The notes under the pieces were generated by a model, which was given only the letters and a program-made list of their open reading frames with translations, did no database searches and had not been told where the DNA came from. A DNA stretch of 64,000 nucleotides from NCBI RefSeq assembly GCF_916618955.1, contig NZ_OU745390.1, forward strand, positions 868,001 through 932,000, read 5' to 3'. A program made the position numbers and the translations under genes. Of the stretch, positions 1 through 64,000 are shown in pieces. This stretch comes from Pseudomonas sp. Marseille-Q3773. GTDB lineage: Bacteria > Pseudomonadota > Gammaproteobacteria > Pseudomonadales > Pseudomonadaceae. The number at the start of each line of letters is the position of its first letter. The first letter of the stretch is position 1.

Positions 1-248
1 TCGGGCTGGCGGGCCAGGTGCAGGCGCAGGTCGAAGTCAGCGCTGACCAGCTCGGCAAAGCTGCAACCGATGATTTCCCTGGCAGGTATGCCCAACCACT
101 GCTGGACATTTTCACTGGCCTGGAGCACGCGCAGATCGGCTTCGTCCAGCACCAGCAGGAACCCGTGGGGCTGGATGCTGCCAGGTAGCCGGATCGGCTC
201 CTGGGCACAGCGTTCAAGGGCCTGGGTGAGCGTGCTGTCTGCAGTCAT
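1..248 (-). CDS. bphP: Bacteriophytochrome histidine kinase, N-terminal fragment
   Basis: Only the first 82 codons lie in the window; the gene continues beyond base 1. The protein begins MTADSTLTQALERC and goes on through EPIRLPGSIQPHG and an LLVLDEADLRVLQAS segment. This is the PAS_2 start of a bacteriophytochrome, in which an early Cys (here Cys14) carries biliverdin and the PGSIQPHG stretch is diagnostic. A good ribosome site (ACAGGAG) sits 11 bases before the ATG. In this family the product senses red/far-red light through PAS-GAF-PHY domains and signals through a histidine kinase. Those later domains are outside the window, so the kinase part is assumed. It diverges from the Csu fimbria operon. 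Confidence 0.85.
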   Translation of the reverse strand, partial: MTADSTLTQALERCAQEPIRLPGSIQPHGFLLVLDEADLRVLQASENVQQWLGIPAREIIGCSFAELVSADFDLRLHLARQP

Positions 249-419
249 CGATGAAACGCTCCTGTCATGTCTGTCCATGCGTGCCGTATATGCCTGGTGC
301 AGGATAAGAGTGCTTCACCCTAACAGATTATCGCCACCAGTGCCGGCCTTGAGCATTGGAGGCCTGAAGCGGCGCTGGGTTCTGCGCCAGGCCGGCTGTT
401 TTTGTCGTGGGCTTATCGC

Positions 420-436
420 TTTGTGGCTAACACAAA
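420..436. promoter_or_regulatory. Dyad in the bphP-csu divergent promoter
   Basis: The sequence TTTGTG-GCTAA-CACAAA is a perfect 6+6 inverted repeat with a 5-base spacer, followed by an A-run. It lies about 70 bases before the first Csu gene, inside the roughly 260-base space between two divergent genes. It could be an operator, loosely CRP/Vfr-like, or chance. No other structure stands out in this space. Confidence 0.3.
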
Positions 437-506
437 AAAAGTGGCTGTATGCCACCTCCATGATGTCAACCCGCTGCTACGCTCAGGTCTGCACACATCG
501 ACAAGG

Positions 507-1043
507 ATGATCAAGGTGACGGAGCGCTTCCTGCCCGTGCTGTTGGGCCTGATGGTGAGCACCAGCGCCACGGCGACGGACTTCCTGGTGGAGGTACGCG
601 TGCTGGTGCAGCGCGGCTGCATGCTGGTCGGCCAACCGCGCGACGCCGGCGCCCAGGCGCTGGGGCTTGTCGACCTGGGCGCGGCAGCCCGCCTCGATGG
701 CCCTGGTGCGCCGCTCAGCGGTGTTTTGCTGAGCCAGCGTCCGCCACGCCTGGAATGCAATCCGCAAACCCCGTATCAGGTGCGCGTCGACGGTGGCCAG
801 CATGGCGGTACCGGCGAGCTGCGTTTCCTGGCCAGCGACGATGCCAAGGCGCGGCCCATCCCCTACCGGCTGTACCGCGATGCTGCCTGGCGCGAACCAT
901 TGGCAGTGAATGTGGCGCATTCGGCGCGGGTGCCGGACAGCGGCTCGGTCGAGCTGCCGCTGTACGCACGTATCGACAAGCTGGCCTGGGTACCGCAGGC
1001 AGGCAGGTATGCCGACCTGCTCAAGATCACGCTTACCTGGTAG
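507..1043 (+). CDS. Csu-type fimbrial minor subunit (spore coat U domain)
   Basis: A 178-residue exported protein with a hydrophobic signal segment (LPVLLGLMVSTSATA). It is followed by one spore-coat-U (SCPU) domain: a Cys in the first strand (QRGCMLVG), the middle Cys (RLECNPQTP), the RVDGGQHG turn, the PIPYRLYRD strand and the terminal LLKITLTW donor-type strand. SCPU proteins are the pilins of archaic sigma-class chaperone-usher fimbriae, used in surface attachment and biofilm formation. It is the first gene of a seven-gene run on one strand. The start is uncertain: ATG at 507 has AAGGA only one base away, while an in-frame GTG at 516 has the same AAGGA at ideal spacing. An earlier in-frame start at 402 would add residues without signal-peptide character. 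Confidence 0.8.
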   Translation: MIKVTERFLPVLLGLMVSTSATATDFLVEVRVLVQRGCMLVGQPRDAGAQALGLVDLGAAARLDGPGAPLSGVLLSQRPPRLECNPQTPYQVRVDGGQHGGTGELRFLASDDAKARPIPYRLYRDAAWREPLAVNVAHSARVPDSGSVELPLYARIDKLAWVPQAGRYADLLKITLTW

Positions 1044-1073
1044 GGATGCCGCCATGCACGGGAGCTCGACGCC

Positions 1074-1610
1074 ATGAACCGAACCTCGATCCTGCTGCTC
1101 ACCCTGGGCCCGTTGCTGGTCACCAGCGGTGCGGCGCATGGCACCAGCACCGGCTTCATCCAGGCGCGTCTGGTGATCAGCGCAGCCTGCCAGGTGAGCA
1201 GCAATGGCACGCAAGCGACCGTGGTGGGCAACCCCGGCGTGCTGGATTTCGGCGCGCGAGGCCTTGGCTGGGACCAGCCGCTGCGCAGCCAGGTCGAGGA
1301 CCTGAGCGGCCAGGGCAGCCTGCAGATCAGCTGCACCCCTGAGGTCCGGGCGTTCAACGTGCGCATCAACGGCGGCCTGAATGGCAGCGATGGCATACGG
1401 CGGCTGAGCAACGGCCGCGAACTGATTCCCTACCAACTGGCGATCGACCCGGGCGGCAACAGCCGCTACGGCATAGGCCAGGCGCGTGCCTTCACCATCA
1501 GCGGCACCCGCCAGGTGCCGATCCCCATTTACGGTGTGGTGGTCGCGCAACCGCGTGCCCTGCCGGCCGGGCTGTACCGTGACACCCTGAGAGTGACCCT
1601 GGACTGGTAA
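1074..1610 (+). CDS. Csu-type fimbrial minor subunit (spore coat U domain)
   Basis: A 178-residue protein with a signal peptide (MNRTSILLLTLGPLLVTSGAAHG) and a single SCPU domain. Features are AACQVSSNG with the first Cys, LDFGARGLG, LQISCTPEV with the second Cys, RINGGLNGSDG, LIPYQLAIDPGG and the closing strand TLRVTLDW. It starts 30 bases after the preceding pilin gene with GGGAG eight bases before the ATG, so it is in the same operon. It most resembles minor pilins of the CsuA/CsuB class. Its exact position in the fibre cannot be told from sequence. Confidence 0.82.
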   Translation: MNRTSILLLTLGPLLVTSGAAHGTSTGFIQARLVISAACQVSSNGTQATVVGNPGVLDFGARGLGWDQPLRSQVEDLSGQGSLQISCTPEVRAFNVRINGGLNGSDGIRRLSNGRELIPYQLAIDPGGNSRYGIGQARAFTISGTRQVPIPIYGVVVAQPRALPAGLYRDTLRVTLDW

Positions 1611-1629
1611 CAACGCTTAGGAGACGCCG

Positions 1630-2160
1630 ATGCGATCGAACCTTTCATGCTGCATCCTTGCCAGTCTGGGCCTGGCGCTGGCCTTCCAGGCCCATGCCGC
1701 CACGACCGGGAACATCACCTCGACGCTGACCCTGACCGCGGCATGCCAGGTCAATGGCAGCTCGGGCACCTCGGGGATCAACTTCGGTAGCTTGAACTTC
1801 GGCACGCAGGATGCCCTGTTCACCACGGCCGCTGCCCAGGTATTGGGCGGTGGCGGGGGGGCGATGAGCGTGCTGTGTTCGGCCGGCACGATACCGGTGA
1901 TCCGCGTGCGGGCTGGCCTCAACGACGGCCAGTCGACCGGGGGCACGCGTGCGCTGGCCGATGGCGCCGGCAATTACGTGCCGTACGACTTCTACACCGA
2001 TGCCGGGCACACGCAGCTGTTGGCCATCGACGGCACCATCACCTTGCCAACCAGCTCCGGCGTGGCCCAGACCGTCAACCTGTACGGCCAGGCACGTGGC
2101 AAGGCGGGCCTGCCGGCAGGGGTGTACACCGACACGGTGTCTGTCGAGCTGTCGTTCTGA
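1630..2160 (+). CDS. Csu-type fimbrial major subunit-like protein (CsuA/B class)
   Basis: A 176-residue exported SCPU protein. The signal peptide ends QAHA-ATTG. The mature start runs into ITSTLTLTAACQVNGSS and INFGSLNFGTQDALF, the most canonical SCPU sequence of the four small pilins here. The second Cys is in SVLCSAGTIP, followed by VRAGLNDGQS, YVPYDFYTDAG and the closing strand TVSVELSF. Low charge and high Thr/Ala/Gly content suit a polymerising subunit, so this is the best candidate for the CsuA/B-like shaft pilin. That assignment is inferred. It lies 19 bases after the previous pilin and 3 bases before the next one. Confidence 0.83.
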   Translation: MRSNLSCCILASLGLALAFQAHAATTGNITSTLTLTAACQVNGSSGTSGINFGSLNFGTQDALFTTAAAQVLGGGGGAMSVLCSAGTIPVIRVRAGLNDGQSTGGTRALADGAGNYVPYDFYTDAGHTQLLAIDGTITLPTSSGVAQTVNLYGQARGKAGLPAGVYTDTVSVELSF

Positions 2161-2163
2161 GCC

Positions 2164-2667
2164 ATGCGCAGTTGGCTGGCGGGTGGGCTGCCCTGCCTTG
2201 GCGTGCTGCTGGCCGCGCCGCTGGATGCGGCAACCACCAGCAGCTTTGCGGTGACCGCGCAGATCGTCGCCGGGTGCCTGGTGGTGGGAGGTGTCAGCAA
2301 CTACGGAACGCTTGACTATGGCTCGCAGTCGGCGCTGGCCAGCGGGGCTCTCGGCACCTCGCTGGGCGGCTCTGCGGTGACCTTCCAGTGCACCCCGGGG
2401 GTGGCCTTGAACATGAGCGTGGACGGCGGGCAGAACAGTGCCGGCGGCACGCGCAACCTCAAGCGCAGCGGTGGCAACCAGGTGCTGGCATACCAGCTGT
2501 ACCAGGATGCTGCCTACAGCCAGAACCTGGGCATCGGCCAGAGCGTGGCTGTGAGCTACAGCGACCCGACGGCGATCAGGCTGCCGGTGTACGGGCGGGT
2601 CCAGCTGACCGGTACGTTGCCGGCCGGGACCTACACCGACGTGGTGCAAGTGACGGTGAGCTGGTGA
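2164..2667 (+). CDS. Csu-type fimbrial subunit (spore coat U domain)
   Basis: A 167-residue SCPU pilin with a signal segment (LPCLGVLLAAPLDAATT). It has the paired Cys positions (VAGCLVVGGV and TFQCTPGVAL), the NYGTLDYGSQSAL strand, VDGGQNSAGGTR, LAYQLYQDA and the C-terminal strand VVQVTVSW. It starts 3 bases after the stop of the preceding pilin gene, so translational coupling is likely. Two of the four small subunits may be adaptors between shaft and tip, as CsuA and CsuB are in Acinetobacter. Confidence 0.83.
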   Translation: MRSWLAGGLPCLGVLLAAPLDAATTSSFAVTAQIVAGCLVVGGVSNYGTLDYGSQSALASGALGTSLGGSAVTFQCTPGVALNMSVDGGQNSAGGTRNLKRSGGNQVLAYQLYQDAAYSQNLGIGQSVAVSYSDPTAIRLPVYGRVQLTGTLPAGTYTDVVQVTVSW

Positions 2668-2703
2668 ACATAGCGACATCAAACCAGTATCAAGGAGAGA
2701 TTC

Positions 2704-3480
2704 ATGGGGGCAGGCGCGAAGTGGGCGCGTGGGTGGATAGCAGCGTTGTGGCTGGCGAGCCTGCCGGCAGGGGCGGCCACCTCGGTGTTGATCTGGCCGA
2801 TCGATCCGGTCCTGGAAGCTGACCAGAAAGCCGGCGCGTTGTGGCTGGAGAACCGCGGCACCACGGCGGCCAACCTTCAGGTGCGGGTGTTTGCCTGGCG
2901 CCAGAATGGCTACCAGGAGCAGTTCCAGGCGCAGCGCGAGATCATCGGCAGCCCGCCAGTGGCCAGCATCGCGCCCGGGCAGAGGCAACTGATCCGCCTG
3001 ACCCGCACCGCGCCCTCGCCAGTCGGCCAGGAGCAGGCCTACCGCATCATCATCGACGAAATCCCGCCGGCCATTCCGGTGGACAAGGCCGAGCCTGGCA
3101 CCACGGCGGCAATCCGCCTGCAGATGCGTTATTCGGTACCGTTGTTCGTCTACGGCGAAGGCCTGTGGGGCAGGGCCGACCCTGAGGGCAAACGCACTGC
3201 CGAGGGCATGGGCAAGCCGCAACTCAGCTGGCGTGCGGTAACCGTGCAGGGCAAGCCCTATGTGGAACTGCGCAATACCGGCCCGGTGCACGCACGCCTG
3301 ACCGATGTGGTGCTGCAGCAGGGTAGCCAGAGCAAGGCACTGGCCGAGGGCCTGCTCGGCTACGTATTGCCGGGGGCCAGCATGCGCTGGCCGGCGCCGC
3401 TGGCTGCGCATGCTGGCAGCGTGTTGAAAGGGCGGGTGAACGGCCAGGGCAGCGCCGACGCCATCCGCCAGGGCCAATGA
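2704..3480 (+). CDS. csuC: Periplasmic fimbrial chaperone, CsuC-like
   Basis: A 258-residue PapD-like chaperone with a signal peptide (WIAALWLASLPAGAA) and an immunoglobulin-like N-terminal domain. The chaperone hallmarks are present: SVLIWPIDPVLEADQ at the start, ALWLENRG, the FAWRQNGYQEQF strand, PPVASIAPGQRQLIRLTR leading to the G1 donor strand, and EQAYRIIIDEIP. It would bind unfolded SCPU subunits in the periplasm and hand them to the usher by donor-strand exchange. It has AAGGAGAG six bases before the ATG. It sits between the pilin genes and the usher, the usual Csu order. Confidence 0.9.
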   Translation: MGAGAKWARGWIAALWLASLPAGAATSVLIWPIDPVLEADQKAGALWLENRGTTAANLQVRVFAWRQNGYQEQFQAQREIIGSPPVASIAPGQRQLIRLTRTAPSPVGQEQAYRIIIDEIPPAIPVDKAEPGTTAAIRLQMRYSVPLFVYGEGLWGRADPEGKRTAEGMGKPQLSWRAVTVQGKPYVELRNTGPVHARLTDVVLQQGSQSKALAEGLLGYVLPGASMRWPAPLAAHAGSVLKGRVNGQGSADAIRQGQ

Positions 3481-3540
3481 GCCAGCGCCTGAATGCCGCT
3501 TGTGGGCCAGGGGGGACCCGGCAATGGCAGGAATCCGTGT

Positions 3541-5883
3541 GTGAGGTGGCTGACGAGGGTGCCCCGCTGGTGCCTGCGGCTGGCCATGGTCGGCTCCGGC
3601 CTGGTGCTGGCCGACGAGCTGCCGCCGCCGCCCACGGAAGTCTCCGCCATCGCCGACGCCACGCTGTACCTCGAGCTGCTGGTGAACCAGATGCCCAAGG
3701 CTGAACTGGTGGCGGTGCAGCAGCGCGCCGGGCGACTGTATCTGAACAGCGAGGTGTTGCGCGCGGCCGGTGTCTCGCTGCCAGGAGACCCCCAAGGTGA
3801 ACTGGCCCTGGAGAGCATCGCGGGGCTGCACGCCGACTACGACAGCCAGAACCAGCGGTTGCAGCTACAGGTACCGCCCGCCTGGCTGCCCGACCAGCAG
3901 GTGGGCGAGCGTAACCTGTACCCAGCAACCGAGGCGCGCAGCAGCTTCGGCGCCTTGTTCAACTACGACCTGTATCTCAACGACAGCGATGATGCTGGCA
4001 GCTACCTGGCGGCCTGGAATGAGCTGCGCCTGTTCGACAGCTGGGGCACGTTCTCCAGCACCGGGCAGTGGCGCCAGTCGTTCAACGGTGCGCCGGGCGG
4101 CGAGACGCACCAGCGCTTCCTGCGTTACGACACCAGCTGGCGCTTCACCGACGAGCAGCGCCTGCTGACCTACGAAGCCGGTGACCTGGTGACCGGCGCC
4201 TTGCCCTGGAGCAGTTCGGTGCGGGTGGGCGGCTTGCGCTTGTCTCGCGACTTCGCGGCACGGCCCGACCTGGTCACCTATCCGCTGCCGGCGTTCGCTG
4301 GCGAAGCCGCGGTACCGACCTCGCTCGACCTGTTCATCAATGGCTACAAGGCCAGCACCAGCGAGCTGCAGCCTGGCCCCTACACCTTGACCAACGTGCC
4401 GTTCATCAATGGTGCCGGGGAGGCCGTAGTGGTCACCACCGATGCGCTTGGCCGGCAGGTGTCGACCACCTTGCCGTTCTATGTCACCAGCAGCCTGCTG
4501 CAAAAAGGCCTGGTGGATTATTCGATGTCTGCCGGCAGCCTGCGTCGGGATTACGGCGTGCGCGATTTCGCCTACGGGCCCGGGGTTGCCTCGGCCAGCC
4601 TGCGCTATGGAGTGAGCGACAGCTTCACCCTGGAAAGCCATGCCGAGACCGCCGAATCGCTGATGCTGGGCGGGCTGGGCGGCAACATGCGCCTGGGCAA
4701 CCTGGGGGTACTCAACGCGGCCCTGGCGCAGAGCCAGTTCGAGGGTGACAACGGTCATCAGGTCGCCCTTGGCTACCAGTACAACAGCCAGCGCATCGGC
4801 TTCAGCTACCAACGCCTGCAACGTTACGGCAACTACGCCGACCTTACCCGTGTCGACAGCCAGGACCTGCAACTGAGCCAGCGCAGCGAACAGGTCACGT
4901 TCAGCCTCAACCTGAACCAGTACGGCAACATCGGCGCCGGCTACTTCGACGTGCGGGCTGGCGACGGCACCCGTACCCGGCTGCTCAACCTCAGCTACAG
5001 CAAGCCACTGTGGGGCAGCAGCAGCCTGTACCTGTCGGCCAACCGTGAACTGGCGGACAGCCAGTGGGCGGTGCAGGCGCAGTTGGTCATACCGTTCGAC
5101 CTGCACGGCACCCTGGCCTTGGCCGTGGAGCGCAGCCAGCAGGGTGAGCGCCTGCAGCGCGTGAACTACAGCCGCGCGGTGCCCGTCGGTGGCGGTGTCG
5201 GTTACAACCTGGGCTATGCCGCCGGTAGCGAGCGCGATGCCTACCGCCAGGCAGATGTCACTTGGCGCTTGCAGTCGGTGCAGTTGCAGGCAGGTGTGTA
5301 TGGCAGCACGGGCGAGATGACCCGTTGGGCCGATGCCAGCGGATCGCTGGTGTGGATGGATGCGGGGCTGTTCGCCGCCAACCGCATCGACGATGCCTTC
5401 GTGCTGGTCAGCACCGATGGTCACGCCGATGTGCCGGTGCGCTATGAAAACCAGGAAGTCGGCCGCACCGATGCCGGGGGCCATCTGCTGGTGCCGTACA
5501 GCAGTGGTTACTACCGCGGCAAGTACGAAATCGACCCGATGGATTTGCCGCCGGATATCCTGGCCACGGAAGTGGAGCAGCGCGTGGCGGTGCGCCGTGG
5601 CAGCGGCTATCTGCTGGAGTTCCCGCTGCGGCGCGTGCTGGCGGCCAGCGTCGAACTGGTGGACGCCAACCGGCAGGTGCTCACGCTGGGCAGCCGCGTC
5701 ACCCATGTCGAAACTGGCAGCCAGGCCGTCGTCGGATGGGATGGCCTGGTGTACCTGGAAAACCTGGCGCCGCACAACAGCCTGCAGGTTGAATTGGCCG
5801 GCGGCGGGCAGTGTCGGGTGGCATTCGACCTGCCTGAAGCGCAAGGCTCGATCCCCCTGATCGGCCCGTTGGAATGCAAGTGA
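3541..5883 (+). CDS. csuD: Outer membrane fimbrial usher, CsuD-like
   Basis: A protein of about 780 residues with the usher layout: N-terminal domain (ATLYLELLVNQ), a 24-strand beta-barrel with plug, and C-terminal domains ending GPLECK. Typical usher segments include RYDTSWRFTDEQRLLTYEAGD, LFINGYKASTSELQPGPYTL and PFINGAGEAVVVTTDALGR. It forms the outer membrane pore through which pilins are assembled. I chose the GTG at 3541 because AGGA lies eight bases upstream and it opens a clean signal peptide (WLTRVPRWCLRLAMVGSGLV then LA). An upstream in-frame ATG at 3493 would add 16 unlikely residues. The last bases overlap the tip adhesin start. Confidence 0.9.
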   Translation: MRWLTRVPRWCLRLAMVGSGLVLADELPPPPTEVSAIADATLYLELLVNQMPKAELVAVQQRAGRLYLNSEVLRAAGVSLPGDPQGELALESIAGLHADYDSQNQRLQLQVPPAWLPDQQVGERNLYPATEARSSFGALFNYDLYLNDSDDAGSYLAAWNELRLFDSWGTFSSTGQWRQSFNGAPGGETHQRFLRYDTSWRFTDEQRLLTYEAGDLVTGALPWSSSVRVGGLRLSRDFAARPDLVTYPLPAFAGEAAVPTSLDLFINGYKASTSELQPGPYTLTNVPFINGAGEAVVVTTDALGRQVSTTLPFYVTSSLLQKGLVDYSMSAGSLRRDYGVRDFAYGPGVASASLRYGVSDSFTLESHAETAESLMLGGLGGNMRLGNLGVLNAALAQSQFEGDNGHQVALGYQYNSQRIGFSYQRLQRYGNYADLTRVDSQDLQLSQRSEQVTFSLNLNQYGNIGAGYFDVRAGDGTRTRLLNLSYSKPLWGSSSLYLSANRELADSQWAVQAQLVIPFDLHGTLALAVERSQQGERLQRVNYSRAVPVGGGVGYNLGYAAGSERDAYRQADVTWRLQSVQLQAGVYGSTGEMTRWADASGSLVWMDAGLFAANRIDDAFVLVSTDGHADVPVRYENQEVGRTDAGGHLLVPYSSGYYRGKYEIDPMDLPPDILATEVEQRVAVRRGSGYLLEFPLRRVLAASVELVDANRQVLTLGSRVTHVETGSQAVVGWDGLVYLENLAPHNSLQVELAGGGQCRVAFDLPEAQGSIPLIGPLECK

Positions 5884-6848
5884 TGGGCTGCTGGCGCGGA
5901 TTGCTGGCCTGCGCCTTGAGCTTGGGGGCGGGTACGGCCTGGGCCAAGTGTACTTCGGTGGTGACCGCGCCAGCGGCATTCGGCTCGCTGAACTCGACTC
6001 AGGTACGCAGCACGGTGCAGATGGCCTCCAGTACCAATTCGGGCCTGCAGTGCAGCGGTTCGGTGCTCAGCGTGCTCAGTAGCACTGACTCGTTCAAGAT
6101 CAAGATTACTGCCACCACCAGCGGCCTGGTGGGACCGACCGGGGATGTCATCCCCTACACGCTGTATGCCGACGCCACCACCAGCTATCCGATCACCCGT
6201 GGCAGCGCCTTCGAATACCGCTCCACCGGCATCCTCGATCTGCTGGGCCTGCTCAACGGTACCCCCAAGAACGTGCCGCTCTACATGCGCACGCAGGTAG
6301 GCAGCAACGTTGCCGCAGGGGCCTACCAGGAAACCCTCAACGTCGAATGGGCCTGGGATTATTGCGAGGGGATCGGGCTTGGCGGGCTTTGCATAGGCCG
6401 GGACACTGGCAGCGGCAGCAAGACCCTGACGGTGAGCCTGACAGTGACCAATGACTGTCAGATCACCACGCCTGACATCAGTTTCGCCAGTGCACCGGTG
6501 GTGGCCGGGTTCGGTACGGTGAGCCAGAACCTCAGTGTGTCGTGCACCAAGGGCAGTAATTACACCGTTGGCCTGGACGATGGCAAGAACGCGGCCGGCG
6601 GGCGGCGGCGCATGAAGTCGGCGGCGAACAACTACCTCGCCTACGATATCTTCAAGAGCGCCGGGGCGCAGCGCTGGGGCTCGGTAGGGGCCGCGCGGCG
6701 GACCAGCGCCGATGCCGATGTGAACCCCGGAGCGGGTACCGGGACCGGTAGCCAGGTGTTCAACTACAACGCCAGGGTCTACACCGACCAGGCCACACCG
6801 CCGGCCGGCAGCTACGCCGACAGTGTGATCCTGGATGTGCAGTTCTGA
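5883..6848 (+). CDS. csuE: Fimbrial tip adhesin, CsuE-like, two-domain spore coat U protein
   Basis: A 321-residue protein with a signal peptide (LLACALSLGAGTAWA-KC). It has two SCPU-like halves: residues about 22-180, and a second copy starting at TVTNDCQITTPDISF and ending DSVILDVQF. Tip adhesins of Csu pili have this two-domain form, an N-terminal substrate-binding domain and a C-terminal pilin domain. In Acinetobacter the N-terminal domain binds hydrophobic surfaces through exposed hydrophobic loops. The likely ATG overlaps the usher stop codon (TGATG). An earlier ATG at 5874 is possible. It is the last gene of the operon. Confidence 0.87.
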   Translation: MGCWRGLLACALSLGAGTAWAKCTSVVTAPAAFGSLNSTQVRSTVQMASSTNSGLQCSGSVLSVLSSTDSFKIKITATTSGLVGPTGDVIPYTLYADATTSYPITRGSAFEYRSTGILDLLGLLNGTPKNVPLYMRTQVGSNVAAGAYQETLNVEWAWDYCEGIGLGGLCIGRDTGSGSKTLTVSLTVTNDCQITTPDISFASAPVVAGFGTVSQNLSVSCTKGSNYTVGLDDGKNAAGGRRRMKSAANNYLAYDIFKSAGAQRWGSVGAARRTSADADVNPGAGTGTGSQVFNYNARVYTDQATPPAGSYADSVILDVQF

Positions 6849-6886
6849 ACACAGCTGCTCCGACAGCAACCGCGGTCAGGCAGGGC

Positions 6887-8035
6887 TCAACGCAAATCGT
6901 CCACCATCTGTGCCAAGGTCTCCAGCACTGCCCCGGCCAGCGCCTTCGAACGTGCCCCTGACCACCCGGTGACCGGGTCGGGCGCGTCGTCGTGGTCCTT
7001 GAACGGCATTTCCAGGGTCAGCGACAGGCAGTCATGGGCCATCCCCACGGCATTGCAGGCCAGTGTCGTGTTGGCCTGCCCCGGCTCGTCGCGGGTATAC
7101 CCATGCACGGTCTGGAAGTCACGGGTCAGGCTGCACAGGGTGCTGCGGAACTGCGCTTCCAGCTGCGCCAGCCGCGGCGTATAACCCGGGTTGCCTTCGC
7201 AGGCCGCAGTGAACACATGGGGAATCTCTTCGTCGCCATGCACGTCGATGAACGCATCCACCCCGTACTGTTTCATCTGCGCCTGGGCGAAGAACACCTC
7301 GGGGCTGAACTCGACACTGGCGTCCTGCCAGGCGCGGTTGAGGTCCTTGCCCTTGAAGTTGGTGCGCAGGTGGCCGAGGAAGGCACCGTCGGGGTTCATG
7401 TTGGGGATCAGGTACAGGTCGGCCTTGGCCAGCAATTGGCGGATCACCGCGTCGTCGGCCTGCAGGCGGTCGATCACCCCTTCCATGAACCATTCGGCCA
7501 TGTGTTCGCCCGGGTGCTGCTGGGCAATCAGCCACAGCTTGCGCTTGCCTGCGGCGCCATCACCGGCACGCAGCAGGGGAATGTCGCGGCCCTGGACGCT
7601 GCGGCCGCTGGCCAGCAACTCGACCCCTGGCAGTTGCCGGGCACGTTCGATCAGCTGGTTGTGGCGGGCGCGCGAGTAGGGCTCGAAGTAGGCGAACCAG
7701 ATCTGCGGCTGTTCGGCGGTTACCTCGAACGACAGCGCCGTGCCGTCGTACTGGCTGGGTACGCGGAACCAGCTTTGCTGGTCGTAGGAGGCCACGGCGT
7801 TGTAACCGCTCCAGGCATTCTTGTAGGACGAGCCGGAGGCGTTGTCGAGGCTGAAGCGGTGGACCTGGCCTGGCGTCAGCCCGCTGACCTTGAAGTGGAA
7901 CCACTGGTAGTGGCCGCTGTGGGTGTCGGGGCGAATGGCCAGGTGCACCCGGGCCGGGTTGCTGGCATCCAGTACCTGAATGTTGCCGGAGTCGAAATCG
8001 CAGTCGATCTGCAGGGGGGACAGCGTTGCGGTCAT
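6887..8035 (-). CDS. M14-family cytosolic metallocarboxypeptidase (PaCCP-like)
   Basis: A 382-residue protein without a signal peptide. The N-terminal ~120 residues form the beta-sandwich typical of cytosolic carboxypeptidases (YQWFHFKVSGL, SWFRVPSQYDG, WFAYFEPYSRARH). The peptidase part shows the M14 zinc ligands HPGE (His174, Glu177) and His266 in FIDVHGDEE, the NMNPDGAFLGHLRTN substrate-binding stretch and the catalytic Glu342 in LTLEMPFKD. It matches the Pseudomonas member of the group related to eukaryotic tubulin deglutamylases. The natural substrate is unknown. The start is fixed by AAGGAG eight bases before the ATG at 8035. It is probably a single-gene unit. Confidence 0.88.
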   Translation of the reverse strand: MTATLSPLQIDCDFDSGNIQVLDASNPARVHLAIRPDTHSGHYQWFHFKVSGLTPGQVHRFSLDNASGSSYKNAWSGYNAVASYDQQSWFRVPSQYDGTALSFEVTAEQPQIWFAYFEPYSRARHNQLIERARQLPGVELLASGRSVQGRDIPLLRAGDGAAGKRKLWLIAQQHPGEHMAEWFMEGVIDRLQADDAVIRQLLAKADLYLIPNMNPDGAFLGHLRTNFKGKDLNRAWQDASVEFSPEVFFAQAQMKQYGVDAFIDVHGDEEIPHVFTAACEGNPGYTPRLAQLEAQFRSTLCSLTRDFQTVHGYTRDEPGQANTTLACNAVGMAHDCLSLTLEMPFKDHDDAPDPVTGWSGARSKALAGAVLETLAQMVDDLR

Positions 8036-8126
8036 GTGCCGGGCTCCTTCTGGGCTTTGTTGTGGGCCTACTGTACACGCCATGGCCGGGTTGCTGCGTG
8101 AGATCATGCAATGTTTGTTTTGCAGG

Positions 8127-8900
8127 TCATTTGAAGAACTGGCTGGGCGTGGTGCCGAACTGGCGCTTGAACATGCTGGCGAAGGCGCTTGGGCTGTCAT
8201 ACCCCAGCGCCACCGCGACATCGATGATCCGCTCGCCCAGGGCGATCCGTTCCAGCGCCTGCATCAGCCGCGCCTGCTGGCGCCACTGGCCGAAGGTCAT
8301 GCCGGTTTCCCTGCGGAACAGGCGCTGAATGGTCTTTTCGTCCACCCCCAGTTGCAGGCCCCAGTCGGCCAGGGTGGCGTTATCGTCAGGGCGTTCGTGC
8401 AATGCCGCGCAGATCGCCCGCAGGCGCCTGTCGCCGGGCTGCACCAGCTTCAGCGGCAGGGTGGGCAGCACGCAGATCTCATCGAGGATCAGGCGCATCA
8501 CCCGCCCTTTGCGCGAGTCATCGGCAAACGGCGCGGCGAAACCCACCGAGGCCTTGATCAGTTCGCTGAGCAACGGCGAAATGCTGATCGCCTTGCTCCG
8601 CCCGGGCAGTTGAACGGCGGTGTCGGTGCGCACGAACACACTGCGCATCTTCACCTCGCCCACGCAGCGTATCGCGTGCACCTGGCCGCAGGGCATCCAC
8701 ACCCCGCGGCTGGGTGGCACGGTCCAGCGTTCATTGCCGGATTCGACGATCATCAGGCCTTTGATGGCATAGATCAGCTGATGCTTGGCATGGCTGTGCG
8801 GCTCGATGAACCAGTCGGTCGGGTAGTCGGTTGCGCGGCTACCCACTTCCCAGGTCCATTCATCGACCTCCACCAGCAATTCCTGCTGCGGTTTGAGCAT
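8127..8900 (-). CDS. AraC-family transcriptional regulator with cupin N-terminus
   Basis: 257 residues. The N-terminal half is a cupin-like sensor (HSHAKHQLIYAIKGLMIVE, WTVPPSRGVWMPCGQVH). The C-terminal ~100 residues hold two helix-turn-helix units (TLADWGLQLGVDEKTIQRLF and IIDVAVALGYDSPSAFASMF, ending FKRQFGTTPSQFF). This is the architecture of NimR/YeaM-like regulators, which usually control an adjacent exporter. It lies just downstream of an fsr-like MFS gene on the same strand (36-base gap), so it may be co-transcribed with or control that gene. The inducer is unknown. Confidence 0.85.
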   Translation of the reverse strand: MLKPQQELLVEVDEWTWEVGSRATDYPTDWFIEPHSHAKHQLIYAIKGLMIVESGNERWTVPPSRGVWMPCGQVHAIRCVGEVKMRSVFVRTDTAVQLPGRSKAISISPLLSELIKASVGFAAPFADDSRKGRVMRLILDEICVLPTLPLKLVQPGDRRLRAICAALHERPDDNATLADWGLQLGVDEKTIQRLFRRETGMTFGQWRQQARLMQALERIALGERIIDVAVALGYDSPSAFASMFKRQFGTTPSQFFK

Positions 8901-8936
8901 TGCTACCTCGTGTTCAGGCTGCCCGGCCCGGCCACT

Positions 8937-10169
8937 TTAACAGCAGCAGGCGGGGCGGGCTTGCGAGCGGGTTGCCGGCAGCAGCGCAGTGGCCAGCCCC
9001 AGCAGCGGCAGGAACGCGATTGCCTGGTACACCCACTCGATGCCATGCCGGTCGGCCAGCTCGCCGAGCCCGGCGGCACCGATCCCGCTGATGCCGAACA
9101 TCAAGCCGAACATCACCCCCGACACCATGCCGACCCGGCCCGGCACGGCCTCCTGGGCATATACCACCAGGGCGGCGAAGGCCGATGACATCACCAGGCC
9201 GATCAGCACCGCGAGGACCGCCGTCCAGGCCAGGTTGGCATGGGGCAGGGCGAGGGCGAAGGGGGCCACGCCAAGGAACGAGATCCAGATCACTGCCTTG
9301 CGCCCGATCCGGTCACCTACCGGGCCGCCGGCGAAGGTGCCCAGCGCCACCGCCGCGAGGAACACGAACAGGTACAGCTGGCTGTGCTGCACGCTCAGGC
9401 CGAAATGGTCGATCAGATAGAAGGTGAAGAAGTTGGTGAACGAAGCGATGTAGACGAACTTGGCGAACATCAGCACGGCGATCACCGCCACCGCGCGCCA
9501 CATGGCGCCACGTGCAAGCCCGGGCGGCTGCTGCCCGGCGAAGGTCTTGAGCCGGGTCTGGCCGTGGCTCATGGTCCAGCCGGTCACCCGCCACAGCACC
9601 CACACCGCCAGCGCAGCTGCCAGCATGAACCAGGCGATGGCGGGCTGGCCATGCGGAATGACGATGGCAGCAGTCAGCAGCGGGCCAAGCGCCGAGCCGG
9701 TGTTGCCGCCCACCTGGAAGGTCGATTGCGCAGTGCCGAAGCGACCGCCGGAGGCCATCCGCGCCACCCGTGAGGCTTCCGGATGGAAGGTGGCCGAGCC
9801 CACGCCGACCACTGCGGCGGCCACCAGCAGCATGGTGTAGCTGCCGGCGCAGGCGAGCAGGGCGATGCCCACCAGGGTCACCAGCATGCCGGCCGGCAAC
9901 AGGTAGGGTTGCGGGTGCTTGTCGGTGTACAGGCCGACCCAGGGTTGCAGCAATGAGGCGGTTACCTGGTAGACCAGGGCGATCCAGCCGACCTGGGCGA
10001 AGCTCAGTGCGAAATCGCTCTTGAGCATCGGGTAGATCGACGGCAGCACGGCCTGGATCAGGTCGTTGAGCAAATGGGCGAACGCGGCAGCGCCGACGAT
10101 GCGGACCAGAAAGCCCTGGGGTCGGTCGGCAGGCGTGTTGGCGGCCATGGAGGCGGAGGGAATCGTCAT
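8937..10169 (-). CDS. fsr: MFS exporter, fosmidomycin-resistance (Fsr) family
   Basis: A 410-residue inner-membrane protein with about 12 membrane segments. Residues near HLLNDLIQAVLPSIYPMLK, QPWVGLYTDKHPQPYLLPAG and FHPEASRVARMASGGRFGTA are characteristic of Fsr; E. coli Fsr is about 406 residues. Family members export fosmidomycin and possibly other small toxic compounds. The natural substrate here is unknown. The ATG at 10169 has a weak GAAGAA ribosome site; starts at 10199 and 10148 have less support. An AraC regulator follows on the same strand. Confidence 0.85.
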   Translation of the reverse strand: MTIPSASMAANTPADRPQGFLVRIVGAAAFAHLLNDLIQAVLPSIYPMLKSDFALSFAQVGWIALVYQVTASLLQPWVGLYTDKHPQPYLLPAGMLVTLVGIALLACAGSYTMLLVAAAVVGVGSATFHPEASRVARMASGGRFGTAQSTFQVGGNTGSALGPLLTAAIVIPHGQPAIAWFMLAAALAVWVLWRVTGWTMSHGQTRLKTFAGQQPPGLARGAMWRAVAVIAVLMFAKFVYIASFTNFFTFYLIDHFGLSVQHSQLYLFVFLAAVALGTFAGGPVGDRIGRKAVIWISFLGVAPFALALPHANLAWTAVLAVLIGLVMSSAFAALVVYAQEAVPGRVGMVSGVMFGLMFGISGIGAAGLGELADRHGIEWVYQAIAFLPLLGLATALLPATRSQARPACCC

Positions 10170-10343
10170 CGGCGAAGTTCTTCTGTCGAAAGGGAGCAAG
10201 GCATTGCCAGAGGAGGGTAGCCAGCGCCCTGGTTGCCTGTCTCACGCCGAACGGGCAGCCACTGTCGTGTTTCGGACATTGCCCAATGCACTGCTCTTCC
10301 TCCACCGCCCCTGGCGGACCGTCCGGCGCGGCGAGGAGCAGGC

Positions 10344-10402
10344 GGCAGCGTGACCTTGGGCAACCGCCCGGGGGGTGGCCTGGAAGTCAGGGTCACGCTG
10401 CC
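10344..10402. terminator. Long inverted repeat downstream of the NTF2-like gene
   Basis: A 12-base arm GGCAGCGTGACC (10344-10355) is matched exactly by GGTCACGCTGCC (10391-10402) around a 35-base loop. It lies 10 bases after the stop of the leftward gene ending at 10413, so it can act as its 3' hairpin. No U-tract follows, so the factor-independent terminator call is tentative. The rest of the 10170-10412 gap holds nothing recognisable. Confidence 0.45.
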
Positions 10403-10412
10403 GACAGGCTGA

Positions 10413-10877
10413 TCAGAGCCCCAGTTCGCTGAGCCCCGGGTGATCATCCGGGCGCCGGCCCAACGGCCAGTGGAACTTGCGCTCGGCTTCGCTGATGGGC
10501 TGTTCGTTGATGCTCGAATGGCGGTTCTGCATCAGCCCGTCGTCGGCGAATTCCCAGTTTTCGTTGCCATGGGCGCGGTACCACTGGCCGCTGTCGTCGT
10601 GGTACTCGTAGGCATAACGCACGGCAATGCGGTTACCGGTGAAGGCCCACAGCTCCTTGATCAGGCGGTACTCCAGTTCGTGGTTCCATTTGCGCGTCAG
10701 GAAGGCTTCGACTTCGGCGCGACCGCGGGGGAACTCGACGCGGTTGCGCCACACGGTGTCGACGGTATAGGCAAGCGCGACCTTGGCCGCGTCGCGGCTG
10801 TTCCAGCCATCCTCGGCCAGGCGGACCTTTTCGATGGCGCTTGCGTGGGTGAACGGCGGAAGGGGTGGGCGGGACAT
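10413..10877 (-). CDS. NTF2-like / SnoaL-fold protein (DUF1348)
   Basis: A 154-residue soluble protein. The sequence [40 protein letters not shown] and [20 protein letters not shown], with a C-terminal [14 protein letters not shown], matches the DUF1348 branch of the nuclear-transport-factor-2 superfamily. These are small cone-shaped alpha+beta proteins. The function is unknown; related proteins bind or convert small hydrophobic ligands. GAGGAG lies 7 bases before the ATG. It appears to be a monocistronic unit. Confidence 0.8.
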
Positions 10878-11011
10878 GGGCTACTCCTCGGATCGATTGG
10901 CTGGTAAGGAGCTTAGCCGTCGCTGCGTGGGCAGAGAATGGATGTGCCGGGCACTTCATAATTGCATTGCCTGGAACAATGCCCGGCTGCCAGGCCAGGC
11001 GCAATCCTGGT

Positions 11012-11056
11012 GCAGCAGCGGCCTGGCGTCGCGATGGGCCGCAAGGCCGCTCCTGC
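11012..11056. repeat. REP element (P. putida type)
   Basis: An imperfect palindrome with arms GCAGCAGCGGCC and GGCCGCTCCTGC around the core GTCGCGATGGGCCGCAA. The same core recurs near 19.0, 27.1 and 48.8 kb in this window. It is a putida-type intergenic REP sequence and lies between two leftward genes. Confidence 0.75.
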
Positions 11057-11068
11057 AGGTGGTCGCGA

Positions 11069-12256
11069 TCAGGCCGCGTCGGCAGCGGTGTTTTCGACGG
11101 CCTTGCGGCGCCCGCCCAGCCAAACCAGCAGCAGCCCGGCTGCTGCCAGCACGCCCCCGGCCATTGGCACCGCCGCATAGCCCAGGTCCAGGCTGATCAC
11201 CGCACCACCCAGCGCAGCGCCCAGGGCGTTACCCAGGTTGAACGCACCGACGTTGATCGACGACGCCAGCCCCGGTGCCTCGATGGCGGCGATCATCACC
11301 CGCATCTGCAGCGGTGGCACCACGGCAAAGGTGAACATGCCCCACACCAGCAAGACCAGGGCGGCGCCGATATGGCTGCCCAGCACCAGCGGCATCAGCA
11401 GCATGATTGCTGCCAGCGCGGCGAGGAAGATCCGCGCTGCACCGTCCAGCGACCAGTCGGCCAGGCGACCGCCCAGGCTGTTGCCCAGGGTGAAGCCCAC
11501 ACCGATCAGCACCAGGCCGAGGGTGACGAAGCTGTCCGAGGCACCGGTCAGTTCGGCCAGCACCGGAGCGACGTAGGTGTACAAGGTGAACATGGCGCCG
11601 GCGCCGAGCACGGTGGTGGCCATCGCCAGCAATACGCTGGGGCGGGCGATAACGGCCAGCTCCTTGCGCACATGCGGCACGCTGCCGCGCTCACCCTTGG
11701 GCAGGGCGAACCACAGCGCAGCCATGGCCAGCAGGCCCAGTGCGGCGGTGCCGGCAAATGCCATGCGCCAGCCGACCTGCTGGCCGACCCAGGTGGCCGC
11801 CGGTACGCCGCCGATGTTGGCGATGGTCAGGCCCATGAACATGGTCGCCACGGCACTGGCTTGCTTCTCCCTGGGGACCACGCTGGCTGCCACCACCGCG
11901 CCAAGGCCGAAGAACGCGCCGTGGTTGAGGCTGGTGACCAGCCGCGACGCGAGCAGGGTGTAATAGTCCGGTGCCAGCGACGACAGCAGGTTGCCAAGGG
12001 TGAAGATGGCCATCAGCGCCATCAGCGCTGCGCGCTTGCCGAAACGGCTGAACAGCAACGTCATGACCGGGGCGCCGACCATCACGCCAATGGCATAGGC
12101 GGTGATCAGCATGCCGGCGCTGGGGATGCTCACCTCGACGCCCTGGGCGATCACTGGCAGCAGGCCCATCGGGGTGAACTCGGTGGTGCCGATGCCGAAG
12201 GCACCGATGGCCAGGGCGAAGAGTACCCGGCCGCTTTTCATTGCTTGAGAAGTCAT
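11069..12256 (-). CDS. MFS efflux transporter, AraJ/YdhP-like
   Basis: A 395-residue 12-segment MFS protein. Motifs GAFGIGTTEFTPMGLLPVIA and ITAYAIGVMVGAPVMTLLFS are those of the DHA1-type arabinose/sugar-efflux-like exporters; the large inter-repeat loop, ALPKGERGSVPHVRKELAVI, lies mid-protein. The substrate is unknown. It starts 6 bases after the stop of the dkgB-like reductase, so the two form an operon. A TTG three codons upstream overlaps that stop and could be an alternative start. Reductase plus exporter suggests handling of an aldehyde or keto compound, but that is inference. Confidence 0.82.
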   Translation of the reverse strand: MTSQAMKSGRVLFALAIGAFGIGTTEFTPMGLLPVIAQGVEVSIPSAGMLITAYAIGVMVGAPVMTLLFSRFGKRAALMALMAIFTLGNLLSSLAPDYYTLLASRLVTSLNHGAFFGLGAVVAASVVPREKQASAVATMFMGLTIANIGGVPAATWVGQQVGWRMAFAGTAALGLLAMAALWFALPKGERGSVPHVRKELAVIARPSVLLAMATTVLGAGAMFTLYTYVAPVLAELTGASDSFVTLGLVLIGVGFTLGNSLGGRLADWSLDGAARIFLAALAAIMLLMPLVLGSHIGAALVLLVWGMFTFAVVPPLQMRVMIAAIEAPGLASSINVGAFNLGNALGAALGGAVISLDLGYAAVPMAGGVLAAAGLLLVWLGGRRKAVENTAADAA

Positions 12257-12261
12257 GGCGA

Positions 12262-13065
12262 TCAATCCCAGGCTGGGGCCAGGCCGTCGGGGCTGACTTC
12301 GCGGCCATTGCGTTCCAGCCCGGCGATCCGGGCCATGTCTTCGGCGTCCAGTTGCAGGCTCTGGGCGAGCAGGTTGCTGGCCAGGTTCTCGCGCTTGGTC
12401 GACGATGGGATCACCGCGTAGCCCTGCTGCAGGGCCCAGGCCAGGGCAACCTGGGCGACCGTCGCCTTATGCTTGGCGCCGATGTCGGCCAGTACCGGGT
12501 CTTTCAGGACCTTGCCGTAGGCCAGCGTCATGTACGAGGTGACGGTGATGCCTTGTTCCTTGAGGAATGCAACCAGCTTGTGGTTCTGCAGATACGGGCT
12601 GAGTTCGATCTGGTTGGTGGCGATCTCGCCTTTGCCGAGCACTTCGATGGCTTGGCGAGTCAGCTCGATGTTGAAGTTGGACACACCGATCTGGCGGGTC
12701 AGGCCCAGCGCCTTGGCTTCGGCCAGGGCAGCCATGTACTCGGGCAGTTCAACGCCGTTGCCCGGGGCTGGCCAGTGGATCAGCAGCAGGTCGACATGGT
12801 CGGTGCGCAGTTTCTGCAGGCTTTCGCGCAGGCTGGGGATCAGTTTGTCGGCGGCGTAGTTGGCTACCCAGATCTTGGTAGTGATGAACAGCTCGCTGCG
12901 CGGCACGCCGCTTTCGGCGATGGCCTGGCCGACTTCAGCTTCGTTGTTGTAGATCTGCGCGGTGTCGATGACCCGATAGCCCAGCTCCAGGGCTGCCTTG
13001 ACCGAATCGATGACGGTCTGGCCGGTGAGACGGAAGGTGCCGAGGCCGAAGGATGGAATGCTCAT
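12262..13065 (-). CDS. dkgB: Aldo/keto reductase, 2,5-diketo-D-gluconate reductase B-like
   Basis: 267 residues, the same length as E. coli DkgB. The aldo/keto reductase tetrad is visible: Asp in [11 protein letters not shown], Tyr in the same stretch, Lys in ITTKIWV, His in LLLIHWPAP. The NADPH-binding end [15 protein letters not shown] is present too. Members reduce aldehydes, methylglyoxal and 2,5-diketo-gluconate. AGGAAC lies close before the ATG at 13065. It is the first gene of a pair with the downstream MFS exporter. Confidence 0.88.
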
Positions 13066-13299
13066 TGATCTGTTCCTGGTAGAGGGGTGAACAAACCGAG
13101 CCTGGAGGCTCAGGTTCGTGCGATCTTGGTGTGGCGAACAGTGTGCGGCTTTGGCGAGCATTGATTAAGGGCGGCCGGCGCCAAGATCATTTGACCTGGC
13201 GGCAAGAATCCGCCGTCGGGCCGTGATCGAAAGGCAGCCAATTGAAGCTGGTTGCCCCTGACGCCGGTCCGCGGGCGCCAGGGACGGCAATAATCGCGG

Positions 13300-14871
13300 T
13301 CAATCGTCGATCAGCGCCGGGATGGGCTGCAGCAGCCACAAACCTCGAAGCGACTGGATTTGTTGCTCCAGGCTGGAGGCAACGCCAAGGCGCCGCGCCT
13401 GTCGGTCCTGAGCAAGGAGGTTTTCCAGGATCTTCAGCAGATCGCGTGACTGATCGTTCGCAGCGCTGGTAGTGACATCGGTTTGTAGTTCGGCTTGCTG
13501 ATAGGTGCGCACACGCTCCTGTTGAGAGGCCTGTTGCGTCGCTGTGGCTTCGATCATCACGTTATTGACAAATGCCATGCGCGTAGAGCTGCTGGCCTGG
13601 TCATGGACCTCATGGTAACGGTAGTCCTGCGATTCGCTGTCGAGGCCGAGTCGCAGTTCCACCCATGGATTGAGGCTTTCGTGCCAGGACGCCTTCAGGT
13701 CGCTTCGCTGGTCCTGTTGCAGGCTCAGGTTCGCTGCTCCTCCCTTGAGGGTGGTCGTCTGGGAGACGTTGTAGTCGAAGCTATCTACTTCATCCTTGCG
13801 CATGGGATTGCTTCGCCGCTCGGGCTGGGTCACCGAAGCAGTGAAGTCGGCCAGGCCACTGAGCAGCAGGCGGCTGGTCTTGTTCAGCAGGGTGTCATGA
13901 TTCGTTGGGCGCGGGGTGGTGTCGTCCACGCTATTAAGTTGGCGGAACGCATCCTTGAACAGCGTCATCAGCTGTGCATCGCCGTTTCCGCGTTTCTGCG
14001 CGGCATCGAACTGATTCAGGTAGTTTGACACTGCCGCTTGCCGTTGCACCTCGCTGCCCAGCAAGGTGCCACCTTGGGTGTCGAAGTTCAGTTTCACGTT
14101 GCCGGACGGTGCTTGCAGCTCCAGGCTGCGCGTGTGCTCGTCCATTTCCAGGGCAAACGACTGCTGAGCGCCGCCTGCGGTTTGCAGCTGTGCCGTGAAC
14201 TGCAGGCCGGTGAAGAGCGTGGGGTCAAGCTTTACCAGCGAGCCGAGCCTGAGGCTCGGGGGTTCTTGGGTAAGGCCGTTGAGGGCGGTCTGGAAACTGC
14301 CTGCCATCATCGACAGGCCTTTGAGTTCGTTGGCGGTCAGACTGCCTCCGAGCACCTCGGCATCTACAGCCAAGCCGCTGGCGCTGCTGAACAGCCCTAA
14401 TGAAACGGTCGCACCAGAGGCTGTGTTCAGGGTGAACGTCACGCTATCCGTGGCGAATTCGCGCAGCCTGGCCTGTTGCAGGGCAAGCAGCATGGGCTCG
14501 GTTGCCGTGCCGCTGGTCACTGCCAACCCTGACTGCGAGATGCGCTGCCCGTTATTGGCTGCCAGTTGTTCCAGCAGTGCTGCGCCCAGGCCCTGGAACC
14601 GAGCAGCGGACGAAGAGGATTGAATCGCGCTGTACATGTACATGCTCAGCTTGTCGATACCCTCCTGCTCCCAGACATAGCGAACCTGACCACTGCCGAG
14701 GGTGCCTTTGGCATTGTAAGTATTGATGTCGGCGCTGGAGGGCGACTGCCCAATGCTGACCCTGCTCCTCGCAGTCGCCGATGTTGCGGCTTCCACGGCG
14801 TTGCCTGATGGTGTCGTAGATGCAGTAATGTAGGTCGGTGTCGTGCGTATGATCGCTGTAATCGGATTCAT
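13300..14871 (-). CDS. Unrecognised 523-residue protein
   Basis: I do not recognise the family. The protein has no signal peptide and no membrane segment. It is rich in Ser, Thr, Gln and Ala and opens with a low-complexity stretch (IIRTTPTYITASTTPSGNAV). A short motif QVRYVWEQEGIDKLSMYMYS follows, then a long acidic and polar body with several AQ/LQ-rich, coiled-coil-prone parts (QQASQQERVRTYQQAELQ; LLKILENLLAQDRQARRL near the C-terminus). The composition recalls secreted or surface-appendage proteins. Codon use is somewhat less GC-biased than in neighbours. AGGGAG lies 6 bases before the ATG. It sits alone downstream of the cysI operon, past a strong terminator. Confidence 0.7.
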   Translation of the reverse strand: MNPITAIIRTTPTYITASTTPSGNAVEAATSATARSRVSIGQSPSSADINTYNAKGTLGSGQVRYVWEQEGIDKLSMYMYSAIQSSSSAARFQGLGAALLEQLAANNGQRISQSGLAVTSGTATEPMLLALQQARLREFATDSVTFTLNTASGATVSLGLFSSASGLAVDAEVLGGSLTANELKGLSMMAGSFQTALNGLTQEPPSLRLGSLVKLDPTLFTGLQFTAQLQTAGGAQQSFALEMDEHTRSLELQAPSGNVKLNFDTQGGTLLGSEVQRQAAVSNYLNQFDAAQKRGNGDAQLMTLFKDAFRQLNSVDDTTPRPTNHDTLLNKTSRLLLSGLADFTASVTQPERRSNPMRKDEVDSFDYNVSQTTTLKGGAANLSLQQDQRSDLKASWHESLNPWVELRLGLDSESQDYRYHEVHDQASSSTRMAFVNNVMIEATATQQASQQERVRTYQQAELQTDVTTSAANDQSRDLLKILENLLAQDRQARRLGVASSLEQQIQSLRGLWLLQPIPALIDD

Positions 14872-14954
14872 TCACGCTCCCTGCGTTTTCCGGTACGTTC
14901 GCCCCATGGTGTCGGCGCGCTGCCAGCGAACTTGAATCGTGAGCAGACAACGAA

Positions 14955-14979
14955 ACGGCCCGCCAGGATGGCGGGCCGT
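14955..14979 (-). terminator. Terminator of the cysI-DUF934 operon
   Basis: A perfect 11-base stem (ACGGCCCGCCA / TGGCGGGCCGT) with a 3-base loop, 20 bases past the stop of the DUF934 gene. Read leftward it is followed by a short T-rich stretch (TTTCGTTG). Confidence 0.8.
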
Positions 14980-14998
14980 CAGGCATTGCAGGGGACGA

Positions 14999-15493
14999 TC
15001 AGCGGCGGCGGAACAGCGGCAGCGGCTCGTCGGCGGCGGCCTGGTAGGTTACCGAGAAGTCTTTCAGGCTTTGCAGCGCATCTTCCGGGTCCTTGTCGGC
15101 ACGGATGGCGAAAGCATCGAAGCCGCAGCGGGCCATGAAGAACAGCTGGTCGCGCAGCACGTCACCAATCGCACGCAGCTCGCCCTTGTAGCCATAGCGG
15201 TCACGCAGCAGGCGTGCATTGGAGTAGCTGCGCCCGTCGGTGAAGGCCGGGAAGTTCAGCGCGATGACCTGGAAGTGTTGCACGTCCTCGCCGATTTCTT
15301 CCGCTTCTTCGTCACTGTCCAGCCACACACCCAGGCCACCGTCGCGGGCTTTCAGTGCATGGGCATGGTCGCGCCACATCTGCAGCGGGACGATGTAGTC
15401 GTCGCAGTTGGTCAGCTCGTCGAACGAGGTGTCCTTGGGCAGCAGGTGCCAGGTTTCGTCGACGATCTGGTTGTTCTTAATGATTCGCTGCAT
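14999..15493 (-). CDS. DUF934 protein, sulfite-reductase partner
   Basis: 164 residues, soluble. Recognisable DUF934 stretches are FPAFTDGRSYSNARLLRDRY, ELRAIGDVLRDQLFFMARCG and FDAFAIRADKDPEDAL. The family is almost always encoded directly behind ferredoxin-type sulfite reductase genes in Proteobacteria and is needed for sulfate assimilation in some species; its biochemical role is unsettled. The start codon overlaps the cysI end by 17 bases, showing tight coupling. The C-terminus is basic (PLFRRR). Confidence 0.88.
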   Translation of the reverse strand: MQRIIKNNQIVDETWHLLPKDTSFDELTNCDDYIVPLQMWRDHAHALKARDGGLGVWLDSDEEAEEIGEDVQHFQVIALNFPAFTDGRSYSNARLLRDRYGYKGELRAIGDVLRDQLFFMARCGFDAFAIRADKDPEDALQSLKDFSVTYQAAADEPLPLFRRR

Positions 15494-17129
15494 AGACGCG
15501 TTCCTTGAAGGGGTCGATGCCGATACGCTGGTAGGTGTCGATGAAACGCTCTTCCTCGGTACGTTGCTCGACGTACACGGCGATCAGCTTCTCGATCACA
15601 TCGGCCATGTCGTCCTGGGCGAAGGACGGGCCGAGGATCTTGCCCAGGCTGGCGCCACGCGCGGCATTGCCGCCCAGCGATACCTGGTAGAACTCCTCGC
15701 CCTTCTTGTCCACGCCGAGAATGCCGATGTGGCCCACGTGGTGGTGGCCGCAGGCGTTCATGCAGCCGGAAATGTTCAGGTCGATCTCGCCGATGTCGAA
15801 CAGGTAGTCCAGGTCGTCGAAGCGACGCTGGATGGATTCGGCGATTGGGATCGACTTGGCGTTGGCCAGCGAGCAGTAGTCACCCCCCGGGCAGCAGATG
15901 ATGTCGGTCAGCAGGCCGATGTTCGGGGTGGCGAAGCCGGCTTCGCGCAGCTCCAGCCACAGCGCGTGCAGCTGGCGCTGCTCGACGTCGGCGAGAATGA
16001 TGTTCTGCTCGTGCGAGGTGCGCAGGAAGCCGAAACTGTAGCGCTCGGCCAGGTCGGCCACGGCGTCCAGCTGCTTGTCGGTCAGGTCGCCCGGGGCAAC
16101 GCCGGTGGGCTTCAGCGACAGGGTCACGGCCACGTAGCCCGGGCGCTTGTGGGCACGGGTGTTGCGCGAACGCCAGCGGGCAAAGCCTGGGTACTCGGCA
16201 TCCAGGGCGCTGTAGTCGACGTTGTCCAGGGCCAGGTAGTCCGGGTCGACGAAGTGGCGCGAAACGCGCTGCACTTCGGCTTCGGTCAGGGTGGTGCTGC
16301 CGCCGCGCAGGTGGACCATTTCGGCCTCGACCTTCTCGGCGAACACTTCCGGGGTAAGGGCCTTGACCAGGATCTTGATCCGCGCCTTGTACTTGTTGTC
16401 ACGGCGGCCGTAACGGTTGTACACGCGCAGGATGGCATCGAGGTAGCTGATCAGGTCCTGCCAGGGCAGGAACTCGTTGATGAACGAGCCGACTACCGGG
16501 GTACGGCCCAGGCCACCGCCGACCAGGACGCGGAAGCCCAGTTCGCCAGCGGCATTGCGCACCGGCTCCAGGCCGATGTCGTGCACCTCGATGGCGGCGC
16601 GGTCTTCCTGCGAGCCGTTGATGGCAATCTTGAACTTGCGCGGCAGGTAGGCGAATTCCGGGTGGAAGGTGGTCCACTGGCGGACGATTTCACACCACGG
16701 GCGAGGGTCGATGATTTCGTCCGCAGCGACACCGGCGAACTGGTCGGTGGTGGTGTTGCGCAGGCAGTTGCCGCTGGTCTGGATCGCATGCATCTGCACG
16801 GTGGCCAGCTCGGCGAGGATGTCCGGGACGTCTTCCAGCGCCGGCCAGTTGAACTGTACGTTCTGGCGGGTGGAGATGTGGGCGTAGCCCTTGTCATAGT
16901 CGCGGGCGATCTTGGCCAGGGTGCGTACCTGGCGGGCGTTCAACTGGCCGTACGGCACGGCGACACGCAGCATCGGTGCGAAACGTTGGATGTAAAGGCC
17001 GTTCTGCAGGCGCAGAGGGCGGAATTCTTCTTCGCTCAGTTCCCCGGCCAGGTAGCGGCGGGTCTGATCACGGAACTGCTTGACGCGGTCCTCGATGATC
17101 CGCTGATCGTACTCGTCGTATACGTACAT
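15477..17129 (-). CDS. cysI: Assimilatory sulfite reductase hemoprotein CysI
   Basis: 550 residues. It catalyses six-electron reduction of sulfite to sulfide in cysteine synthesis, using siroheme coupled to a 4Fe-4S cluster. The cluster ligands are visible as C413-x5-C419 (CPGGDYC) and C456-x3-C460 (CMNAC, then GHHHVG). Siroheme-binding basic residues lie in the SRNTRAHKRPGYVAV and ISTRQNVQFNWP stretches. The N-terminus (YVYDEYDQRIIEDRVKQF) and length fit the stand-alone, probably ferredoxin-dependent type, with no CysJ nearby. It is first in an operon with the DUF934 gene. The 213-base upstream region is shared with a divergent gene; I could not identify a CysB site by eye. Confidence 0.93.
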   Translation of the reverse strand: MYVYDEYDQRIIEDRVKQFRDQTRRYLAGELSEEEFRPLRLQNGLYIQRFAPMLRVAVPYGQLNARQVRTLAKIARDYDKGYAHISTRQNVQFNWPALEDVPDILAELATVQMHAIQTSGNCLRNTTTDQFAGVAADEIIDPRPWCEIVRQWTTFHPEFAYLPRKFKIAINGSQEDRAAIEVHDIGLEPVRNAAGELGFRVLVGGGLGRTPVVGSFINEFLPWQDLISYLDAILRVYNRYGRRDNKYKARIKILVKALTPEVFAEKVEAEMVHLRGGSTTLTEAEVQRVSRHFVDPDYLALDNVDYSALDAEYPGFARWRSRNTRAHKRPGYVAVTLSLKPTGVAPGDLTDKQLDAVADLAERYSFGFLRTSHEQNIILADVEQRQLHALWLELREAGFATPNIGLLTDIICCPGGDYCSLANAKSIPIAESIQRRFDDLDYLFDIGEIDLNISGCMNACGHHHVGHIGILGVDKKGEEFYQVSLGGNAARGASLGKILGPSFAQDDMADVIEKLIAVYVEQRTEEERFIDTYQRIGIDPFKERVYAANH

Positions 17130-17342
17130 AAAAGTCCTGTCTCAGGCATGCAGCTATTCGCGCGCACGGCCGCGCACTCCGGTTCGGAGCCGGGGAACGA
17201 TAGCAGGTTGCGTTTATGCGCTAAAGTGATGTTTTTGCATATGAAAAGAACCAAACGGACTATGTGAGATTGACTGCCATTTGTGCGCTGGCTGTGGCCC
17301 GGCGTTTATAATCCGCTGTTTGCTTCGCAGGGATTTCTCCCC

Positions 17343-18419
17343 ATGCTCAAGGCGTTGTGCCAAAGCTTGTGTCTTGTCTTGCCGCTGACGGCCACTGCGC
17401 AACCGGCTTCGGTGGTATTTCTCAACCCAGGGTTGTCCTCCGAGACGTTCTGGACGAGTTATACCCGGTTCATGCAGGCCGCCGCAGACGAGCTGGGCAT
17501 GACTTTGCGCGTGGAATACAGCGAGCGCCGTGCCGACCTGGCACTGAGCCGGGCGAGGGCGATCCTGGGCGGGCCGCAGCGGCCGGACTACCTGGTGCTG
17601 GTCAACGAGCAGTATGTAGCCCCAGAAATCATGCGCCTGTCGCGTGGCACCGGGGTCAAGCTGTTCCTGGTCAACAACGGCCTGACCGCCAGCCAGGCAA
17701 TGAGTATCGAGGCTCAGCCCGACAAGTATGCCGAGCCCCTGGGTACCTTGGTCAGCAACGACGAGCAGGCCGGCTTCCAGATGTTGCAGCAGATGGTCGC
17801 GCAGTTGCCCCGTGATAGCGGGCCGGTGGACCTGGTGGCCTTCGCCGGGGTCAAGACCACACCGGCCTCGCAGTTGCGTGTAGAGGGCATGCGTCGAGCC
17901 TTGGCCGATCATCCCCAGGTGCGCCTGCGCCAGGTGGTATACGGCGGTTGGAACCGTCAGCGTGCCTACGAGCAGGCGCGGCAACTGCTGGAGCGCTACC
18001 CGGGCACGCGCCTGGTGTGGTCGGCCAATGACGAGATGGCGTTTGGCGCCATGCAGGCATTTGAAGAGGCAGGCCGCCGAGCGGGGCGTGACGTGCTGTT
18101 CGGTGCCGTGAACGCTTCGCCCGAGGCCTTGCGTGCGCGTATCGACGGGCGCCTGAGCGTGCTGATGGGCGGGCATTTCACCCTCGGCGGTTGGGCCATG
18201 GTGCTGCTGCACGATGACGCCCAGGGGCTGCCGGTGAACCGCGACGGCCTGCGCGAGCATAGCGTGCCGGTGCTGCAGCTGATCGACCAGGCCAAGGCAA
18301 GGCACTGGCTGCAACTGCAGGAACGGGCCGACTACGGCGTCGATTTCCAGCAGTTCAGCGCCGAAGGGCGGCCGGCCAGCTACCAGTACCCGTTTCTGCT
18401 GTCGCCGATCGATTATTGA
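17343..18419 (+). CDS. Periplasmic sugar-type solute-binding protein, orphan
   Basis: 358 residues with a signal peptide (LCLVLPLTATAQP). The fold is type I periplasmic binding protein: SVVFLNPGLSSETFW at the start, DYLVLVNEQYVAPEI, SNDEQAGFQMLQQM, LVAFAGVKTTPASQLRVEGM, VWSANDEMAFGAMQAFEEAG and RLSVLMGGHFTLGGWAM. No permease or ATPase gene is adjacent, so it may serve a receptor or sensor kinase rather than a transporter. That role and the ligand are unknown. The start at 17343 gives a proper signal peptide; an earlier in-frame start at 17283 does not. Confidence 0.8.
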   Translation: MLKALCQSLCLVLPLTATAQPASVVFLNPGLSSETFWTSYTRFMQAAADELGMTLRVEYSERRADLALSRARAILGGPQRPDYLVLVNEQYVAPEIMRLSRGTGVKLFLVNNGLTASQAMSIEAQPDKYAEPLGTLVSNDEQAGFQMLQQMVAQLPRDSGPVDLVAFAGVKTTPASQLRVEGMRRALADHPQVRLRQVVYGGWNRQRAYEQARQLLERYPGTRLVWSANDEMAFGAMQAFEEAGRRAGRDVLFGAVNASPEALRARIDGRLSVLMGGHFTLGGWAMVLLHDDAQGLPVNRDGLREHSVPVLQLIDQAKARHWLQLQERADYGVDFQQFSAEGRPASYQYPFLLSPIDY

Positions 18420-18503
18420 AAGACCCTGCTTGAGCGAAGGGCATTGCTCGTCTTAACTGCTGGTGTGAAGTGCATTCCCATAACCACTACAAGAGGCAAT
18501 GCA

Positions 18504-18617
18504 ATGGGAAACTCAACCAAGGTCCGGAAAGCTGACAGCAGTGTCGATGCCTGGGCGATCCTCTGCCTGATCGTCCTGGTGGTGGTCACCGCCGTGTATT
18601 GGGTCAGCCACCAGTAG
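18504..18617 (+). CDS. Small membrane protein, 37 residues
   Basis: A short reading frame with a good ribosome site (AGAGG, 7 bases before ATG). It encodes a basic N-terminus (MGNSTKVRKADSS) and one hydrophobic helix (WAILCLIVLVVVTAVYW) ending VSHQ. It is followed at once by a strong hairpin (18648-18676), which supports a real transcription unit. No function can be given. Single-pass peptides of this size often sit in the inner membrane and modulate larger complexes. Confidence 0.6.
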   Translation: MGNSTKVRKADSSVDAWAILCLIVLVVVTAVYWVSHQ

Positions 18618-18647
18618 GCTTGTCTTCAAGACCATGATGCAGCCAGG

Positions 18648-18676
18648 GCGCCTGCGGGAGGGAATCTCGCAGGCGC
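18648..18676 (+). terminator. Hairpin after the small membrane-protein gene
   Basis: Perfect 9-base arms GCGCCTGCG and CGCAGGCGC with an 11-base loop, 30 bases after the stop of the 37-residue gene and facing the end of the DUF2970 gene. It probably terminates from the left. Confidence 0.65.
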
Positions 18677-18707
18677 TTCATCGTGCCGGCGAACAGACCG
18701 CTAGCGG

Positions 18708-18923
18708 CTAGCGGGCAAGGTGCAGGGCCAGTTGCACCAGGCCGATCAATACGGCAATGAACACCAGGGTGAACAGCGTCCCCAGCGCAATGAAATGGCT
18801 GGCCTTGCCGTGGGTGAAGTCGCGGGCGCGGTTCTTGCCGCTTTGTACGCCGAAGGCGGCAGCGAGGATGCTGTGCAGCATCTGCCAGAAGGTTGGGGGT
18901 TTGCCCTGGCTGGAATCGTCCAT
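18708..18923 (-). CDS. DUF2970 family small inner-membrane protein
   Basis: 71 residues. TFWQMLHSILAAAFGVQSGK is the DUF2970 signature, followed by RARDFTHGKASHFIALG and a C-terminal membrane helix (LFTLVFIAVLIGLVQLAL). The function is unknown. The ATG at 18923 has AGGAG six bases upstream; a longer frame starting at 19001 runs into a REP element and is unlikely. Confidence 0.82.
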   Translation of the reverse strand: MDDSSQGKPPTFWQMLHSILAAAFGVQSGKNRARDFTHGKASHFIALGTLFTLVFIAVLIGLVQLALHLAR

Positions 18924-18973
18924 GGTGGCTCCTGGGAAATCAGAGGCAATCAGGGACAGTGTAGGTAGCTTTT

Positions 18974-19074
18974 GGGGCTGCTGCGCAGCCCGTCGCGACA
19001 CAAGGCCGCGCCTGCCAGGGATTCATGTTCCTGCAGGCGCGGCCTTGTGTCGCGATGGGCCGCAAGGCGGCCCA
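18974..19074. repeat. Pair of inverted REP elements
   Basis: Two head-to-head copies of the putida-type REP (18974-19016 and 19031-19074) share the core GTCGCGACACAAGGCCGCGCC and its reverse complement, separated by about 14 bases. It lies just past the metH stop and may act as its 3' structure. Confidence 0.8.
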
Positions 19075-19080
19075 AAGGAC

Positions 19081-22000
19081 TTAGCTGTCGTAGCCGAGGT
19101 TGGGCGCCAGCCAGCGCTCGCTCACGCTGATGTCCTGGCCCTTGCGCGCGCTGTAGTTCTCGATCTGGTCCCGGTCGACCTTGCCCACGGCAAAGTACTG
19201 CGCCTGCGGGTGGGCAAAGTACCAGCCGCTGACTGCCGCCGCCGGGAACATCGCGAAGTGATCGGTAAGGAACACGCCGCTCGGCCCGGTTTCGCCGATG
19301 GCCGTACCGTCCAGCAGGCGGAACAGGGTTTCCTTCTCGGTGTGGTCCGGGCAGGCCGGGTAGCCCGGAGCCGGGCGAATGCCGCGGTACTGCTCCTTGA
19401 TCAGCGCCTCGTTGTCGAGGTGCTCGTCGCGGGCATAGCCCCAGTATTCCTTGCGCACCTGCTCGTGCAGCCATTCGGCGCAGGCTTCGGCCAGGCGGTC
19501 AGCCAGGGCCTTGACCATGATCGAGCTGTAGTCGTCACCCTTGTCCTGATAGGCCTTGGCCACTTCCTCGGCACCGATGCCGGCGGTGGTGATGAAGCCG
19601 CCGACATAGTCGGTGACACCGCTGGCCTTCGGCGCGACGAAGTCGGCCAGCGACCAGTTGGGCTTGCCGTCCGGCTTTATGGTCTGCTGGCGCAGGTGAT
19701 GCAGGGTAGCCAGGGCCTTGCCGTCGTCGCCGTACACTTCGATATCGTCATCGGCCACCTGGTTGGCCGGCCAGAAGCCGAACACCGCACGGGCGCTGAT
19801 CAGCTTTTCGTCGATCAGCTTGTCGAGCATCTCGCGTGCATCCTGGTACAGCGCCGTGGCAGCCTCGCCAACCACCTCGTCGGTGAGAATGCGCGGGAAC
19901 TTGCCGGCCAGGTCCCAGGAAATGAAGAAGGGCGTCCAGTCGATGTATTCGGCCAGGGTGCGCAGGTCGATGTTCTCCAGCACCTTGACGCCAGTGAACG
20001 AGGGCACCGCAGGCTGGTAACCGGCCCAGTCGTACTGCGGCTTGGCTGCAACGGCCTGGGCGTAGCTCAGGCGCTCGGTGCGGGCACTGCGGTTGGCCGT
20101 GCGCTCGCGCACTTGCTCATATTCCTCGCGGGTCTTCTCGACGAAGCCCGCCTTCAGCTCCCTGGACAGCAGCTGGGTGGCCACGCCCACGGCACGCGAG
20201 GCGTCGGTGACGTAGACCACCGCGTCGTTGCTGTACTTGGGTTCGATCTTGACAGCGGTGTGCGCCTTGGAAGTGGTGGCGCCACCGATCATCAACGGCA
20301 GGTTGAAGCCCTGGCGCTGCATTTCGCGGGCCACGTGGACCATCTCGTCGAGGGACGGCGTGATCAGGCCGGACAGGCCGATGATGTCGCACTTCTGGTC
20401 GCGGGCGGTTTGCAGGATCTTCTCGGCCGGCACCATCACGCCCAGGTCGACGATGTCGTAGCCGTTGCAGCCCAGCACCACGCCGACGATGTTCTTGCCG
20501 ATATCGTGCACGTCGCCTTTTACCGTGGCCATCAGGATCTTGCCCTTGGCCTCCGGCTTGTCGCCTTTCTCGGCTTCGATGAACGGAATCAGGTGGGCTA
20601 CCGCTTGCTTCATCACGCGGGCCGACTTGACCACCTGCGGCAGGAACATCTTGCCCGCACCGAACAGGTCGCCGACCACGTTCATGCCGCTCATCAGCGG
20701 GCCTTCGATCACTTCGATGGGACGCGCGCACTGCTGGCGGCATTCCTCGGTGTCTTCGACGATGAACGCGGTGATGCCCTTCACCAGCGCATGCTCCAGG
20801 CGTTTTTCCACCGGCAGCGAGCGCCACTCTTCGTTTTCCACTTCGCGGGTTGCGCCGCCGCCCTTGTAGTCGTCGGCGATGGCCAGCAGTGCATCGGTGC
20901 CATGCGCGGTGCGGTTGAGCACGACGTCCTCGACCTTTTCCCGCAGCTCGGCGGGGATCTCGTCATAGATCTCCAGCTGGCCGGCGTTGACGATACCCAT
21001 GGACAGGCCGTTCTGGATCGCGTGGTACAGGAACACCGAGTGGATCGCTTCACGCACCGGGTTGTTGCCACGGAACGAGAACGACACGTTGGACACGCCG
21101 CCCGAACTCAGCGCGTACGGCAGGTGGTCGCGGATGTAGGCACAGGCCTCGATGAAATCGACGGCGTAGTTGTTGTGCTCCTCGATACCGGTGGCGACGG
21201 CGAAGATGTTCGGGTCGAAGATGATGTCTTCCGGCGGGAAGCCCACTTCGTTGACCAGAATGTCATAGCTGCGCTGGCAGATTTCCTTCTTGCGTGCGGC
21301 GGTATCGGCCTGGCCGACCTCGTCGAACGCCATCACCACCACCGCGGCGCCATAGCGCTTGCACAGGCGGGCATGGTGCTTGAACTGCTCGACGCCTTCC
21401 TTCATGGAAATCGAGTTGACGATGCCCTTGCCCTGGATGCACTTGAGGCCCGCTTCGATCACCTCCCACTTGGACGAGTCGATCATGATCGGCACGCGCG
21501 AGATATCGGGCTCGCCAGCGATCAGGTTGAGGAAGCGGACCATGGCGGCCTGGGAGTCGAGCATCCCTTCGTCCATGTTGATGTCGATCACCTGCGCGCC
21601 GGCCTCGACCTGCTGCAGGGCAACTTCCAGGGCTTCGGTGTAGTTCTCTTCACGGATCAGCCGGGCGAACTTGGCGGAGCCGGTGATGTTGGTGCGCTCG
21701 CCGACGTTGACGAACAGCGACTGGCGGTCGATGGTGAACGGCTCCAGGCCTGACAGGCGGCAGGCCTTGGCGATTTGCGGAATCTTGCGCGGCGGGTACT
21801 TGGCCACGGCCTCGGCGATGGCCTGGATGTGCCCTGGCGTGGTGCCACAGCAACCGCCGATGATGTTGAGGAAGCCGCTGGCGGCAAACTCTTCGACCAC
21901 GGCGGCCATTTCTGCCGGGGTCTCGTCGTATTCGCCGAAGGCGTTGGGCAGGCCGGCGTTGGGGTGCGCCGAGACGTGGGTGTCGGCCTTGGTCGCCAGT

Positions 22001-22788
22001 TCTTCCAGGTACGGGCGCAGGTCCTTGGCGCCGAGGGCACAGTTCAGGCCCACGGAAATCGGCTTGGCATGGCGAACCGAGTTCCAGAACGCCTCTGTGG
22101 TCTGCCCCGACAGCGTGCGCCCGGAGGCGTCGGTGATGGTGCCGGAGATCATGATCGGCAATTCGATGCCGTCTTCTTCGAACACCTGCTGCACGGCGAA
22201 GATCGCCGCCTTGGCGTTGAGGGTGTCGAAGATGGTCTCGATCAGCAGCAGGTCGGCGCCGCCCTCGATCAGGCCGCGGGTGGCCTCGATATAGTTGGCC
22301 ACCAGTTCGTCGAAGGTGACGTTACGGTAGCCGGGATCGTTGACGTCAGGGGAAATCGAGCAGGTGCGGCTGGTCGGGCCGAGCACCCCGGCGACGAAGC
22401 GCGGCTTGTGCGGCGTCTCCAGGGTCTTGGCGTCGGCTACCTGGCGGGCGATGCGTGCGCCTTCGACGTTCAGCTCGTACACCAGCGCTTCCATGCCGTA
22501 GTCGGCCTGGGAAATCTGCGTGGCGTTGAAGGTGTTGGTTTCGAGGATATCGGCCCCGGCGTCCAGGTAGGCCTTCTCGATGGCGGCGATCACATCGGGG
22601 CGGCTGAGCAGCAGCAGGTCGTTGTTGCCTTTGACATCGCTTGGCCAATCGGCGAAGCGCGTGCCACGATAGTCGTGTTCCTCGAGCCGGTAGCTTTGGA
22701 TCATAGTACCCATGCCGCCGTCGAGGATCAGGATGCGCTCTTCGAGTGCGTTCTGGAGTGCTTGGAGACGAGCGCTACGGTCGGACAT
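19081..22788 (-). CDS. metH: Cobalamin-dependent methionine synthase MetH
   Basis: 1235 residues, full length. It transfers methyl from methyltetrahydrofolate to homocysteine through methylcobalamin. Domains in order: homocysteine/zinc domain ([15 protein letters not shown] near the start, [10 protein letters not shown], and [13 protein letters not shown] with the zinc Cys pair); folate domain ([28 protein letters not shown]); cap and cobalamin domain with [11 protein letters not shown], His761 being the lower cobalt ligand; and the C-terminal activation domain ([12 protein letters not shown]). The start at 22788 has AGGT about 6 bases upstream. No cobalamin or SAM riboswitch is apparent in the 176-base gap before it. 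Confidence 0.96.
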
Positions 22789-22964
22789 AGGAACTACCTG
22801 GTCGGGCAAAATTCAGAAGGTGCCGAATCATAACAAAGCTGCGCGGTTTTTAGGCATGTCGCCCATTTGCATGAAAACTGCTCATGTTGGGCCGGCCTGC
22901 AGGCAGTGCATCCAAGGACGATCAGGCAAAAACGTGATGGTTTCAATTCCAGGACTTTCCGCAC

Positions 22965-25265
22965 ATGGTGCATCGTATTCTTGCCGCCGCGTTCGCGCTG
23001 TTCATCAGTAGCGTGGCGTTCGCGCAAGCCCCACAGTCGAGCCCGGCTATTTCCTATACCCGGGACATCCAACCGATCTTCACCGAGAAATGCGTGGCCT
23101 GCCACGCCTGCAACGATGCCGCCTGCCAGCTGAAGCTGGAAAGCCCCGAGGGCGCCGTGCGCGGTGCGACCAAGGTCCCGGTCTACCAGGGCGAGCGCAG
23201 CAGGGCGGTGCCCACCACGCGGTTGTTCTACGACGCCCACAGCGAGGGCGAGTGGCGCAAGAAGGGCTTCTATTCGGTCCTCGACAGCCAGGGCAGCCAG
23301 GCCGCGTTGATGGCACGCATGCTGGAGCTGGGGCACAAGACCCCGCTTACGCCCAACGCCAAGCTGCCTGAAGAGATCGTCCTGGGCCTGAACCGCAACA
23401 ATATGTGCCCCTTGCCCGAGGAGTTCGACGCTTATGCCGGCGCCCACCCCAAGGAGGGCATGCCGCTGGCGGTGACCGGCCTGACCGACAAGGAATACGA
23501 CACCCTGCGCCGCTGGCTGGCTGCCGGAGCGCCGGTCGAATACCAACCAGTCAAGCCAAGCGCGATCGAAGCCACGCAGATCGCCGAATGGGAAGAACTG
23601 CTCAACCGCCCCGGCTCCACCGAGGCGCTGGTCGGCCGTTGGCTGTACGAACACCTGTTCCTGGCGCACATCTATTTCGCCGGAGGCGAGCAGGGCCACT
23701 TCTTCCAGTGGGTGCGCTCGCGCACGCCGAGCGGGCAGCCGGTCGACCTGATCGCTACGCGCCGCCCCAACGATCCGCCGGGCACCGACTTCTATTACCG
23801 CCTGATTCCGGTGCAGGGCGTGATCGTGCACAAGACCCACATCACCTACCCGATGGGGCCGCAGAAGCTCAAGCGGGTCAAGCAACTGTTCTACGCCGGC
23901 GACTGGCATGCCGCTGCCTTGCCAGGCTACGGCCCGCGCCACCGGGCCAACCCGTTCGAGACCTTCGAGGCGATCCCGGCGGTGGCGCGCTACCAGTTCA
24001 TGCTGGATAACGCCGAGTACTTCGTGCGCACCTTCATCCGCGGCCCGGTGTGCCGTGGGCAGATCGCCACCGATGTGATCCGCGACAACTTCTGGGCGTT
24101 GTTTCAGGAGCCGGCCCACGACCGCTACATCACCGATGCCCAGTACCGGGGCGAGGCCACGCCGCTGCTGGCCATGCCTGGGCAGATCGATGACGTGGGC
24201 AGTGTGCTGAGCCTGTGGCACGCCTACCGCGACAAGCGCAACGAGTACGAGAAACTGCGCCGCGAAGCCTACGCCGACATGCCTGCGCCGGGCTGGGCCA
24301 CCCTGTGGGCCGGTAACGACAACGCGCTGCTGAGCATCTTCCGCCACTTCGACAGCGCCGCGGTGACCAAGGGCCTGGTTGGCGACGTGCCACTGACCGT
24401 GTGGCTGTTCGATTACCCGCTGTTCGAACGTACCTATTACCAGTTGGCGGTCAACTTCGACGTGTTCGGCAACGTCTCGCACCAGTTGCAGACGCGCCTG
24501 TACTTCGACCTGATCCGCAACGGTGCCGAAATCAACTTCCTGCGCCTGATGCCGGCCGACCAGCGCAAGGCGATCCTCGGCGACTGGTACCAGAACAGCG
24601 GCAAGGTGAAGATGTGGATGGACTACGAGGACATCGACACCGACACCCCAACAGGTATCAAGCTCGACCCGCGCGACCCCAAGCGCGACTTTGGCCTGAA
24701 GCTGCTGCAGCGCACCGGCAGTCTGAATGCCGCGCCCGACCCGATCAACCGCTGCCAGGGTGCGTACTGCTCTCGGCCGCAGATGAGCGAAGAGTTCCGC
24801 AATGTCGAACAGTCGCTCAGCCGCCTGGTGTCGCGCCCGGCTGCCGGGCTGAAGGTGATCAACCAGCTGCCCGAGGCGACCCTGCTGCGCATCGAAGGGC
24901 AGGGTGGCCAGCGCCAGGTGTACAGCCTGCTGCGCAACCGCGCGCACAGCAACGTGGCGTTCCTGCTGGGTGAGGCGTACCGCTACCAGCCGGGCCTGGA
25001 CACCCTGACCCTGTACCCGGGCGTGCTCAGCAGCTATCCGAACTTCATCTTCAACATCCCTGCCGCAGATGTGCCGGAGTTCGTCGAGGACATGGAGTAC
25101 GCCAGAGATGATAGCGCCCGCTTCGAGCGTATCGTCATGCGCTGGGGTGTGCGCCGCAGCCACCCCGAGTTCTGGCGCTATTTCCATGACCTCAACAGCT
25201 TCATCAAGGAGACCGAGCCGGTCGAGGCGGGGGTGCTGGACATGAACCGCTATGAGAACCTCTGA
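22965..25265 (+). CDS. cti: Fatty acid cis-trans isomerase Cti
   Basis: 766 residues with a signal peptide (ILAAAFALFISSVAFA). The mature N-terminus has a single c-type heme site, C43-V-A-C46-H47, in IFTEKCVACHACNDAACQ. Cti is a periplasmic cytochrome that turns cis-unsaturated membrane fatty acids into trans, stiffening the membrane against solvents and heat. It is typical of P. putida and relatives. Length and the heme position match the family. It diverges from metH with 176 bases between. Confidence 0.93.
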   Translation: MVHRILAAAFALFISSVAFAQAPQSSPAISYTRDIQPIFTEKCVACHACNDAACQLKLESPEGAVRGATKVPVYQGERSRAVPTTRLFYDAHSEGEWRKKGFYSVLDSQGSQAALMARMLELGHKTPLTPNAKLPEEIVLGLNRNNMCPLPEEFDAYAGAHPKEGMPLAVTGLTDKEYDTLRRWLAAGAPVEYQPVKPSAIEATQIAEWEELLNRPGSTEALVGRWLYEHLFLAHIYFAGGEQGHFFQWVRSRTPSGQPVDLIATRRPNDPPGTDFYYRLIPVQGVIVHKTHITYPMGPQKLKRVKQLFYAGDWHAAALPGYGPRHRANPFETFEAIPAVARYQFMLDNAEYFVRTFIRGPVCRGQIATDVIRDNFWALFQEPAHDRYITDAQYRGEATPLLAMPGQIDDVGSVLSLWHAYRDKRNEYEKLRREAYADMPAPGWATLWAGNDNALLSIFRHFDSAAVTKGLVGDVPLTVWLFDYPLFERTYYQLAVNFDVFGNVSHQLQTRLYFDLIRNGAEINFLRLMPADQRKAILGDWYQNSGKVKMWMDYEDIDTDTPTGIKLDPRDPKRDFGLKLLQRTGSLNAAPDPINRCQGAYCSRPQMSEEFRNVEQSLSRLVSRPAAGLKVINQLPEATLLRIEGQGGQRQVYSLLRNRAHSNVAFLLGEAYRYQPGLDTLTLYPGVLSSYPNFIFNIPAADVPEFVEDMEYARDDSARFERIVMRWGVRRSHPEFWRYFHDLNSFIKETEPVEAGVLDMNRYENL

Positions 25266-25374
25266 TCGGGCGGGCTGACCTTTCCGCATACCCTGCGGTC
25301 GGAAATGCCGGGTGGTCCGGGGGCTGCTGTGCAGCTCGCCGGGCCTCAATGCACCGGCAATCGCAGGGTATTCC

Positions 25375-26409
25375 ATGCTGTATTCGCTTCAGGCACTGCG
25401 GGCGTTCGCCGCCTGGGTGGTGGTCTGCCACCATTTCATGCAGATCTTCTTCGACTTCCATGCCTCCGGCCCCGTTGGCCAACTGCTCACCGACCGTGGC
25501 GCTGTTGGCGTCGACATCTTCTTCGTCATCAGCGGGCTGGTCATTTACCTGTCGACCCGTGACAAAGCCATCGAACCGCGCCAGTTCCTGCTCAACCGGG
25601 TGTTGCGCATCGTCCCGGCCTATTGGTTCTACACGGCGCTGATGGCCACGCTGCTGCTCGCTTTCAGTCAATGGATGCCGCACCAGGCGTTCACCTGGCA
25701 GCACCTGTGGCTGTCGCTGTTGTTCATCCCGGCGGAAAACCCTGGCGGCTACGGCTTGTACCCGACCCTGAACGTGGGCTGGACGCTGAACTTCGAAATG
25801 TTCTTCTACCTGCTGTTCGGCCTGGCCTTCCTGGTGCGCCAGCGCCATCACCAACTGTTGGCTACCGCTGCGCTGCTGCTGGCCAGTGAAGTGCTGGGCC
25901 GGCTGGGCGTGCTCAGCCGTTTCTACAACAACCCGATCATCTATGAATTCCTGCTCGGCATCGGCCTGGGCGTGCTGCACCGCAGCGGGCTGATCCGCCA
26001 TGCCCGCGGGTTGCCGCTGCTGTTGTTGGTGCTGGCGAGTCTGGCCATCTATTACCTGGACGCTTCCCGGCGGCTGCTCAACTGGGGCGTGCCGAGCGCA
26101 ATGATCGTGCTGGCCTTCGTCGCCCTGGAGCCGCAGTTCCGTGGCAACCGGCTGCTCAAGGCCCTGGGCGATTGTTCGTATTCGGTGTACCTGGTTCATG
26201 TGCTGGTGCTGTACGCCGGCTGGTTCGCCAGCCAGCGCCTGCAACTGAACCCGTACCTGGTATTCGCCCTGTGCGTGCCGTCCATTGGACTAATGTCGTG
26301 GTGCAGCTACCGCTGGCTGGAGCGCGGGCTGTACCGGCGCATGCAGGCCTGGTTGGCGGCGCCACGGGAGCCAGCCCCTGAATATGCGCTTTCCCGAGTC
26401 AAATACTAG
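25375..26409 (+). CDS. Acyltransferase 3 family membrane protein (OafA-like)
   Basis: 344 residues and about ten membrane helices. The acyltransferase-3 signatures are present: LQALRAFAAWVVVCHHFMQ with the conserved His, then GAVGVDIFFVISGLVIYL, and LNVGWTLNFEMFFYLLFGL. Family members O-acylate surface sugars or lipids. The substrate here is unknown. AGGG lies 7 bases before the ATG at 25375; an in-frame start at 25312 lacks support. It is about 110 bases downstream of cti and may be read through with it. Confidence 0.85.
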   Translation: MLYSLQALRAFAAWVVVCHHFMQIFFDFHASGPVGQLLTDRGAVGVDIFFVISGLVIYLSTRDKAIEPRQFLLNRVLRIVPAYWFYTALMATLLLAFSQWMPHQAFTWQHLWLSLLFIPAENPGGYGLYPTLNVGWTLNFEMFFYLLFGLAFLVRQRHHQLLATAALLLASEVLGRLGVLSRFYNNPIIYEFLLGIGLGVLHRSGLIRHARGLPLLLLVLASLAIYYLDASRRLLNWGVPSAMIVLAFVALEPQFRGNRLLKALGDCSYSVYLVHVLVLYAGWFASQRLQLNPYLVFALCVPSIGLMSWCSYRWLERGLYRRMQAWLAAPREPAPEYALSRVKY

Positions 26410-26458
26410 GACTTTGTTCAAAGGCCGGGTTGGCGTACACTTGGCCGCAAGTCTGTGA

Positions 26459-27052
<594 letters not shown>

Positions 27053-27065
27053 GGCTGGATGGTCT

Positions 27066-27184
27066 GCTTGTAGGAGCGGCCTTGTGTCGTGATGGGGCGC
27101 GAAGCGGCTCCAGGGTCTTGGCATCGCCGCTGAGATTGCAGGGGCCGCTCCGCGCCCCGTCGCGACACAAGGCTGCTCCTACAA
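27066..27184. repeat. Pair of inverted REP elements
   Basis: Two REP copies in opposite orientation, 27066-27113 (TAGGAGCGGCCTTGTGTCGT...) and 27136-27184 (ending CGACACAAGGCTGCTCCTAC). They fill the first part of the 322-base gene-free stretch between nfuA and the SCO gene. Confidence 0.8.
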
Positions 27185-27238
27185 AATCGCGCTCCTAGCA
27201 ACAAAGTGTTACGGTTTCAAGCCCTGCGACAACAGGCC

Positions 27239-27261
27239 GCAGCCCGTATTCAAAGGGCTGC
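27239..27261. other. Hairpin in the leader region of the SCO gene
   Basis: GCAGCCC (27239-27245) and GGGCTGC (27255-27261) form a 7-base stem with a 9-base loop. It is in the second half of the nfuA-SCO gap, about 115 bases before the SCO ATG. No T-run follows. It may be a leader structure or nothing; the remainder of the gap shows no recognisable feature. Confidence 0.3.
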
Positions 27262-27374
27262 AGCCGGTCCTTGCCTTCGTCGGGTAGAACCCCTCGGGGT
27301 GTCATGCCAGAATGCCTCGGCTTTTCGTCCGGCCCGTCCCGAGGGTCGGCACCTTCCCTGTAAAGGACGGTTTC

Positions 27375-27983
27375 ATGAATGATCTATATACCCGGCGCGC
27401 CGTTGTCGCCGGGATGGGCGTTCTCGGGCTTGGCCTGCTGGCAGGCTGCAGCCCGGCCCGGGGGCTCGAGTTCAAGTACGGCAAGAACATGAGCAACGAG
27501 ATCCTTGGGCGCAAGTTCAGCCTCAAGGACACCCAGGGCAACGTGCGCACCCTGTCGAGTTTCTACGGCAGCATGCCGATGATCTTCTTCGGCTTTACCC
27601 AGTGCCCGGCGGTCTGCCCGACCACGCTGGCGCGCGCCGCACAGATTCGCAAGCTGCTCAAAGGCCGCGACCGCGACCTGTTCCAGGTGGTGCTGATCAC
27701 CCTGGACCCGGAGCGCGACACCCCGGAAGTGCTGGATGCCTACGTCAAGGCGTTCGACCCGTCGTTCACCGCGCTCACCGGCACCCCCGAAGAGATCGCC
27801 GCAGTAGCCAAGGAATTCAAGGTGTTCTACGAGAAGGTCCCGGCCGGGGATACCTATACCGTCTCGCACTCGTCCACCAGCTATGTCTACGATACCCGCG
27901 GCACGTTGCGCCTGAGCCTGGGCCATGCCCTGACCGCCCAGGAATGCGCCGAAGACCTGGTTACCCTGATGGAGATTTGCTGA
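27375..27983 (+). CDS. SCO1/SenC family copper-binding lipoprotein
   Basis: 202 residues. A lipobox (GLGLLAGC, Cys25) makes it a membrane-anchored lipoprotein. The thioredoxin-fold SCO domain shows the copper ligands C77-x3-C81 in GFTQCPAVCP and His165 in TVSHSSTSY. SCO proteins deliver or reduce copper for the CuA site of cytochrome c oxidase. The neighbouring PCuAC gene, starting on the next base after its stop, encodes the usual copper donor, so the pair is a copper-delivery operon. The ATG at 27375 has AAGGA eight bases upstream. Confidence 0.92.
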   Translation: MNDLYTRRAVVAGMGVLGLGLLAGCSPARGLEFKYGKNMSNEILGRKFSLKDTQGNVRTLSSFYGSMPMIFFGFTQCPAVCPTTLARAAQIRKLLKGRDRDLFQVVLITLDPERDTPEVLDAYVKAFDPSFTALTGTPEEIAAVAKEFKVFYEKVPAGDTYTVSHSSTSYVYDTRGTLRLSLGHALTAQECAEDLVTLMEIC

Positions 27984-28466
27984 ATGTCGATGCAACCGTT
28001 CAAGCGCGGCCTGGCCGCCCTGGTCCTGATGGGCCTGGCCCTGCCAGCCCTGGCGCAGACCACCGTGAGCGATGCCTGGGTGCGTGCCAGTGTGCCGCAC
28101 CAGCAGTCCACCGGGGCCTTCATGACCCTGACCGCCAGCAGCGACAGCAAGCTGGTGGGCGTGGCGTCCCAGGTGGCCAAGACCGTCCAGGTGCACGAGA
28201 TGACCATGAACGGCGACGTGATGGGCATGCGTGAGGTGAAAACCGTCGAGTTGCCAGCCGGCAAAGCCGTGACGCTGGATCCGAATGGCCTGCACGTGAT
28301 GCTGATGGGGCTGAGCAATCAGGTGAAGGAGGGTGACAAAGTGCCGCTGAGCCTGATCATCGAGGATGCCAAGGGTGCCAGGGAAACCGTGGACGTTCAG
28401 GCTGAGGTGCGAGCGCTCACCGCTGAGGCGGGCAGCGGGCATGAGCACATGCACATGAACCACTGA
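27984..28466 (+). CDS. Periplasmic copper chaperone PCu(A)C
   Basis: 160 residues with a signal peptide (LAALVLMGLALPALAQ). The PCuAC copper motif H-M-x10-M-x21-H-x-M is readable from VHEMTMNGDVMGM to LHVMLMGL. The C-terminus adds a His/Met-rich tail (GHEHMHMNH) likely to bind extra copper. It supplies Cu(I), and in some systems Cu(II), to SCO and to cytochrome oxidase. It directly abuts the SCO gene (TGA then ATG), so translation is coupled. A bidirectional terminator follows. Confidence 0.92.
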   Translation: MSMQPFKRGLAALVLMGLALPALAQTTVSDAWVRASVPHQQSTGAFMTLTASSDSKLVGVASQVAKTVQVHEMTMNGDVMGMREVKTVELPAGKAVTLDPNGLHVMLMGLSNQVKEGDKVPLSLIIEDAKGARETVDVQAEVRALTAEAGSGHEHMHMNH

Positions 28467-28478
28467 CAGATGTGCAAC

Positions 28479-28497
28479 GGGGCCGCTTTGCGGCCCT
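28479..28497. terminator. Bidirectional terminator
   Basis: GGGGCCGC-TTT-GCGGCCCT: an 8-pair stem with one G-T pair and a 3-base loop, followed rightward by GTTCATTTT. It lies between the PCuAC gene and the facing 75-residue gene. Confidence 0.8.
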
Positions 28498-28505
28498 GTT
28501 CATTT

Positions 28506-28733
28506 TCAGCTGCGAAACTTCGGCAGTGGCCTGTCGAGCGTCAGTGAGGTCAGAGTCTTGCGCACTTTGGCCTCGTCAGCCTCCAGGGCCTTCAGGCTCG
28601 CGCGGATCTTGCCGGCGGCGGGCACATCGCCCTGCCGGTCGATCCAGTCGGCAATTTCCTTGCAGGCGCTGCTCAGGCAGGCTTGGCGCTGGTTCATCAG
28701 CGACAGCAGGGTGGTGAGCTCTCTTTCGGACAT
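28506..28733 (-). CDS. Small conserved-looking cytosolic protein, 75 residues
   Basis: It encodes MSERELTTLLSLMNQRQACL followed by an amphipathic alpha-helical body (KEIADWIDRQ, IRASLKALEADEAKVRKTL) and a basic tail. There is no signal or membrane segment. GAGGA lies 8 bases before the ATG, and it ends next to a shared terminator, so it is probably expressed. I do not recognise a family with a known function. Confidence 0.65.
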   Translation of the reverse strand: MSERELTTLLSLMNQRQACLSSACKEIADWIDRQGDVPAAGKIRASLKALEADEAKVRKTLTSLTLDRPLPKFRS

Positions 28734-28805
28734 GGCAGGATCCTCTGTTCAGCTCTGTCAGTGTAGCAGCGGCTGGCGGGAATACCTGTGGCCGGCTGTC
28801 GCAGC

Positions 28806-29639
28806 TCAGGCCTGCAGGCAGGCGCTGCGGTAGGCCCCTGGCGTCACTCCATAGGCCTGCTTGAACTGCCGACTCAGATGGCTTTGGTCGGCATAGCCCA
28901 AGTCGAACGCCACATCCGAGGCTGCCCAGCCACGCTTGAGCATCTCCCGTGCCCGGGCCAGGCGGCGCTGCTTCAGCCAGGCATGTGGCGGCAGGCCGGT
29001 GGCCTGGCGGAACACCCGGGCGAAATGGAACGGTGACAGGTTGACCGCCGCCGCCAGCGCTTCCAGCGAGGGCGGGTCGGCCAGCTGGCTTTCCAGCAGT
29101 TCGCGCGCGCGGGCCACCGCCAGCGGTTCCTGGCCGGGAGCCGCAAGTTCGGCGCATTGCCCGTGGCGCTGCACCAGGGCCAGCACCGCCTGGCGCCAGG
29201 CGGTCTGTTGCTGCAGGGCACTGGCACCGGCTTCGGACAGCTGGTGCAACTGGCTGAAGGCGCTGGCCAGGGCCGGGTCATGGATCACGCTGTCCTTGAA
29301 ACGGGGCATGCCTTCGCGGCCCAGTTCCAGCTCCTCGAGCACCCCGGTTACTCGCTCGTGCTCCGGGTAGAAGCCACGGTAGCGCCAGCCCGCTTCGTGG
29401 GCGGTGGCCCCGGTGTGCAACTCGTCAGGGTTGATCAGCACCATGCTGCCGACCGGCGCCAGGTGCTCGCTACCGCGGTGCCAGAAGCGCTGGGCACCCG
29501 ACTCGATCACAGTGAACACGTAACCTTCGTGCACATGCGGGGCGAAGCGCTGCTGGAAATAGCGTGCATGGAGCATCTCGACGTCGCCCAGTGCCGGCGC
29601 CTGCCAGAGGTGTGTCTGCTCGCGCAGGGGCGTGCTCAT
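28806..29639 (-). CDS. AraC-family regulator of the azlCD operon
   Basis: 277 residues. An N-terminal AraC-binding cupin (QRFAPHVHEGYVFTVIESG, LINPDELHTG) is followed by two C-terminal helix-turn-helix units (LEALAAAVNLSPFHFARVFR and ASDVAFDLGYADQSHLSRQF) and the closing AYGVTPGAYR. Its start codon overlaps the azlD stop (ATGA-type overlap), so it is co-transcribed with the exporter it most likely controls. The inducer is probably an amino acid, but that is inferred from the neighbours. Confidence 0.87.
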   Translation of the reverse strand: MSTPLREQTHLWQAPALGDVEMLHARYFQQRFAPHVHEGYVFTVIESGAQRFWHRGSEHLAPVGSMVLINPDELHTGATAHEAGWRYRGFYPEHERVTGVLEELELGREGMPRFKDSVIHDPALASAFSQLHQLSEAGASALQQQTAWRQAVLALVQRHGQCAELAAPGQEPLAVARARELLESQLADPPSLEALAAAVNLSPFHFARVFRQATGLPPHAWLKQRRLARAREMLKRGWAASDVAFDLGYADQSHLSRQFKQAYGVTPGAYRSACLQA

Positions 29640-29950
29640 GGCAGCCAGCCGCGCAGGGCGTAGAAGATCAACATGCTCACCAGCATGCTCAGCAGCACGC
29701 TGCGGGTCAACAGCACCAGGGCAATGGCTACCAGCGAACCCAGCAGGTAGGGGTTGAGCAGGCTCAGGTCGAGCTGGTGCCCGGGCATGAAGATGATCGG
29801 GGCGCAGATCGCGGTGAGCATGCCCGGAACGGCAAAACCGAGGAATTGCCGGGCATTTGAGCTCAGCCGCAACGGCAGGCGTGGTTCCAGGAATGCATAG
29901 CGGTTGAGGAACACAATTGCGCCCATGGCGAAAATCAGGATCCAGGTCAT
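29636..29950 (-). CDS. azlD: AzlD-type small subunit of amino-acid exporter
   Basis: 104 residues and four hydrophobic helices. The conserved opening is seen (ILIFAMGAIVFLNRYAFLEP, LPLRLSSNARQFLGFAVPGM). AzlD works with AzlC (the BrnFE/LIV-E type) to export branched-chain or similar amino acids. The genes overlap at both ends: its ATG overlaps the azlC stop and its stop overlaps the AraC start. This indicates one tightly coupled unit. Confidence 0.9.
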   Translation of the reverse strand: MTWILIFAMGAIVFLNRYAFLEPRLPLRLSSNARQFLGFAVPGMLTAICAPIIFMPGHQLDLSLLNPYLLGSLVAIALVLLTRSVLLSMLVSMLIFYALRGWLP

Positions 29951-30639
29951 GAGCGGGCTCCGCTGAATTTCTGGCAGATGAAACCGGCACCCATGCCCAG
30001 CAGGCCTGCCGCCACCAGGGCGGTTTCCCATTGCCAGTGGCTGAACAGTACCGAGCAGAACAGCGACACTGCCACGCATACCACCGTCGCCAGGTTGCGC
30101 ACCAGCGGTGCGATCAGCGCGACGAAAGTGGCGACGATGGAGAAGTCCAGGCCGAGCTGGTCCAGATGGGGAATGTTCTGCCCCAACAGGATGCCGGCCA
30201 GGGTAAACAGGTTCCAGGCGATGTAGAACGTCAGCCCCACGCCAAGGGCATACCAGCGGTTGAACTGTTGCTGGTCGTACTGGCTGGTGAGGGCAAAGAA
30301 CTCGTCGGTCAAAAGGAAGCCAAGGCCCAGCCGCCAGCGCAATGGCTGGTTGGACAGCAGCGGGCGCATCGACAGGCCATACAGCAGGTGCTGTGAGGTC
30401 AGCAGCAGGGTGGTCAGCAGGATCGACGCCAGGTTGGCACCGCCCTTGAGCATGCCGATGGCGACCAGTTGCGCGGCCCCGGCGAAGACAATGGCCGATA
30501 GCCCTTGCCCTTCCCAGGCGCTGAGGTTGGCTTCGATGGCCATGGAACCGGCCAGCAGGCCCCAGGGGGCGACGGCCAGCGACAGCGGCAAGCTGGCGAT
30601 GGCACCGTGGAGGTAAGCTTGGCGTGCAATGTGGGGCAT
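29947..30639 (-). CDS. azlC: AzlC-type large subunit of amino-acid exporter
   Basis: 230 residues. The AzlC signatures are AAPWGL-like AVAPWGLLAGSMAIEANLS, FAGAAQLVAIGMLKGGANLA, LRWRLGLGFLLTDEFFALTS and about seven membrane helices. It forms the main pore of the AzlCD exporter. It is the first gene of azlC-azlD-araC. A perfect 12-base palindrome lies 10 bases upstream of its ATG. Confidence 0.92.
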   Translation of the reverse strand: MPHIARQAYLHGAIASLPLSLAVAPWGLLAGSMAIEANLSAWEGQGLSAIVFAGAAQLVAIGMLKGGANLASILLTTLLLTSQHLLYGLSMRPLLSNQPLRWRLGLGFLLTDEFFALTSQYDQQQFNRWYALGVGLTFYIAWNLFTLAGILLGQNIPHLDQLGLDFSIVATFVALIAPLVRNLATVVCVAVSLFCSVLFSHWQWETALVAAGLLGMGAGFICQKFSGARS

Positions 30640-30648
30640 GATGGCTGC

Positions 30649-30660
30649 AGTACATGTACT
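30649..30660. promoter_or_regulatory. Palindrome upstream of azlC
   Basis: AGTACATGTACT is a perfect 12-base palindrome ending 10 bases before the azlC start. The position suits an operator or a leader hairpin. AraC-type regulators normally use direct repeats, so a different factor may be involved. Confidence 0.35.
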
Positions 30661-30739
30661 AGGTAGGCCAGCATGCCAGAAGGTGCGCGGGAATGGCTTG
30701 AACGATCTTGCTGGTCGACGCAGTTCCTGCAGAGGGCGC

Positions 30740-31435
30740 TCAGGGATGGCTGGTCAGGTGCTGTTGCGCCGTTACGCAGCCATTTATCTCGACGGCCTTT
30801 TGCAGCAGGCTCTGGCGGTGTTGCGGGTCGAGGTCGCCGAGCAGGCGGTACACCTCGGCCTGGTAGTCGCGCTGACGCCCCCACTGCATTTCCAGCCCCT
30901 GCGGCCTGTTGCGGTTGCAGGCCAGGCGCGTGGCCGGCTGCGGGTAGTAGGATGCATAAACCGTGGCCATGTTGGGGATGGCTTCCAGCGCAGCACGGTA
31001 TTCGTCGCTGACGCTGTAGGGGGGGCACCAGGTGGCAATGGCCGGCGCCGGTGCGGCAAAGCCCTGCTTGAGGCTGGCTTCGAGCAATGGGCAGGCGGCA
31101 TCCGGAATCTGTGCCGCAGGCAGGTAGGTCATGTAATACAGCGCCAGGCGGTACTGTGCGACCGGGTGGCCAAGCTCCACGGATTTCTTCAGCAAGGCAA
31201 CCGCCGTGGGCAGCGTATGGGCCATGGCCTGGCCCTGGCGGCTGAGTTCCGGGTCGCCGCTCACGGCCGTACGCAGCGTACTGGCGCTGTCATCCTGGCT
31301 GTCAGCCTGCTCCAGCAATGGCAGGGCCTGGCGGTAGAGCAGGTCGGCATGCGGGTCGATACGCACCTCGTGGGCATGCGCGGCCAGAGGCATCAGGGCG
31401 ATCAACAGTGGGGGCAAGCGAAGCATGCGGCTCAC
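30740..31435 (-). CDS. Sel1-like repeat periplasmic protein
   Basis: 231 residues with a signal peptide (MLRLPPLLIALMPLAAHA). The middle has a Sel1/TPR-like helical pattern (ALLKKSVELGHPVAQYRLALYYM; CPLLEASLKQGF). A C-terminal part has several Cys (TWCPPYS, RLACNRNRP, INGCVTAQQ). The likely start is a GTG at 31435 with GGAG seven bases upstream; ATG at 31426 is the alternative. The function is unknown. Sel1-type proteins usually act as protein-binding scaffolds. Confidence 0.72.
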   Translation of the reverse strand: MSRMLRLPPLLIALMPLAAHAHEVRIDPHADLLYRQALPLLEQADSQDDSASTLRTAVSGDPELSRQGQAMAHTLPTAVALLKKSVELGHPVAQYRLALYYMTYLPAAQIPDAACPLLEASLKQGFAAPAPAIATWCPPYSVSDEYRAALEAIPNMATVYASYYPQPATRLACNRNRPQGLEMQWGRQRDYQAEVYRLLGDLDPQHRQSLLQKAVEINGCVTAQQHLTSHP

Positions 31436-31572
31436 AGGCAGACTCCGAGTGGTGCCAGGTACTGATGGACGGCTTCGATGTTCATGGCGGTCAAGCGGGC
31501 GCCTCGGGCAGGTCGGAACGACGGCCTATTCTAGCCACCCGAGGGCCTCGCCGGAAGACCACCTGCCGACTC

Positions 31573-32658
31573 TCAGACGAGCTTGACTGGCGAGGCCTTG
31601 CGCAGGGCCTGTTTTTCCTGGGCCAGGCCAAGCTTGGCGGTAATCACCTTGGCCAGCGCATTGTTGCCCAGGTCGTTCAGGTGCAGGCGGTCGATGAACA
31701 AATCGGCGCCGAACACCGGCGAGCTGCTGAGCATGCTGTTCATGTCGTAGCAGGGGACCGGGTCGGCCTGGCGCTTGATGCGGCGGAAGAAGGCCGAATG
31801 CAACTGGCTGTCGAAGGCGCCGTCCAGCAGCCGGTCGAAATTTGCCGGTCGCCGCTCCAGCGCGTCCAGCATGGCTTGCTCGCCAGCCGGCAGGTTATCC
31901 CGGCACCAGGGCAGCAGCGGCTGCAGGATGAAGGTGAGGGTGGCGTGGCTGTCGGCCAGCAAGCGGTCCCACTGGCGCAAGGTTCGGCCGATATGGTCGG
32001 CGGCACGCGCCATGCGTTTTTCCGGGGACGACAATGGCCAGGTGGCTGGCGTTTCGACCGGAGTGGGCGCGCCCAGTGCCTGGCTGATGCGCCGCCACAG
32101 TGATGGCCGGCGGGCCGGCGCGGCAGGCTGCAGGCCTTCGCTGAAACTGTTGAGAAAACTCTGGTAGGCCTTGGCGTGCTGCGGGTCGTGCTGGTTGCCG
32201 AGGACTTCGCTGAGGGCTTCGTGGGCCAGGCTGTTGACGCCACTCAGCACCACCACATGCCCGATCTGGCCAAGGCGGTGCTGGTGGGTGAGAAACATCA
32301 GCAGTTCCTGGCTGGCGTTGAGCCCGCAGCCGGCCAGGCTCAGCCAGACTTCGCCGGTGAGCATCGACAGGTGCGAAGCCACGGTATGTTCATCGGAGCT
32401 GGCGCCGATGCCCAGGGCGGTGGAACCACCCACCAGCAGGTTGATGCGTGCCGCACTGCCGCGCTCGGCCGCCGAAAAGCGCTTGCCGGCGCAATGGCTA
32501 TAACGCAGGCCCAGGGCATCGGTGTTGATGGTACCGGAGCGGTAGCCGGTTTCATGGACATGCACGGTGTGCGGGGCACGCCGGCTGCCCAGCAAAAGAA
32601 AGCGCTGGTAGTCCTGTTGCAACGGTGAAGGCGCCCGGTTCGGGTCTGTCGCGGTCAT
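31573..32658 (-). CDS. SGNH-fold hydrolase with GGST nucleophile block
   Basis: 361 residues, no clear signal peptide. The SGNH blocks are LLVGGSTALGIGAS (nucleophile Ser79 in GGST instead of GDSL), SLAGCGLNASQELLMFL (block II Gly), VVVLSGVNSLAH (block III with Asn), and IDRLHLNDLGNNALA with the Asp-x-x-His pair near residues 323-326. Family members are esterases, or acetylate and deacetylate carbohydrates. Here the substrate is unknown. AAGGAG lies 7 bases before the ATG at 32658. It follows the LysE-type exporter and YqcI/YcgG genes on the same strand and could belong to that unit. Confidence 0.72.
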   Translation of the reverse strand: MTATDPNRAPSPLQQDYQRFLLLGSRRAPHTVHVHETGYRSGTINTDALGLRYSHCAGKRFSAAERGSAARINLLVGGSTALGIGASSDEHTVASHLSMLTGEVWLSLAGCGLNASQELLMFLTHQHRLGQIGHVVVLSGVNSLAHEALSEVLGNQHDPQHAKAYQSFLNSFSEGLQPAAPARRPSLWRRISQALGAPTPVETPATWPLSSPEKRMARAADHIGRTLRQWDRLLADSHATLTFILQPLLPWCRDNLPAGEQAMLDALERRPANFDRLLDGAFDSQLHSAFFRRIKRQADPVPCYDMNSMLSSSPVFGADLFIDRLHLNDLGNNALAKVITAKLGLAQEKQALRKASPVKLV

Positions 32659-32695
32659 GGGTTCTCCTTCTGTTGCAACGGGCGCCTGCACACTT

Positions 32696-33322
32696 TCAGG
32701 CTGCCAGTTCCCTGAGGTTGTACAGCAGGCCGCCAGCCGCGATCAGCAGCAGGGCGACGCCCGAGGCCAGGCTGATCATGCGGTTGCTGCGCTGCGAGGC
32801 GATCTTGCCGATGGCGAAGATGTACAGGCTGAGCACGGCGAAGTCGATGACCACCCAGAGCAGCGACAGCACCACCATGCTCTTGCCGAACGACTCGGTG
32901 ATCTGGATGAACTGCGGGAAGAAGGCGATGAAGAAGATGATGTCCTTCGGGTTGGAAATGCCCACCATGAAACCTTGCAGCAGCCCGCCGCGGCCGGGCT
33001 TGGCGGGTTCAGCCGGCGCCTCGGACGCAGGCGCCGCCAGCGCTTCCCTGAGCGTGCCCACGGCGATGTAGCCAATGAACAGGCAGCCCAGCAGGCTCAT
33101 GGCGCTCAGCCAGGTCTTGTCGATGGCCGCGCTGGTGAGGATGATCCAGGCGGCCGCGCCGATCAGCACCAGTGACGCCCAGTTGGTGCCGACAGCGGTG
33201 AAAATCGCTTTGCGCGAGCCGGAGGCGGCTGCGGTGTTGACGATCAAGGCCACCACCGGGCCGGGAGTGGCGATCAGCAGCAGTACGGTAAGGGCGTAGG
33301 TAGCGGTGAGTGCGGTATTCAC
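32696..33322 (-). CDS. LysE/RhtB-family amino-acid exporter
   Basis: 208 residues and about six membrane helices. The family signature is LTVLLLIATPGPVVALIVNTA, followed by GNW-like GTNWASLVLIGAAAWI, YIAVGTLREAL and FMVGISNPKDIIFFIAFFPQ. LysE/RhtB proteins export amino acids and derivatives. The start is a GTG only 2 bases after the stop of the YqcI/YcgG gene, so the two are translationally coupled. That suggests export of what the upstream enzyme makes or of its substrate (inference). Confidence 0.87.
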   Translation of the reverse strand: MNTALTATYALTVLLLIATPGPVVALIVNTAAASGSRKAIFTAVGTNWASLVLIGAAAWIILTSAAIDKTWLSAMSLLGCLFIGYIAVGTLREALAAPASEAPAEPAKPGRGGLLQGFMVGISNPKDIIFFIAFFPQFIQITESFGKSMVVLSLLWVVIDFAVLSLYIFAIGKIASQRSNRMISLASGVALLLIAAGGLLYNLRELAA

Positions 33323-33324
33323 GG

Positions 33325-34113
33325 TCAGGTCTCGATCAGTAGGTCGGGTGTGGCCGGGTGTGCGGCATGGGCATGGAACGGGCAGCGGGAAGGGTTGAGC
33401 GACCCTGCCTCCTGCAGCTGGTACTGCTTCCACTCGTAATTGTCGGCATCGCCGAAGAAGCCAAGGGTGTCGGGCATGACACCGTCGTTGTAGTGGCGCA
33501 CGCGTTCGCGAATGCGTTCGCGGATTCGCTGGCCACTTTCGGTATTGGCGTTGGCCACTTCGTCGAAATTGGCCCGAGGGTTGATGACAAAGGTGATGTG
33601 TGGCCCCAGGTTGCGGCTTTTCATCTGCCGGTGGCCGGGGAAGTTCATGTTGATGAACAGCGGCATGCCGGCATAGCAGAACGACCAGCCATTGTCTTCG
33701 GGGTCGGTCGGGATGCCTTGCGGCCAAGGGTGCGGATCGCGCGCATGCACGCCACGCAACACCTTCCAGGCCAGCGCCTGCTGTTCGGCCAGGGTATGGT
33801 CGGCAGCGGTTTCGAGGAATACCACCAGCGGGCTGCCGATGCGTTGCTTGGGTGGGATCGGGGCGATCATGCGCACGTAGTCGGCCAGGCCCTGGGCGAT
33901 GTCGTCGGCCAGTTGCTCGGAGCGGGCGAAGAGTACGTGGCAGGTAGCGCCGTTCACCGCCTTGCGGCCGAACAGGCATGGAAATTCGGGGTTGGCAAGG
34001 ACAGTGCGAAAATGTTCTAGGGTTTTGTAGGTCCAATGTTGCGTGTAGCGGACATGTTCAGCGGCCAGCTCCAGCGCGTCCAGGCGATAGCAAGTTCCAT
34101 AACCCGTAAACAT
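33325..34113 (-). CDS. YqcI/YcgG family protein, candidate heme-dependent N-oxygenase
   Basis: 262 residues, soluble. Family landmarks are FPCLFGRKAV, SPLVVFLETA, NGWSFCYAGMPLFINMNFPG, HRQMKSRNLGPHITFVINPR, a basic IRERIRERVRHYNDG run, GDADNYEWKQYQL and a late Cys-Pro-Phe-His. Characterised relatives in natural-product pathways (the GntA, DcsA and AglA type) are small heme proteins that hydroxylate guanidine or amine nitrogen of arginine-like compounds. Which residue binds heme cannot be proven from sequence; a His in the terminal part is a candidate. It is first in a leftward unit with a LysE exporter and is divergent from a GcvA-like LysR regulator. Confidence 0.8.
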   Translation of the reverse strand: MFTGYGTCYRLDALELAAEHVRYTQHWTYKTLEHFRTVLANPEFPCLFGRKAVNGATCHVLFARSEQLADDIAQGLADYVRMIAPIPPKQRIGSPLVVFLETAADHTLAEQQALAWKVLRGVHARDPHPWPQGIPTDPEDNGWSFCYAGMPLFINMNFPGHRQMKSRNLGPHITFVINPRANFDEVANANTESGQRIRERIRERVRHYNDGVMPDTLGFFGDADNYEWKQYQLQEAGSLNPSRCPFHAHAAHPATPDLLIET

Positions 34114-34152
34114 GATTTCCCCAGGCGATAATTAGATGAGCTTTCCAGTCAT

Positions 34153-34193
34153 ATGCAGGCAGGATCTTGGTTATCTTTGTTATTTACCTGCAT
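34153..34193. promoter_or_regulatory. Inverted repeat in the LysR / YqcI divergent promoter
   Basis: ATGCAGG (34153-34159) and CCTGCAT (34187-34193) are perfect inverted copies 27 bases apart, in an AT-rich part of the 159-base divergent region. It may be part of the operator of the LysR protein. Confidence 0.35.
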
Positions 34194-34272
34194 TTTCCGA
34201 GACGATCCGGGCGTTGTAAAACGCGTGGAACTATGACCTACTATTAGTCTCATTCATGCTCGGGACGTCGCC

Positions 34273-35193
34273 ATGTCGGAACGGATTCAGGCCTTGCACG
34301 CGCTGCGTGCCTTCGAGGTGGCCTCTCGCTATGGCTCATTTACCCGTGCCGCGGAAGAACTGGCCCTGACTCAAGGGGCCGTCAGCCATCACATCAAGAC
34401 GCTCGAAGCCATGTTCGGTTGTGACCTGTTCGAGCGGCGCGGGCCGAAACTGGCCCTGACCGAACACGGCCGCCTGCTGGCGCAAGAGCTCAAGGTGGGG
34501 TTCAAGATCATCGAAAATGCCTGCGCGCTGCTGCGCCAGGACCGCTACGGCCTGCGCCTGAAAGCCCCGTCGACACTCACCGTGCGCTGGCTGTTACGGG
34601 CGCTGGATGCCTTCAAGAAGGTCGAGGACAACTGCAGCGTGCAATTGTCCAGCGTGTGGATGGACATCGACAGCGTGGACTTCTATTCCGAGCCCTACGA
34701 CTGCGCGATCCTGCTGGCCAGCGGGCGTTTTCCCGCCGATATCGAGAGCTTCAAGCTGTTCGACGAGTGGCTGATTCCGGTGTGCCACCCGGACTACATG
34801 GCCCAGGCGCAACCGGACCTGGCCGACCTGGCCCAGTGCGAATTCCTGCACCCGTCGCCCGACCGGCGTGACTGGCGGCGCTGGCTGGCACGCATGGACG
34901 CGCTGTATATCAGCATCGACCACGGGCAAGTGTTCGATACCCTTGACCAGGGCATCTCTGCCGCCCAGCAAGGCCTGGGTATTTCGGTGGTAGACCTGGT
35001 GCTGGCCAGCGCCGACCTGGGGGCGGGGCGCCTGGTCACGCCGTTCAAGCACGCGGTGGCCACTGGCGACGGCTATTACATGACCTGGCTCAAGGCCAGC
35101 CCCAAGGCGCGGCAGATGCACAAATTGCGCGAGTTCCTGCTCGGCCAGGTGCCGGCACTGGCCTGCAAGGACATCAACTACCTGTACGGTTGA
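34273..35193 (+). CDS. LysR-family regulator, GcvA-like
   Basis: 306 residues. The N-terminal winged helix (IQALHALRAFEVASRYGSFT, AAEELALTQGAVSHHIKTLE) matches the GcvA/AmpR branch. An effector domain of type 2 periplasmic-binding fold follows (FDEWLIPVCHPDY; QGISAAQQGLGISVVDLVLA). It diverges from the YqcI/YcgG-LysE unit and very likely controls it. The 3' end overlaps the facing LysR gene by 20 bases. Confidence 0.88.
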   Translation: MSERIQALHALRAFEVASRYGSFTRAAEELALTQGAVSHHIKTLEAMFGCDLFERRGPKLALTEHGRLLAQELKVGFKIIENACALLRQDRYGLRLKAPSTLTVRWLLRALDAFKKVEDNCSVQLSSVWMDIDSVDFYSEPYDCAILLASGRFPADIESFKLFDEWLIPVCHPDYMAQAQPDLADLAQCEFLHPSPDRRDWRRWLARMDALYISIDHGQVFDTLDQGISAAQQGLGISVVDLVLASADLGAGRLVTPFKHAVATGDGYYMTWLKASPKARQMHKLREFLLGQVPALACKDINYLYG

Positions 35194-36070
35194 AGACGCG
35201 TTCGAGCATGAAGTCGATGAATACCCGCAGTTTTGGTGGCATCTGTCGCCCGGACGGCCAGAGCAGGTAGAAACTGCCGCGCCGCTCCATGAAATTGTCC
35301 AGTACGCTGACCAGCGCACCGCTGGCCAGTTCGCGGCGGACGGTAAAGTCCGGCAGGCAGGTGATGCCGCGGTGGTTCACGGCAAAGCAGACGCGCGTCT
35401 CGACATGGTTGCAGACCATCGAGATGGGGATGTCATAGCCCTGCTCGGGGTGCTCCTGGCGCAGCGGCCAGGTTTCCAGCTTGCCATTGCTGGGGAAGCG
35501 GTAGTGCAGGCAGATATGCGCCGCCAGGTCACGCGGGTGCATGGGCGTGCCGCGTTCGTGGAGGTATTCGGGCGAAGCCACCAGGCAGTGCTGGAAGTGC
35601 CCCAGGAACTTGGCATTGAGCCGTGAATCCCCTGGCTGCCCGCCACGCATCACGACATCGAAGCCTTCGCCGACGATGTCCACCATGCGGTCGGAACAGT
35701 CCAGGTCCAGTTCCACCTCTGGGTACCGTGCCATGAACTCGGCCAGCGCCGGCATCACCAGCCCGGTGACCTGCGGCATGCTCACCCGCAGGCGACCACG
35801 CGGGGTCTCGCTGGCTTGGGACAGCTCCTGCTCGGTGGCCTCGATTTCGGCCAGGATGCGCCGGCTGCGCTCGAGAAACAGCGCGCCTTCGGCGGTGAGG
35901 GTGATGCTGCGCGTGCTGCGGTGGAACAGGCGCACACCCAGGCGGCTTTCCAGGCGCGCCACACGTTTGCCCACGGCCGAGGCACTGATGCCCAGCGACT
36001 GGCCGGCAGCGACGAAGCTGCGGGTTTCGGCCACCCGATTGAAGACCACGAAGCCGCTGAGGCTGTCCAT
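35174..36070 (-). CDS. LysR-family regulator of the adjacent MFS gene
   Basis: 298 residues. A LysR helix-turn-helix (MDSLSGFVVFNRVAETRSFV, GISASAVGKRVARLESRLGV) is followed by the effector domain (VDIVGEGFDVVMRGGQPGDS, FAVNHRGITCLPDF). The branch is that of DhcR/AaeR/CrgA-like regulators. It diverges from an MFS exporter with 118 bases between, the standard regulator-exporter layout. Reading further upstream to 36541 is open but would cross the MFS gene, so the start at 36070 is preferred despite a weak ribosome site. Confidence 0.87.
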   Translation of the reverse strand: MDSLSGFVVFNRVAETRSFVAAGQSLGISASAVGKRVARLESRLGVRLFHRSTRSITLTAEGALFLERSRRILAEIEATEQELSQASETPRGRLRVSMPQVTGLVMPALAEFMARYPEVELDLDCSDRMVDIVGEGFDVVMRGGQPGDSRLNAKFLGHFQHCLVASPEYLHERGTPMHPRDLAAHICLHYRFPSNGKLETWPLRQEHPEQGYDIPISMVCNHVETRVCFAVNHRGITCLPDFTVRRELASGALVSVLDNFMERRGSFYLLWPSGRQMPPKLRVFIDFMLERVFNRTGS

Positions 36071-36188
36071 GCTGTATCTCTGATTGCGGACGCAGGTGTC
36101 CTGGGTGAACGGCATTGTAGCCGTCTTTTTCCGCAATGGCCTTGGCTTGCAGACTGTCCGCCTGGTTTTCCTACTCAAGGCATCTGCA

Positions 36189-37379
36189 ATGTCCCAGACA
36201 TCCTCCACACCGCTGCTGGCCGCCGGCAACGAACGTTTACCGCTCAGCGGGCTGCTGGCGCTGGCCATGACCGGCTTCATTGCCATCCTCAGCGAAACCT
36301 TGCCGGCCGGCCTGCTCGACCAGATCGCCGACGGCATGTACATCAGCCAGGCCATGGCCGGGCAATGGGTCACGGCGTATGCCCTGGGTTCGCTGTTGAC
36401 GGCCATCCCGCTGGTAGCCCTGACCCAGGGCTGGTATCGCCGCCGCGCCCTGTTGCTGGCGATCGGCGGTTTCGTGCTGCTCAACGCGCTGACGGCCATA
36501 TCATCGTCCAACACCCTGACCCTGGTCCTGCGCTTTTTCACCGGCGCTGCGGCCGGGCTGGCCTGGGGGCTGATCGCCGGTCATGCCCGGCGCATGGTGC
36601 CGGTGGCGCTGCAGGGCCGGGCCATGGCGGTGGCGATGCTCGGCCAGCCGATTGCCTTGTCGCTCGGGCTGCCGATCGCCACCTGGCTGGGGGCTGGGCT
36701 GGGGTGGCGGGCGACCTTCGTGGTGGTTAGCGTGGTGGCGCTGGTACTGATGGCCTGGGTGCTGCGGTCGGTGCCGGATTACCCGGGGCAGGTCGTCGGC
36801 AACCGTCCGGCTGCCCTGCAGGTGCTGCGCACGCCGGGGGTGCTGGTTGTGCTGCTGGTGATCCTCGGCTGGATCCTGGGCCATAACATTCTCTATACCT
36901 ACATCGTGCCGTTGCTGGCAGCCGCCGGCATGGCCGCCGACATTGGCCCGGTGCTGATGGTGTTTGGCCTGGCAGCCCTGGCCGGGATCGGCCTGGTGGG
37001 GGTGTTGGTGGACCGGCATCTGCGCACGCTGGTGTTGCTGAGCCTGGCCGGTTTTGCCCTGGCCACGCTGGTGTTGGGGCAGGCGTCGTCGTGGCTGATG
37101 TACCTGGGCATCGCCTTGTGGGGGGTGACCTACGGTGGCGCGCCGACCCTGCTGCAGACCGCCTGTGCGGATACGGCAGGCGAGGGTGGCGATGTGGCGC
37201 AATCGATGCTGGTGACGGTGTGGAACAGCGCCATTGCCCTGGGTGGGATCATTGGCGGGTTGTTGTTGAGCGGGGCAGGGGTGGAGTGGTTTGGCGCGGT
37301 GGTGCTGGGGCTGGTCGGGGTTGCCTGGCTGTTGGCCTGGGCCGGGCGGCGTCATGGGTTCGTGATTGGCGCTCGCTAG
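36189..37379 (+). CDS. MFS exporter, DHA1 / sugar-efflux-like
   Basis: 396 residues, twelve membrane segments. Signature stretches are GFIAILSETLPAGLLDQIAD, QWVTAYALGSLLTAIPLVAL, and GLAWGLIAGHARRMVPVALQ with QGRAMAVAMLGQPIALSLGL. Such proteins export sugars, drugs or metabolites; the substrate is unknown. AAGG lies 9 bases before the ATG at 36189. Its promoter region faces the LysR gene. Confidence 0.85.
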   Translation: MSQTSSTPLLAAGNERLPLSGLLALAMTGFIAILSETLPAGLLDQIADGMYISQAMAGQWVTAYALGSLLTAIPLVALTQGWYRRRALLLAIGGFVLLNALTAISSSNTLTLVLRFFTGAAAGLAWGLIAGHARRMVPVALQGRAMAVAMLGQPIALSLGLPIATWLGAGLGWRATFVVVSVVALVLMAWVLRSVPDYPGQVVGNRPAALQVLRTPGVLVVLLVILGWILGHNILYTYIVPLLAAAGMAADIGPVLMVFGLAALAGIGLVGVLVDRHLRTLVLLSLAGFALATLVLGQASSWLMYLGIALWGVTYGGAPTLLQTACADTAGEGGDVAQSMLVTVWNSAIALGGIIGGLLLSGAGVEWFGAVVLGLVGVAWLLAWAGRRHGFVIGAR

Positions 37380-37506
37380 ACGCAGTTCGCCGGTCCGCCT
37401 GTTACCCGTGGAGCGGCGCCCCTGATCCTATAAAAATGCGCGGCGCCGCTGCGCCAGAGGTAGAATCGCCACGATCAGCACAACAAACGATTCAGAGGTC
37501 GACGCG

Positions 37507-39867
37507 GTGGAGTTGCAGCAGGGCTTTGTCCTGACCCGACATTGGCATGACACGCCCGAAGGCACCTGTGTGGAGTTCTGGCTGGCCACCGACCAGGGGC
37601 CGCGGCTGTTGCGCCTGGCGCCGCAGGTGTCGGTGGCGTTCATGCCCCAGGCGCAGGAAGCGCATGCCCGGGTATTGCTGGGCAACGAACCCGGCGTGGA
37701 GCTGCGGGCGTTGCAGCTGAAGGACTTCGACCAGCGCCCGGTGCTGGGCCTGTACTGCCGCCAGCACCGGCAGTTGATGCAACTGGAGCAACGCCTGCGC
37801 ACGGCCGGTATCGAGGTGTTCGAAGCCGATATCCGCCCGCCCGAGCGCTACCTGATGGAGCGCTTCATCACTGCCCCGGTGCAGTTCACCGGCCAGCCTG
37901 ATGCCGAGGGCGTATTGTGCGATGCCCAGCTCAAGCCGTTTCCGGCTTATCGCCCACCGCTGCGCCTGGTGTCTTTGGACATCGAAACCAGCGAGCGTGG
38001 CGAGCTGTACAGCATTGCGCTGGAAGGTTGCGGGCAGCGCCAGGTGTACATGCTCGGCCCGGCGAACGGCGTAGCCGATGACCTCGATTTTGCCCTGCAC
38101 TATTGTGCCGACCGCGCCGCACTACTGGCCTGCCTCAACCAGTGGTTCGCCGCGCACGATCCCGACGCGATCATCGGCTGGAACCTGATCCAGTTCGACC
38201 TGCGCCTGTTGCATGAGCACGCCAGGCTGCTGCAGGTGCCGCTGGTACTGGGGCGCAATGGCGCGCCGCTGACCTTGCGCAGCCACGCCAGTGGCGGCCA
38301 CGTGTTTGCCGATGCCCCGGGTCGGCTGCTGATCGACGGTATCGAGGCACTGCGCTCGGCAACCTGGAGCTTCCCGTCGTTCAGCCTGGAAAGTGTTGCC
38401 CAGACGTTGCTCGGCGAAGGCAAGGCCATCGACACGCCGTACCAGCGCATGGATGAAATCAACCGCCGCTTCGCCGAGGACAAACCGGCCCTGGCACGTT
38501 ACAACCTCAAGGATTGCGAACTGGTCACGCGCATCTTCGCCCATACCCGCCTGCTCGATTTCCTCCTCGAGCGCGCGTCGGTCACCGGCCTTGCCGTGGA
38601 CCGCAGCGGCGGTTCGGTAGCGGCGTTCGGCCATTTGTACATTCCGCAGATGCACCGCCTGGGCTTCGTCGCCCCCAACCTCGGCAGCCGCCCCGAGGAA
38701 GCCAGCCCTGGTGGCTTCGTCATGGATTCGCGCCCGGGCCTGTACGACTCGGTGCTGGTGCTGGACTACAAGAGCCTGTACCCGTCGATCATCCGTACCT
38801 TCCTGATCGACCCGGTCGGGCTGGTCGAAGGTTTGCGCCAGCCCGACGACGAGCATTCAGTGGAAGGTTTCCGGGGGGCACGTTTTTCGCGCAGCCAGCA
38901 TTGCCTGCCGGCCATCGTCGAGCGGGTATGGCAGGGCCGGGAAGCGGCCAAGCGCGAGGGCAACGCGCCGCTGTCACAGGCGTTGAAAATCATCATGAAT
39001 GCCTTCTACGGCGTGCTCGGTTCCAGCGGCTGCCGGTTCTTCGACCCGCGCCTGGCCTCGTCGATCACCCTGCGCGGCCACCAGATCATGCGCCAGACCC
39101 GGGCGTTGATCGAAGCCCAGGGGTATGAGGTGATCTATGGTGATACCGACTCCACCTTCGTCTGGCTGAAAGGGCCACATGAGGACCAGGCCGCGGCCCG
39201 TATCGGCCGTGAGCTGGTGGGCCTGGTCAACCAGTGGTGGCGCGAACACTTGCGCGAGCAGATGCACCTGGAAAGCGCGCTGGAACTGCAGTACGAAGTG
39301 CATTACCGGCGTTTCCTGATGCCCACCATCCGCGGCGCCGACGAAGGCAGCAAGAAGCGTTATGCGGGCCTGGTGCAGCGCGCCGATGGCAGCGAAGAAA
39401 TGGGCTACAAGGGCCTGGAGTCGGTGCGCACCGACTGGTCGCCGCTGGCCCAGCAGTTCCAGCAGGAGCTGTACGGGCGGATATTCCGTGGCGAGCCATT
39501 TCGCGAGTACCTGCGCCAGTACGTGCAACGTACCCTGGCTGGCGAACTCGACAGCCTGCTGGTATACCGCAAGCGCCTGCGCAGGCCGCTGGCCGACTAC
39601 CAGCGCAACGTGCCGCCGCATGTGCGCGCCGCACGCCTGGCCGATGACTATAACCGCCGCCTGGGCCGCCCGCTGCAATACCAGCGCGGTGGCTGGATCA
39701 GCTATGTCATGACCACTGCCGGCCCGGAACCGCTGGAGAACCTGCAAGCGCCGGTCGACTATGAGCATTATCTGTCACGCCAGCTGCAACCGGTGGCCGA
39801 CGCCATCCTGCCGTTCGTGGGAGAAGGCTTCGGTGCCCTTGTGGATCAGCAATTGCCGCTGTTCTGA
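37507..39867 (+). CDS. polB: DNA polymerase II (family B)
   Basis: 786 residues, close to E. coli Pol II (783). Exonuclease block I is [10 protein letters not shown] (Asp158, Glu160). Polymerase motif A is [17 protein letters not shown], motif [16 protein letters not shown], and motif [11 protein letters not shown] with Asp546 and Asp548. It is a proofreading repair polymerase that restarts stalled forks and bypasses lesions. The start is a GTG with AGAGG nine bases upstream. I see no CTG-N10-CAG LexA box in the 127 bases before it, so SOS control is not evident. Confidence 0.95.
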
Positions 39868-39999
39868 GCCGGGGTGGCAGCCCGTCCGTTGACGATCTTC
39901 CAGCTGTGCTGAGGCGGAGGGCAGCCAGGTATTAAATATCTAGCCGCCGGCTTGCCTGGCAACTGCTTAGGCTCGGGTCTTCATCCAACGGAGACACGC

Positions 40000-42900
40000 A
40001 TGATGCCTGGCAGCCCCGACCAACCGCTACACTCACCCATGACCGCAGAGCAGGCCTTCCAGGACGCAATCATCGCGGAGCGCTTGCCGGGCTGGCTGGG
40101 TTCGGCCACCCCGGCGCAAGTGCAGGCGCTGTCGCAGGCCATGACCCTGAGCCTGTACTTCCGCCAGCGCGTCAGTGCAGTGCTGGGGCAGATCCAGGGC
40201 ATCGACCGGTTTGCCAGGCCCTTGCTGCAAGCGGCGTTGGACCTGCCCGCGACGATCGACCTCGGGACCTTGCAGTTTCGCCAGGGCCGCCGTGAGCCGG
40301 TGATCAACTATCAGCCTGTGGGCAGCCACCTGACCACGGTGGTCTATGAACAGATCCCCTTGCTTGAAGCCGCATTGCGCAATTTCACGGCTGACCAGGC
40401 GGTGGAGGGCGGGCAACCCATCGGTAATGGCCTGCTGGGGGCGGCAGAGGGGCACACCTTGCCAACGGCCTGCGATTTCGCGGCGCTGTGTCGCGGCCTC
40501 GACCTGGGTGGGCAATATCAGGCTCACCTGAGGTCGATCCTGCTGGCACCTGCAAGCGATGACGCGACGCCAAAGGTAGAGTCGCTGATTGCCCGGGCGC
40601 AGCGCTATGCGATGCTGGTCGATGCGCATGTCGCCTGGATCAGCGGCCACGTCAGCGAAGCGGAGCACCAGCTACTGGTGGACTTCTGCGGGTTGTACAC
40701 GCCCTTGCAGCTTGACGGGCGACCGGTGCAGGCCAAGCGTCTGAAGCTGCTGGGTACTTGGCTTGAACAGGTCGTCGTGCTCGACGTGCGCGATGAAACC
40801 TTCAGCCCGCTTTACAGCAGCACGGCGCGGGTTCTGGTGCATATTCCGGGTGACCCGCAGGGCGCCTGGCGGGCATTCCCTGACTTGCGGCATTTCGCCA
40901 ATGCCTTGGGCAAGCGCTTGCGAACCCCGCAGTACCAGCGCTTTTTCAGCCGCTTCGTACGCCGGCGCGACAGCCAGACGTTCTTCGCTGCGGTGATTGC
41001 CGGCTACCAGGGTGTTTCCGACCTTGCCAACATCAGCCTCGGGGAACACATGCAAGCCCTCCCTCCGCCAGTGTTCGAGGCCTTGGCCCAGGCGCGCATC
41101 GAGCAACTGATGGATGACGCCGCGATGATCGCGGTGCCGACCCGCAACGTCGATGCCGAGCTACAGAAGGCTCATGACCAGCGCTTGGCTGCCGAAGGCT
41201 GGGCCCTGCTCAACCTGGCGGCATTGTTTGTACCGGTGATCGGTGTCGGCCTGTTGGCGGTGACGGCGTGGGAACTGCTGGGAGAAGTGTTCCATGGCAT
41301 CGAGGCCTGGCACGATGGCGATACCAGCGAAGCGCTGGACCACGTACTGAATGTAGCCAGCGACGTGGCAGTAATGGCCGCGACGGTGGCGGGTGCCAGC
41401 GCGATGCGCGGCCTGTGGAACAGGTCGGCAATCGTCGACAGCCTGGTCCCGGTGCGGCTCGAGGATGGCACCAGGCGTTTGTGGCTGCCGGCCCTCGCAC
41501 CGTTCCGTAGCGTGCTGCCGGCGCAGGCGAGCGCAGGCGACAGCGAGGGTATCCAGCGACTCGGCGAGCAAGCCTGGGTGGAAATGGACGGCCATCATTA
41601 CGCGGTCGTCGCGGACCGGCTACCGGGGCAGTGGCGCCTGCGGACACAGGCCGGCCATGCACCGCGCCTGCAGCACAACGGCGCCGGTGCCTGGCGGCTG
41701 TGGTGCGAACAGCCCGCGCAGTGGGACGGCCAAGGTTATCTGCTACGCCGCCTGGGGGGCGAATTTGCCAGGCTCGATGACGAGCAGGTGGAGCTGTTCA
41801 TGGCGACCCATGCCCTCGACAGTGCACAACTTCGCGGCCTGCATGTGCATGGCCATGCCCCCGGGGCAGGCATGCGCGACAGCGCCATGCGCTTCAACCT
41901 TGACCGGCGCATCCGCCAGGTGGTGAGCCAACTGCGCGGTGGTGTGCAGGTCATCGATGCTGCCGTGCTGGAACATGCCCGCAGGCTGCCGGGCGCGGCG
42001 GGGCTCACTGACCAGGCGCTGGCCGAGCTTGCCTGGGCACAGCGACGGGCGTTGTTCGAGCGCGTGTATGTCGCAGAACAGGGCAGCCAAGGGCAGGATA
42101 TCGCGACCTTGCGCCGCTTGTTCCCGGGGCTGCATGACCGGCAGGCTGCCGCCTTGCTGCGTGATGCGCGGCCGGCTGACCGGCAACGGCTGCTCGACAC
42201 CGGGCGGGTGTCGCTGAGCCTCGCCGCCGCTGCCCGGGAAGCCGCGCTGGAAGCACGGGTGGTACGGGTATACGAAGGGCTTTTTCTGGACACGCCACAG
42301 GGGGCCGACCTGGCGAGGGCCGTGCTGGGCTTGAGCGAGCAACTGCCAGGGCTGGCCAGCGGCGTTCGCTGGCGGTTGTTCGAAGGGGCGCTCGACGGGC
42401 CAAGGCTGGCGGGCAGCGAGCAATGCGAGGGTTGTTTCGACCTGGTCCATCTGCACGGGCAGTTCCAGCTACACGGCGCGCATGGCGTGCTCGGAGAGCC
42501 GGGTGAACTGTTTGCGGTGATTGCTGCTGCGTACGATGAAAGCCAGCAGGCCGCATTGGGCGTGGGTGACCCCTTCGCCCACAACCTGCGCGTGCTGGTC
42601 GGGCGCCAGGCCCTGCAGCAACGCGCGCTGATACGCCGTCTGTTGGGCCACGCCGAACCGGCCGGCTGGTTCCGGCCACCCCGGCGGTTGCCGGACGGGC
42701 GCATTGGCTACCCGCTGAGCGGACGCGGCGATGGTGCCGGGCGGCGGGCCAGGCCGCAGGGGGTGTTCGCCTCGTTGCGTGCCATCTACCCTTCGTACAC
42801 CGACGCGCAGGTGCTGGCCTGGGTCAACGACGCACAGCAGGCCGGGCGCCGCCCCGAGGACGAACTGGCCAGCCTCATGCGTGAACTGGAAACGCTGCAG

Positions 42901-44526
42901 ACGCATCTGCACGCCTGGGTACACATGGGCACGAGTACGTTGGAACGCGGAGAACGCAGCTACCTGCGCGATACGCTGGTCAATTGCTGGCAACGCAGCG
43001 CTGTGCGCACGGCCGGGGTGGACGGCCTGCCCTCGGGGTATCGCCTGAGCCTGTGGGCAGTGACCCTGCAAAGGTTGCCGGAGTTGCCGGAACAGGTCAG
43101 CTTCGGCCACGTGCACGAGCTGTCGATGATGGGCCTGGGGCTACGCGAAGTCTCCCCGGGGTTCTTGCGTGCTTTCCCCCGCTTGCAAGTGCTGGAACTC
43201 TCCGGCAACGAGCTGACCCGGGTTCCGGCAGACCTGCAGCGCCTGGCGCATTTGCGCGAGCTGGACCTGTTCGGCAACAACATTGTGCTGGATACCGCGC
43301 AGGCCATGACGCTTGCCAACTGCGAGGCGCTGGAATACGTCAATCTCTCGTACAACCCACTGGGCCGCACCTTCCCACTGTACCGCCTCGATCGCCTTGC
43401 CCGGCTGCACTTGCGCAACACGGGCATCAGCGAATTCCCTCCGGCGCTGCTGGACCGCCTGGAACTGGTAATCGCCGACCTGCGCGGCAACCAGATCACC
43501 GAATTGCCGCAGCGCTTCTATCGCTCACCGTCGGTCAGCAGCTACGTGTTGCTCGACGGTAACCCGCTGACTGCCGAAGCTGCCCAGCGGCTGCAGGTGT
43601 TCAGGCAGGCGCATGCCATCCCCCTTGAACAGGAGGTGATCGCCCCGGCTGCATCGGTCCGCCTGCGTTGGCTGGATGCTGCCGATAGTGCTTTGCGACC
43701 TGAACAGTCTTCCGCCTGGGATGAACTGATGACTGAGCCCGGTGCTGCGGATTTCTTCAACCTGCTGCGCAGGTTGCAGGAAACCGCGGATTTCCGAACG
43801 CATCGCCAGGCCTTGGCGAACCGGGTGTTCGACATGCTGATTGCCATGCGTGACTACAGTTCGCTGCGCGAAGAACTGTTCAGGCGCGCGACCGATACAC
43901 TCACGTGCCAGGATAGCGTCACGTTGTGCTTCAGCAACCTGGAACTGCATATGCTGGTCTGGCGAGCACGGGTGGATGCTGCAGGGGGGAATCAAGAGGC
44001 CGCATTGCTGCAGCTGGGGCGGCGTCTGTGGCGCCTGGACGAGGTGGACCGCATTGCCCTCGAGGACATCCAGGCGAGGCGGGCCGATGGCGCAGACCCG
44101 GACGAAATCGAAGTGGGGCTTGCCTATCGTATTGGCCTGCGCGACAGCCTGGACTTGCCGGCGCAGCCGGGCGACATGCTGTTCGCCGAGGTTGGCGGCG
44201 TGACTGCGCAGCGCCTGGAACAGGCGCGGGCGCGGGTAGAGGAGGCCGAAACCACGGAGCACCTTGCCGCATCGCTGGTGGCCCGTGAATTCTGGGAAGA
44301 GCATTTGCTCAGGAACCATGCCGAGCGCCTGGAGGCGTTCAATGCGCCTTACCAGGAGCGCTCCAACCGGTTGATGGAGGCTGCCGAAAGCATGCCGGAA
44401 GCCGAGTACATGGCCCAATACGCGACCTTGCAACGCGAGCGTGATGAAGCACGCCATGCACTGCTGTTGACGCTTACCCGGGAGGCCCTGGAGGCCGATC
44501 CAGCGTCGCGCTCGGCAGGGCAATGA
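40000..44526 (+). CDS. LRR-NEL effector-type protein (putative E3 ubiquitin ligase)
   Basis: 1508 residues, soluble overall, no signal peptide. The N-terminal part is of the DUF6543 (dermonecrotic-toxin-like) kind: AERLPGWLGSATPAQVQALS, then a long helical body. Hydrophobic helices lie near residues 404-430 and 455-472. Leucine-rich repeats span about 1041-1198 (LRELDLFGNNIVL; LEYVNLSYNPL; YVLLDGNPLTAEAAQ). A C-terminal NEL domain follows, with the Cys-x-Asp site TLTCQDSVTL (Cys1303). NEL proteins such as IpaH/SspH are E3 ubiquitin ligases injected into host cells. CGGAG lies 6 bases before the ATG. No type III secretion gene is near, so the delivery route is unknown. It is alone, between polB and a DUF4174 gene. 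Confidence 0.85.
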   Translation: MMPGSPDQPLHSPMTAEQAFQDAIIAERLPGWLGSATPAQVQALSQAMTLSLYFRQRVSAVLGQIQGIDRFARPLLQAALDLPATIDLGTLQFRQGRREPVINYQPVGSHLTTVVYEQIPLLEAALRNFTADQAVEGGQPIGNGLLGAAEGHTLPTACDFAALCRGLDLGGQYQAHLRSILLAPASDDATPKVESLIARAQRYAMLVDAHVAWISGHVSEAEHQLLVDFCGLYTPLQLDGRPVQAKRLKLLGTWLEQVVVLDVRDETFSPLYSSTARVLVHIPGDPQGAWRAFPDLRHFANALGKRLRTPQYQRFFSRFVRRRDSQTFFAAVIAGYQGVSDLANISLGEHMQALPPPVFEALAQARIEQLMDDAAMIAVPTRNVDAELQKAHDQRLAAEGWALLNLAALFVPVIGVGLLAVTAWELLGEVFHGIEAWHDGDTSEALDHVLNVASDVAVMAATVAGASAMRGLWNRSAIVDSLVPVRLEDGTRRLWLPALAPFRSVLPAQASAGDSEGIQRLGEQAWVEMDGHHYAVVADRLPGQWRLRTQAGHAPRLQHNGAGAWRLWCEQPAQWDGQGYLLRRLGGEFARLDDEQVELFMATHALDSAQLRGLHVHGHAPGAGMRDSAMRFNLDRRIRQVVSQLRGGVQVIDAAVLEHARRLPGAAGLTDQALAELAWAQRRALFERVYVAEQGSQGQDIATLRRLFPGLHDRQAAALLRDARPADRQRLLDTGRVSLSLAAAAREAALEARVVRVYEGLFLDTPQGADLARAVLGLSEQLPGLASGVRWRLFEGALDGPRLAGSEQCEGCFDLVHLHGQFQLHGAHGVLGEPGELFAVIAAAYDESQQAALGVGDPFAHNLRVLVGRQALQQRALIRRLLGHAEPAGWFRPPRRLPDGRIGYPLSGRGDGAGRRARPQGVFASLRAIYPSYTDAQVLAWVNDAQQAGRRPEDELASLMRELETLQTHLHAWVHMGTSTLERGERSYLRDTLVNCWQRSAVRTAGVDGLPSGYRLSLWAVTLQRLPELPEQVSFGHVHELSMMGLGLREVSPGFLRAFPRLQVLELSGNELTRVPADLQRLAHLRELDLFGNNIVLDTAQAMTLANCEALEYVNLSYNPLGRTFPLYRLDRLARLHLRNTGISEFPPALLDRLELVIADLRGNQITELPQRFYRSPSVSSYVLLDGNPLTAEAAQRLQVFRQAHAIPLEQEVIAPAASVRLRWLDAADSALRPEQSSAWDELMTEPGAADFFNLLRRLQETADFRTHRQALANRVFDMLIAMRDYSSLREELFRRATDTLTCQDSVTLCFSNLELHMLVWRARVDAAGGNQEAALLQLGRRLWRLDEVDRIALEDIQARRADGADPDEIEVGLAYRIGLRDSLDLPAQPGDMLFAEVGGVTAQRLEQARARVEEAETTEHLAASLVAREFWEEHLLRNHAERLEAFNAPYQERSNRLMEAAESMPEAEYMAQYATLQRERDEARHALLLTLTREALEADPASRSAGQ

Positions 44527-44707
44527 GGCACCCGTGGGCTATGCTCAGCTTCGGGCACTGGTGTTTCCCGGGGGGCGGCGCACCGTCAAGGAAATGCCAG
44601 GTTACCTTTGCCAGCGCCGTGATCGTGCTGGTTGGTTTAGGCTCGCACGTAGGATCTTTCTCCATGATCTGTAGTCTTTGGTTAATCGAGAGAATAAGGA
44701 GATACAC

Positions 44708-45259
44708 ATGCTCGTTCGGTCACTGACCCTCGCCACCTTGCTTGCTGTTGCCGGTCCGCTTTTCGCCGCAGACAGCGATGCGCCATTGGCCAAGGAACTG
44801 GGCAAGGCCAGGCCATTGGTGGTTATCGCCCCGAGCAGCGCCGACCCGACCTTGCGCGGGTTGAACGAGGCGTTGAAAGACCCGGCCACCCAGGCAGCGT
44901 TCAAGGAACGCGGCCTGGTGCTGTACAGCGTCGCCAGCATGATGGGCAAGCGTGAGGACAAGAACCTCGAACAGCAGACCACCATGGCCCTTATTCGGGA
45001 ACTTAAACTCGGCGCGAGCAAGGGTACCAAGGTGATCCTGGTGGGCAAGGACGGCGAGCGGCATGTGCTCAAGGACGACGACAGCGGCGAGGCTATCGAC
45101 CCACAGACGATCTTCAAGGCGGTCGATGAGCTGCCCGCCAGCGAAAAAGCGCTCACGGCGCCCGAGCCTGTAGCCGCAGCGCCGGAAACCAAGGCCAAGG
45201 ACAGCAAGCCGGCCAAGCCAGCCAAACCGACCGCTCCGCCCAAGCCGCTGGAAGACTGA
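44708..45259 (+). CDS. DUF4174 periplasmic protein
   Basis: 183 residues. A signal peptide (LVRSLTLATLLAVAGPLFAA) is followed by a compact thioredoxin-like DUF4174 domain (KARPLVVIAPSSADPTLRGL, FKERGLVLYSVASMMGK, TKVILVGKDGERHVLKDD) without Cys. The C-terminal tail is a disordered Lys/Pro/Ala run (about residues 150-183). DUF4174 proteins are periplasmic and of unknown function. AAGGAG lies 6 bases before the ATG. A strong terminator follows, so it is transcribed apart from the RiPP operon just downstream. Confidence 0.8.
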   Translation: MLVRSLTLATLLAVAGPLFAADSDAPLAKELGKARPLVVIAPSSADPTLRGLNEALKDPATQAAFKERGLVLYSVASMMGKREDKNLEQQTTMALIRELKLGASKGTKVILVGKDGERHVLKDDDSGEAIDPQTIFKAVDELPASEKALTAPEPVAAAPETKAKDSKPAKPAKPTAPPKPLED

Positions 45260-45265
45260 GTGGCT

Positions 45266-45289
45266 CGGCCCCGGCGCCCGCCGGGGCCG
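45266..45289 (+). terminator. Terminator after the DUF4174 gene
   Basis: Perfect 10-base stem CGGCCCCGGC / GCCGGGGCCG with a 4-base loop, 7 bases after the stop codon. It separates the DUF4174 gene from the hvf operon. Confidence 0.8.
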
Positions 45290-45303
45290 CTTGCAGCCTG
45301 GTT

Positions 45304-45318
45304 TGTATCTGACTGTAT
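45304..45318 (+). promoter_or_regulatory. Direct repeat TGTAT-N5-TGTAT upstream of hvfA
   Basis: TGTAT-CTGAC-TGTAT followed immediately by ATGGCC, 111 bases before the hvfA start. The same arrangement, including ATGGCC, is at 50946-50966 between the two-component genes and DUF2790. Repeats one helical turn apart are what OmpR-family regulators bind, so this is the likely response-regulator site. Confidence 0.55.
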
Positions 45319-45334
45319 ATGGCCACGCTGCTGA

Positions 45335-45355
45335 GCGGTTTTCATACAAAACCGC
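45335..45355 (+). promoter_or_regulatory. Dyad in the hvfA promoter or leader
   Basis: GCGGTTTT-CATAC-AAAACCGC, perfect 8-base arms with a 5-base centre, 16 bases downstream of the direct repeat and 74 bases before hvfA. It may be an operator or a 5' hairpin in the mRNA. Confidence 0.45.
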
Positions 45356-45429
45356 GCCCCCCGCGATACATCCCCGACAAACCGCAACGGCCTAATGGCT
45401 CCACATCCCAACCACAGTGGAGCATCACC

Positions 45430-45921
45430 ATGACACATGTACGAAGCACGCTCGGCCTGCTTGGCGCCGCCCTGATCGGCAGCATGGCCCTTGGCAGCAG
45501 CGCATTCGCTGTCGAACCCCTGGCCCAGGGTTACCAGCTGGCTTCGGCCAAGGTGGCCGGCGAAGGCAAATGTGGTGAGGGCAAGTGCGGGGCCAGCGCC
45601 AAGGCCACCCAGGGCGAAGGCAAGTGCGGTGAAGGCAAGTGTGGCGCCAGTGCCAAGGCCGGCGCCGAGGGCAAATGTGGCGAAGGCAAGTGCGGCGATG
45701 CGTCGTTCGCCAGAACCGACACCAACCACGACGGCAAGGTGTCGCGTGACGAGTTCGTTGCAGTGGCCAAGGACCGCGCCGGCGACTTCGACAAGATCGA
45801 CCGCAACCACGATGGCTACATTTCCGAACAGGAAGCTGCCGACCATCTCAAGGCGATCTACCAAGCCAATGGCAAGCGCATGCCCGAAGGGCTGTTCAGC
45901 CACCTGAGCGGCAAGCCCTGA
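45430..45921 (+). CDS. hvfA: MNIO-RiPP precursor (HvfA/bufferin type) fused to EF-hand domain
   Basis: 163 residues. The signal peptide (about 1-27) ends GSSAFA-VEP. Three tandem EGKCGEGKCG blocks (residues 45-54, 63-72, 80-89; Cys48, 53, 66, 71, 83, 88) are the modification motif of HvfA-type precursors, in which MNIO enzymes turn Cys into oxazolone-thioamide groups that bind copper. Residues 97-108 and 124-135 are two canonical EF-hand loops (DTNHDGKVSRDE; DRNHDGYISEQE), which predict calcium binding. The product would act in the periplasm as a metal-binding ribosomal peptide. GGAG lies 8 bases before the ATG. The enzyme and partner genes follow. Modification itself is inferred. Confidence 0.85.
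   Translation: MTHVRSTLGLLGAALIGSMALGSSAFAVEPLAQGYQLASAKVAGEGKCGEGKCGASAKATQGEGKCGEGKCGASAKAGAEGKCGEGKCGDASFARTDTNHDGKVSRDEFVAVAKDRAGDFDKIDRNHDGYISEQEAADHLKAIYQANGKRMPEGLFSHLSGKP
45562..45696 (+). repeat. Tandem coding repeats of the precursor core
   Basis: Three degenerate copies encode the EGKCGEGKCG blocks; starts are spaced 54 and then 51 bases. Copies 1 and 2 extend into a shared GASAKA linker. Third-base differences between copies (AAA/AAG, TGT/TGC) show they have diverged while the peptide stayed constant. Confidence 0.8.
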
Positions 45922-45943
45922 GCCGTTGCCCCCCCTGTAAGCG

Positions 45944-45976
45944 CAACGCCCCTCCTGCTGGCCAGGCGGGGCGTTG
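45944..45976 (+). terminator. Hairpin between hvfA and hvfB (attenuator-like)
   Basis: Perfect 9-base arms CAACGCCCC and GGGGCGTTG around a 15-base loop. It is 22 bases after the hvfA stop and 20 before the hvfB start, without a U-run. It probably causes partial termination or protects the precursor mRNA, so that more precursor than enzyme is made. Confidence 0.6.
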
Positions 45977-45996
45977 TGCCTGTTGGAGATCTTTCC

Positions 45997-46845
45997 ATGC
46001 ACCCAACGCATTTACCCGCCGCCCCCCTGCAAGCGGGGCTTGGCCTGCGCCGCGGCCTGATGTCGGAACTGCTGGCCCTGGAGGCCGGCGTGGTGGACTT
46101 TCTCGAATGCGCCCCGGAAAACTGGATTGCCGTGGGCGGTGCCTACGGCAAGGGGCTGGCGCAACTGGCCGAACGTTTTGCCATTGCCTGCCACGGCTTG
46201 TCGTTGTCGCTGGGCGGCAGCGCACCGCTGGACCTGCGGTTCCTCGAGCAGACACGGCGCTTTCTCGAGCGCCACCAGGTGCAGCTATACAGCGAACACC
46301 TGAGCTACTGCAGCGACGACGGCCACCTGTACGACCTGATGCCCCTGCCATTTACCGATGAAGCCGTGCGCCATGTGGCCGCACGTATCCGCCAGGTCCA
46401 GGAGCATCTGGGGCGGCGGATAGCCGTGGAAAACATCAGCTACTATGCCGCGCCTTACCAGGCCATGAGTGAGCTCGACTTCATCCGGGCGGTGCTCGAC
46501 GAGGCTGATTGCGACCTGCTGCTGGACGTCAACAACGTGTTCGTCAATGCCTGCAACCACGGTTACCAGGCCCAGGCATTTATTGCAGGCCTGCCCAAGG
46601 CCCGGGTGGTCGGCATGCACATAGCCGGCCACTACGACGAAGCGCTCGACCTCAAGGTCGACACCCATGGCGCTGCGGTAAAGGAAGAGGTGTGGGCGCT
46701 GTACGCAGTTGCCTGCGCGCGCTTTGGCGTGCAACCGACGGTGCTCGAACGCGACTTCAACTACCCGCCGCTCACTGAACTGCTGGCCGAGACGGCGCGC
46801 ATTCGCCAGGTGCAGCACGCCGCGGGAGGGCACGCTAATGGATGA
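45997..46845 (+). CDS. hvfB: MNIO (DUF692) enzyme HvfB/BufB
   Basis: 282 residues, TIM-barrel type multinuclear non-heme iron oxidase. Metal ligands characteristic of DUF692 are readable: [47 protein letters not shown] and LERDFNYP. These enzymes use a mixed-valent iron cluster and oxygen to modify Cys in precursor peptides. The ATG at 45997 has GGAG eight bases upstream; a GTG at 45976 is less likely because it sits in the hairpin. The 3' end overlaps hvfC by 8 bases. Confidence 0.92.
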
Positions 46846-47536
46846 GACCTTGCGACAGCAGCAATATACCCTGGCCCGCCACCTGCGCGACCCGCAGCGC
46901 CATGCACCACCGGCTGGCGTGGAGGCACGGCGGCTCAGGGTGTACCGGGAGTTGTTCTACGGCGCCATCGAAGGCTTGCTGGCCGGCAGCTTTCCGGTCA
47001 TGCGCCAGGCGCTGGGGGAGCAGCGCTGGCATGCTCGGGTACATGATTTCTACGCCAACTACCGTAGTCAGACGCCACTGTTCACCGAAATAGCCGGGGC
47101 GTTCGTCGACTACCTGCAGGGCGTGCAGCCGGATGCCCCCTGGCAACTGGAGCTGGCGCACTACGAGTGGATCGAGGCGCAGCTGTACCTGAGCGATGCC
47201 GAGGACCCGCCGCATGACCCGAGGGGCAATCTGCTGGAAGGGGAGCCGCTGTTGTCTTGCGTGGCGCGGGTATTGGCCTATCGGTGGCCGGTAGAGCGGA
47301 TCGGGGCGGATTACCAGCCGCAGGCTGCACCTGCGACAGCGACCTTGTTGCTGGTTTATCGCGATGCCGGATTGCAGGTGCGCTTCGCTCGCCTGACGCC
47401 GCTGGCGTACCGGTTGCTGGCGCTGGAGCAGGGCACCGGGCGGGCGCGGCTGGAGGCGTTGGACGCCGATGTGATGCAAGGGTTGGCATTGCTGGAGGAG
47501 CTGCGCGAGCAGGGCATCATCATCGGTACGGTTTGA
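46838..47536 (+). CDS. hvfC: RiPP recognition/partner protein HvfC/BufC (DUF2063)
   Basis: 232 residues. The N-terminal DUF2063 part ([59 protein letters not shown]) is the usual partner of MNIO enzymes. It binds the precursor leader and docks it to HvfB. A C-terminal winged-helix-like part ends [15 protein letters not shown]. The start overlaps hvfB (GGGAGGG site 7 bases upstream), so the two proteins are made together. A bidirectional terminator follows. Confidence 0.88.
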
Positions 47537-47545
47537 CGCGTGGTA

Positions 47546-47568
47546 TTGGGGCTGCCGCGCAGCCCCAA
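47546..47568. terminator. Bidirectional terminator between hvfC and doxX
   Basis: TTGGGGCTGC-CGC-GCAGCCCCAA: a perfect 10-base stem with a 3-base loop, serving two facing operons. It lies 9 bases after hvfC and 6 bases after the doxX stop. Confidence 0.85.
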
Positions 47569-47574
47569 ACGTAT

Positions 47575-48063
47575 CTACTTGCAGCACCGCACCCTGAACC
47601 AATGGTCCAGGCTCAAGCGCCCAGCCCCCTTGAGCAACAGCGGCAGCAGCGCCACAAGGTAGATCAGCGGCAGTTTGAAGTTGCCGAAGCCCTGGTCGGT
47701 AATGACGTAGCCCTGGGCCAGCTCGGCCAGGCTCGACCAGTGTGCCGGCCAATGCACCGCGACGATCGCCACCACGGTCACCACCATCAGCCCTGCTGCT
47801 GCCAGCCGGGTCCCCAAACCCAGCAACAGCAGCAACGGCAGGATAAGCTCTGCCCACATCGACAGCTGCCAGTTCAACTCCGCCGGCAGCAGGTTGAAGG
47901 GGAACGGGAAACTGCCTTGCAAGTCAGCGAACCAGTTGCTGCCATTGAGCTTCTCCCTGCCGGACTCGAAAAACTCCCAGGCCAGGAACAGCCGCAGCGG
48001 CAGGTCGGCGCTCCAGGTGCCAAAACGGTCAAAGGTACTCAGGGTACGCGTCAGCGTGCTCAT
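47575..48063 (-). CDS. DoxX-family membrane protein
   Basis: 162 residues and four hydrophobic helices. The DoxX stretch [20 protein letters not shown] and the loop [20 protein letters not shown] are typical. DoxX proteins often accompany HvfA/BufA operons and are thought to take part in membrane redox or quinone chemistry. The C-terminus carries a Cys pair (RVRCCK). It faces hvfC tail-to-tail and is downstream of a ferric-reductase-like gene with a 12-base gap. Confidence 0.85.
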
Positions 48064-48075
48064 GTAGTTCTCTCC

Positions 48076-48693
48076 TCAGAAATAGGCGCGGGCGTTACGG
48101 CGTTGCTGGCGAGCCAGCTTGCCGGTGAGTTTCATGGCGATGGCGCTGCACATCAGGGCGAACGCCAGCGGGTACCAGCCTCCCATGGGGATGCGTTTGT
48201 AGAACGACAGGCAGAACACTGCCGCCAGTACCCACATGCCGGTGCTGTGCAGGGCCCGCCAGGCACGGCCACCCAGCAGGCGCATGGGGGCCTTGAATGA
48301 AGTGACGGTGAGCAGCAGCAGGAACAGGTAGCCGAGGGTGCCAGGCAGGCTGGACGTGAGCGTGCGGTTGGCCCAGAACAGTTCGGGGAACTGTTGCGCA
48401 TAGCGGTAGATCAGCATGCCATGCACGGTGTGGGAAAAGGCGAATGCCAGCCCCAGGTAGCGCCGTTCCTGAAGGATGCGGCGGCTAGGGGTGCCTGGCA
48501 GCAAGGTCACCAGGGAAGAGGCGAGGAACGCCAGCAGGAACAGCGCGAACGAACTGCGCGCGGTGGCGCGGATGGCGCTGCGCAGGCCGTCGGGGTCAGG
48601 TTGGCTGGCCAGGACCACGGCGGTCATCGCCAGGGTCAGGCCGGCGAGGACAGCGAACAGCTTCCAGCCGGAGGGTAGAGTCAGGGGTTTCAT
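48076..48693 (-). CDS. Ferric-reductase-like heme membrane protein
   Basis: 205 residues and about six membrane helices. His residues placed for heme binding are in FSHTVHGMLIYRY and RALHSTGMW, as in the ferric reductase transmembrane (FRD/MsrQ-like) family. No flavin domain is attached, so it would need a partner for electrons. It was probably recruited for periplasmic metal or thiol redox chemistry (inference). The ATG at 48693 has GGGAG seven bases upstream. It is in an operon with doxX. Confidence 0.75.
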   Translation of the reverse strand: MKPLTLPSGWKLFAVLAGLTLAMTAVVLASQPDPDGLRSAIRATARSSFALFLLAFLASSLVTLLPGTPSRRILQERRYLGLAFAFSHTVHGMLIYRYAQQFPELFWANRTLTSSLPGTLGYLFLLLLTVTSFKAPMRLLGGRAWRALHSTGMWVLAAVFCLSFYKRIPMGGWYPLAFALMCSAIAMKLTGKLARQQRRNARAYF

Positions 48694-48773
48694 CAGGAGG
48701 CTCCCGCAATATGGTGGTGAACGGGAGTGTGTTGGAGCGGGGTATCTGCAGTGTGTCGGCGGAAGTTGCGTTG

Positions 48774-48788
48774 TGTATCTGTTTGTAG
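48774..48788 (+). promoter_or_regulatory. Variant TGTAT direct repeat upstream of the ferric-reductase-like gene
   Basis: TGTAT-CTGTT-TGTAG, with the same 5-base spacing as the repeats at 45304 and 50946. It lacks ATGGCC and points away from the gene it would control (start 48693), so support is weaker. Confidence 0.3.
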
Positions 48789-48804
48789 AGGCGAGGCCCG
48801 CTTT

Positions 48805-48846
48805 TTGTAGCAGCGGCCTTGCGTCGCGACAGGGCCGCACCTGCAG
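48805..48846. repeat. REP element
   Basis: TTGTAGCAGCGGCCTTGCGT followed by CGCGACAGGGCCGCACCTGC, the putida-type REP palindrome, just after the stop of the histidine kinase gene. Confidence 0.7.
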
Positions 48847-48852
48847 AAGCTG

Positions 48853-50139
48853 TCATTGCAGTTCGATCTGCGCGCACAACCCGCCGCTTGTGCGGTTGCT
48901 CAGTGTCAGCCGGCCGCCCATCGCCTGGATCAACTGGTGGGCAATCGCCAGCCCCAGTCCGGTACCGCCGGTGCTACGGTTGCGCGAACCCTCCACGCGG
49001 TAGAACGGCTTGAGCACTTCATCCAGCTCGCCAGCGGGTATTCCCGGCCCGTTGTCGAGTACGCGGATGACTGTCGTGTCGCCCTCCCGGGCTATTTCCA
49101 GCACGGCGGCCCCGGCAAACTTGAGGGCGTTGTCCACCAGGTTCACCAGCACGCGGCGCAGGGCATGTGGCCGGGTTTGCAGCAGGCTGCCGCTGCTGCC
49201 GCAGCGCTCGACCTGGGCACCGCTGTCCTGATAGTCGAACACCAGGCTGTCGAGGAAGGCATCAAGGTTGATGCGGCACGGGGCCTCGGTACTGGTGTCC
49301 ATGCTGCGGGCATAGGCCACGCCTTCGCGCACCAGGTGTTCCATTTCGCCCAGGTCATTCCACAGCTTGTCCTTTTCCAGCCCGTCGTCCATCACCTCGA
49401 CCCGCAGTTTCATGCGCGTGATCGGTGTTTGCAGGTCATGCGATATTGCCGCCAGCAACTGCATGCGTTCTTTCAGGTAGGCGGCGATCCGCGCCTGCAG
49501 GGCGTTGAAGGCCACCGCGGCGTAGCGCACTTCGCGAGGGCCGCTTTCGTCCAGTTGCACACCGGGCTTGTCCGGGTCGAGGTTGTCCACCGCTTGGGCC
49601 AGGCGGGTCAGCGGACCGATTGCCAGGCGCACGGCCAGCCAGGTACACAGCAACAGCACGGCCAACTGGATCAGCAACACCACCGGTAGCCAGCGGGCTA
49701 CCGGCACCGGTGCCGGGGTCACGTCGATGGTCAGCGGCGCACCGTCGGCCAGGCTCAGGTGCGCCTGGAAGTGTACGTTCGTGCCGGGTATTTCCTGAAA
49801 GGTCAGGCGGTAGTCGCTGCCGATAGCCTTGACGATCGAATCGGCGGCCATGGGTGGGTCGCTGCTGGGCATCGCTTCGCCCGCCAGGCCCTGGTCCAGA
49901 CGGTAGCGATAGGTGCGCCGCTCCAGGCGCGGCAACCAGGCGGCGCGTTCGGCTGCGGGCAGGCGATCGAGGATGGCTACCGAGGTGGCCACGTCCTGTT
50001 CCAGGGTGCTGAGCATCATCGAGCGGCTGCTGATATAGCGTTCGTAGGCCTGCAGGCCGAATGACAGGCCATAGGCCAGGACCAGGCCGGTGAAGAAGAT
50101 CAGCGCCAGGCGCGAGGCGAGGGTGCGTGGCCACTTCAT
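48853..50139 (-). CDS. Two-component sensor histidine kinase
   Basis: 428 residues. TM1 is about 8-30, a ~115-residue periplasmic loop follows, TM2 is about 150-172, then HAMP. The dimerisation helix has phospho-His234 (AAISHDLQTPITRMKLRV). The ATPase domain shows LVNLVDNALKFA (N box), VLDNGPGIP (G1) and STGGTGLGLAIA (G2). The periplasmic domain has no Cys or His cluster that names a ligand. It overlaps the response-regulator gene by 4 bases. Position next to the hvf, doxX and ferric-reductase genes suggests a metal or redox signal, but this is inference. Confidence 0.92.
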   Translation of the reverse strand: MKWPRTLASRLALIFFTGLVLAYGLSFGLQAYERYISSRSMMLSTLEQDVATSVAILDRLPAAERAAWLPRLERRTYRYRLDQGLAGEAMPSSDPPMAADSIVKAIGSDYRLTFQEIPGTNVHFQAHLSLADGAPLTIDVTPAPVPVARWLPVVLLIQLAVLLLCTWLAVRLAIGPLTRLAQAVDNLDPDKPGVQLDESGPREVRYAAVAFNALQARIAAYLKERMQLLAAISHDLQTPITRMKLRVEVMDDGLEKDKLWNDLGEMEHLVREGVAYARSMDTSTEAPCRINLDAFLDSLVFDYQDSGAQVERCGSSGSLLQTRPHALRRVLVNLVDNALKFAGAAVLEIAREGDTTVIRVLDNGPGIPAGELDEVLKPFYRVEGSRNRSTGGTGLGLAIAHQLIQAMGGRLTLSNRTSGGLCAQIELQ

Positions 50140-50876
50140 GACGGCGACTCGAGCAGTTGTACCGGCAGCGAGAATACATAGCCCTCGCTGCGCACGGTCT
50201 TGATGCAGCTGGGTTCGCGCGCGTCGTCGCCCAGGCGCTGGCGCAGGCGGCTGACCAGCAGGTCGATGGAACGGTCGAAAATGTCGGCCTCGCGGCCCTG
50301 GGTCAGGTTGAGCAGCTGCTCACGGCTGAGCACCCGCTGCGGGTGGTCGAGAAACACCCGCAACAGGCGGTATTCGGCGCCGCTCAGGGCCACCAGGGTG
50401 CCTTCGCTGTCGAGCAGGTGGCGCGCGGTAGTGTCCAGGCGCCATTGGCCGAAGCCCAGCAGCCGGCTGCTTTCGCTGATGGTCAGGTTGGGCGGCAGCA
50501 TGCGTGTTCGGCGCAGCACGGCATTGATGCGTGCGAGCAGCTCGCGGGCAGAGAACGGCTTGGTCAGGTAATCGTCGGCACCCATTTCCAGGCCGATGAT
50601 GCGGTCGGTCTCGTCGTTACGCGCGGTCAGCATCAGCACCGGGGTGTTGCGATGTTTGCCGGCGCGCAGCTCGCGGCACAGCAACAGGCCGTCGTCACCG
50701 GGCATCATGATGTCGAGCACGATCAGGTCGACACTGTTGGCTTCGAGAAAGGCGCGCATCTGCCGGCCATCGGCAACGATGCTGGTGCGCAGGCCGTTCT
50801 TCTTCAGGTAGTTGCCGACCAGCTCGCGAATTTCGCGGTCGTCGTCGACGATCAGGATGTGATCGACGTGTTCCAT
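50136..50876 (-). CDS. OmpR-family response regulator
   Basis: 246 residues. The receiver domain has the acidic pocket (ILIVDDDREI), phospho-Asp55 in LIVLDIMMPG, the LTARN Thr and DYLTKPFSARELLARI with the conserved Lys. The C-terminal winged helix is OmpR-type (LSGAEYRLLRVFLDHPQRVL and DIFDRSIDLLVSRLRQRLGD). It is first in an operon with the kinase. A TGTAT direct repeat 70 bases upstream of its start is the probable autoregulatory site. ATG at 50876 has AGGAA eight bases upstream. Confidence 0.93.
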   Translation of the reverse strand: MEHVDHILIVDDDREIRELVGNYLKKNGLRTSIVADGRQMRAFLEANSVDLIVLDIMMPGDDGLLLCRELRAGKHRNTPVLMLTARNDETDRIIGLEMGADDYLTKPFSARELLARINAVLRRTRMLPPNLTISESSRLLGFGQWRLDTTARHLLDSEGTLVALSGAEYRLLRVFLDHPQRVLSREQLLNLTQGREADIFDRSIDLLVSRLRQRLGDDAREPSCIKTVRSEGYVFSLPVQLLESPS

Positions 50877-50945
50877 GCGCTGCGTTCCTGTGCAAAGGGT
50901 ATGGGCGCAGTGTACCGAGCGCGTGGGCGCTTGCCTGCGGGGTTT

Positions 50946-50960
50946 TGTATTGCAGTGTAT
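50946..50960 (+). promoter_or_regulatory. Direct repeat TGTAT-N5-TGTAT in the two-component / DUF2790 divergent promoter
   Basis: TGTAT-TGCAG-TGTAT followed by ATGGCC, in the 219-base divergent region, 70 bases from the response-regulator start and 135 from the DUF2790 start. It is nearly the same as the element upstream of hvfA at 45304 and has the same orientation with respect to the rightward gene. Confidence 0.55.
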
Positions 50961-51095
50961 ATGGCCCGTGGGCCGATACAGGAGGAAGCAGATCACAACG
51001 CTGGGTGACACATACGGGATACCTGGCGGGCGTGAAATGGCTCTCGACCGGGGAGCAGCACTCCCCACCCCCCAGCGTTACACAGGAGAGATGCC

Positions 51096-51371
51096 ATGAC
51101 CTTCAAGACCTTCGCCAGCGCCAGCCTGTTCGCCGTGCTCAGCTTCGGTACCCTGGCCGCCCACGCTGCCAGCGCACCGATGGACGACGCTGCCGTGATG
51201 CAGTACCGCTACGGCGACCACCTGGATGTCCAGAAAGTGTTATCGGTGCAGGACGACCAGAGCAACGCCTGCGGCCTGGTGAACACCCGCATGGACTACC
51301 TCGATTCCAAGGGCCAGCGGCAGAGCGTGCAATACCGTACTTATGCCACCGGCGGTTGCCATGAGAATTGA
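51096..51371 (+). CDS. DUF2790 small periplasmic protein
   Basis: 91 residues. A signal peptide (FASASLFAVLSFGTLAAHAA) is followed by the DUF2790 pattern: MQYRYGDHLDVQKVLSVQDD, then Cys59 (NACGLVNTRMDYLDSKG) and a terminal Cys in TYATGGCHEN. The two Cys could form a disulfide. The family is common in Pseudomonas, its function is unsettled and it is often linked to metal-responsive two-component systems. AGGAG lies 7 bases before the ATG. The end overlaps the thioredoxin-like gene by 11 bases. Confidence 0.87.
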   Translation: MTFKTFASASLFAVLSFGTLAAHAASAPMDDAAVMQYRYGDHLDVQKVLSVQDDQSNACGLVNTRMDYLDSKGQRQSVQYRTYATGGCHEN

Positions 51372-51897
51372 TCGCCGCTTGCTGCTCAAGGTGGGCGGTA
51401 TCGCCCTGGCCCTGGCCGGCCTTGGCCTGGCCGGGCACCTGAAGGCCCGTGACAGCTACGGCGCCATGCCGTCGTTGTCGGGCGCCAGCCAGTGGCTCAA
51501 TTCAGCGCCGCTGGATGCACCCGTGCTCAAGGGCAAGGTAGTGCTGGTGGATTTCTGGACCTGGGACTGCAGCAACTGCCAGCGCAGCCTGCCGCATGTG
51601 AACGGGTGGGCACGGCGCTATGCCGACCAGGGCCTGGTGGTGGTCGGGGTACATACGCCGGAATATGACTACGAGCACGATGTCGGCACCTTGCGTGACA
51701 AGGTGGCTCGGCTGGGGATCGGTTACCCGGTGGCGGTGGATAATGACTACAAGGTGTGGAATGCCTGGGGCAACCAGTTCTGGCCGGCGCATTACTTCGT
51801 CGACCGCAAGGGCCAGGTGCGCCATGTACATTTTGGCGAGGGCGATTATGCCGGGCAGGAGCAGGTGATACAGGCGTTGCTGGATGAGAAGGAGTAA
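51361..51897 (+). CDS. TlpA/redoxin-like membrane-anchored thioredoxin-fold protein
   Basis: 178 residues. An N-terminal membrane anchor (LLLKVGGIALALAGLGLAG) follows a basic start. The periplasmic thioredoxin fold has the redox site C70-SN-C73 in FWTWDCSNCQRSLPHV, and VVGVHTPEYDYE plus GNQFWPAHYFVDRKG with the cis-Pro. It resembles the DipZ-C-terminal/YfmJ-like group. It would reduce or oxidise periplasmic thiols. It is translationally coupled to the DUF2790 gene, whose two Cys make it a possible substrate (inference). Confidence 0.85.
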   Translation: MRIDRRLLLKVGGIALALAGLGLAGHLKARDSYGAMPSLSGASQWLNSAPLDAPVLKGKVVLVDFWTWDCSNCQRSLPHVNGWARRYADQGLVVVGVHTPEYDYEHDVGTLRDKVARLGIGYPVAVDNDYKVWNAWGNQFWPAHYFVDRKGQVRHVHFGEGDYAGQEQVIQALLDEKE

Positions 51898-51972
51898 GTG
51901 GCCAGTATCGACTGTGGCAGCGGCCTTGGGTCACGCAAGGCCGGTGCCACCGGTAGGCGCAGCGACGTGCGG

Positions 51973-52821
51973 TCAGGTAAAACTGGCGAAATGTGCCTGC
52001 ATCCGCGCCGCATCCGCCTGCCGTCCGCTGAACAACTCGAACGCTTTCACCGCCTGAAACACCGCCATGTTGCTGCCATCCAGCGTGCGGCAGCCCAGTG
52101 CCCGGGCCGCGCGCAGCAGTTCGGTTTCCAGCGGGAAGTAGATGATTTCCGCCACCCACAAGCGTGCGTGCAGCAGCTCTACCGGCAGCGGTGTACCAGG
52201 CAGTTTGGCCATGCCCACCGGCGTGGTGTTGACCAGGCCGTCCGCCTCGGCCAGTGCTGTAGCCAGGTCGCTGCCGACCACGGCGCGGCCAGCACCGAAG
52301 TGGCTATTCAGGTTGTCCACCAAGGCCTGTCCACGGGCCGCGTCCACCTCGAACAGCACCAGCCGCTCGACGCCTTCTCCCAGCAGGGCATGGGCCACGG
52401 CCGAACCTGCGCCACCGGCACCCATCTGCACCACCTGGCGCCGGGCCACATCGGGCAGCCCACGGCGCAAGCCTTCGGCGAAGCCCAGGCAGTCGGTGTT
52501 GTGGCCAACCCGCTTGCCATCCTTGAGTACCACTGTGTTCACTGCGCCGATACCGCGGGCTTCTTCCGACAGTTCGTCGAGCAGCGGCAGGATTGCCTGC
52601 TTGAACGGGTAGGTGATGTTGAGCCCAGTGAAGCCTGTGTATTGCGCGGCGTCGAGCAGGCCGGGCAGGGCGCTGTCGTCCAGTTGCAGCTGGTCGGCAT
52701 CGATCAGTCGGTACAGGTAACGCAGGGCCTGGGCATCGCCTTCGTGCTCGTGCAGGGCCGGGGTGCGTGACAGCTGGATGCCACGGCCGATCAGGCCAGC
52801 GAGAATGGCTGGCTGGCTCAT
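51973..52821 (-). CDS. aroE: Shikimate/quinate dehydrogenase, NAD-type AroE homologue
   Basis: 282 residues. The substrate site is SRTPALHE (Ser18, Thr20), and the catalytic pair is Lys74 (NITYPFKQ) and Asp110 (HNTDCLGF). The nucleotide loop is GAGGAG (134-139), followed by an acidic Asp160 in LVLFEVDAARG. The SRTP form and the Asp are features of NAD-dependent quinate/shikimate dehydrogenases rather than NADP-dependent biosynthetic AroE. It may feed quinate or shikimate into protocatechuate breakdown. It overlaps aroQ by 4 bases, which fits a small pathway operon. Confidence 0.88.
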   Translation of the reverse strand: MSQPAILAGLIGRGIQLSRTPALHEHEGDAQALRYLYRLIDADQLQLDDSALPGLLDAAQYTGFTGLNITYPFKQAILPLLDELSEEARGIGAVNTVVLKDGKRVGHNTDCLGFAEGLRRGLPDVARRQVVQMGAGGAGSAVAHALLGEGVERLVLFEVDAARGQALVDNLNSHFGAGRAVVGSDLATALAEADGLVNTTPVGMAKLPGTPLPVELLHARLWVAEIIYFPLETELLRAARALGCRTLDGSNMAVFQAVKAFELFSGRQADAARMQAHFASFT

Positions 52822-53267
52822 GCAGTGCGCTCCCGGAGCAGTTCGGCGAAGTGGCTGAGGGCCATGCGGTAGCCGTGGCTGCCCAGGCCGCAGATCACCC
52901 CGACGGCGACAGAGGATATGAAGGACAGGTGACGGAAGGGTTCGCGTTTGTGCACGTTGGACAGATGCACTTCGATGACCGGAAGCTCGGCGGCGACCAA
53001 GGCGTCGCGGATGGCTACCGAGGTGTGGGTCCAGGCACCAGGGTTGATCACGATACCGGCACAGCGACCACGGGCGGCGTGGATCCAGTCGATCAGTTCA
53101 CCTTCATGGTTGGTTTGGCGGAATTCGATTTCCAGGCCATGGGCCTGGGCTGTGTCGGCACAACCCTGCGCCAGGTCGGCAAGGGTTTCGTAACCATACT
53201 GGGCAGGCTCTCGGGTGCCCAGCATGTTCAGGTTGGGGCCATTGAGCACGAGAATGACAGGCTTCAT
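52818..53267 (-). CDS. aroQ: Type II 3-dehydroquinate dehydratase AroQ
   Basis: 149 residues. The motifs are LVLNGPNLNMLGTREPAQYG (with the flexible-lid Arg and the catalytic Tyr), VINPGAWTHTSVAIRDAL and IEVHLSNVHKREPFRHLS with the active-site His and Arg. It interconverts dehydroquinate and dehydroshikimate. With the NAD-type AroE behind it, a catabolic quinate/shikimate role is as likely as aromatic biosynthesis. An in-frame ATG at 53276 is an alternative start; neither has a strong ribosome site. Confidence 0.93.
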   Translation of the reverse strand: MKPVILVLNGPNLNMLGTREPAQYGYETLADLAQGCADTAQAHGLEIEFRQTNHEGELIDWIHAARGRCAGIVINPGAWTHTSVAIRDALVAAELPVIEVHLSNVHKREPFRHLSFISSVAVGVICGLGSHGYRMALSHFAELLRERTA

Positions 53268-53312
53268 GAGGAGCATCGCTTTGTTGTTGTTGGATGCACT
53301 CAGTTTTGTACC

Positions 53313-53329
53313 GACTGGTTAGTTTAGTC
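53313..53329. promoter_or_regulatory. Operator-like element upstream of aroQ
   Basis: GACT-GGTTAGTTT-AGTC, a short dyad inside TACCGACTGGTTAGTTTAGT. The flavour is that of TetR-family operators, but no TetR gene is in the window. Confidence 0.3.
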
Positions 53330-53393
53330 AATCCAGCCAAGCACTGGCTCCGTAAATGTGGGCGATTATCGAACCAGGCTGTCCGCAAGATCG

Positions 53394-53409
53394 ATTACAA
53401 AATTGTAAT
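53394..53409. promoter_or_regulatory. CopR/CzcR/CusR-like palindrome upstream of czcC
   Basis: ATTACAA-AA-TTGTAAT, a 16-base palindrome 73 bases before czcC. Heavy-metal response regulators of the CusR/CopR/CzcR group bind TTACAnnTGTAA-like palindromes, so this is a good candidate for metal-induced control of czcCBA. The regulator gene is not in the window. Confidence 0.6.
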
Positions 53410-53482
53410 TTCCACGCCACCGCCCCGATAAGCAGTGCTTTCTACAGTGCCTCGCCAACGTTCGCCGACGAGGAGCTGTTTC

Positions 53483-54736
53483 GTGCCCATCCCCCGTAAG
53501 ATCGCCTTGCTCTGCCTGTTGCTGGCGGGCGCCCCCGGCGCCCAGGCCGGCCCGAGCCTGAGCCTGCCCCAGGCGCTGGCCGCCGCCTTTGCCCAAAACC
53601 CCGAGCTGGCTGCGGCCGGCCGCGAAATCGGCATCGCCGATGGCGAGCGGCGCCAGGCCGGGCTGTTCCCCAACCCGGAACTGGCCTGGGAGCGGGAGGA
53701 CACTCGCCGCGACACCAGCACCACCACTGTCACGCTCAGCCAGCCATTGGAGCTGGGCGGCAAGCGTGGCGCGCGCATTGCCGTGGCCAAGGCCGGCCAG
53801 GCCATTGCCCAGCTGGACCTCGAACGCCAGCGTAATGGCCTGCGCGCCGATGTGGTGCAGGCTTTCCACGCCGCCTTGCGCGCGCAAACTGCCGTGGCGC
53901 TGGCGCAGCAATCGCAGGCGTTGACCGAGCGTGGGCTGCGGGTGGTGCAGGGGCGGGTAGCTGCCGGCCAGGCGTCACCCGTGGAAGTTACCCGTGCCCA
54001 GGTGCAGCAGGCGCAAGCCGAGGCCGCGGTGCGCCGCGCGCGCACCCAGCGCAGCGCGGCCTACCAGGCCCTGGCACGGTTGACCGGCAGCCCGCAGGCA
54101 AGCTTCGGGCAATTGCAGGCGACCAACCTGTCGCCCGGCGCAGCGCCCAGCGTTGAGGCGTTGCTCGACCAGGTCGAGCAGACCGTCGAGTGGCGCCTGG
54201 CTGCTACCCAGGTCGAGCGCGGCGACGCGTCCCTCGGCTCGGAAATGGCCCTGCGTATTCCCGACCTCACCGTCAGCCTCGGTAGCCAGTACAGCCGCGA
54301 AGACCGCGAGCGGGTCAATGTGGTCGGTGTGTCGCTGCCCTTGCCGTTGTTCGACCGCAACCAGGGCAACGTGCTGGCGGCAGCCCGCCGGGCCGACCAG
54401 GCGCGGGATCTGCGTAACGGCGTGGCGCTGCGCCTGCGCAGTGAAACGCGCAACGCTGTCGAGCAGTGGGCGACGGCGATGCAGGACGTGCAGGCCTATG
54501 ACCGCACCATCCTGCCTGCTGCGCAGCAGGCGGTAGACACAGCCACCCGCGGCTTCGAAATGGGCAAGTTCGCCTTCCTCGATGTCCTCGACGCCCAGCG
54601 CACCTTGATCGAGGCGCGCGGGCTGTACCTCGAGGCGCTGGCTTCGGCGACCGACGCGCGGGCGCAGGTCGAGCGGATCTATGGCGACCTCGACGACCTC
54701 AGCAAATACCCGCACAGCAGGAGCAACAATGACTAA
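53483..54736 (+). CDS. czcC: Metal efflux outer membrane protein CzcC
   Basis: 417 residues with a signal peptide (IALLCLLLAGAPGAQA). TolC-like repeats run through the protein (LSLPQALAAAFAQNPELAAA; QPLELGGKRGARIAVAKAGQ; TRGFEMGKFAFLDVLDAQRT). It is the outer membrane channel of the CzcCBA tripartite pump for Co, Zn and Cd. The start is a GTG with AGGAG seven bases upstream. It overlaps czcB by 8 bases. Confidence 0.92.
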   Translation: MPIPRKIALLCLLLAGAPGAQAGPSLSLPQALAAAFAQNPELAAAGREIGIADGERRQAGLFPNPELAWEREDTRRDTSTTTVTLSQPLELGGKRGARIAVAKAGQAIAQLDLERQRNGLRADVVQAFHAALRAQTAVALAQQSQALTERGLRVVQGRVAAGQASPVEVTRAQVQQAQAEAAVRRARTQRSAAYQALARLTGSPQASFGQLQATNLSPGAAPSVEALLDQVEQTVEWRLAATQVERGDASLGSEMALRIPDLTVSLGSQYSREDRERVNVVGVSLPLPLFDRNQGNVLAAARRADQARDLRNGVALRLRSETRNAVEQWATAMQDVQAYDRTILPAAQQAVDTATRGFEMGKFAFLDVLDAQRTLIEARGLYLEALASATDARAQVERIYGDLDDLSKYPHSRSNND

Positions 54737-55928
54737 TCCACGCAAGATCGCCATCCTGGTCGCTGCGCTTGCTGCACTCGGCCTCGCGGGCCTGGTCTGG
54801 ACCAGCCACCTTGGCAAGGCTTCCAGTGCACAAGCCATTCATGACGCCCATGGCGAAGACAGCCACGGCCATGGCGAAGAAGCGGCCGACGAAAGCCATG
54901 GCGAGCAACCAGGCAAGTTGCACCTGAGCCACGCCCAGATCGAAGCTGCCGGTGTACAGCTGGCCACCGCCGGCCCTGGCGAACTGGGCAATGCCATCAA
55001 CTTCCCGGGTGAGATCCGTTTCGACGAAGACCGCACGGCGCATGTCCTGCCGCGTGTGCCAGGCGTGGTCGAGGCGGTGCAGGCCGAACTGGGCCAGGCG
55101 GTCAAGGGTGGCCAGGTACTGGCGGTGATTGCCAGCCAGCAGATATCCGACCTGCGCAGCGAACAGCAGGCCGCCCAGCGCCGCCTGGAACTGGCGCGTC
55201 TGACCTTCCAGCGCGAGCAACAGCTGTGGCAGGAACGCATCAGCGCCGAGCAGGACTACCTGCAGGCCCGCCAGGCGCTGCAGGAGGCCGAGATCGCCAT
55301 GGCCAACGCCCGGCAGAAGGTGGCCGCCGTGGGCCCGGCTGGTGCCGGTAATCGCTATGAATTGCGCGCGCCGTTCGATGCGGTGGTGGTGGAAAAGCAC
55401 CTGAGCGTCGGTGAAGTGGTCGATGCGACCAGTAACGCCTTCACCCTGTCCGACCTGAACCGGGTCTGGGCCACCTTCGCCGTGGCCCCGCGCGACCTGG
55501 ACAAGGTGGTGACCGGTCGCAGTGTCTCGGTCAGCGCGCCTGACCTGGGCGCCCGGGTCGAGGGTCAGGTCAACTACGTTGGCAACCTGCTCGGCGAGCA
55601 GAATCGCGCCGCCACTGTCCGCGCCAGCCTGGAAAACCCCAACGGCGCCTGGCGCCCCGGGCTGTTCGTCGATGTTGCCGTCAGCCTCGAGCGCTTCAGG
55701 GCTGCCGTGGTGGTGCCGGAAAGCGCACTGCAAACCTGGGAGGAACAGACCGTGGTGTTTGCCCGTGACGAAGAAGGTTTCGAGGCGCGCCCGGTGCAGA
55801 CCGGCCGGCGTGACGGCGGCCAGGTGGAAATCACCAGCGGCCTGGCCGCCGGTACCCAGGTAGCCGCCGCCGGCAGTTTTGTCCTGAAGTCCGAGCTGGG
55901 CAAAGGCTCGGCTGCACACAGCCATTGA
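54729..55928 (+). CDS. czcB: Metal efflux periplasmic adaptor CzcB
   Basis: 399 residues. An N-terminal membrane anchor (ILVAALAALGLAGLVWTSHL) is followed by a His-rich stretch (about 39-56: HDAHGEDSHGHGEE) likely to bind metal. Then come the lipoyl-type half (VPGVVEAVQAELGQAVKGGQ), a long coiled coil (SDLRSEQQAAQRRLELARLT) and the beta-barrel/MP domains (LRAPFDAVVVEKHLSVGE; VPESALQTWEEQTVVFARD). It links CzcA to CzcC across the periplasm. AGGAG lies 6 bases before the ATG. Confidence 0.93.
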   Translation: MTNPRKIAILVAALAALGLAGLVWTSHLGKASSAQAIHDAHGEDSHGHGEEAADESHGEQPGKLHLSHAQIEAAGVQLATAGPGELGNAINFPGEIRFDEDRTAHVLPRVPGVVEAVQAELGQAVKGGQVLAVIASQQISDLRSEQQAAQRRLELARLTFQREQQLWQERISAEQDYLQARQALQEAEIAMANARQKVAAVGPAGAGNRYELRAPFDAVVVEKHLSVGEVVDATSNAFTLSDLNRVWATFAVAPRDLDKVVTGRSVSVSAPDLGARVEGQVNYVGNLLGEQNRAATVRASLENPNGAWRPGLFVDVAVSLERFRAAVVVPESALQTWEEQTVVFARDEEGFEARPVQTGRRDGGQVEITSGLAAGTQVAAAGSFVLKSELGKGSAAHSH

Positions 55929-59084
<3,156 letters not shown>

Positions 59085-59091
59085 GATCGTC

Positions 59092-59110
59092 GGGGCCGCA
59101 AAGCGGCCCC
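59092..59110. terminator. Bidirectional terminator between czcA and the facing MFS gene
   Basis: GGGGCCGC-AAA-GCGGCCCC, a perfect 8-base stem with a 3-base loop, 8 bases past czcA and 6 bases past the facing stop. Confidence 0.85.
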
Positions 59111-59116
59111 GAATAC

Positions 59117-60454
59117 TCAGACTGCTCGACGAGCCGCAGCCCTCACTCCGTCGCCTTCCACCTCATCATGCAACGAAATCCGTGAAGTCTCCGGCAACGC
59201 CAACCCGCCCAGCAACGCTACCAGCGCGATCACCACCAGGTAGAACGCCGGAGCCAGGTTGCTGCCGGTCTGCCCGATCAGCCAGGTCGCCACCAGTGGC
59301 GCGGTACCGCCAAACAGCGTGTAGGCCACGTTGTAGGTAATCGCCGAAGCGGTATAGCGGGTGCGGGTAGGGAAGCTTTCCGAGAGCAATGCCGCGGTCA
59401 CCACGCCACTGCACAACGCCCCGATCGCCAGCAGGATCACGCCCAGCAGCGCGCCAGCTATCGAACCGGAACTGGCCAACCAGTAGGCCGGGAACACGCA
59501 CAGCATCACCCACAGGCAGGTGAAGCCGATAGTCCTGCGCCGCCCGACGCGGTCCGAGAACGCCCCGGCCAGCGGGCAGCCTACCGCAGCGAACAGCAAG
59601 GCTACCGTGGTTACCAGCAGCGCCTGCGCGCGGGTCAGGTTGCCGACCAGTTGCAGGTAGGTCGCGAAGTAGGTGGTGAACATGTAGAACGACAGCGCAG
59701 TGAGCGAGATGAAGGCGCCCAGGTTGCGGATCGCCCGGCCATGGTGGCGCAGGGTTTCCTTGAGCGGCGAATGTTCATGCGCCTTGCCTTCGGCGAGGGC
59801 TTCGCGGAACGCCGGGGTCTCCTCCATGCGCCAGCGCAGGTACAGGCCAACCAGACCTAGCGGCGCGGCGATGAGGAACGGGATGCGCCAGCCCCAGGCA
59901 TTCATGGCCTCGGCCGACAGGCTGGCCTCCAGGCCATAGGCGATCACCGCCGCGCAGGCAAAGGCGGAAAAGGTCGAGACCGGCACGAAGCTGCCATAGA
60001 AGGCACGCTTGTCGTTGGGCGCATGTTCCATCAGGTAGGCGCATGCCCCGGCATACTCGCCACCGGCAGAAAAGCCCTGCAGGCAGCGCGCCAGGGTCAG
60101 CAGCGTGGGGGCTGCCAGGCCGATGCTGGCATAGGTCGGCAACAGGCCGATCAGGGTCGTCGAGCCGGCCATCAGCAGGATGGTCAGCGACAGGATGCGC
60201 TTACGCCCCAGGCGGTCACCCAGCGCGCCGAACACGATGCCGCCCAGCGGGCGCAGGGCAAAGGCCACGGCAAACACGGCGAAGGTTTTCAGCAAGGCCA
60301 CGCTGGCGTCTGTGCTGGCGAAGAACTGGCTGGCGATCAGGGTCGCGAGAAAGCCATAGACGGCGAAGTCGAACCATTCGACGAAATTGCCGATGGCCGA
60401 GGCGGCGATCACCCGGCGCAGGGTGGCGGGGGATACCTCATGCGATGCAGACAT
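59117..60454 (-). CDS. MHS-family metabolite:proton symporter (MFS)
   Basis: 445 residues and twelve helices. Family markers are IAASAIGNFVEWFDFAVYGF, FALRPLGGIVFGALGDRLGR, LQGFSAGGEYAGACAYLMEH and WRIPFLIAAPLGLVGLYLRW. Members (KgtP, ShiA, CitA, ProP) import organic acids or osmolytes with protons. The substrate cannot be told; with aroQ/aroE nearby, shikimate or quinate is one idea, but the genes are separated by czcCBA. The ATG at 60454 has GGAG nine bases upstream. Confidence 0.85.
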   Translation of the reverse strand: MSASHEVSPATLRRVIAASAIGNFVEWFDFAVYGFLATLIASQFFASTDASVALLKTFAVFAVAFALRPLGGIVFGALGDRLGRKRILSLTILLMAGSTTLIGLLPTYASIGLAAPTLLTLARCLQGFSAGGEYAGACAYLMEHAPNDKRAFYGSFVPVSTFSAFACAAVIAYGLEASLSAEAMNAWGWRIPFLIAAPLGLVGLYLRWRMEETPAFREALAEGKAHEHSPLKETLRHHGRAIRNLGAFISLTALSFYMFTTYFATYLQLVGNLTRAQALLVTTVALLFAAVGCPLAGAFSDRVGRRRTIGFTCLWVMLCVFPAYWLASSGSIAGALLGVILLAIGALCSGVVTAALLSESFPTRTRYTASAITYNVAYTLFGGTAPLVATWLIGQTGSNLAPAFYLVVIALVALLGGLALPETSRISLHDEVEGDGVRAAARRAV

Positions 60455-60607
60455 ACGGAAGCTCTCCGGTTTCCATAGGCAGCCTGGATGAATGTGGCGC
60501 ACTTCAGCGCGCCATCGTTGTTATCAGGGCCAGTAGACCGAGCCTGGCAGTTGCCCGCTTCGTTCAGGGCGACCTCCGGATGCCTGTTTCGACCGCATCG
60601 GCAGGCG

Positions 60608-61291
60608 CTACACCGAAAACATCACCCCGGTGCGTGAAGCCGCATTGCGGATATGCTCCTGCATCGCCTTCTGCGCCGCAGCCTGGGAGCGACGGCACAG
60701 GGCGCGAAGAATCTTGCGGTGTTCCTGCCAGGTTTCCATGGCCCGCTCCGGGCGAATGAACGGCAGCTTCTGGCTTTCCAGGAAAATGTCCTGGCCAGCG
60801 GTGATCACCTGCAGCATGGCGTGGTTGCCACAGGCCTGCAGCAACAACTGATGGAAGGCGAAGTCCAGCCGGGCGGCCGCTTCGAAGCGGCCGGCAAGCA
60901 GTTCCCGGCGCATCGCCTCGACATTGTCCTCAAGGCGGTCGATGTCGTCCGCTGTCAGCGCCAGTGCCGCCTGGCCGGCGGCGAACCCTTCCAGGGCGTA
61001 ACGCAGCTGGAAGGTGTCGCTGGCCGATACCTGTTCGGCGTAGGGCCAGGCGAACGCCACGGGCGGCGGCACCTGCACGAACACCCCCTTGCCTGGTTGC
61101 ACGCTGACCAGGCCCAGGGCGCTGAGTGATGACAGAGCCTCGCGCAACGACGCCCGGCTGACCCCCAGCTGCTCGGCCAGGTCGCGTTGCGAGGGCAGGG
61201 CATCGCCGGGCTGATAGGCGCCTTCATCAATCAACTTGCGGATGCCTTGCAGGGCCTGTTCGGGGACGGCGCGGGGGAGGATGTCGAGCAT
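60608..61291 (-). CDS. GntR-family regulator, FadR subfamily
   Basis: 227 residues. The N-terminal winged helix (IDEGAYQPGDALPSQRDLAE, LGVSRASLREALSSLSALGL) is followed by an all-helical FCD ligand domain (FQLRYALEGFAAGQAALALT, LDFAFHQLLLQACGN). FadR-type regulators respond to small organic acids. It diverges from the ABC transporter genes and very likely controls them. A TGTTCAGACC motif just upstream of its start and its copy near the ABC genes are possible operators. The ribosome site is weak. Confidence 0.88.
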   Translation of the reverse strand: MLDILPRAVPEQALQGIRKLIDEGAYQPGDALPSQRDLAEQLGVSRASLREALSSLSALGLVSVQPGKGVFVQVPPPVAFAWPYAEQVSASDTFQLRYALEGFAAGQAALALTADDIDRLEDNVEAMRRELLAGRFEAAARLDFAFHQLLLQACGNHAMLQVITAGQDIFLESQKLPFIRPERAMETWQEHRKILRALCRRSQAAAQKAMQEHIRNAASRTGVMFSV

Positions 61292-61293
61292 GC

Positions 61294-61306
61294 TGTTCAG
61301 ACCGGT
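61294..61306 (+). promoter_or_regulatory. Candidate GntR operator, copy 1
   Basis: TGTTCAGACCGGT, immediately upstream of the GntR start codon. It is repeated with one mismatch at 61440-61452. Confidence 0.4.
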
Positions 61307-61439
61307 CGGAGGCGATGACCTTGGCTTTTTACGGCTATTGCCCCGTGCTGGCAAGCGTTGCGCCGCGCTGGCGCAAGGTGCCGGGGTGCTGCACAAAAGC
61401 GGGGCGTAGCCGTCTGGGCGCCAATCGGTGCCGGCTCAC

Positions 61440-61452
61440 TGTTCAGACCAGT
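61440..61452 (+). promoter_or_regulatory. Candidate GntR operator, copy 2
   Basis: TGTTCAGACCAGT, 12 of 13 bases identical to 61294-61306 and in the same direction, 115 bases before the solute-binding-protein gene. Apart from this, the 276-base divergent region shows nothing recognisable. Confidence 0.4.
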
Positions 61453-61567
61453 AAGACCGTTCAATGTCGGCCTTCGCCACCTTCGTGCAGGCTGGCGGCG
61501 CTCGCTGGCATGCCCTGTGCAGTGCCCAGCCGGCACTCTCTTTCCCTTGATTCTGCGAGGCCATCCG

Positions 61568-62353
61568 ATGAAGACATTCCGCACCCTGTTCCTGGCCAGC
61601 CTGTTCTGCAGCGGCGCGCTGGCACTGCCAACCGCCCAGGCCGATGCGCTGGCCGACATCAGCGCCCGTGGCGTGCTGAAAGTGGCGGTGCCGCAGGACT
61701 TCCCGCCCTTCGGCTCGGTCGGCCCCGATCTCAAGCCCCGTGGCCTGGACATCGATACCGCGCAGCTGTTGGCCGACAAGCTTGGCGTGAAGCTGGCGCT
61801 GACGCCGGTAAACAGCACCAACCGCATTCCGTTCCTCACCACCGGCAAGGTCGACCTGGTGATCTCGAGCCTGGGCAAGAACCCCGAGCGGGCCGCGGTG
61901 ATCGACTTCTCGCGCCCCTATGCGCCGTTCTACCTGGCGGTATTCGGCCCCGCGGAAGTCGACATCGCCGGTATCGACGCGGTCGCCGGCAAGACCATCA
62001 GCGTCACCCGGGGCTCGATCGAGGACATGGAACTCAGCGCCGTGGCGCCCAAGGGCGCGGTGATCAAGCGCTTCGAGGACAACAACTCGACCATCGCCGC
62101 CTACCTTTCCGGCCAGGTCGAACTGATCGCCAGTGGCAGCGTGGTAATGGCGGCCATTGCCGAGAAGAACCCGGCCAAGGTGCCGGTGGTCAAGGTCAAG
62201 CTCAAGGATTCGCCGGTCTACGTGGGGCTGGCCAAGAACGAGCCGGCGTTGCTGGAAAAGGTCAACGCCACGCTGGACGCCGCCAAGGCGGACGGCAGCC
62301 TGAACCGCAATGCCGAAAAATGGCTGAAACAGCCGCTGCCGGCGGACCTCTGA
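61568..62353 (+). CDS. Polar amino-acid ABC transporter, solute-binding protein
   Basis: 261 residues with a signal peptide (LFLASLFCSGALALPTAQA). Family 3 binding-protein pattern: ISARGVLKVAVPQDFPPFGS, GLDIDTAQLLADKLGVKLAL, VISSLGKNPERAAVIDFSRP and ISVTRGSIEDMEL. It would capture an amino acid or related cation in the periplasm. GAGG lies 8 bases before the ATG. It is followed by two permeases and an ATPase, a complete importer. Confidence 0.92.
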   Translation: MKTFRTLFLASLFCSGALALPTAQADALADISARGVLKVAVPQDFPPFGSVGPDLKPRGLDIDTAQLLADKLGVKLALTPVNSTNRIPFLTTGKVDLVISSLGKNPERAAVIDFSRPYAPFYLAVFGPAEVDIAGIDAVAGKTISVTRGSIEDMELSAVAPKGAVIKRFEDNNSTIAAYLSGQVELIASGSVVMAAIAEKNPAKVPVVKVKLKDSPVYVGLAKNEPALLEKVNATLDAAKADGSLNRNAEKWLKQPLPADL

Positions 62354-62375
62354 GTGTCGCCCGGAGCCTGCCGAC

Positions 62376-63041
62376 ATGGCCTATGAATTCGACTTCGCCC
62401 CCGTGCTGGCCCAGGCCGACCTGCTGCTCAAGGGCGCCGGCTTCACCTTGCAGCTGACCGCAGTCGGCACGCTGCTGGGCGTGGCCATCGGCGTGCTCGG
62501 CGCCGGTGTACGTGCCTGGCGCGTGCGGCCTTTCGATGCGCTGTTCGGTCTGTATGTGGAGCTGATCCGCAATACGCCGTTCATTGTCCAGTTGTTCTTC
62601 ATCTTCTTCGGCCTGCCGGCACTGGGCCTGCGCCTGACCGAGTGGCAGGCGGCGGTGCTGGCCATGGTGATCAACCTGGGCGCCTATTCCACCGAAATCA
62701 TCCGTGCCGGCATCCAGGCCATTCCCAAAGGCCAGCTGGAAGCGGCCGCGGCACTGGCCATGAGCCGCTTCGAAGCGTTCCGCCACGTGGTGCTGCAACC
62801 GGCGCTGGCCAAAGTCTGGCCGGCGCTGTCGAGCCAGATCGTGATTGTCATGCTGGGTTCGGCGGTGTGTTCGCAGATCGCCACCGAAGAGCTGTCATTC
62901 GCCGCCAACTTCATCCAGTCGCGCAATTTCCGCGCGTTCGAGACCTACCTGCTGACCACCGCACTGTACCTGCTCATGGCCATCTTCCTGCGCCAGTTGC
63001 TGGCGTGGCTGGGGCAGCGCCTGCTGATGGGGAGACGCTGA
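62376..63041 (+). CDS. Polar amino-acid ABC transporter, permease 1
   Basis: 221 residues and about five helices. The HisMQ-type signature is LYVELIRNTPFIVQLFFIFF followed by NLGAYSTEIIRAGIQAIPKG and the EAAAALAMSR coupling helix. It pairs with the next gene as the membrane pore. Its stop overlaps the next start (TGATG), so the two are made together. Confidence 0.92.
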   Translation: MAYEFDFAPVLAQADLLLKGAGFTLQLTAVGTLLGVAIGVLGAGVRAWRVRPFDALFGLYVELIRNTPFIVQLFFIFFGLPALGLRLTEWQAAVLAMVINLGAYSTEIIRAGIQAIPKGQLEAAAALAMSRFEAFRHVVLQPALAKVWPALSSQIVIVMLGSAVCSQIATEELSFAANFIQSRNFRAFETYLLTTALYLLMAIFLRQLLAWLGQRLLMGRR

Positions 63042-63688
63042 TGGATTTCACCATCTGGGACATTCTGCGCAACTTGCTGATCGGCCTGCAATGGACCTTG
63101 CTGCTGTCGCTGGTGGCGTTCCTCTGCGGTGGTGCTGCCGGCTTGCTGGTGCTGGTCGCACGGCTGTCCGCGCAGCGGTTGTGGCGCGGCCTGGCGCGCG
63201 GCTATATCGAGCTGTTCCAGGGCACGCCGCTGTTGATGCAGCTGTTCATGGTGTTTTTCGGTATCGCCCTGTTCGGCCTCGATGTGTCGGCCTGGATGGC
63301 TGCGGCGATTGCACTGACGCTGTTCACCAGTGCCTTTCTCGCCGAAATCTGGCGCGGTTGCGTCGAAGCGATCCCGCGTGGCCAGTGGGAGGCCTCCGGC
63401 AGCCTGGCGCTGAGCCGGCTGGAACAGCTGCGCCACGTCATCCTGCCTCAGGCGCTGCGTATCGCCGTGGCGCCGACCGTGGGCTTTTCGGTGCAGGTGG
63501 TCAAGGGCACGGCGGTCACTTCGATCATCGGTTTCACCGAGTTGACCAAGACCGGCGGCATGCTGGCCAATGCCACTTTCGAACCGTTCATGGTCTACGG
63601 CCTGGTCGCGCTGGGCTACTTCATTCTCTGCTATCCGCTCTCGCTGAGCGCCCGTTACCTGGAAAGGAGGCTGCATGCCCCTGCTTAG
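63041..63688 (+). CDS. Polar amino-acid ABC transporter, permease 2
   Basis: 215 residues. Same family as permease 1: GYIELFQGTPLLMQLFMVFF, TSAFLAEIWRGCVEAIPRGQ and the EASGSLALSR coupling helix. It overlaps permease 1 by one base and the ATPase gene by 14 bases. Confidence 0.92.
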   Translation: MDFTIWDILRNLLIGLQWTLLLSLVAFLCGGAAGLLVLVARLSAQRLWRGLARGYIELFQGTPLLMQLFMVFFGIALFGLDVSAWMAAAIALTLFTSAFLAEIWRGCVEAIPRGQWEASGSLALSRLEQLRHVILPQALRIAVAPTVGFSVQVVKGTAVTSIIGFTELTKTGGMLANATFEPFMVYGLVALGYFILCYPLSLSARYLERRLHAPA

Positions 63689-64000
63689 AGTGTCTGCGTT
63701 GCACAAGTACTACGGCGACAACCACGTGCTCAAGGGCGTCGACCTCAGCATCGAAGAGGGTGAGGTGGTGGCCATCATCGGCCGCAGCGGCTCGGGCAAG
63801 AGCACCTTGCTGCGCACCCTCAATGGCCTGGAGTCGATCAGCGACGGGGTGATCGAGGTGGACGGTGAATACCTCGACGCCAGCCGCGCTGACCTGCGCG
63901 CCTTGCGCCAGAAGGTAGGCATGGTGTTCCAGCAGTTCAACCTGTTCCCGCACCTGAGCGTGGGCGAGAACGTGATGTTGGCGCCGCAGGTGGTGAAGAA
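63675..64000 (+). CDS. Polar amino-acid ABC transporter, ATP-binding protein (partial)
   Basis: The first 108 codons; the gene runs off the right edge. Walker A is IIGRSGSGKST and the Q-loop MVFQQFNLFPHL, as in GlnQ/HisP-type ATPases. A strong AAGGAGG site sits 4 bases before the ATG. The signature motif and Walker B are beyond the window. Confidence 0.92.
   Translation, partial: MPLLRVSALHKYYGDNHVLKGVDLSIEEGEVVAIIGRSGSGKSTLLRTLNGLESISDGVIEVDGEYLDASRADLRALRQKVGMVFQQFNLFPHLSVGENVMLAPQVVK

Follow-up and report, generated by a model that had tools for sequence, protein, structure and literature searches.

A probable Pseudomonas putida-group counterpart of EfhP with six EGKCG motifs and an EF-hand pair, and its co-occurrence with HvfB in the genus

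The window, the whole 64,000-nucleotide stretch of DNA that was analysed, belongs to contig NZ_OU745390.1 of Pseudomonas sp. Marseille-Q3773, and the features of its precursor locus are listed in Table 1. The hvfB and hvfC genes are encoded on the strand of the precursor, and hvfX and the ferric-reductase-like gene are convergent to them. The products of hvfB and hvfC represent a cognate MNIO and its RRE partner, with scores above the NF003818 and NF050145 cut-offs. The response regulator matched 49 PDB sequences, one of which, not the best, is named BfmR (5hm6). Beside the locus, a 1524-aa ORF (39952-44523, +) contains ToxA_N (dermonecrotic toxin N-terminal), LRR, and C-terminal NEL E3-ligase domains, and its product appears to be a large effector- or toxin-like protein. 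A DUF2790 protein (51096-51368, +) and a thioredoxin-like (AhpC-TSA/Redoxin) protein (51364-51894, +) are encoded adjacent to the two-component genes.

Table 1. Features of the precursor locus, with positions given in the window.
Feature	Position	Strand	Basis
DUF4174 protein	44708..45259	+	PF13778; described as a neighbour of P. putida-type efhP loci in PMC4053335
Divergent BfmR-like box pair TGTATC ... GATACA, precursor promoter	45304..45370	.	6-mer and box-pair searches
EfhP-type chimaera, 163 aa (signal peptide, six EGKCG, EF-hand pair)	45430..45921	+	Translation, Pfam, NCBIfam NF050137
Predicted Sec signal peptide, residues 1-27, cleavage likely after ALGSSAFA	45430..45510	+	Read from the sequence by eye
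LxxGY motif, residues 31-35, directly behind the signal peptide; candidate HvfC recognition element	45520..45534	+	
Three EGKCGEGKCG blocks, residues 45-89; six predicted 5-thiooxazole sites	45562..45696	+	NF050137; chemistry as reported in PMC12668002, PMC13419390
EF-hand pair, residues 88-146	45691..45867	+	AlphaFold2 model, Pfam, PDB sequence matches to EF-hand proteins
EF-hand loop 1 DTNHDGKVSRDE, residues 97-108	45718..45753	+	Translation, chimaera alignment
EF-hand loop 2 DRNHDGYISEQE, residues 124-135	45799..45834	+	Translation, chimaera alignment
hvfB, MNIO maturase	45997..46845	+	PF05114; NF003818, 416.7 bits (cut-off 360)
hvfC, DUF2063/RRE partner	46838..47536	+	PF09836; NF050145, 254.5 bits (cut-off 142)
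hvfX, DoxX family	47575..48063	-	PF07681; NF050144 above cut-off
Ferric-reductase-like membrane protein, in PA4103 position	48076..48693	-	PF01794
GATACACAAC, fits the non-canonical BfmR motif GATACAnnAC	48770..48779	-	Motif published for the PA4103 promoter (PMC4148453)
Sensor kinase, BfmS-like by position	48853..50139	-	Pfam; gene order compared with PMC4148453
OmpR-family response regulator, BfmR-like by position	50136..50876	-	Pfam

The precursor frame is translated into 163 amino acids and a stop. Six exact EGKCG motifs were found (Cys 48, 53, 66, 71, 83, and 88), arranged in EGKCGEGKCG blocks that begin at residues 45, 63, and 80, with spacings of 18 and 17. The HvfA-type repeat model NF050137 matched with an E value of 5.6e-20 (70.7 bits against a cut-off of 19.5), while the HvfA equivalog NF050188 reached 56.3 bits against a cut-off of 95, so the precursor is not classed as HvfA itself. 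Pfam EF-hand_1 was detected with an E value of 8.9e-11, and PF13202 (EF-hand_5) with 41.2 bits in two stretches behind the EGKCG domain. By these E values, the EF-hand and HvfA-type repeat matches are not due to chance. The AlphaFold2 model has a mean pLDDT of 61.0 and a pTM of 0.43. The EF-hand pair is modelled with helices 88-96, 106-112, 114-123, and 133-146, the 10-residue blocks from 91 to 150 averaging pLDDT 84-94, and residues 17-88 have pLDDT below 50, so that the EGKCG arm is predicted to be disordered, in line with the unstructured EGKCG domain described for such precursors. In its own genome, NF050137-type repeat matches were confined to the precursor gene, and a single HvfB match was found. 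The precursor is thus a real, well-formed gene of a described kind. The sequence-only reading had already recognized the six motifs in three blocks, the two EF-hand loops, a signal peptide (the N-terminus is indeed signal-peptide-like), and the enzyme and partner genes directly downstream, all of which are borne out by the translation and the Pfam and NCBIfam matches; its proposal that one exported protein combines two metal-binding modules is judged right.

The precursor is most probably the P. putida-group counterpart of EfhP (PA4107), a RiPP precursor of the HvfA/oxazolin type whose C-terminal part is an EF-hand pair and whose gene would belong to a BfmR-type regulon. This putative orthology is deduced from the order of the genes, the spacing of the loops, and the box in the promoter. 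The gene order fits PA4107-4106-4105, PA4103-4104, and bfmRS as given in PMC4053335 and PMC4148453: an operon with DUF692 and DUF2063 genes lies close to two-component genes, the latter named BfmS and BfmR by position only. The loops are 27 residues apart, equal to those reported for EfhP (88-99 and 115-126). EfhP is described as operonic with DUF692 and DUF2063 genes (PMC4053335), and BfmR is reported to bind the PA4107 and PA4103 promoters (PMC4148453, PMC8025907). EfhP differs in having four reported EGKCG repeats (PMC11559002) against six here, and in the DUF4174 gene, which adjoins this precursor as in three P. putida strains and P. entomophila and marks group II of the efhP loci in PMC4053335.

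The fusion itself, presented in the sequence-only reading as a departure from the usual MNIO precursor, has already been described in the EfhP literature and in the MNIO survey of 2025, which places EF-hand chimaeras among EGKCG precursors and cites EfhP; novelty of the fusion was therefore rejected. The Buf_EGKC|EF-hand_5 chimaeras of that survey share with the precursor a predicted N-terminal export segment, a short, predicted-unstructured EGKCG domain, two EF-hand_5 domains, and clustering with MNIO, DUF2063, and DoxX genes; a few of the EGKCG clusters also include ferric-reductase genes. They are described as lacking 17-residue repeats; this precursor has three blocks spaced 18 and 17, a possible difference. 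HvfA/oxazolin of Haemophilus influenzae is similar in its three EGKCGEGKCG blocks, signal peptide, and HvfB, HvfC, and HvfX-type partners; it differs in that the sections of the literature considered here mention no EF-hand for HvfA, and in the NF050188 score of the precursor given above. Fontiphorin and other captophorins (PMC12668002) likewise combine EGKCG repeats with an MNIO and a PME1/DUF2063 partner. The word EF-hand is absent from the main texts of PMC12668002, PMC13419390, and PMC12636315, and the words DUF692 and PA4106 from those of the EfhP papers of 2022 and 2024. The present analysis joins these two research lines, EfhP as a Ca2+ sensor (2022 and 2024 papers) and the EGKCG/MNIO precursors (2025 survey).

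The published BfmR motif has GATACA as its core (PMC4148453). The 10-mer GATACAnnAC ahead of the ferric-reductase gene is the single match against 1.65 expected by chance in the 64-kb window and was rejected as proof, being within chance expectation. The precursor promoter contains only one-mismatch copies (GATACAAACC and GATACATCCC) of the GATACAnnGC/AC motif; such matches number 46 in the window against 38.5 expected, and 8 of 100 shuffles reach 46. The pair TGTATC-N52..58-GATACA occurs at one place in the 5.56-Mb genome, with none for the reversed-pattern control. It was rejected as a specific marker, being present in 171 of 298 genomes of the genus, some of them without the precursor (approximately 106/134 with and 64/164 without it; reversed-pattern control approximately 0.35 and 0.29 per genome, respectively).

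Upstream stretches were collected for 104 chimaeras, defined by a minimum of one KCG and one strict loop, and 72 remained after removal of redundancy; at least one start was misplaced by the start choice (L146), so some box distances are off. GATACA/TGTATC ranked first of all 6-mers upstream of the chimaeras (59/72, against 9.1% of random windows in the same loci), and GATACA was found upstream of 57 of 441 other frames of these loci, some of which perhaps belong to the same regulon. The divergent pair preceded 52 of 72 chimaeras and 23 of 441 other frames. Between the two boxes, many promoters carry CATACAAA or a TTACAAA element, and TACAAA ranks second among the 6-mers. The GATACA box was present in 23 of 24 chimaeras without hvfB in the DNA examined (20/21 in a strict count, as three have less than 1500 bases downstream: 1488, 1488, and 188) and in 36 of 48 linked ones. 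The 12 linked chimaeras without the box come from loci titled Lysobacter (3), Steroidobacter, Vulcaniibacterium, Luteimonas (2), Pseudoxanthomonas (3), a proteobacterial MAG, and a Xanthomonadaceae MAG. The support for a putative BfmR regulon comes from the conserved GATACA core across loci and remains at the level of sequence.

To estimate co-occurrence with the modifying enzyme, 298 genomes of the genus were searched with the precursor (P0001) and HvfB. A precursor match was found in 134 genomes and HvfB above the cut-off in 131; both were present in 131 of 298, the precursor only in three (G011, G182, and G232), HvfB only in none, and neither in 164. HvfB thus accompanies 131 of 134 genomes with a P0001 match and 0 of 164 without, a contrast for which a Fisher value overstates independence because the genomes are related. 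Among the three HvfB-less genomes, the precursor frame looks broken in one (L150, G011), the loop-2 glycine is lost in another (L149, G232), and the third precursor (L142) looks intact; a broken copy was also found in an HvfB-bearing genome (L151, G046). P0001 contains both parts, and the EGKCG part can be enough for a match: of the 134 genomes, 113 have a place reaching the EF-hand part, and 21 have an EGKCG-part place only. Of the 144 listed places, 48 extend into the EF-hand part and have hvfB no more than 3.5 kb away, 72 (65 genomes) extend into it with no hvfB within this distance, and the other 24, each near hvfB, are restricted to the EGKCG part.

Hence, in about half of the surveyed relatives carrying the chimaera, its gene lies apart from the modifying enzymes, with the regulatory boxes kept. 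HvfB is encoded elsewhere in 62 of the 65 genomes with an unlinked EF-hand precursor. Of these 65, 20 are assembled as one contig, and HvfB is encoded in 19 of those; in the multi-contig ones, a few linked cases may be concealed at the ends of contigs (e.g., contig 16 of G114). For closer analysis, 20 of the 72 unlinked EF-hand places, hand-picked to include the three HvfB-less genomes, and 20 of the 61 hvfB places that have no precursor match close by were fetched. Eighteen hvfB stretches (two of them under 5 kb) showed no frame with at least two KCG, and one short frame of this kind was present in each of the other two (L128 and L129). A further short EGKCG frame is encoded at another site in some split genomes, where the chimaera need not be the sole candidate substrate. 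A regulator more than 70% identical to that of the window was found in the same stretch in 16 of 20 cases, and a box lay within 450 bp of hvfB in 20 of 20, against 14.9% of 1000 random windows. Because boxes occur upstream of both parts and GATACA is the BfmR core, the split chimaera and hvfB seem to stay in one regulon; no statement to this effect was seen in the literature passages returned by our searches. What is newly added here is modest, namely the near-perfect HvfB co-occurrence and the common box in split loci. The split arrangement with a common promoter box offers a route to finding unlinked MNIO substrates.

This co-occurrence bears on the reading of the protein as mainly a dual Ca2+/iron sensor, whose cysteines would sense iron and not serve as a copper buffer. 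Dual Ca2+ and Fe sensing has been proposed from the EGKCG cysteines, and EfhP is reported to affect iron-uptake genes (PMC11559002); the ferric-reductase-like gene of the locus would also fit. Nevertheless, the proposing paper calls the repeats not characterized, the Cys motifs are HvfB/HvfC substrates by family, the precursor occurs almost invariably with HvfB, and published EGKCG products bind copper, which makes an iron sensor possible but doubtful.

The distribution of the fusion was assessed by a pattern search of genome contigs, in which at least 594 stretches matched and at least 350 encode a relative; the patterns were derived from this precursor, so the sample leans towards it. The best 80 of these relatives gave 82 named precursor rows. 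In answer to the question of how common EGKCG-EF-hand fusions are, raised by the sequence-only reading, they proved widespread: 60 of the 82 rows (best 80 of at least 350) had at least two KCG and at least one strict EF-hand loop, 33 with hvfB nearby in the DNA examined and 27 without. Besides Pseudomonas, the titles of chimaera loci among the matches listed include Stenotrophomonas, Lysobacter, Luteimonas, Pseudoxanthomonas, Rheinheimera, and Steroidobacter. A record titled Pantoea sp. Cy-639 (L035), possibly a mislabelled Pseudomonas, contains hvfB and hvfC together with a chimaera of 77% identity. In Lysobacter prati (L078), two different EF-hand chimaera genes flank one hvfBC pair.

The same rows address the suggestion that the EF-hand acts as a follower domain needed for recognition by HvfB/HvfC. 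The presence of the EF-hand in one chain with the core, in a fusion of wide distribution, speaks for this; still, an obligatory role was rejected as unlikely, because 19 of the 22 rows without a strict loop (best 80 of at least 350) have hvfB nearby, one of the 19 being a spurious antisense frame (L083), and 3 do not. Moreover, LxxGY follows the signal peptide directly in both kinds of precursors (87/89 EF-hand rows and 19/22 EF-less rows, against 51/1772 random 60-aa stretches), the EF-less misses being a Haemophilus haemolyticus row, the L083 frame, and the broken L093. Modification in vitro was also reported for a short peptide carrying two EGKCG repeats (PMC12668002). A follower role is therefore improbable. 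LxxGY itself may be the element read by HvfC, against which stand its absence from the Haemophilus haemolyticus row and the report that FonBC tolerated single alanine changes ahead of the core (PMC12668002).

Calcium ligands were compared in 71 aligned chimaeras (the 72 non-redundant ones minus the second L078 copy). D1 and E12 were present in 71/71 in both loops, D5 in 71/71 in loop 1 and 70/71 in loop 2 (N in the remaining one), and position 3 was always D or N, a conservation partly inflated by construction, as the chimaeras were chosen for at least one strict loop. The loops were kept while the KCG number varied from 2 to 7. For EfhP produced in E. coli from efhP without the signal peptide, a Ca2+ Kd of 13.7 µM was reported, together with a change in shape and hydrophobicity on Ca2+ binding; mutation of loop residues abolished both, and ITC suggested about one site, not two (PMC9132961). 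Given such measurements and near-invariant ligands, a neutral passenger EF-hand without calcium function is highly improbable, even though loops can decay, as in L149 and L150 and in the 4 of 71 chimaeras that lack the loop-1 glycine.

As to the chemistry, the oxazolone/thioamide formation on Cys expected in the sequence-only reading was rejected, since the literature now assigns the EGKCG modification as 5-thiooxazole (PMC12668002, PMC13419390); for a different EGKCG precursor, the reported mass change is -4 Da per motif (PMC12636315). If cleavage occurs after residue 27, the mature protein (residues 28-163) has a calculated average mass of 14021.3 Da, from which six thiooxazoles would subtract about 24 Da; oxazolin is reported to absorb near 305 nm (PMC12668002). 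No paper showing modification or copper binding of an EF-hand chimaera was found by the literature searches, within the portions of the papers considered.

Returning to an EGKCG precursor that is modified, exported, and copper-binding, as we infer, the following sequence of steps can be proposed. The two-component system would switch on efhP-hvfB-hvfC and the ferric-reductase/DoxX operon, in accordance with the boxes seen here and the regulation known in P. aeruginosa. In the cytoplasm, HvfB and HvfC would turn up to six EGKCG cysteines into 5-thiooxazoles, a chemistry shown on EF-less EGKCG peptides. Sec would export the product, with the signal peptide cut. In the periplasm, the flexible EGKCG arm would bind a soft metal, most likely Cu(I), while the EF-hand pair would bind Ca2+, for which the ligands are present and binding was measured by others on E. 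coli-made EfhP, and would serve as a folded, Ca-responsive carrier for the arm. On the other side, one study observed weak protection against copper by an EGKCG product, and its authors hesitate over that role (PMC12538549); EfhP has also been linked with calcium and iron (PMC11559002). Should EfhP prove to be modified in the cell, the phenotypes described for both metals would have to be studied again with the modified, metal-loaded protein.

Tentatively, EfhP could be a thiooxazole metallophore with a calcium-gated fold, modified in many species in trans by a distant hvfBC under a common BfmR-type box. The cytoplasm is poor in free Ca2+. There the protein would stay apo and flexible for HvfBC modification and Sec export, and Ca2+ would fold it in the periplasm, so that it is retained there and the presentation of the metal-binding arm is set. 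Such a role of calcium in folding after export is offered as a conjecture. If true, it would answer the problem, raised in PMC12452194, of keeping a signal-peptide precursor for modification ahead of export.

One further relative (L136, contig 22 of G203) contains a tandem pair of near-identical chimaera genes, separated by about 1.6 kb and both encoding four KCG and two loops.
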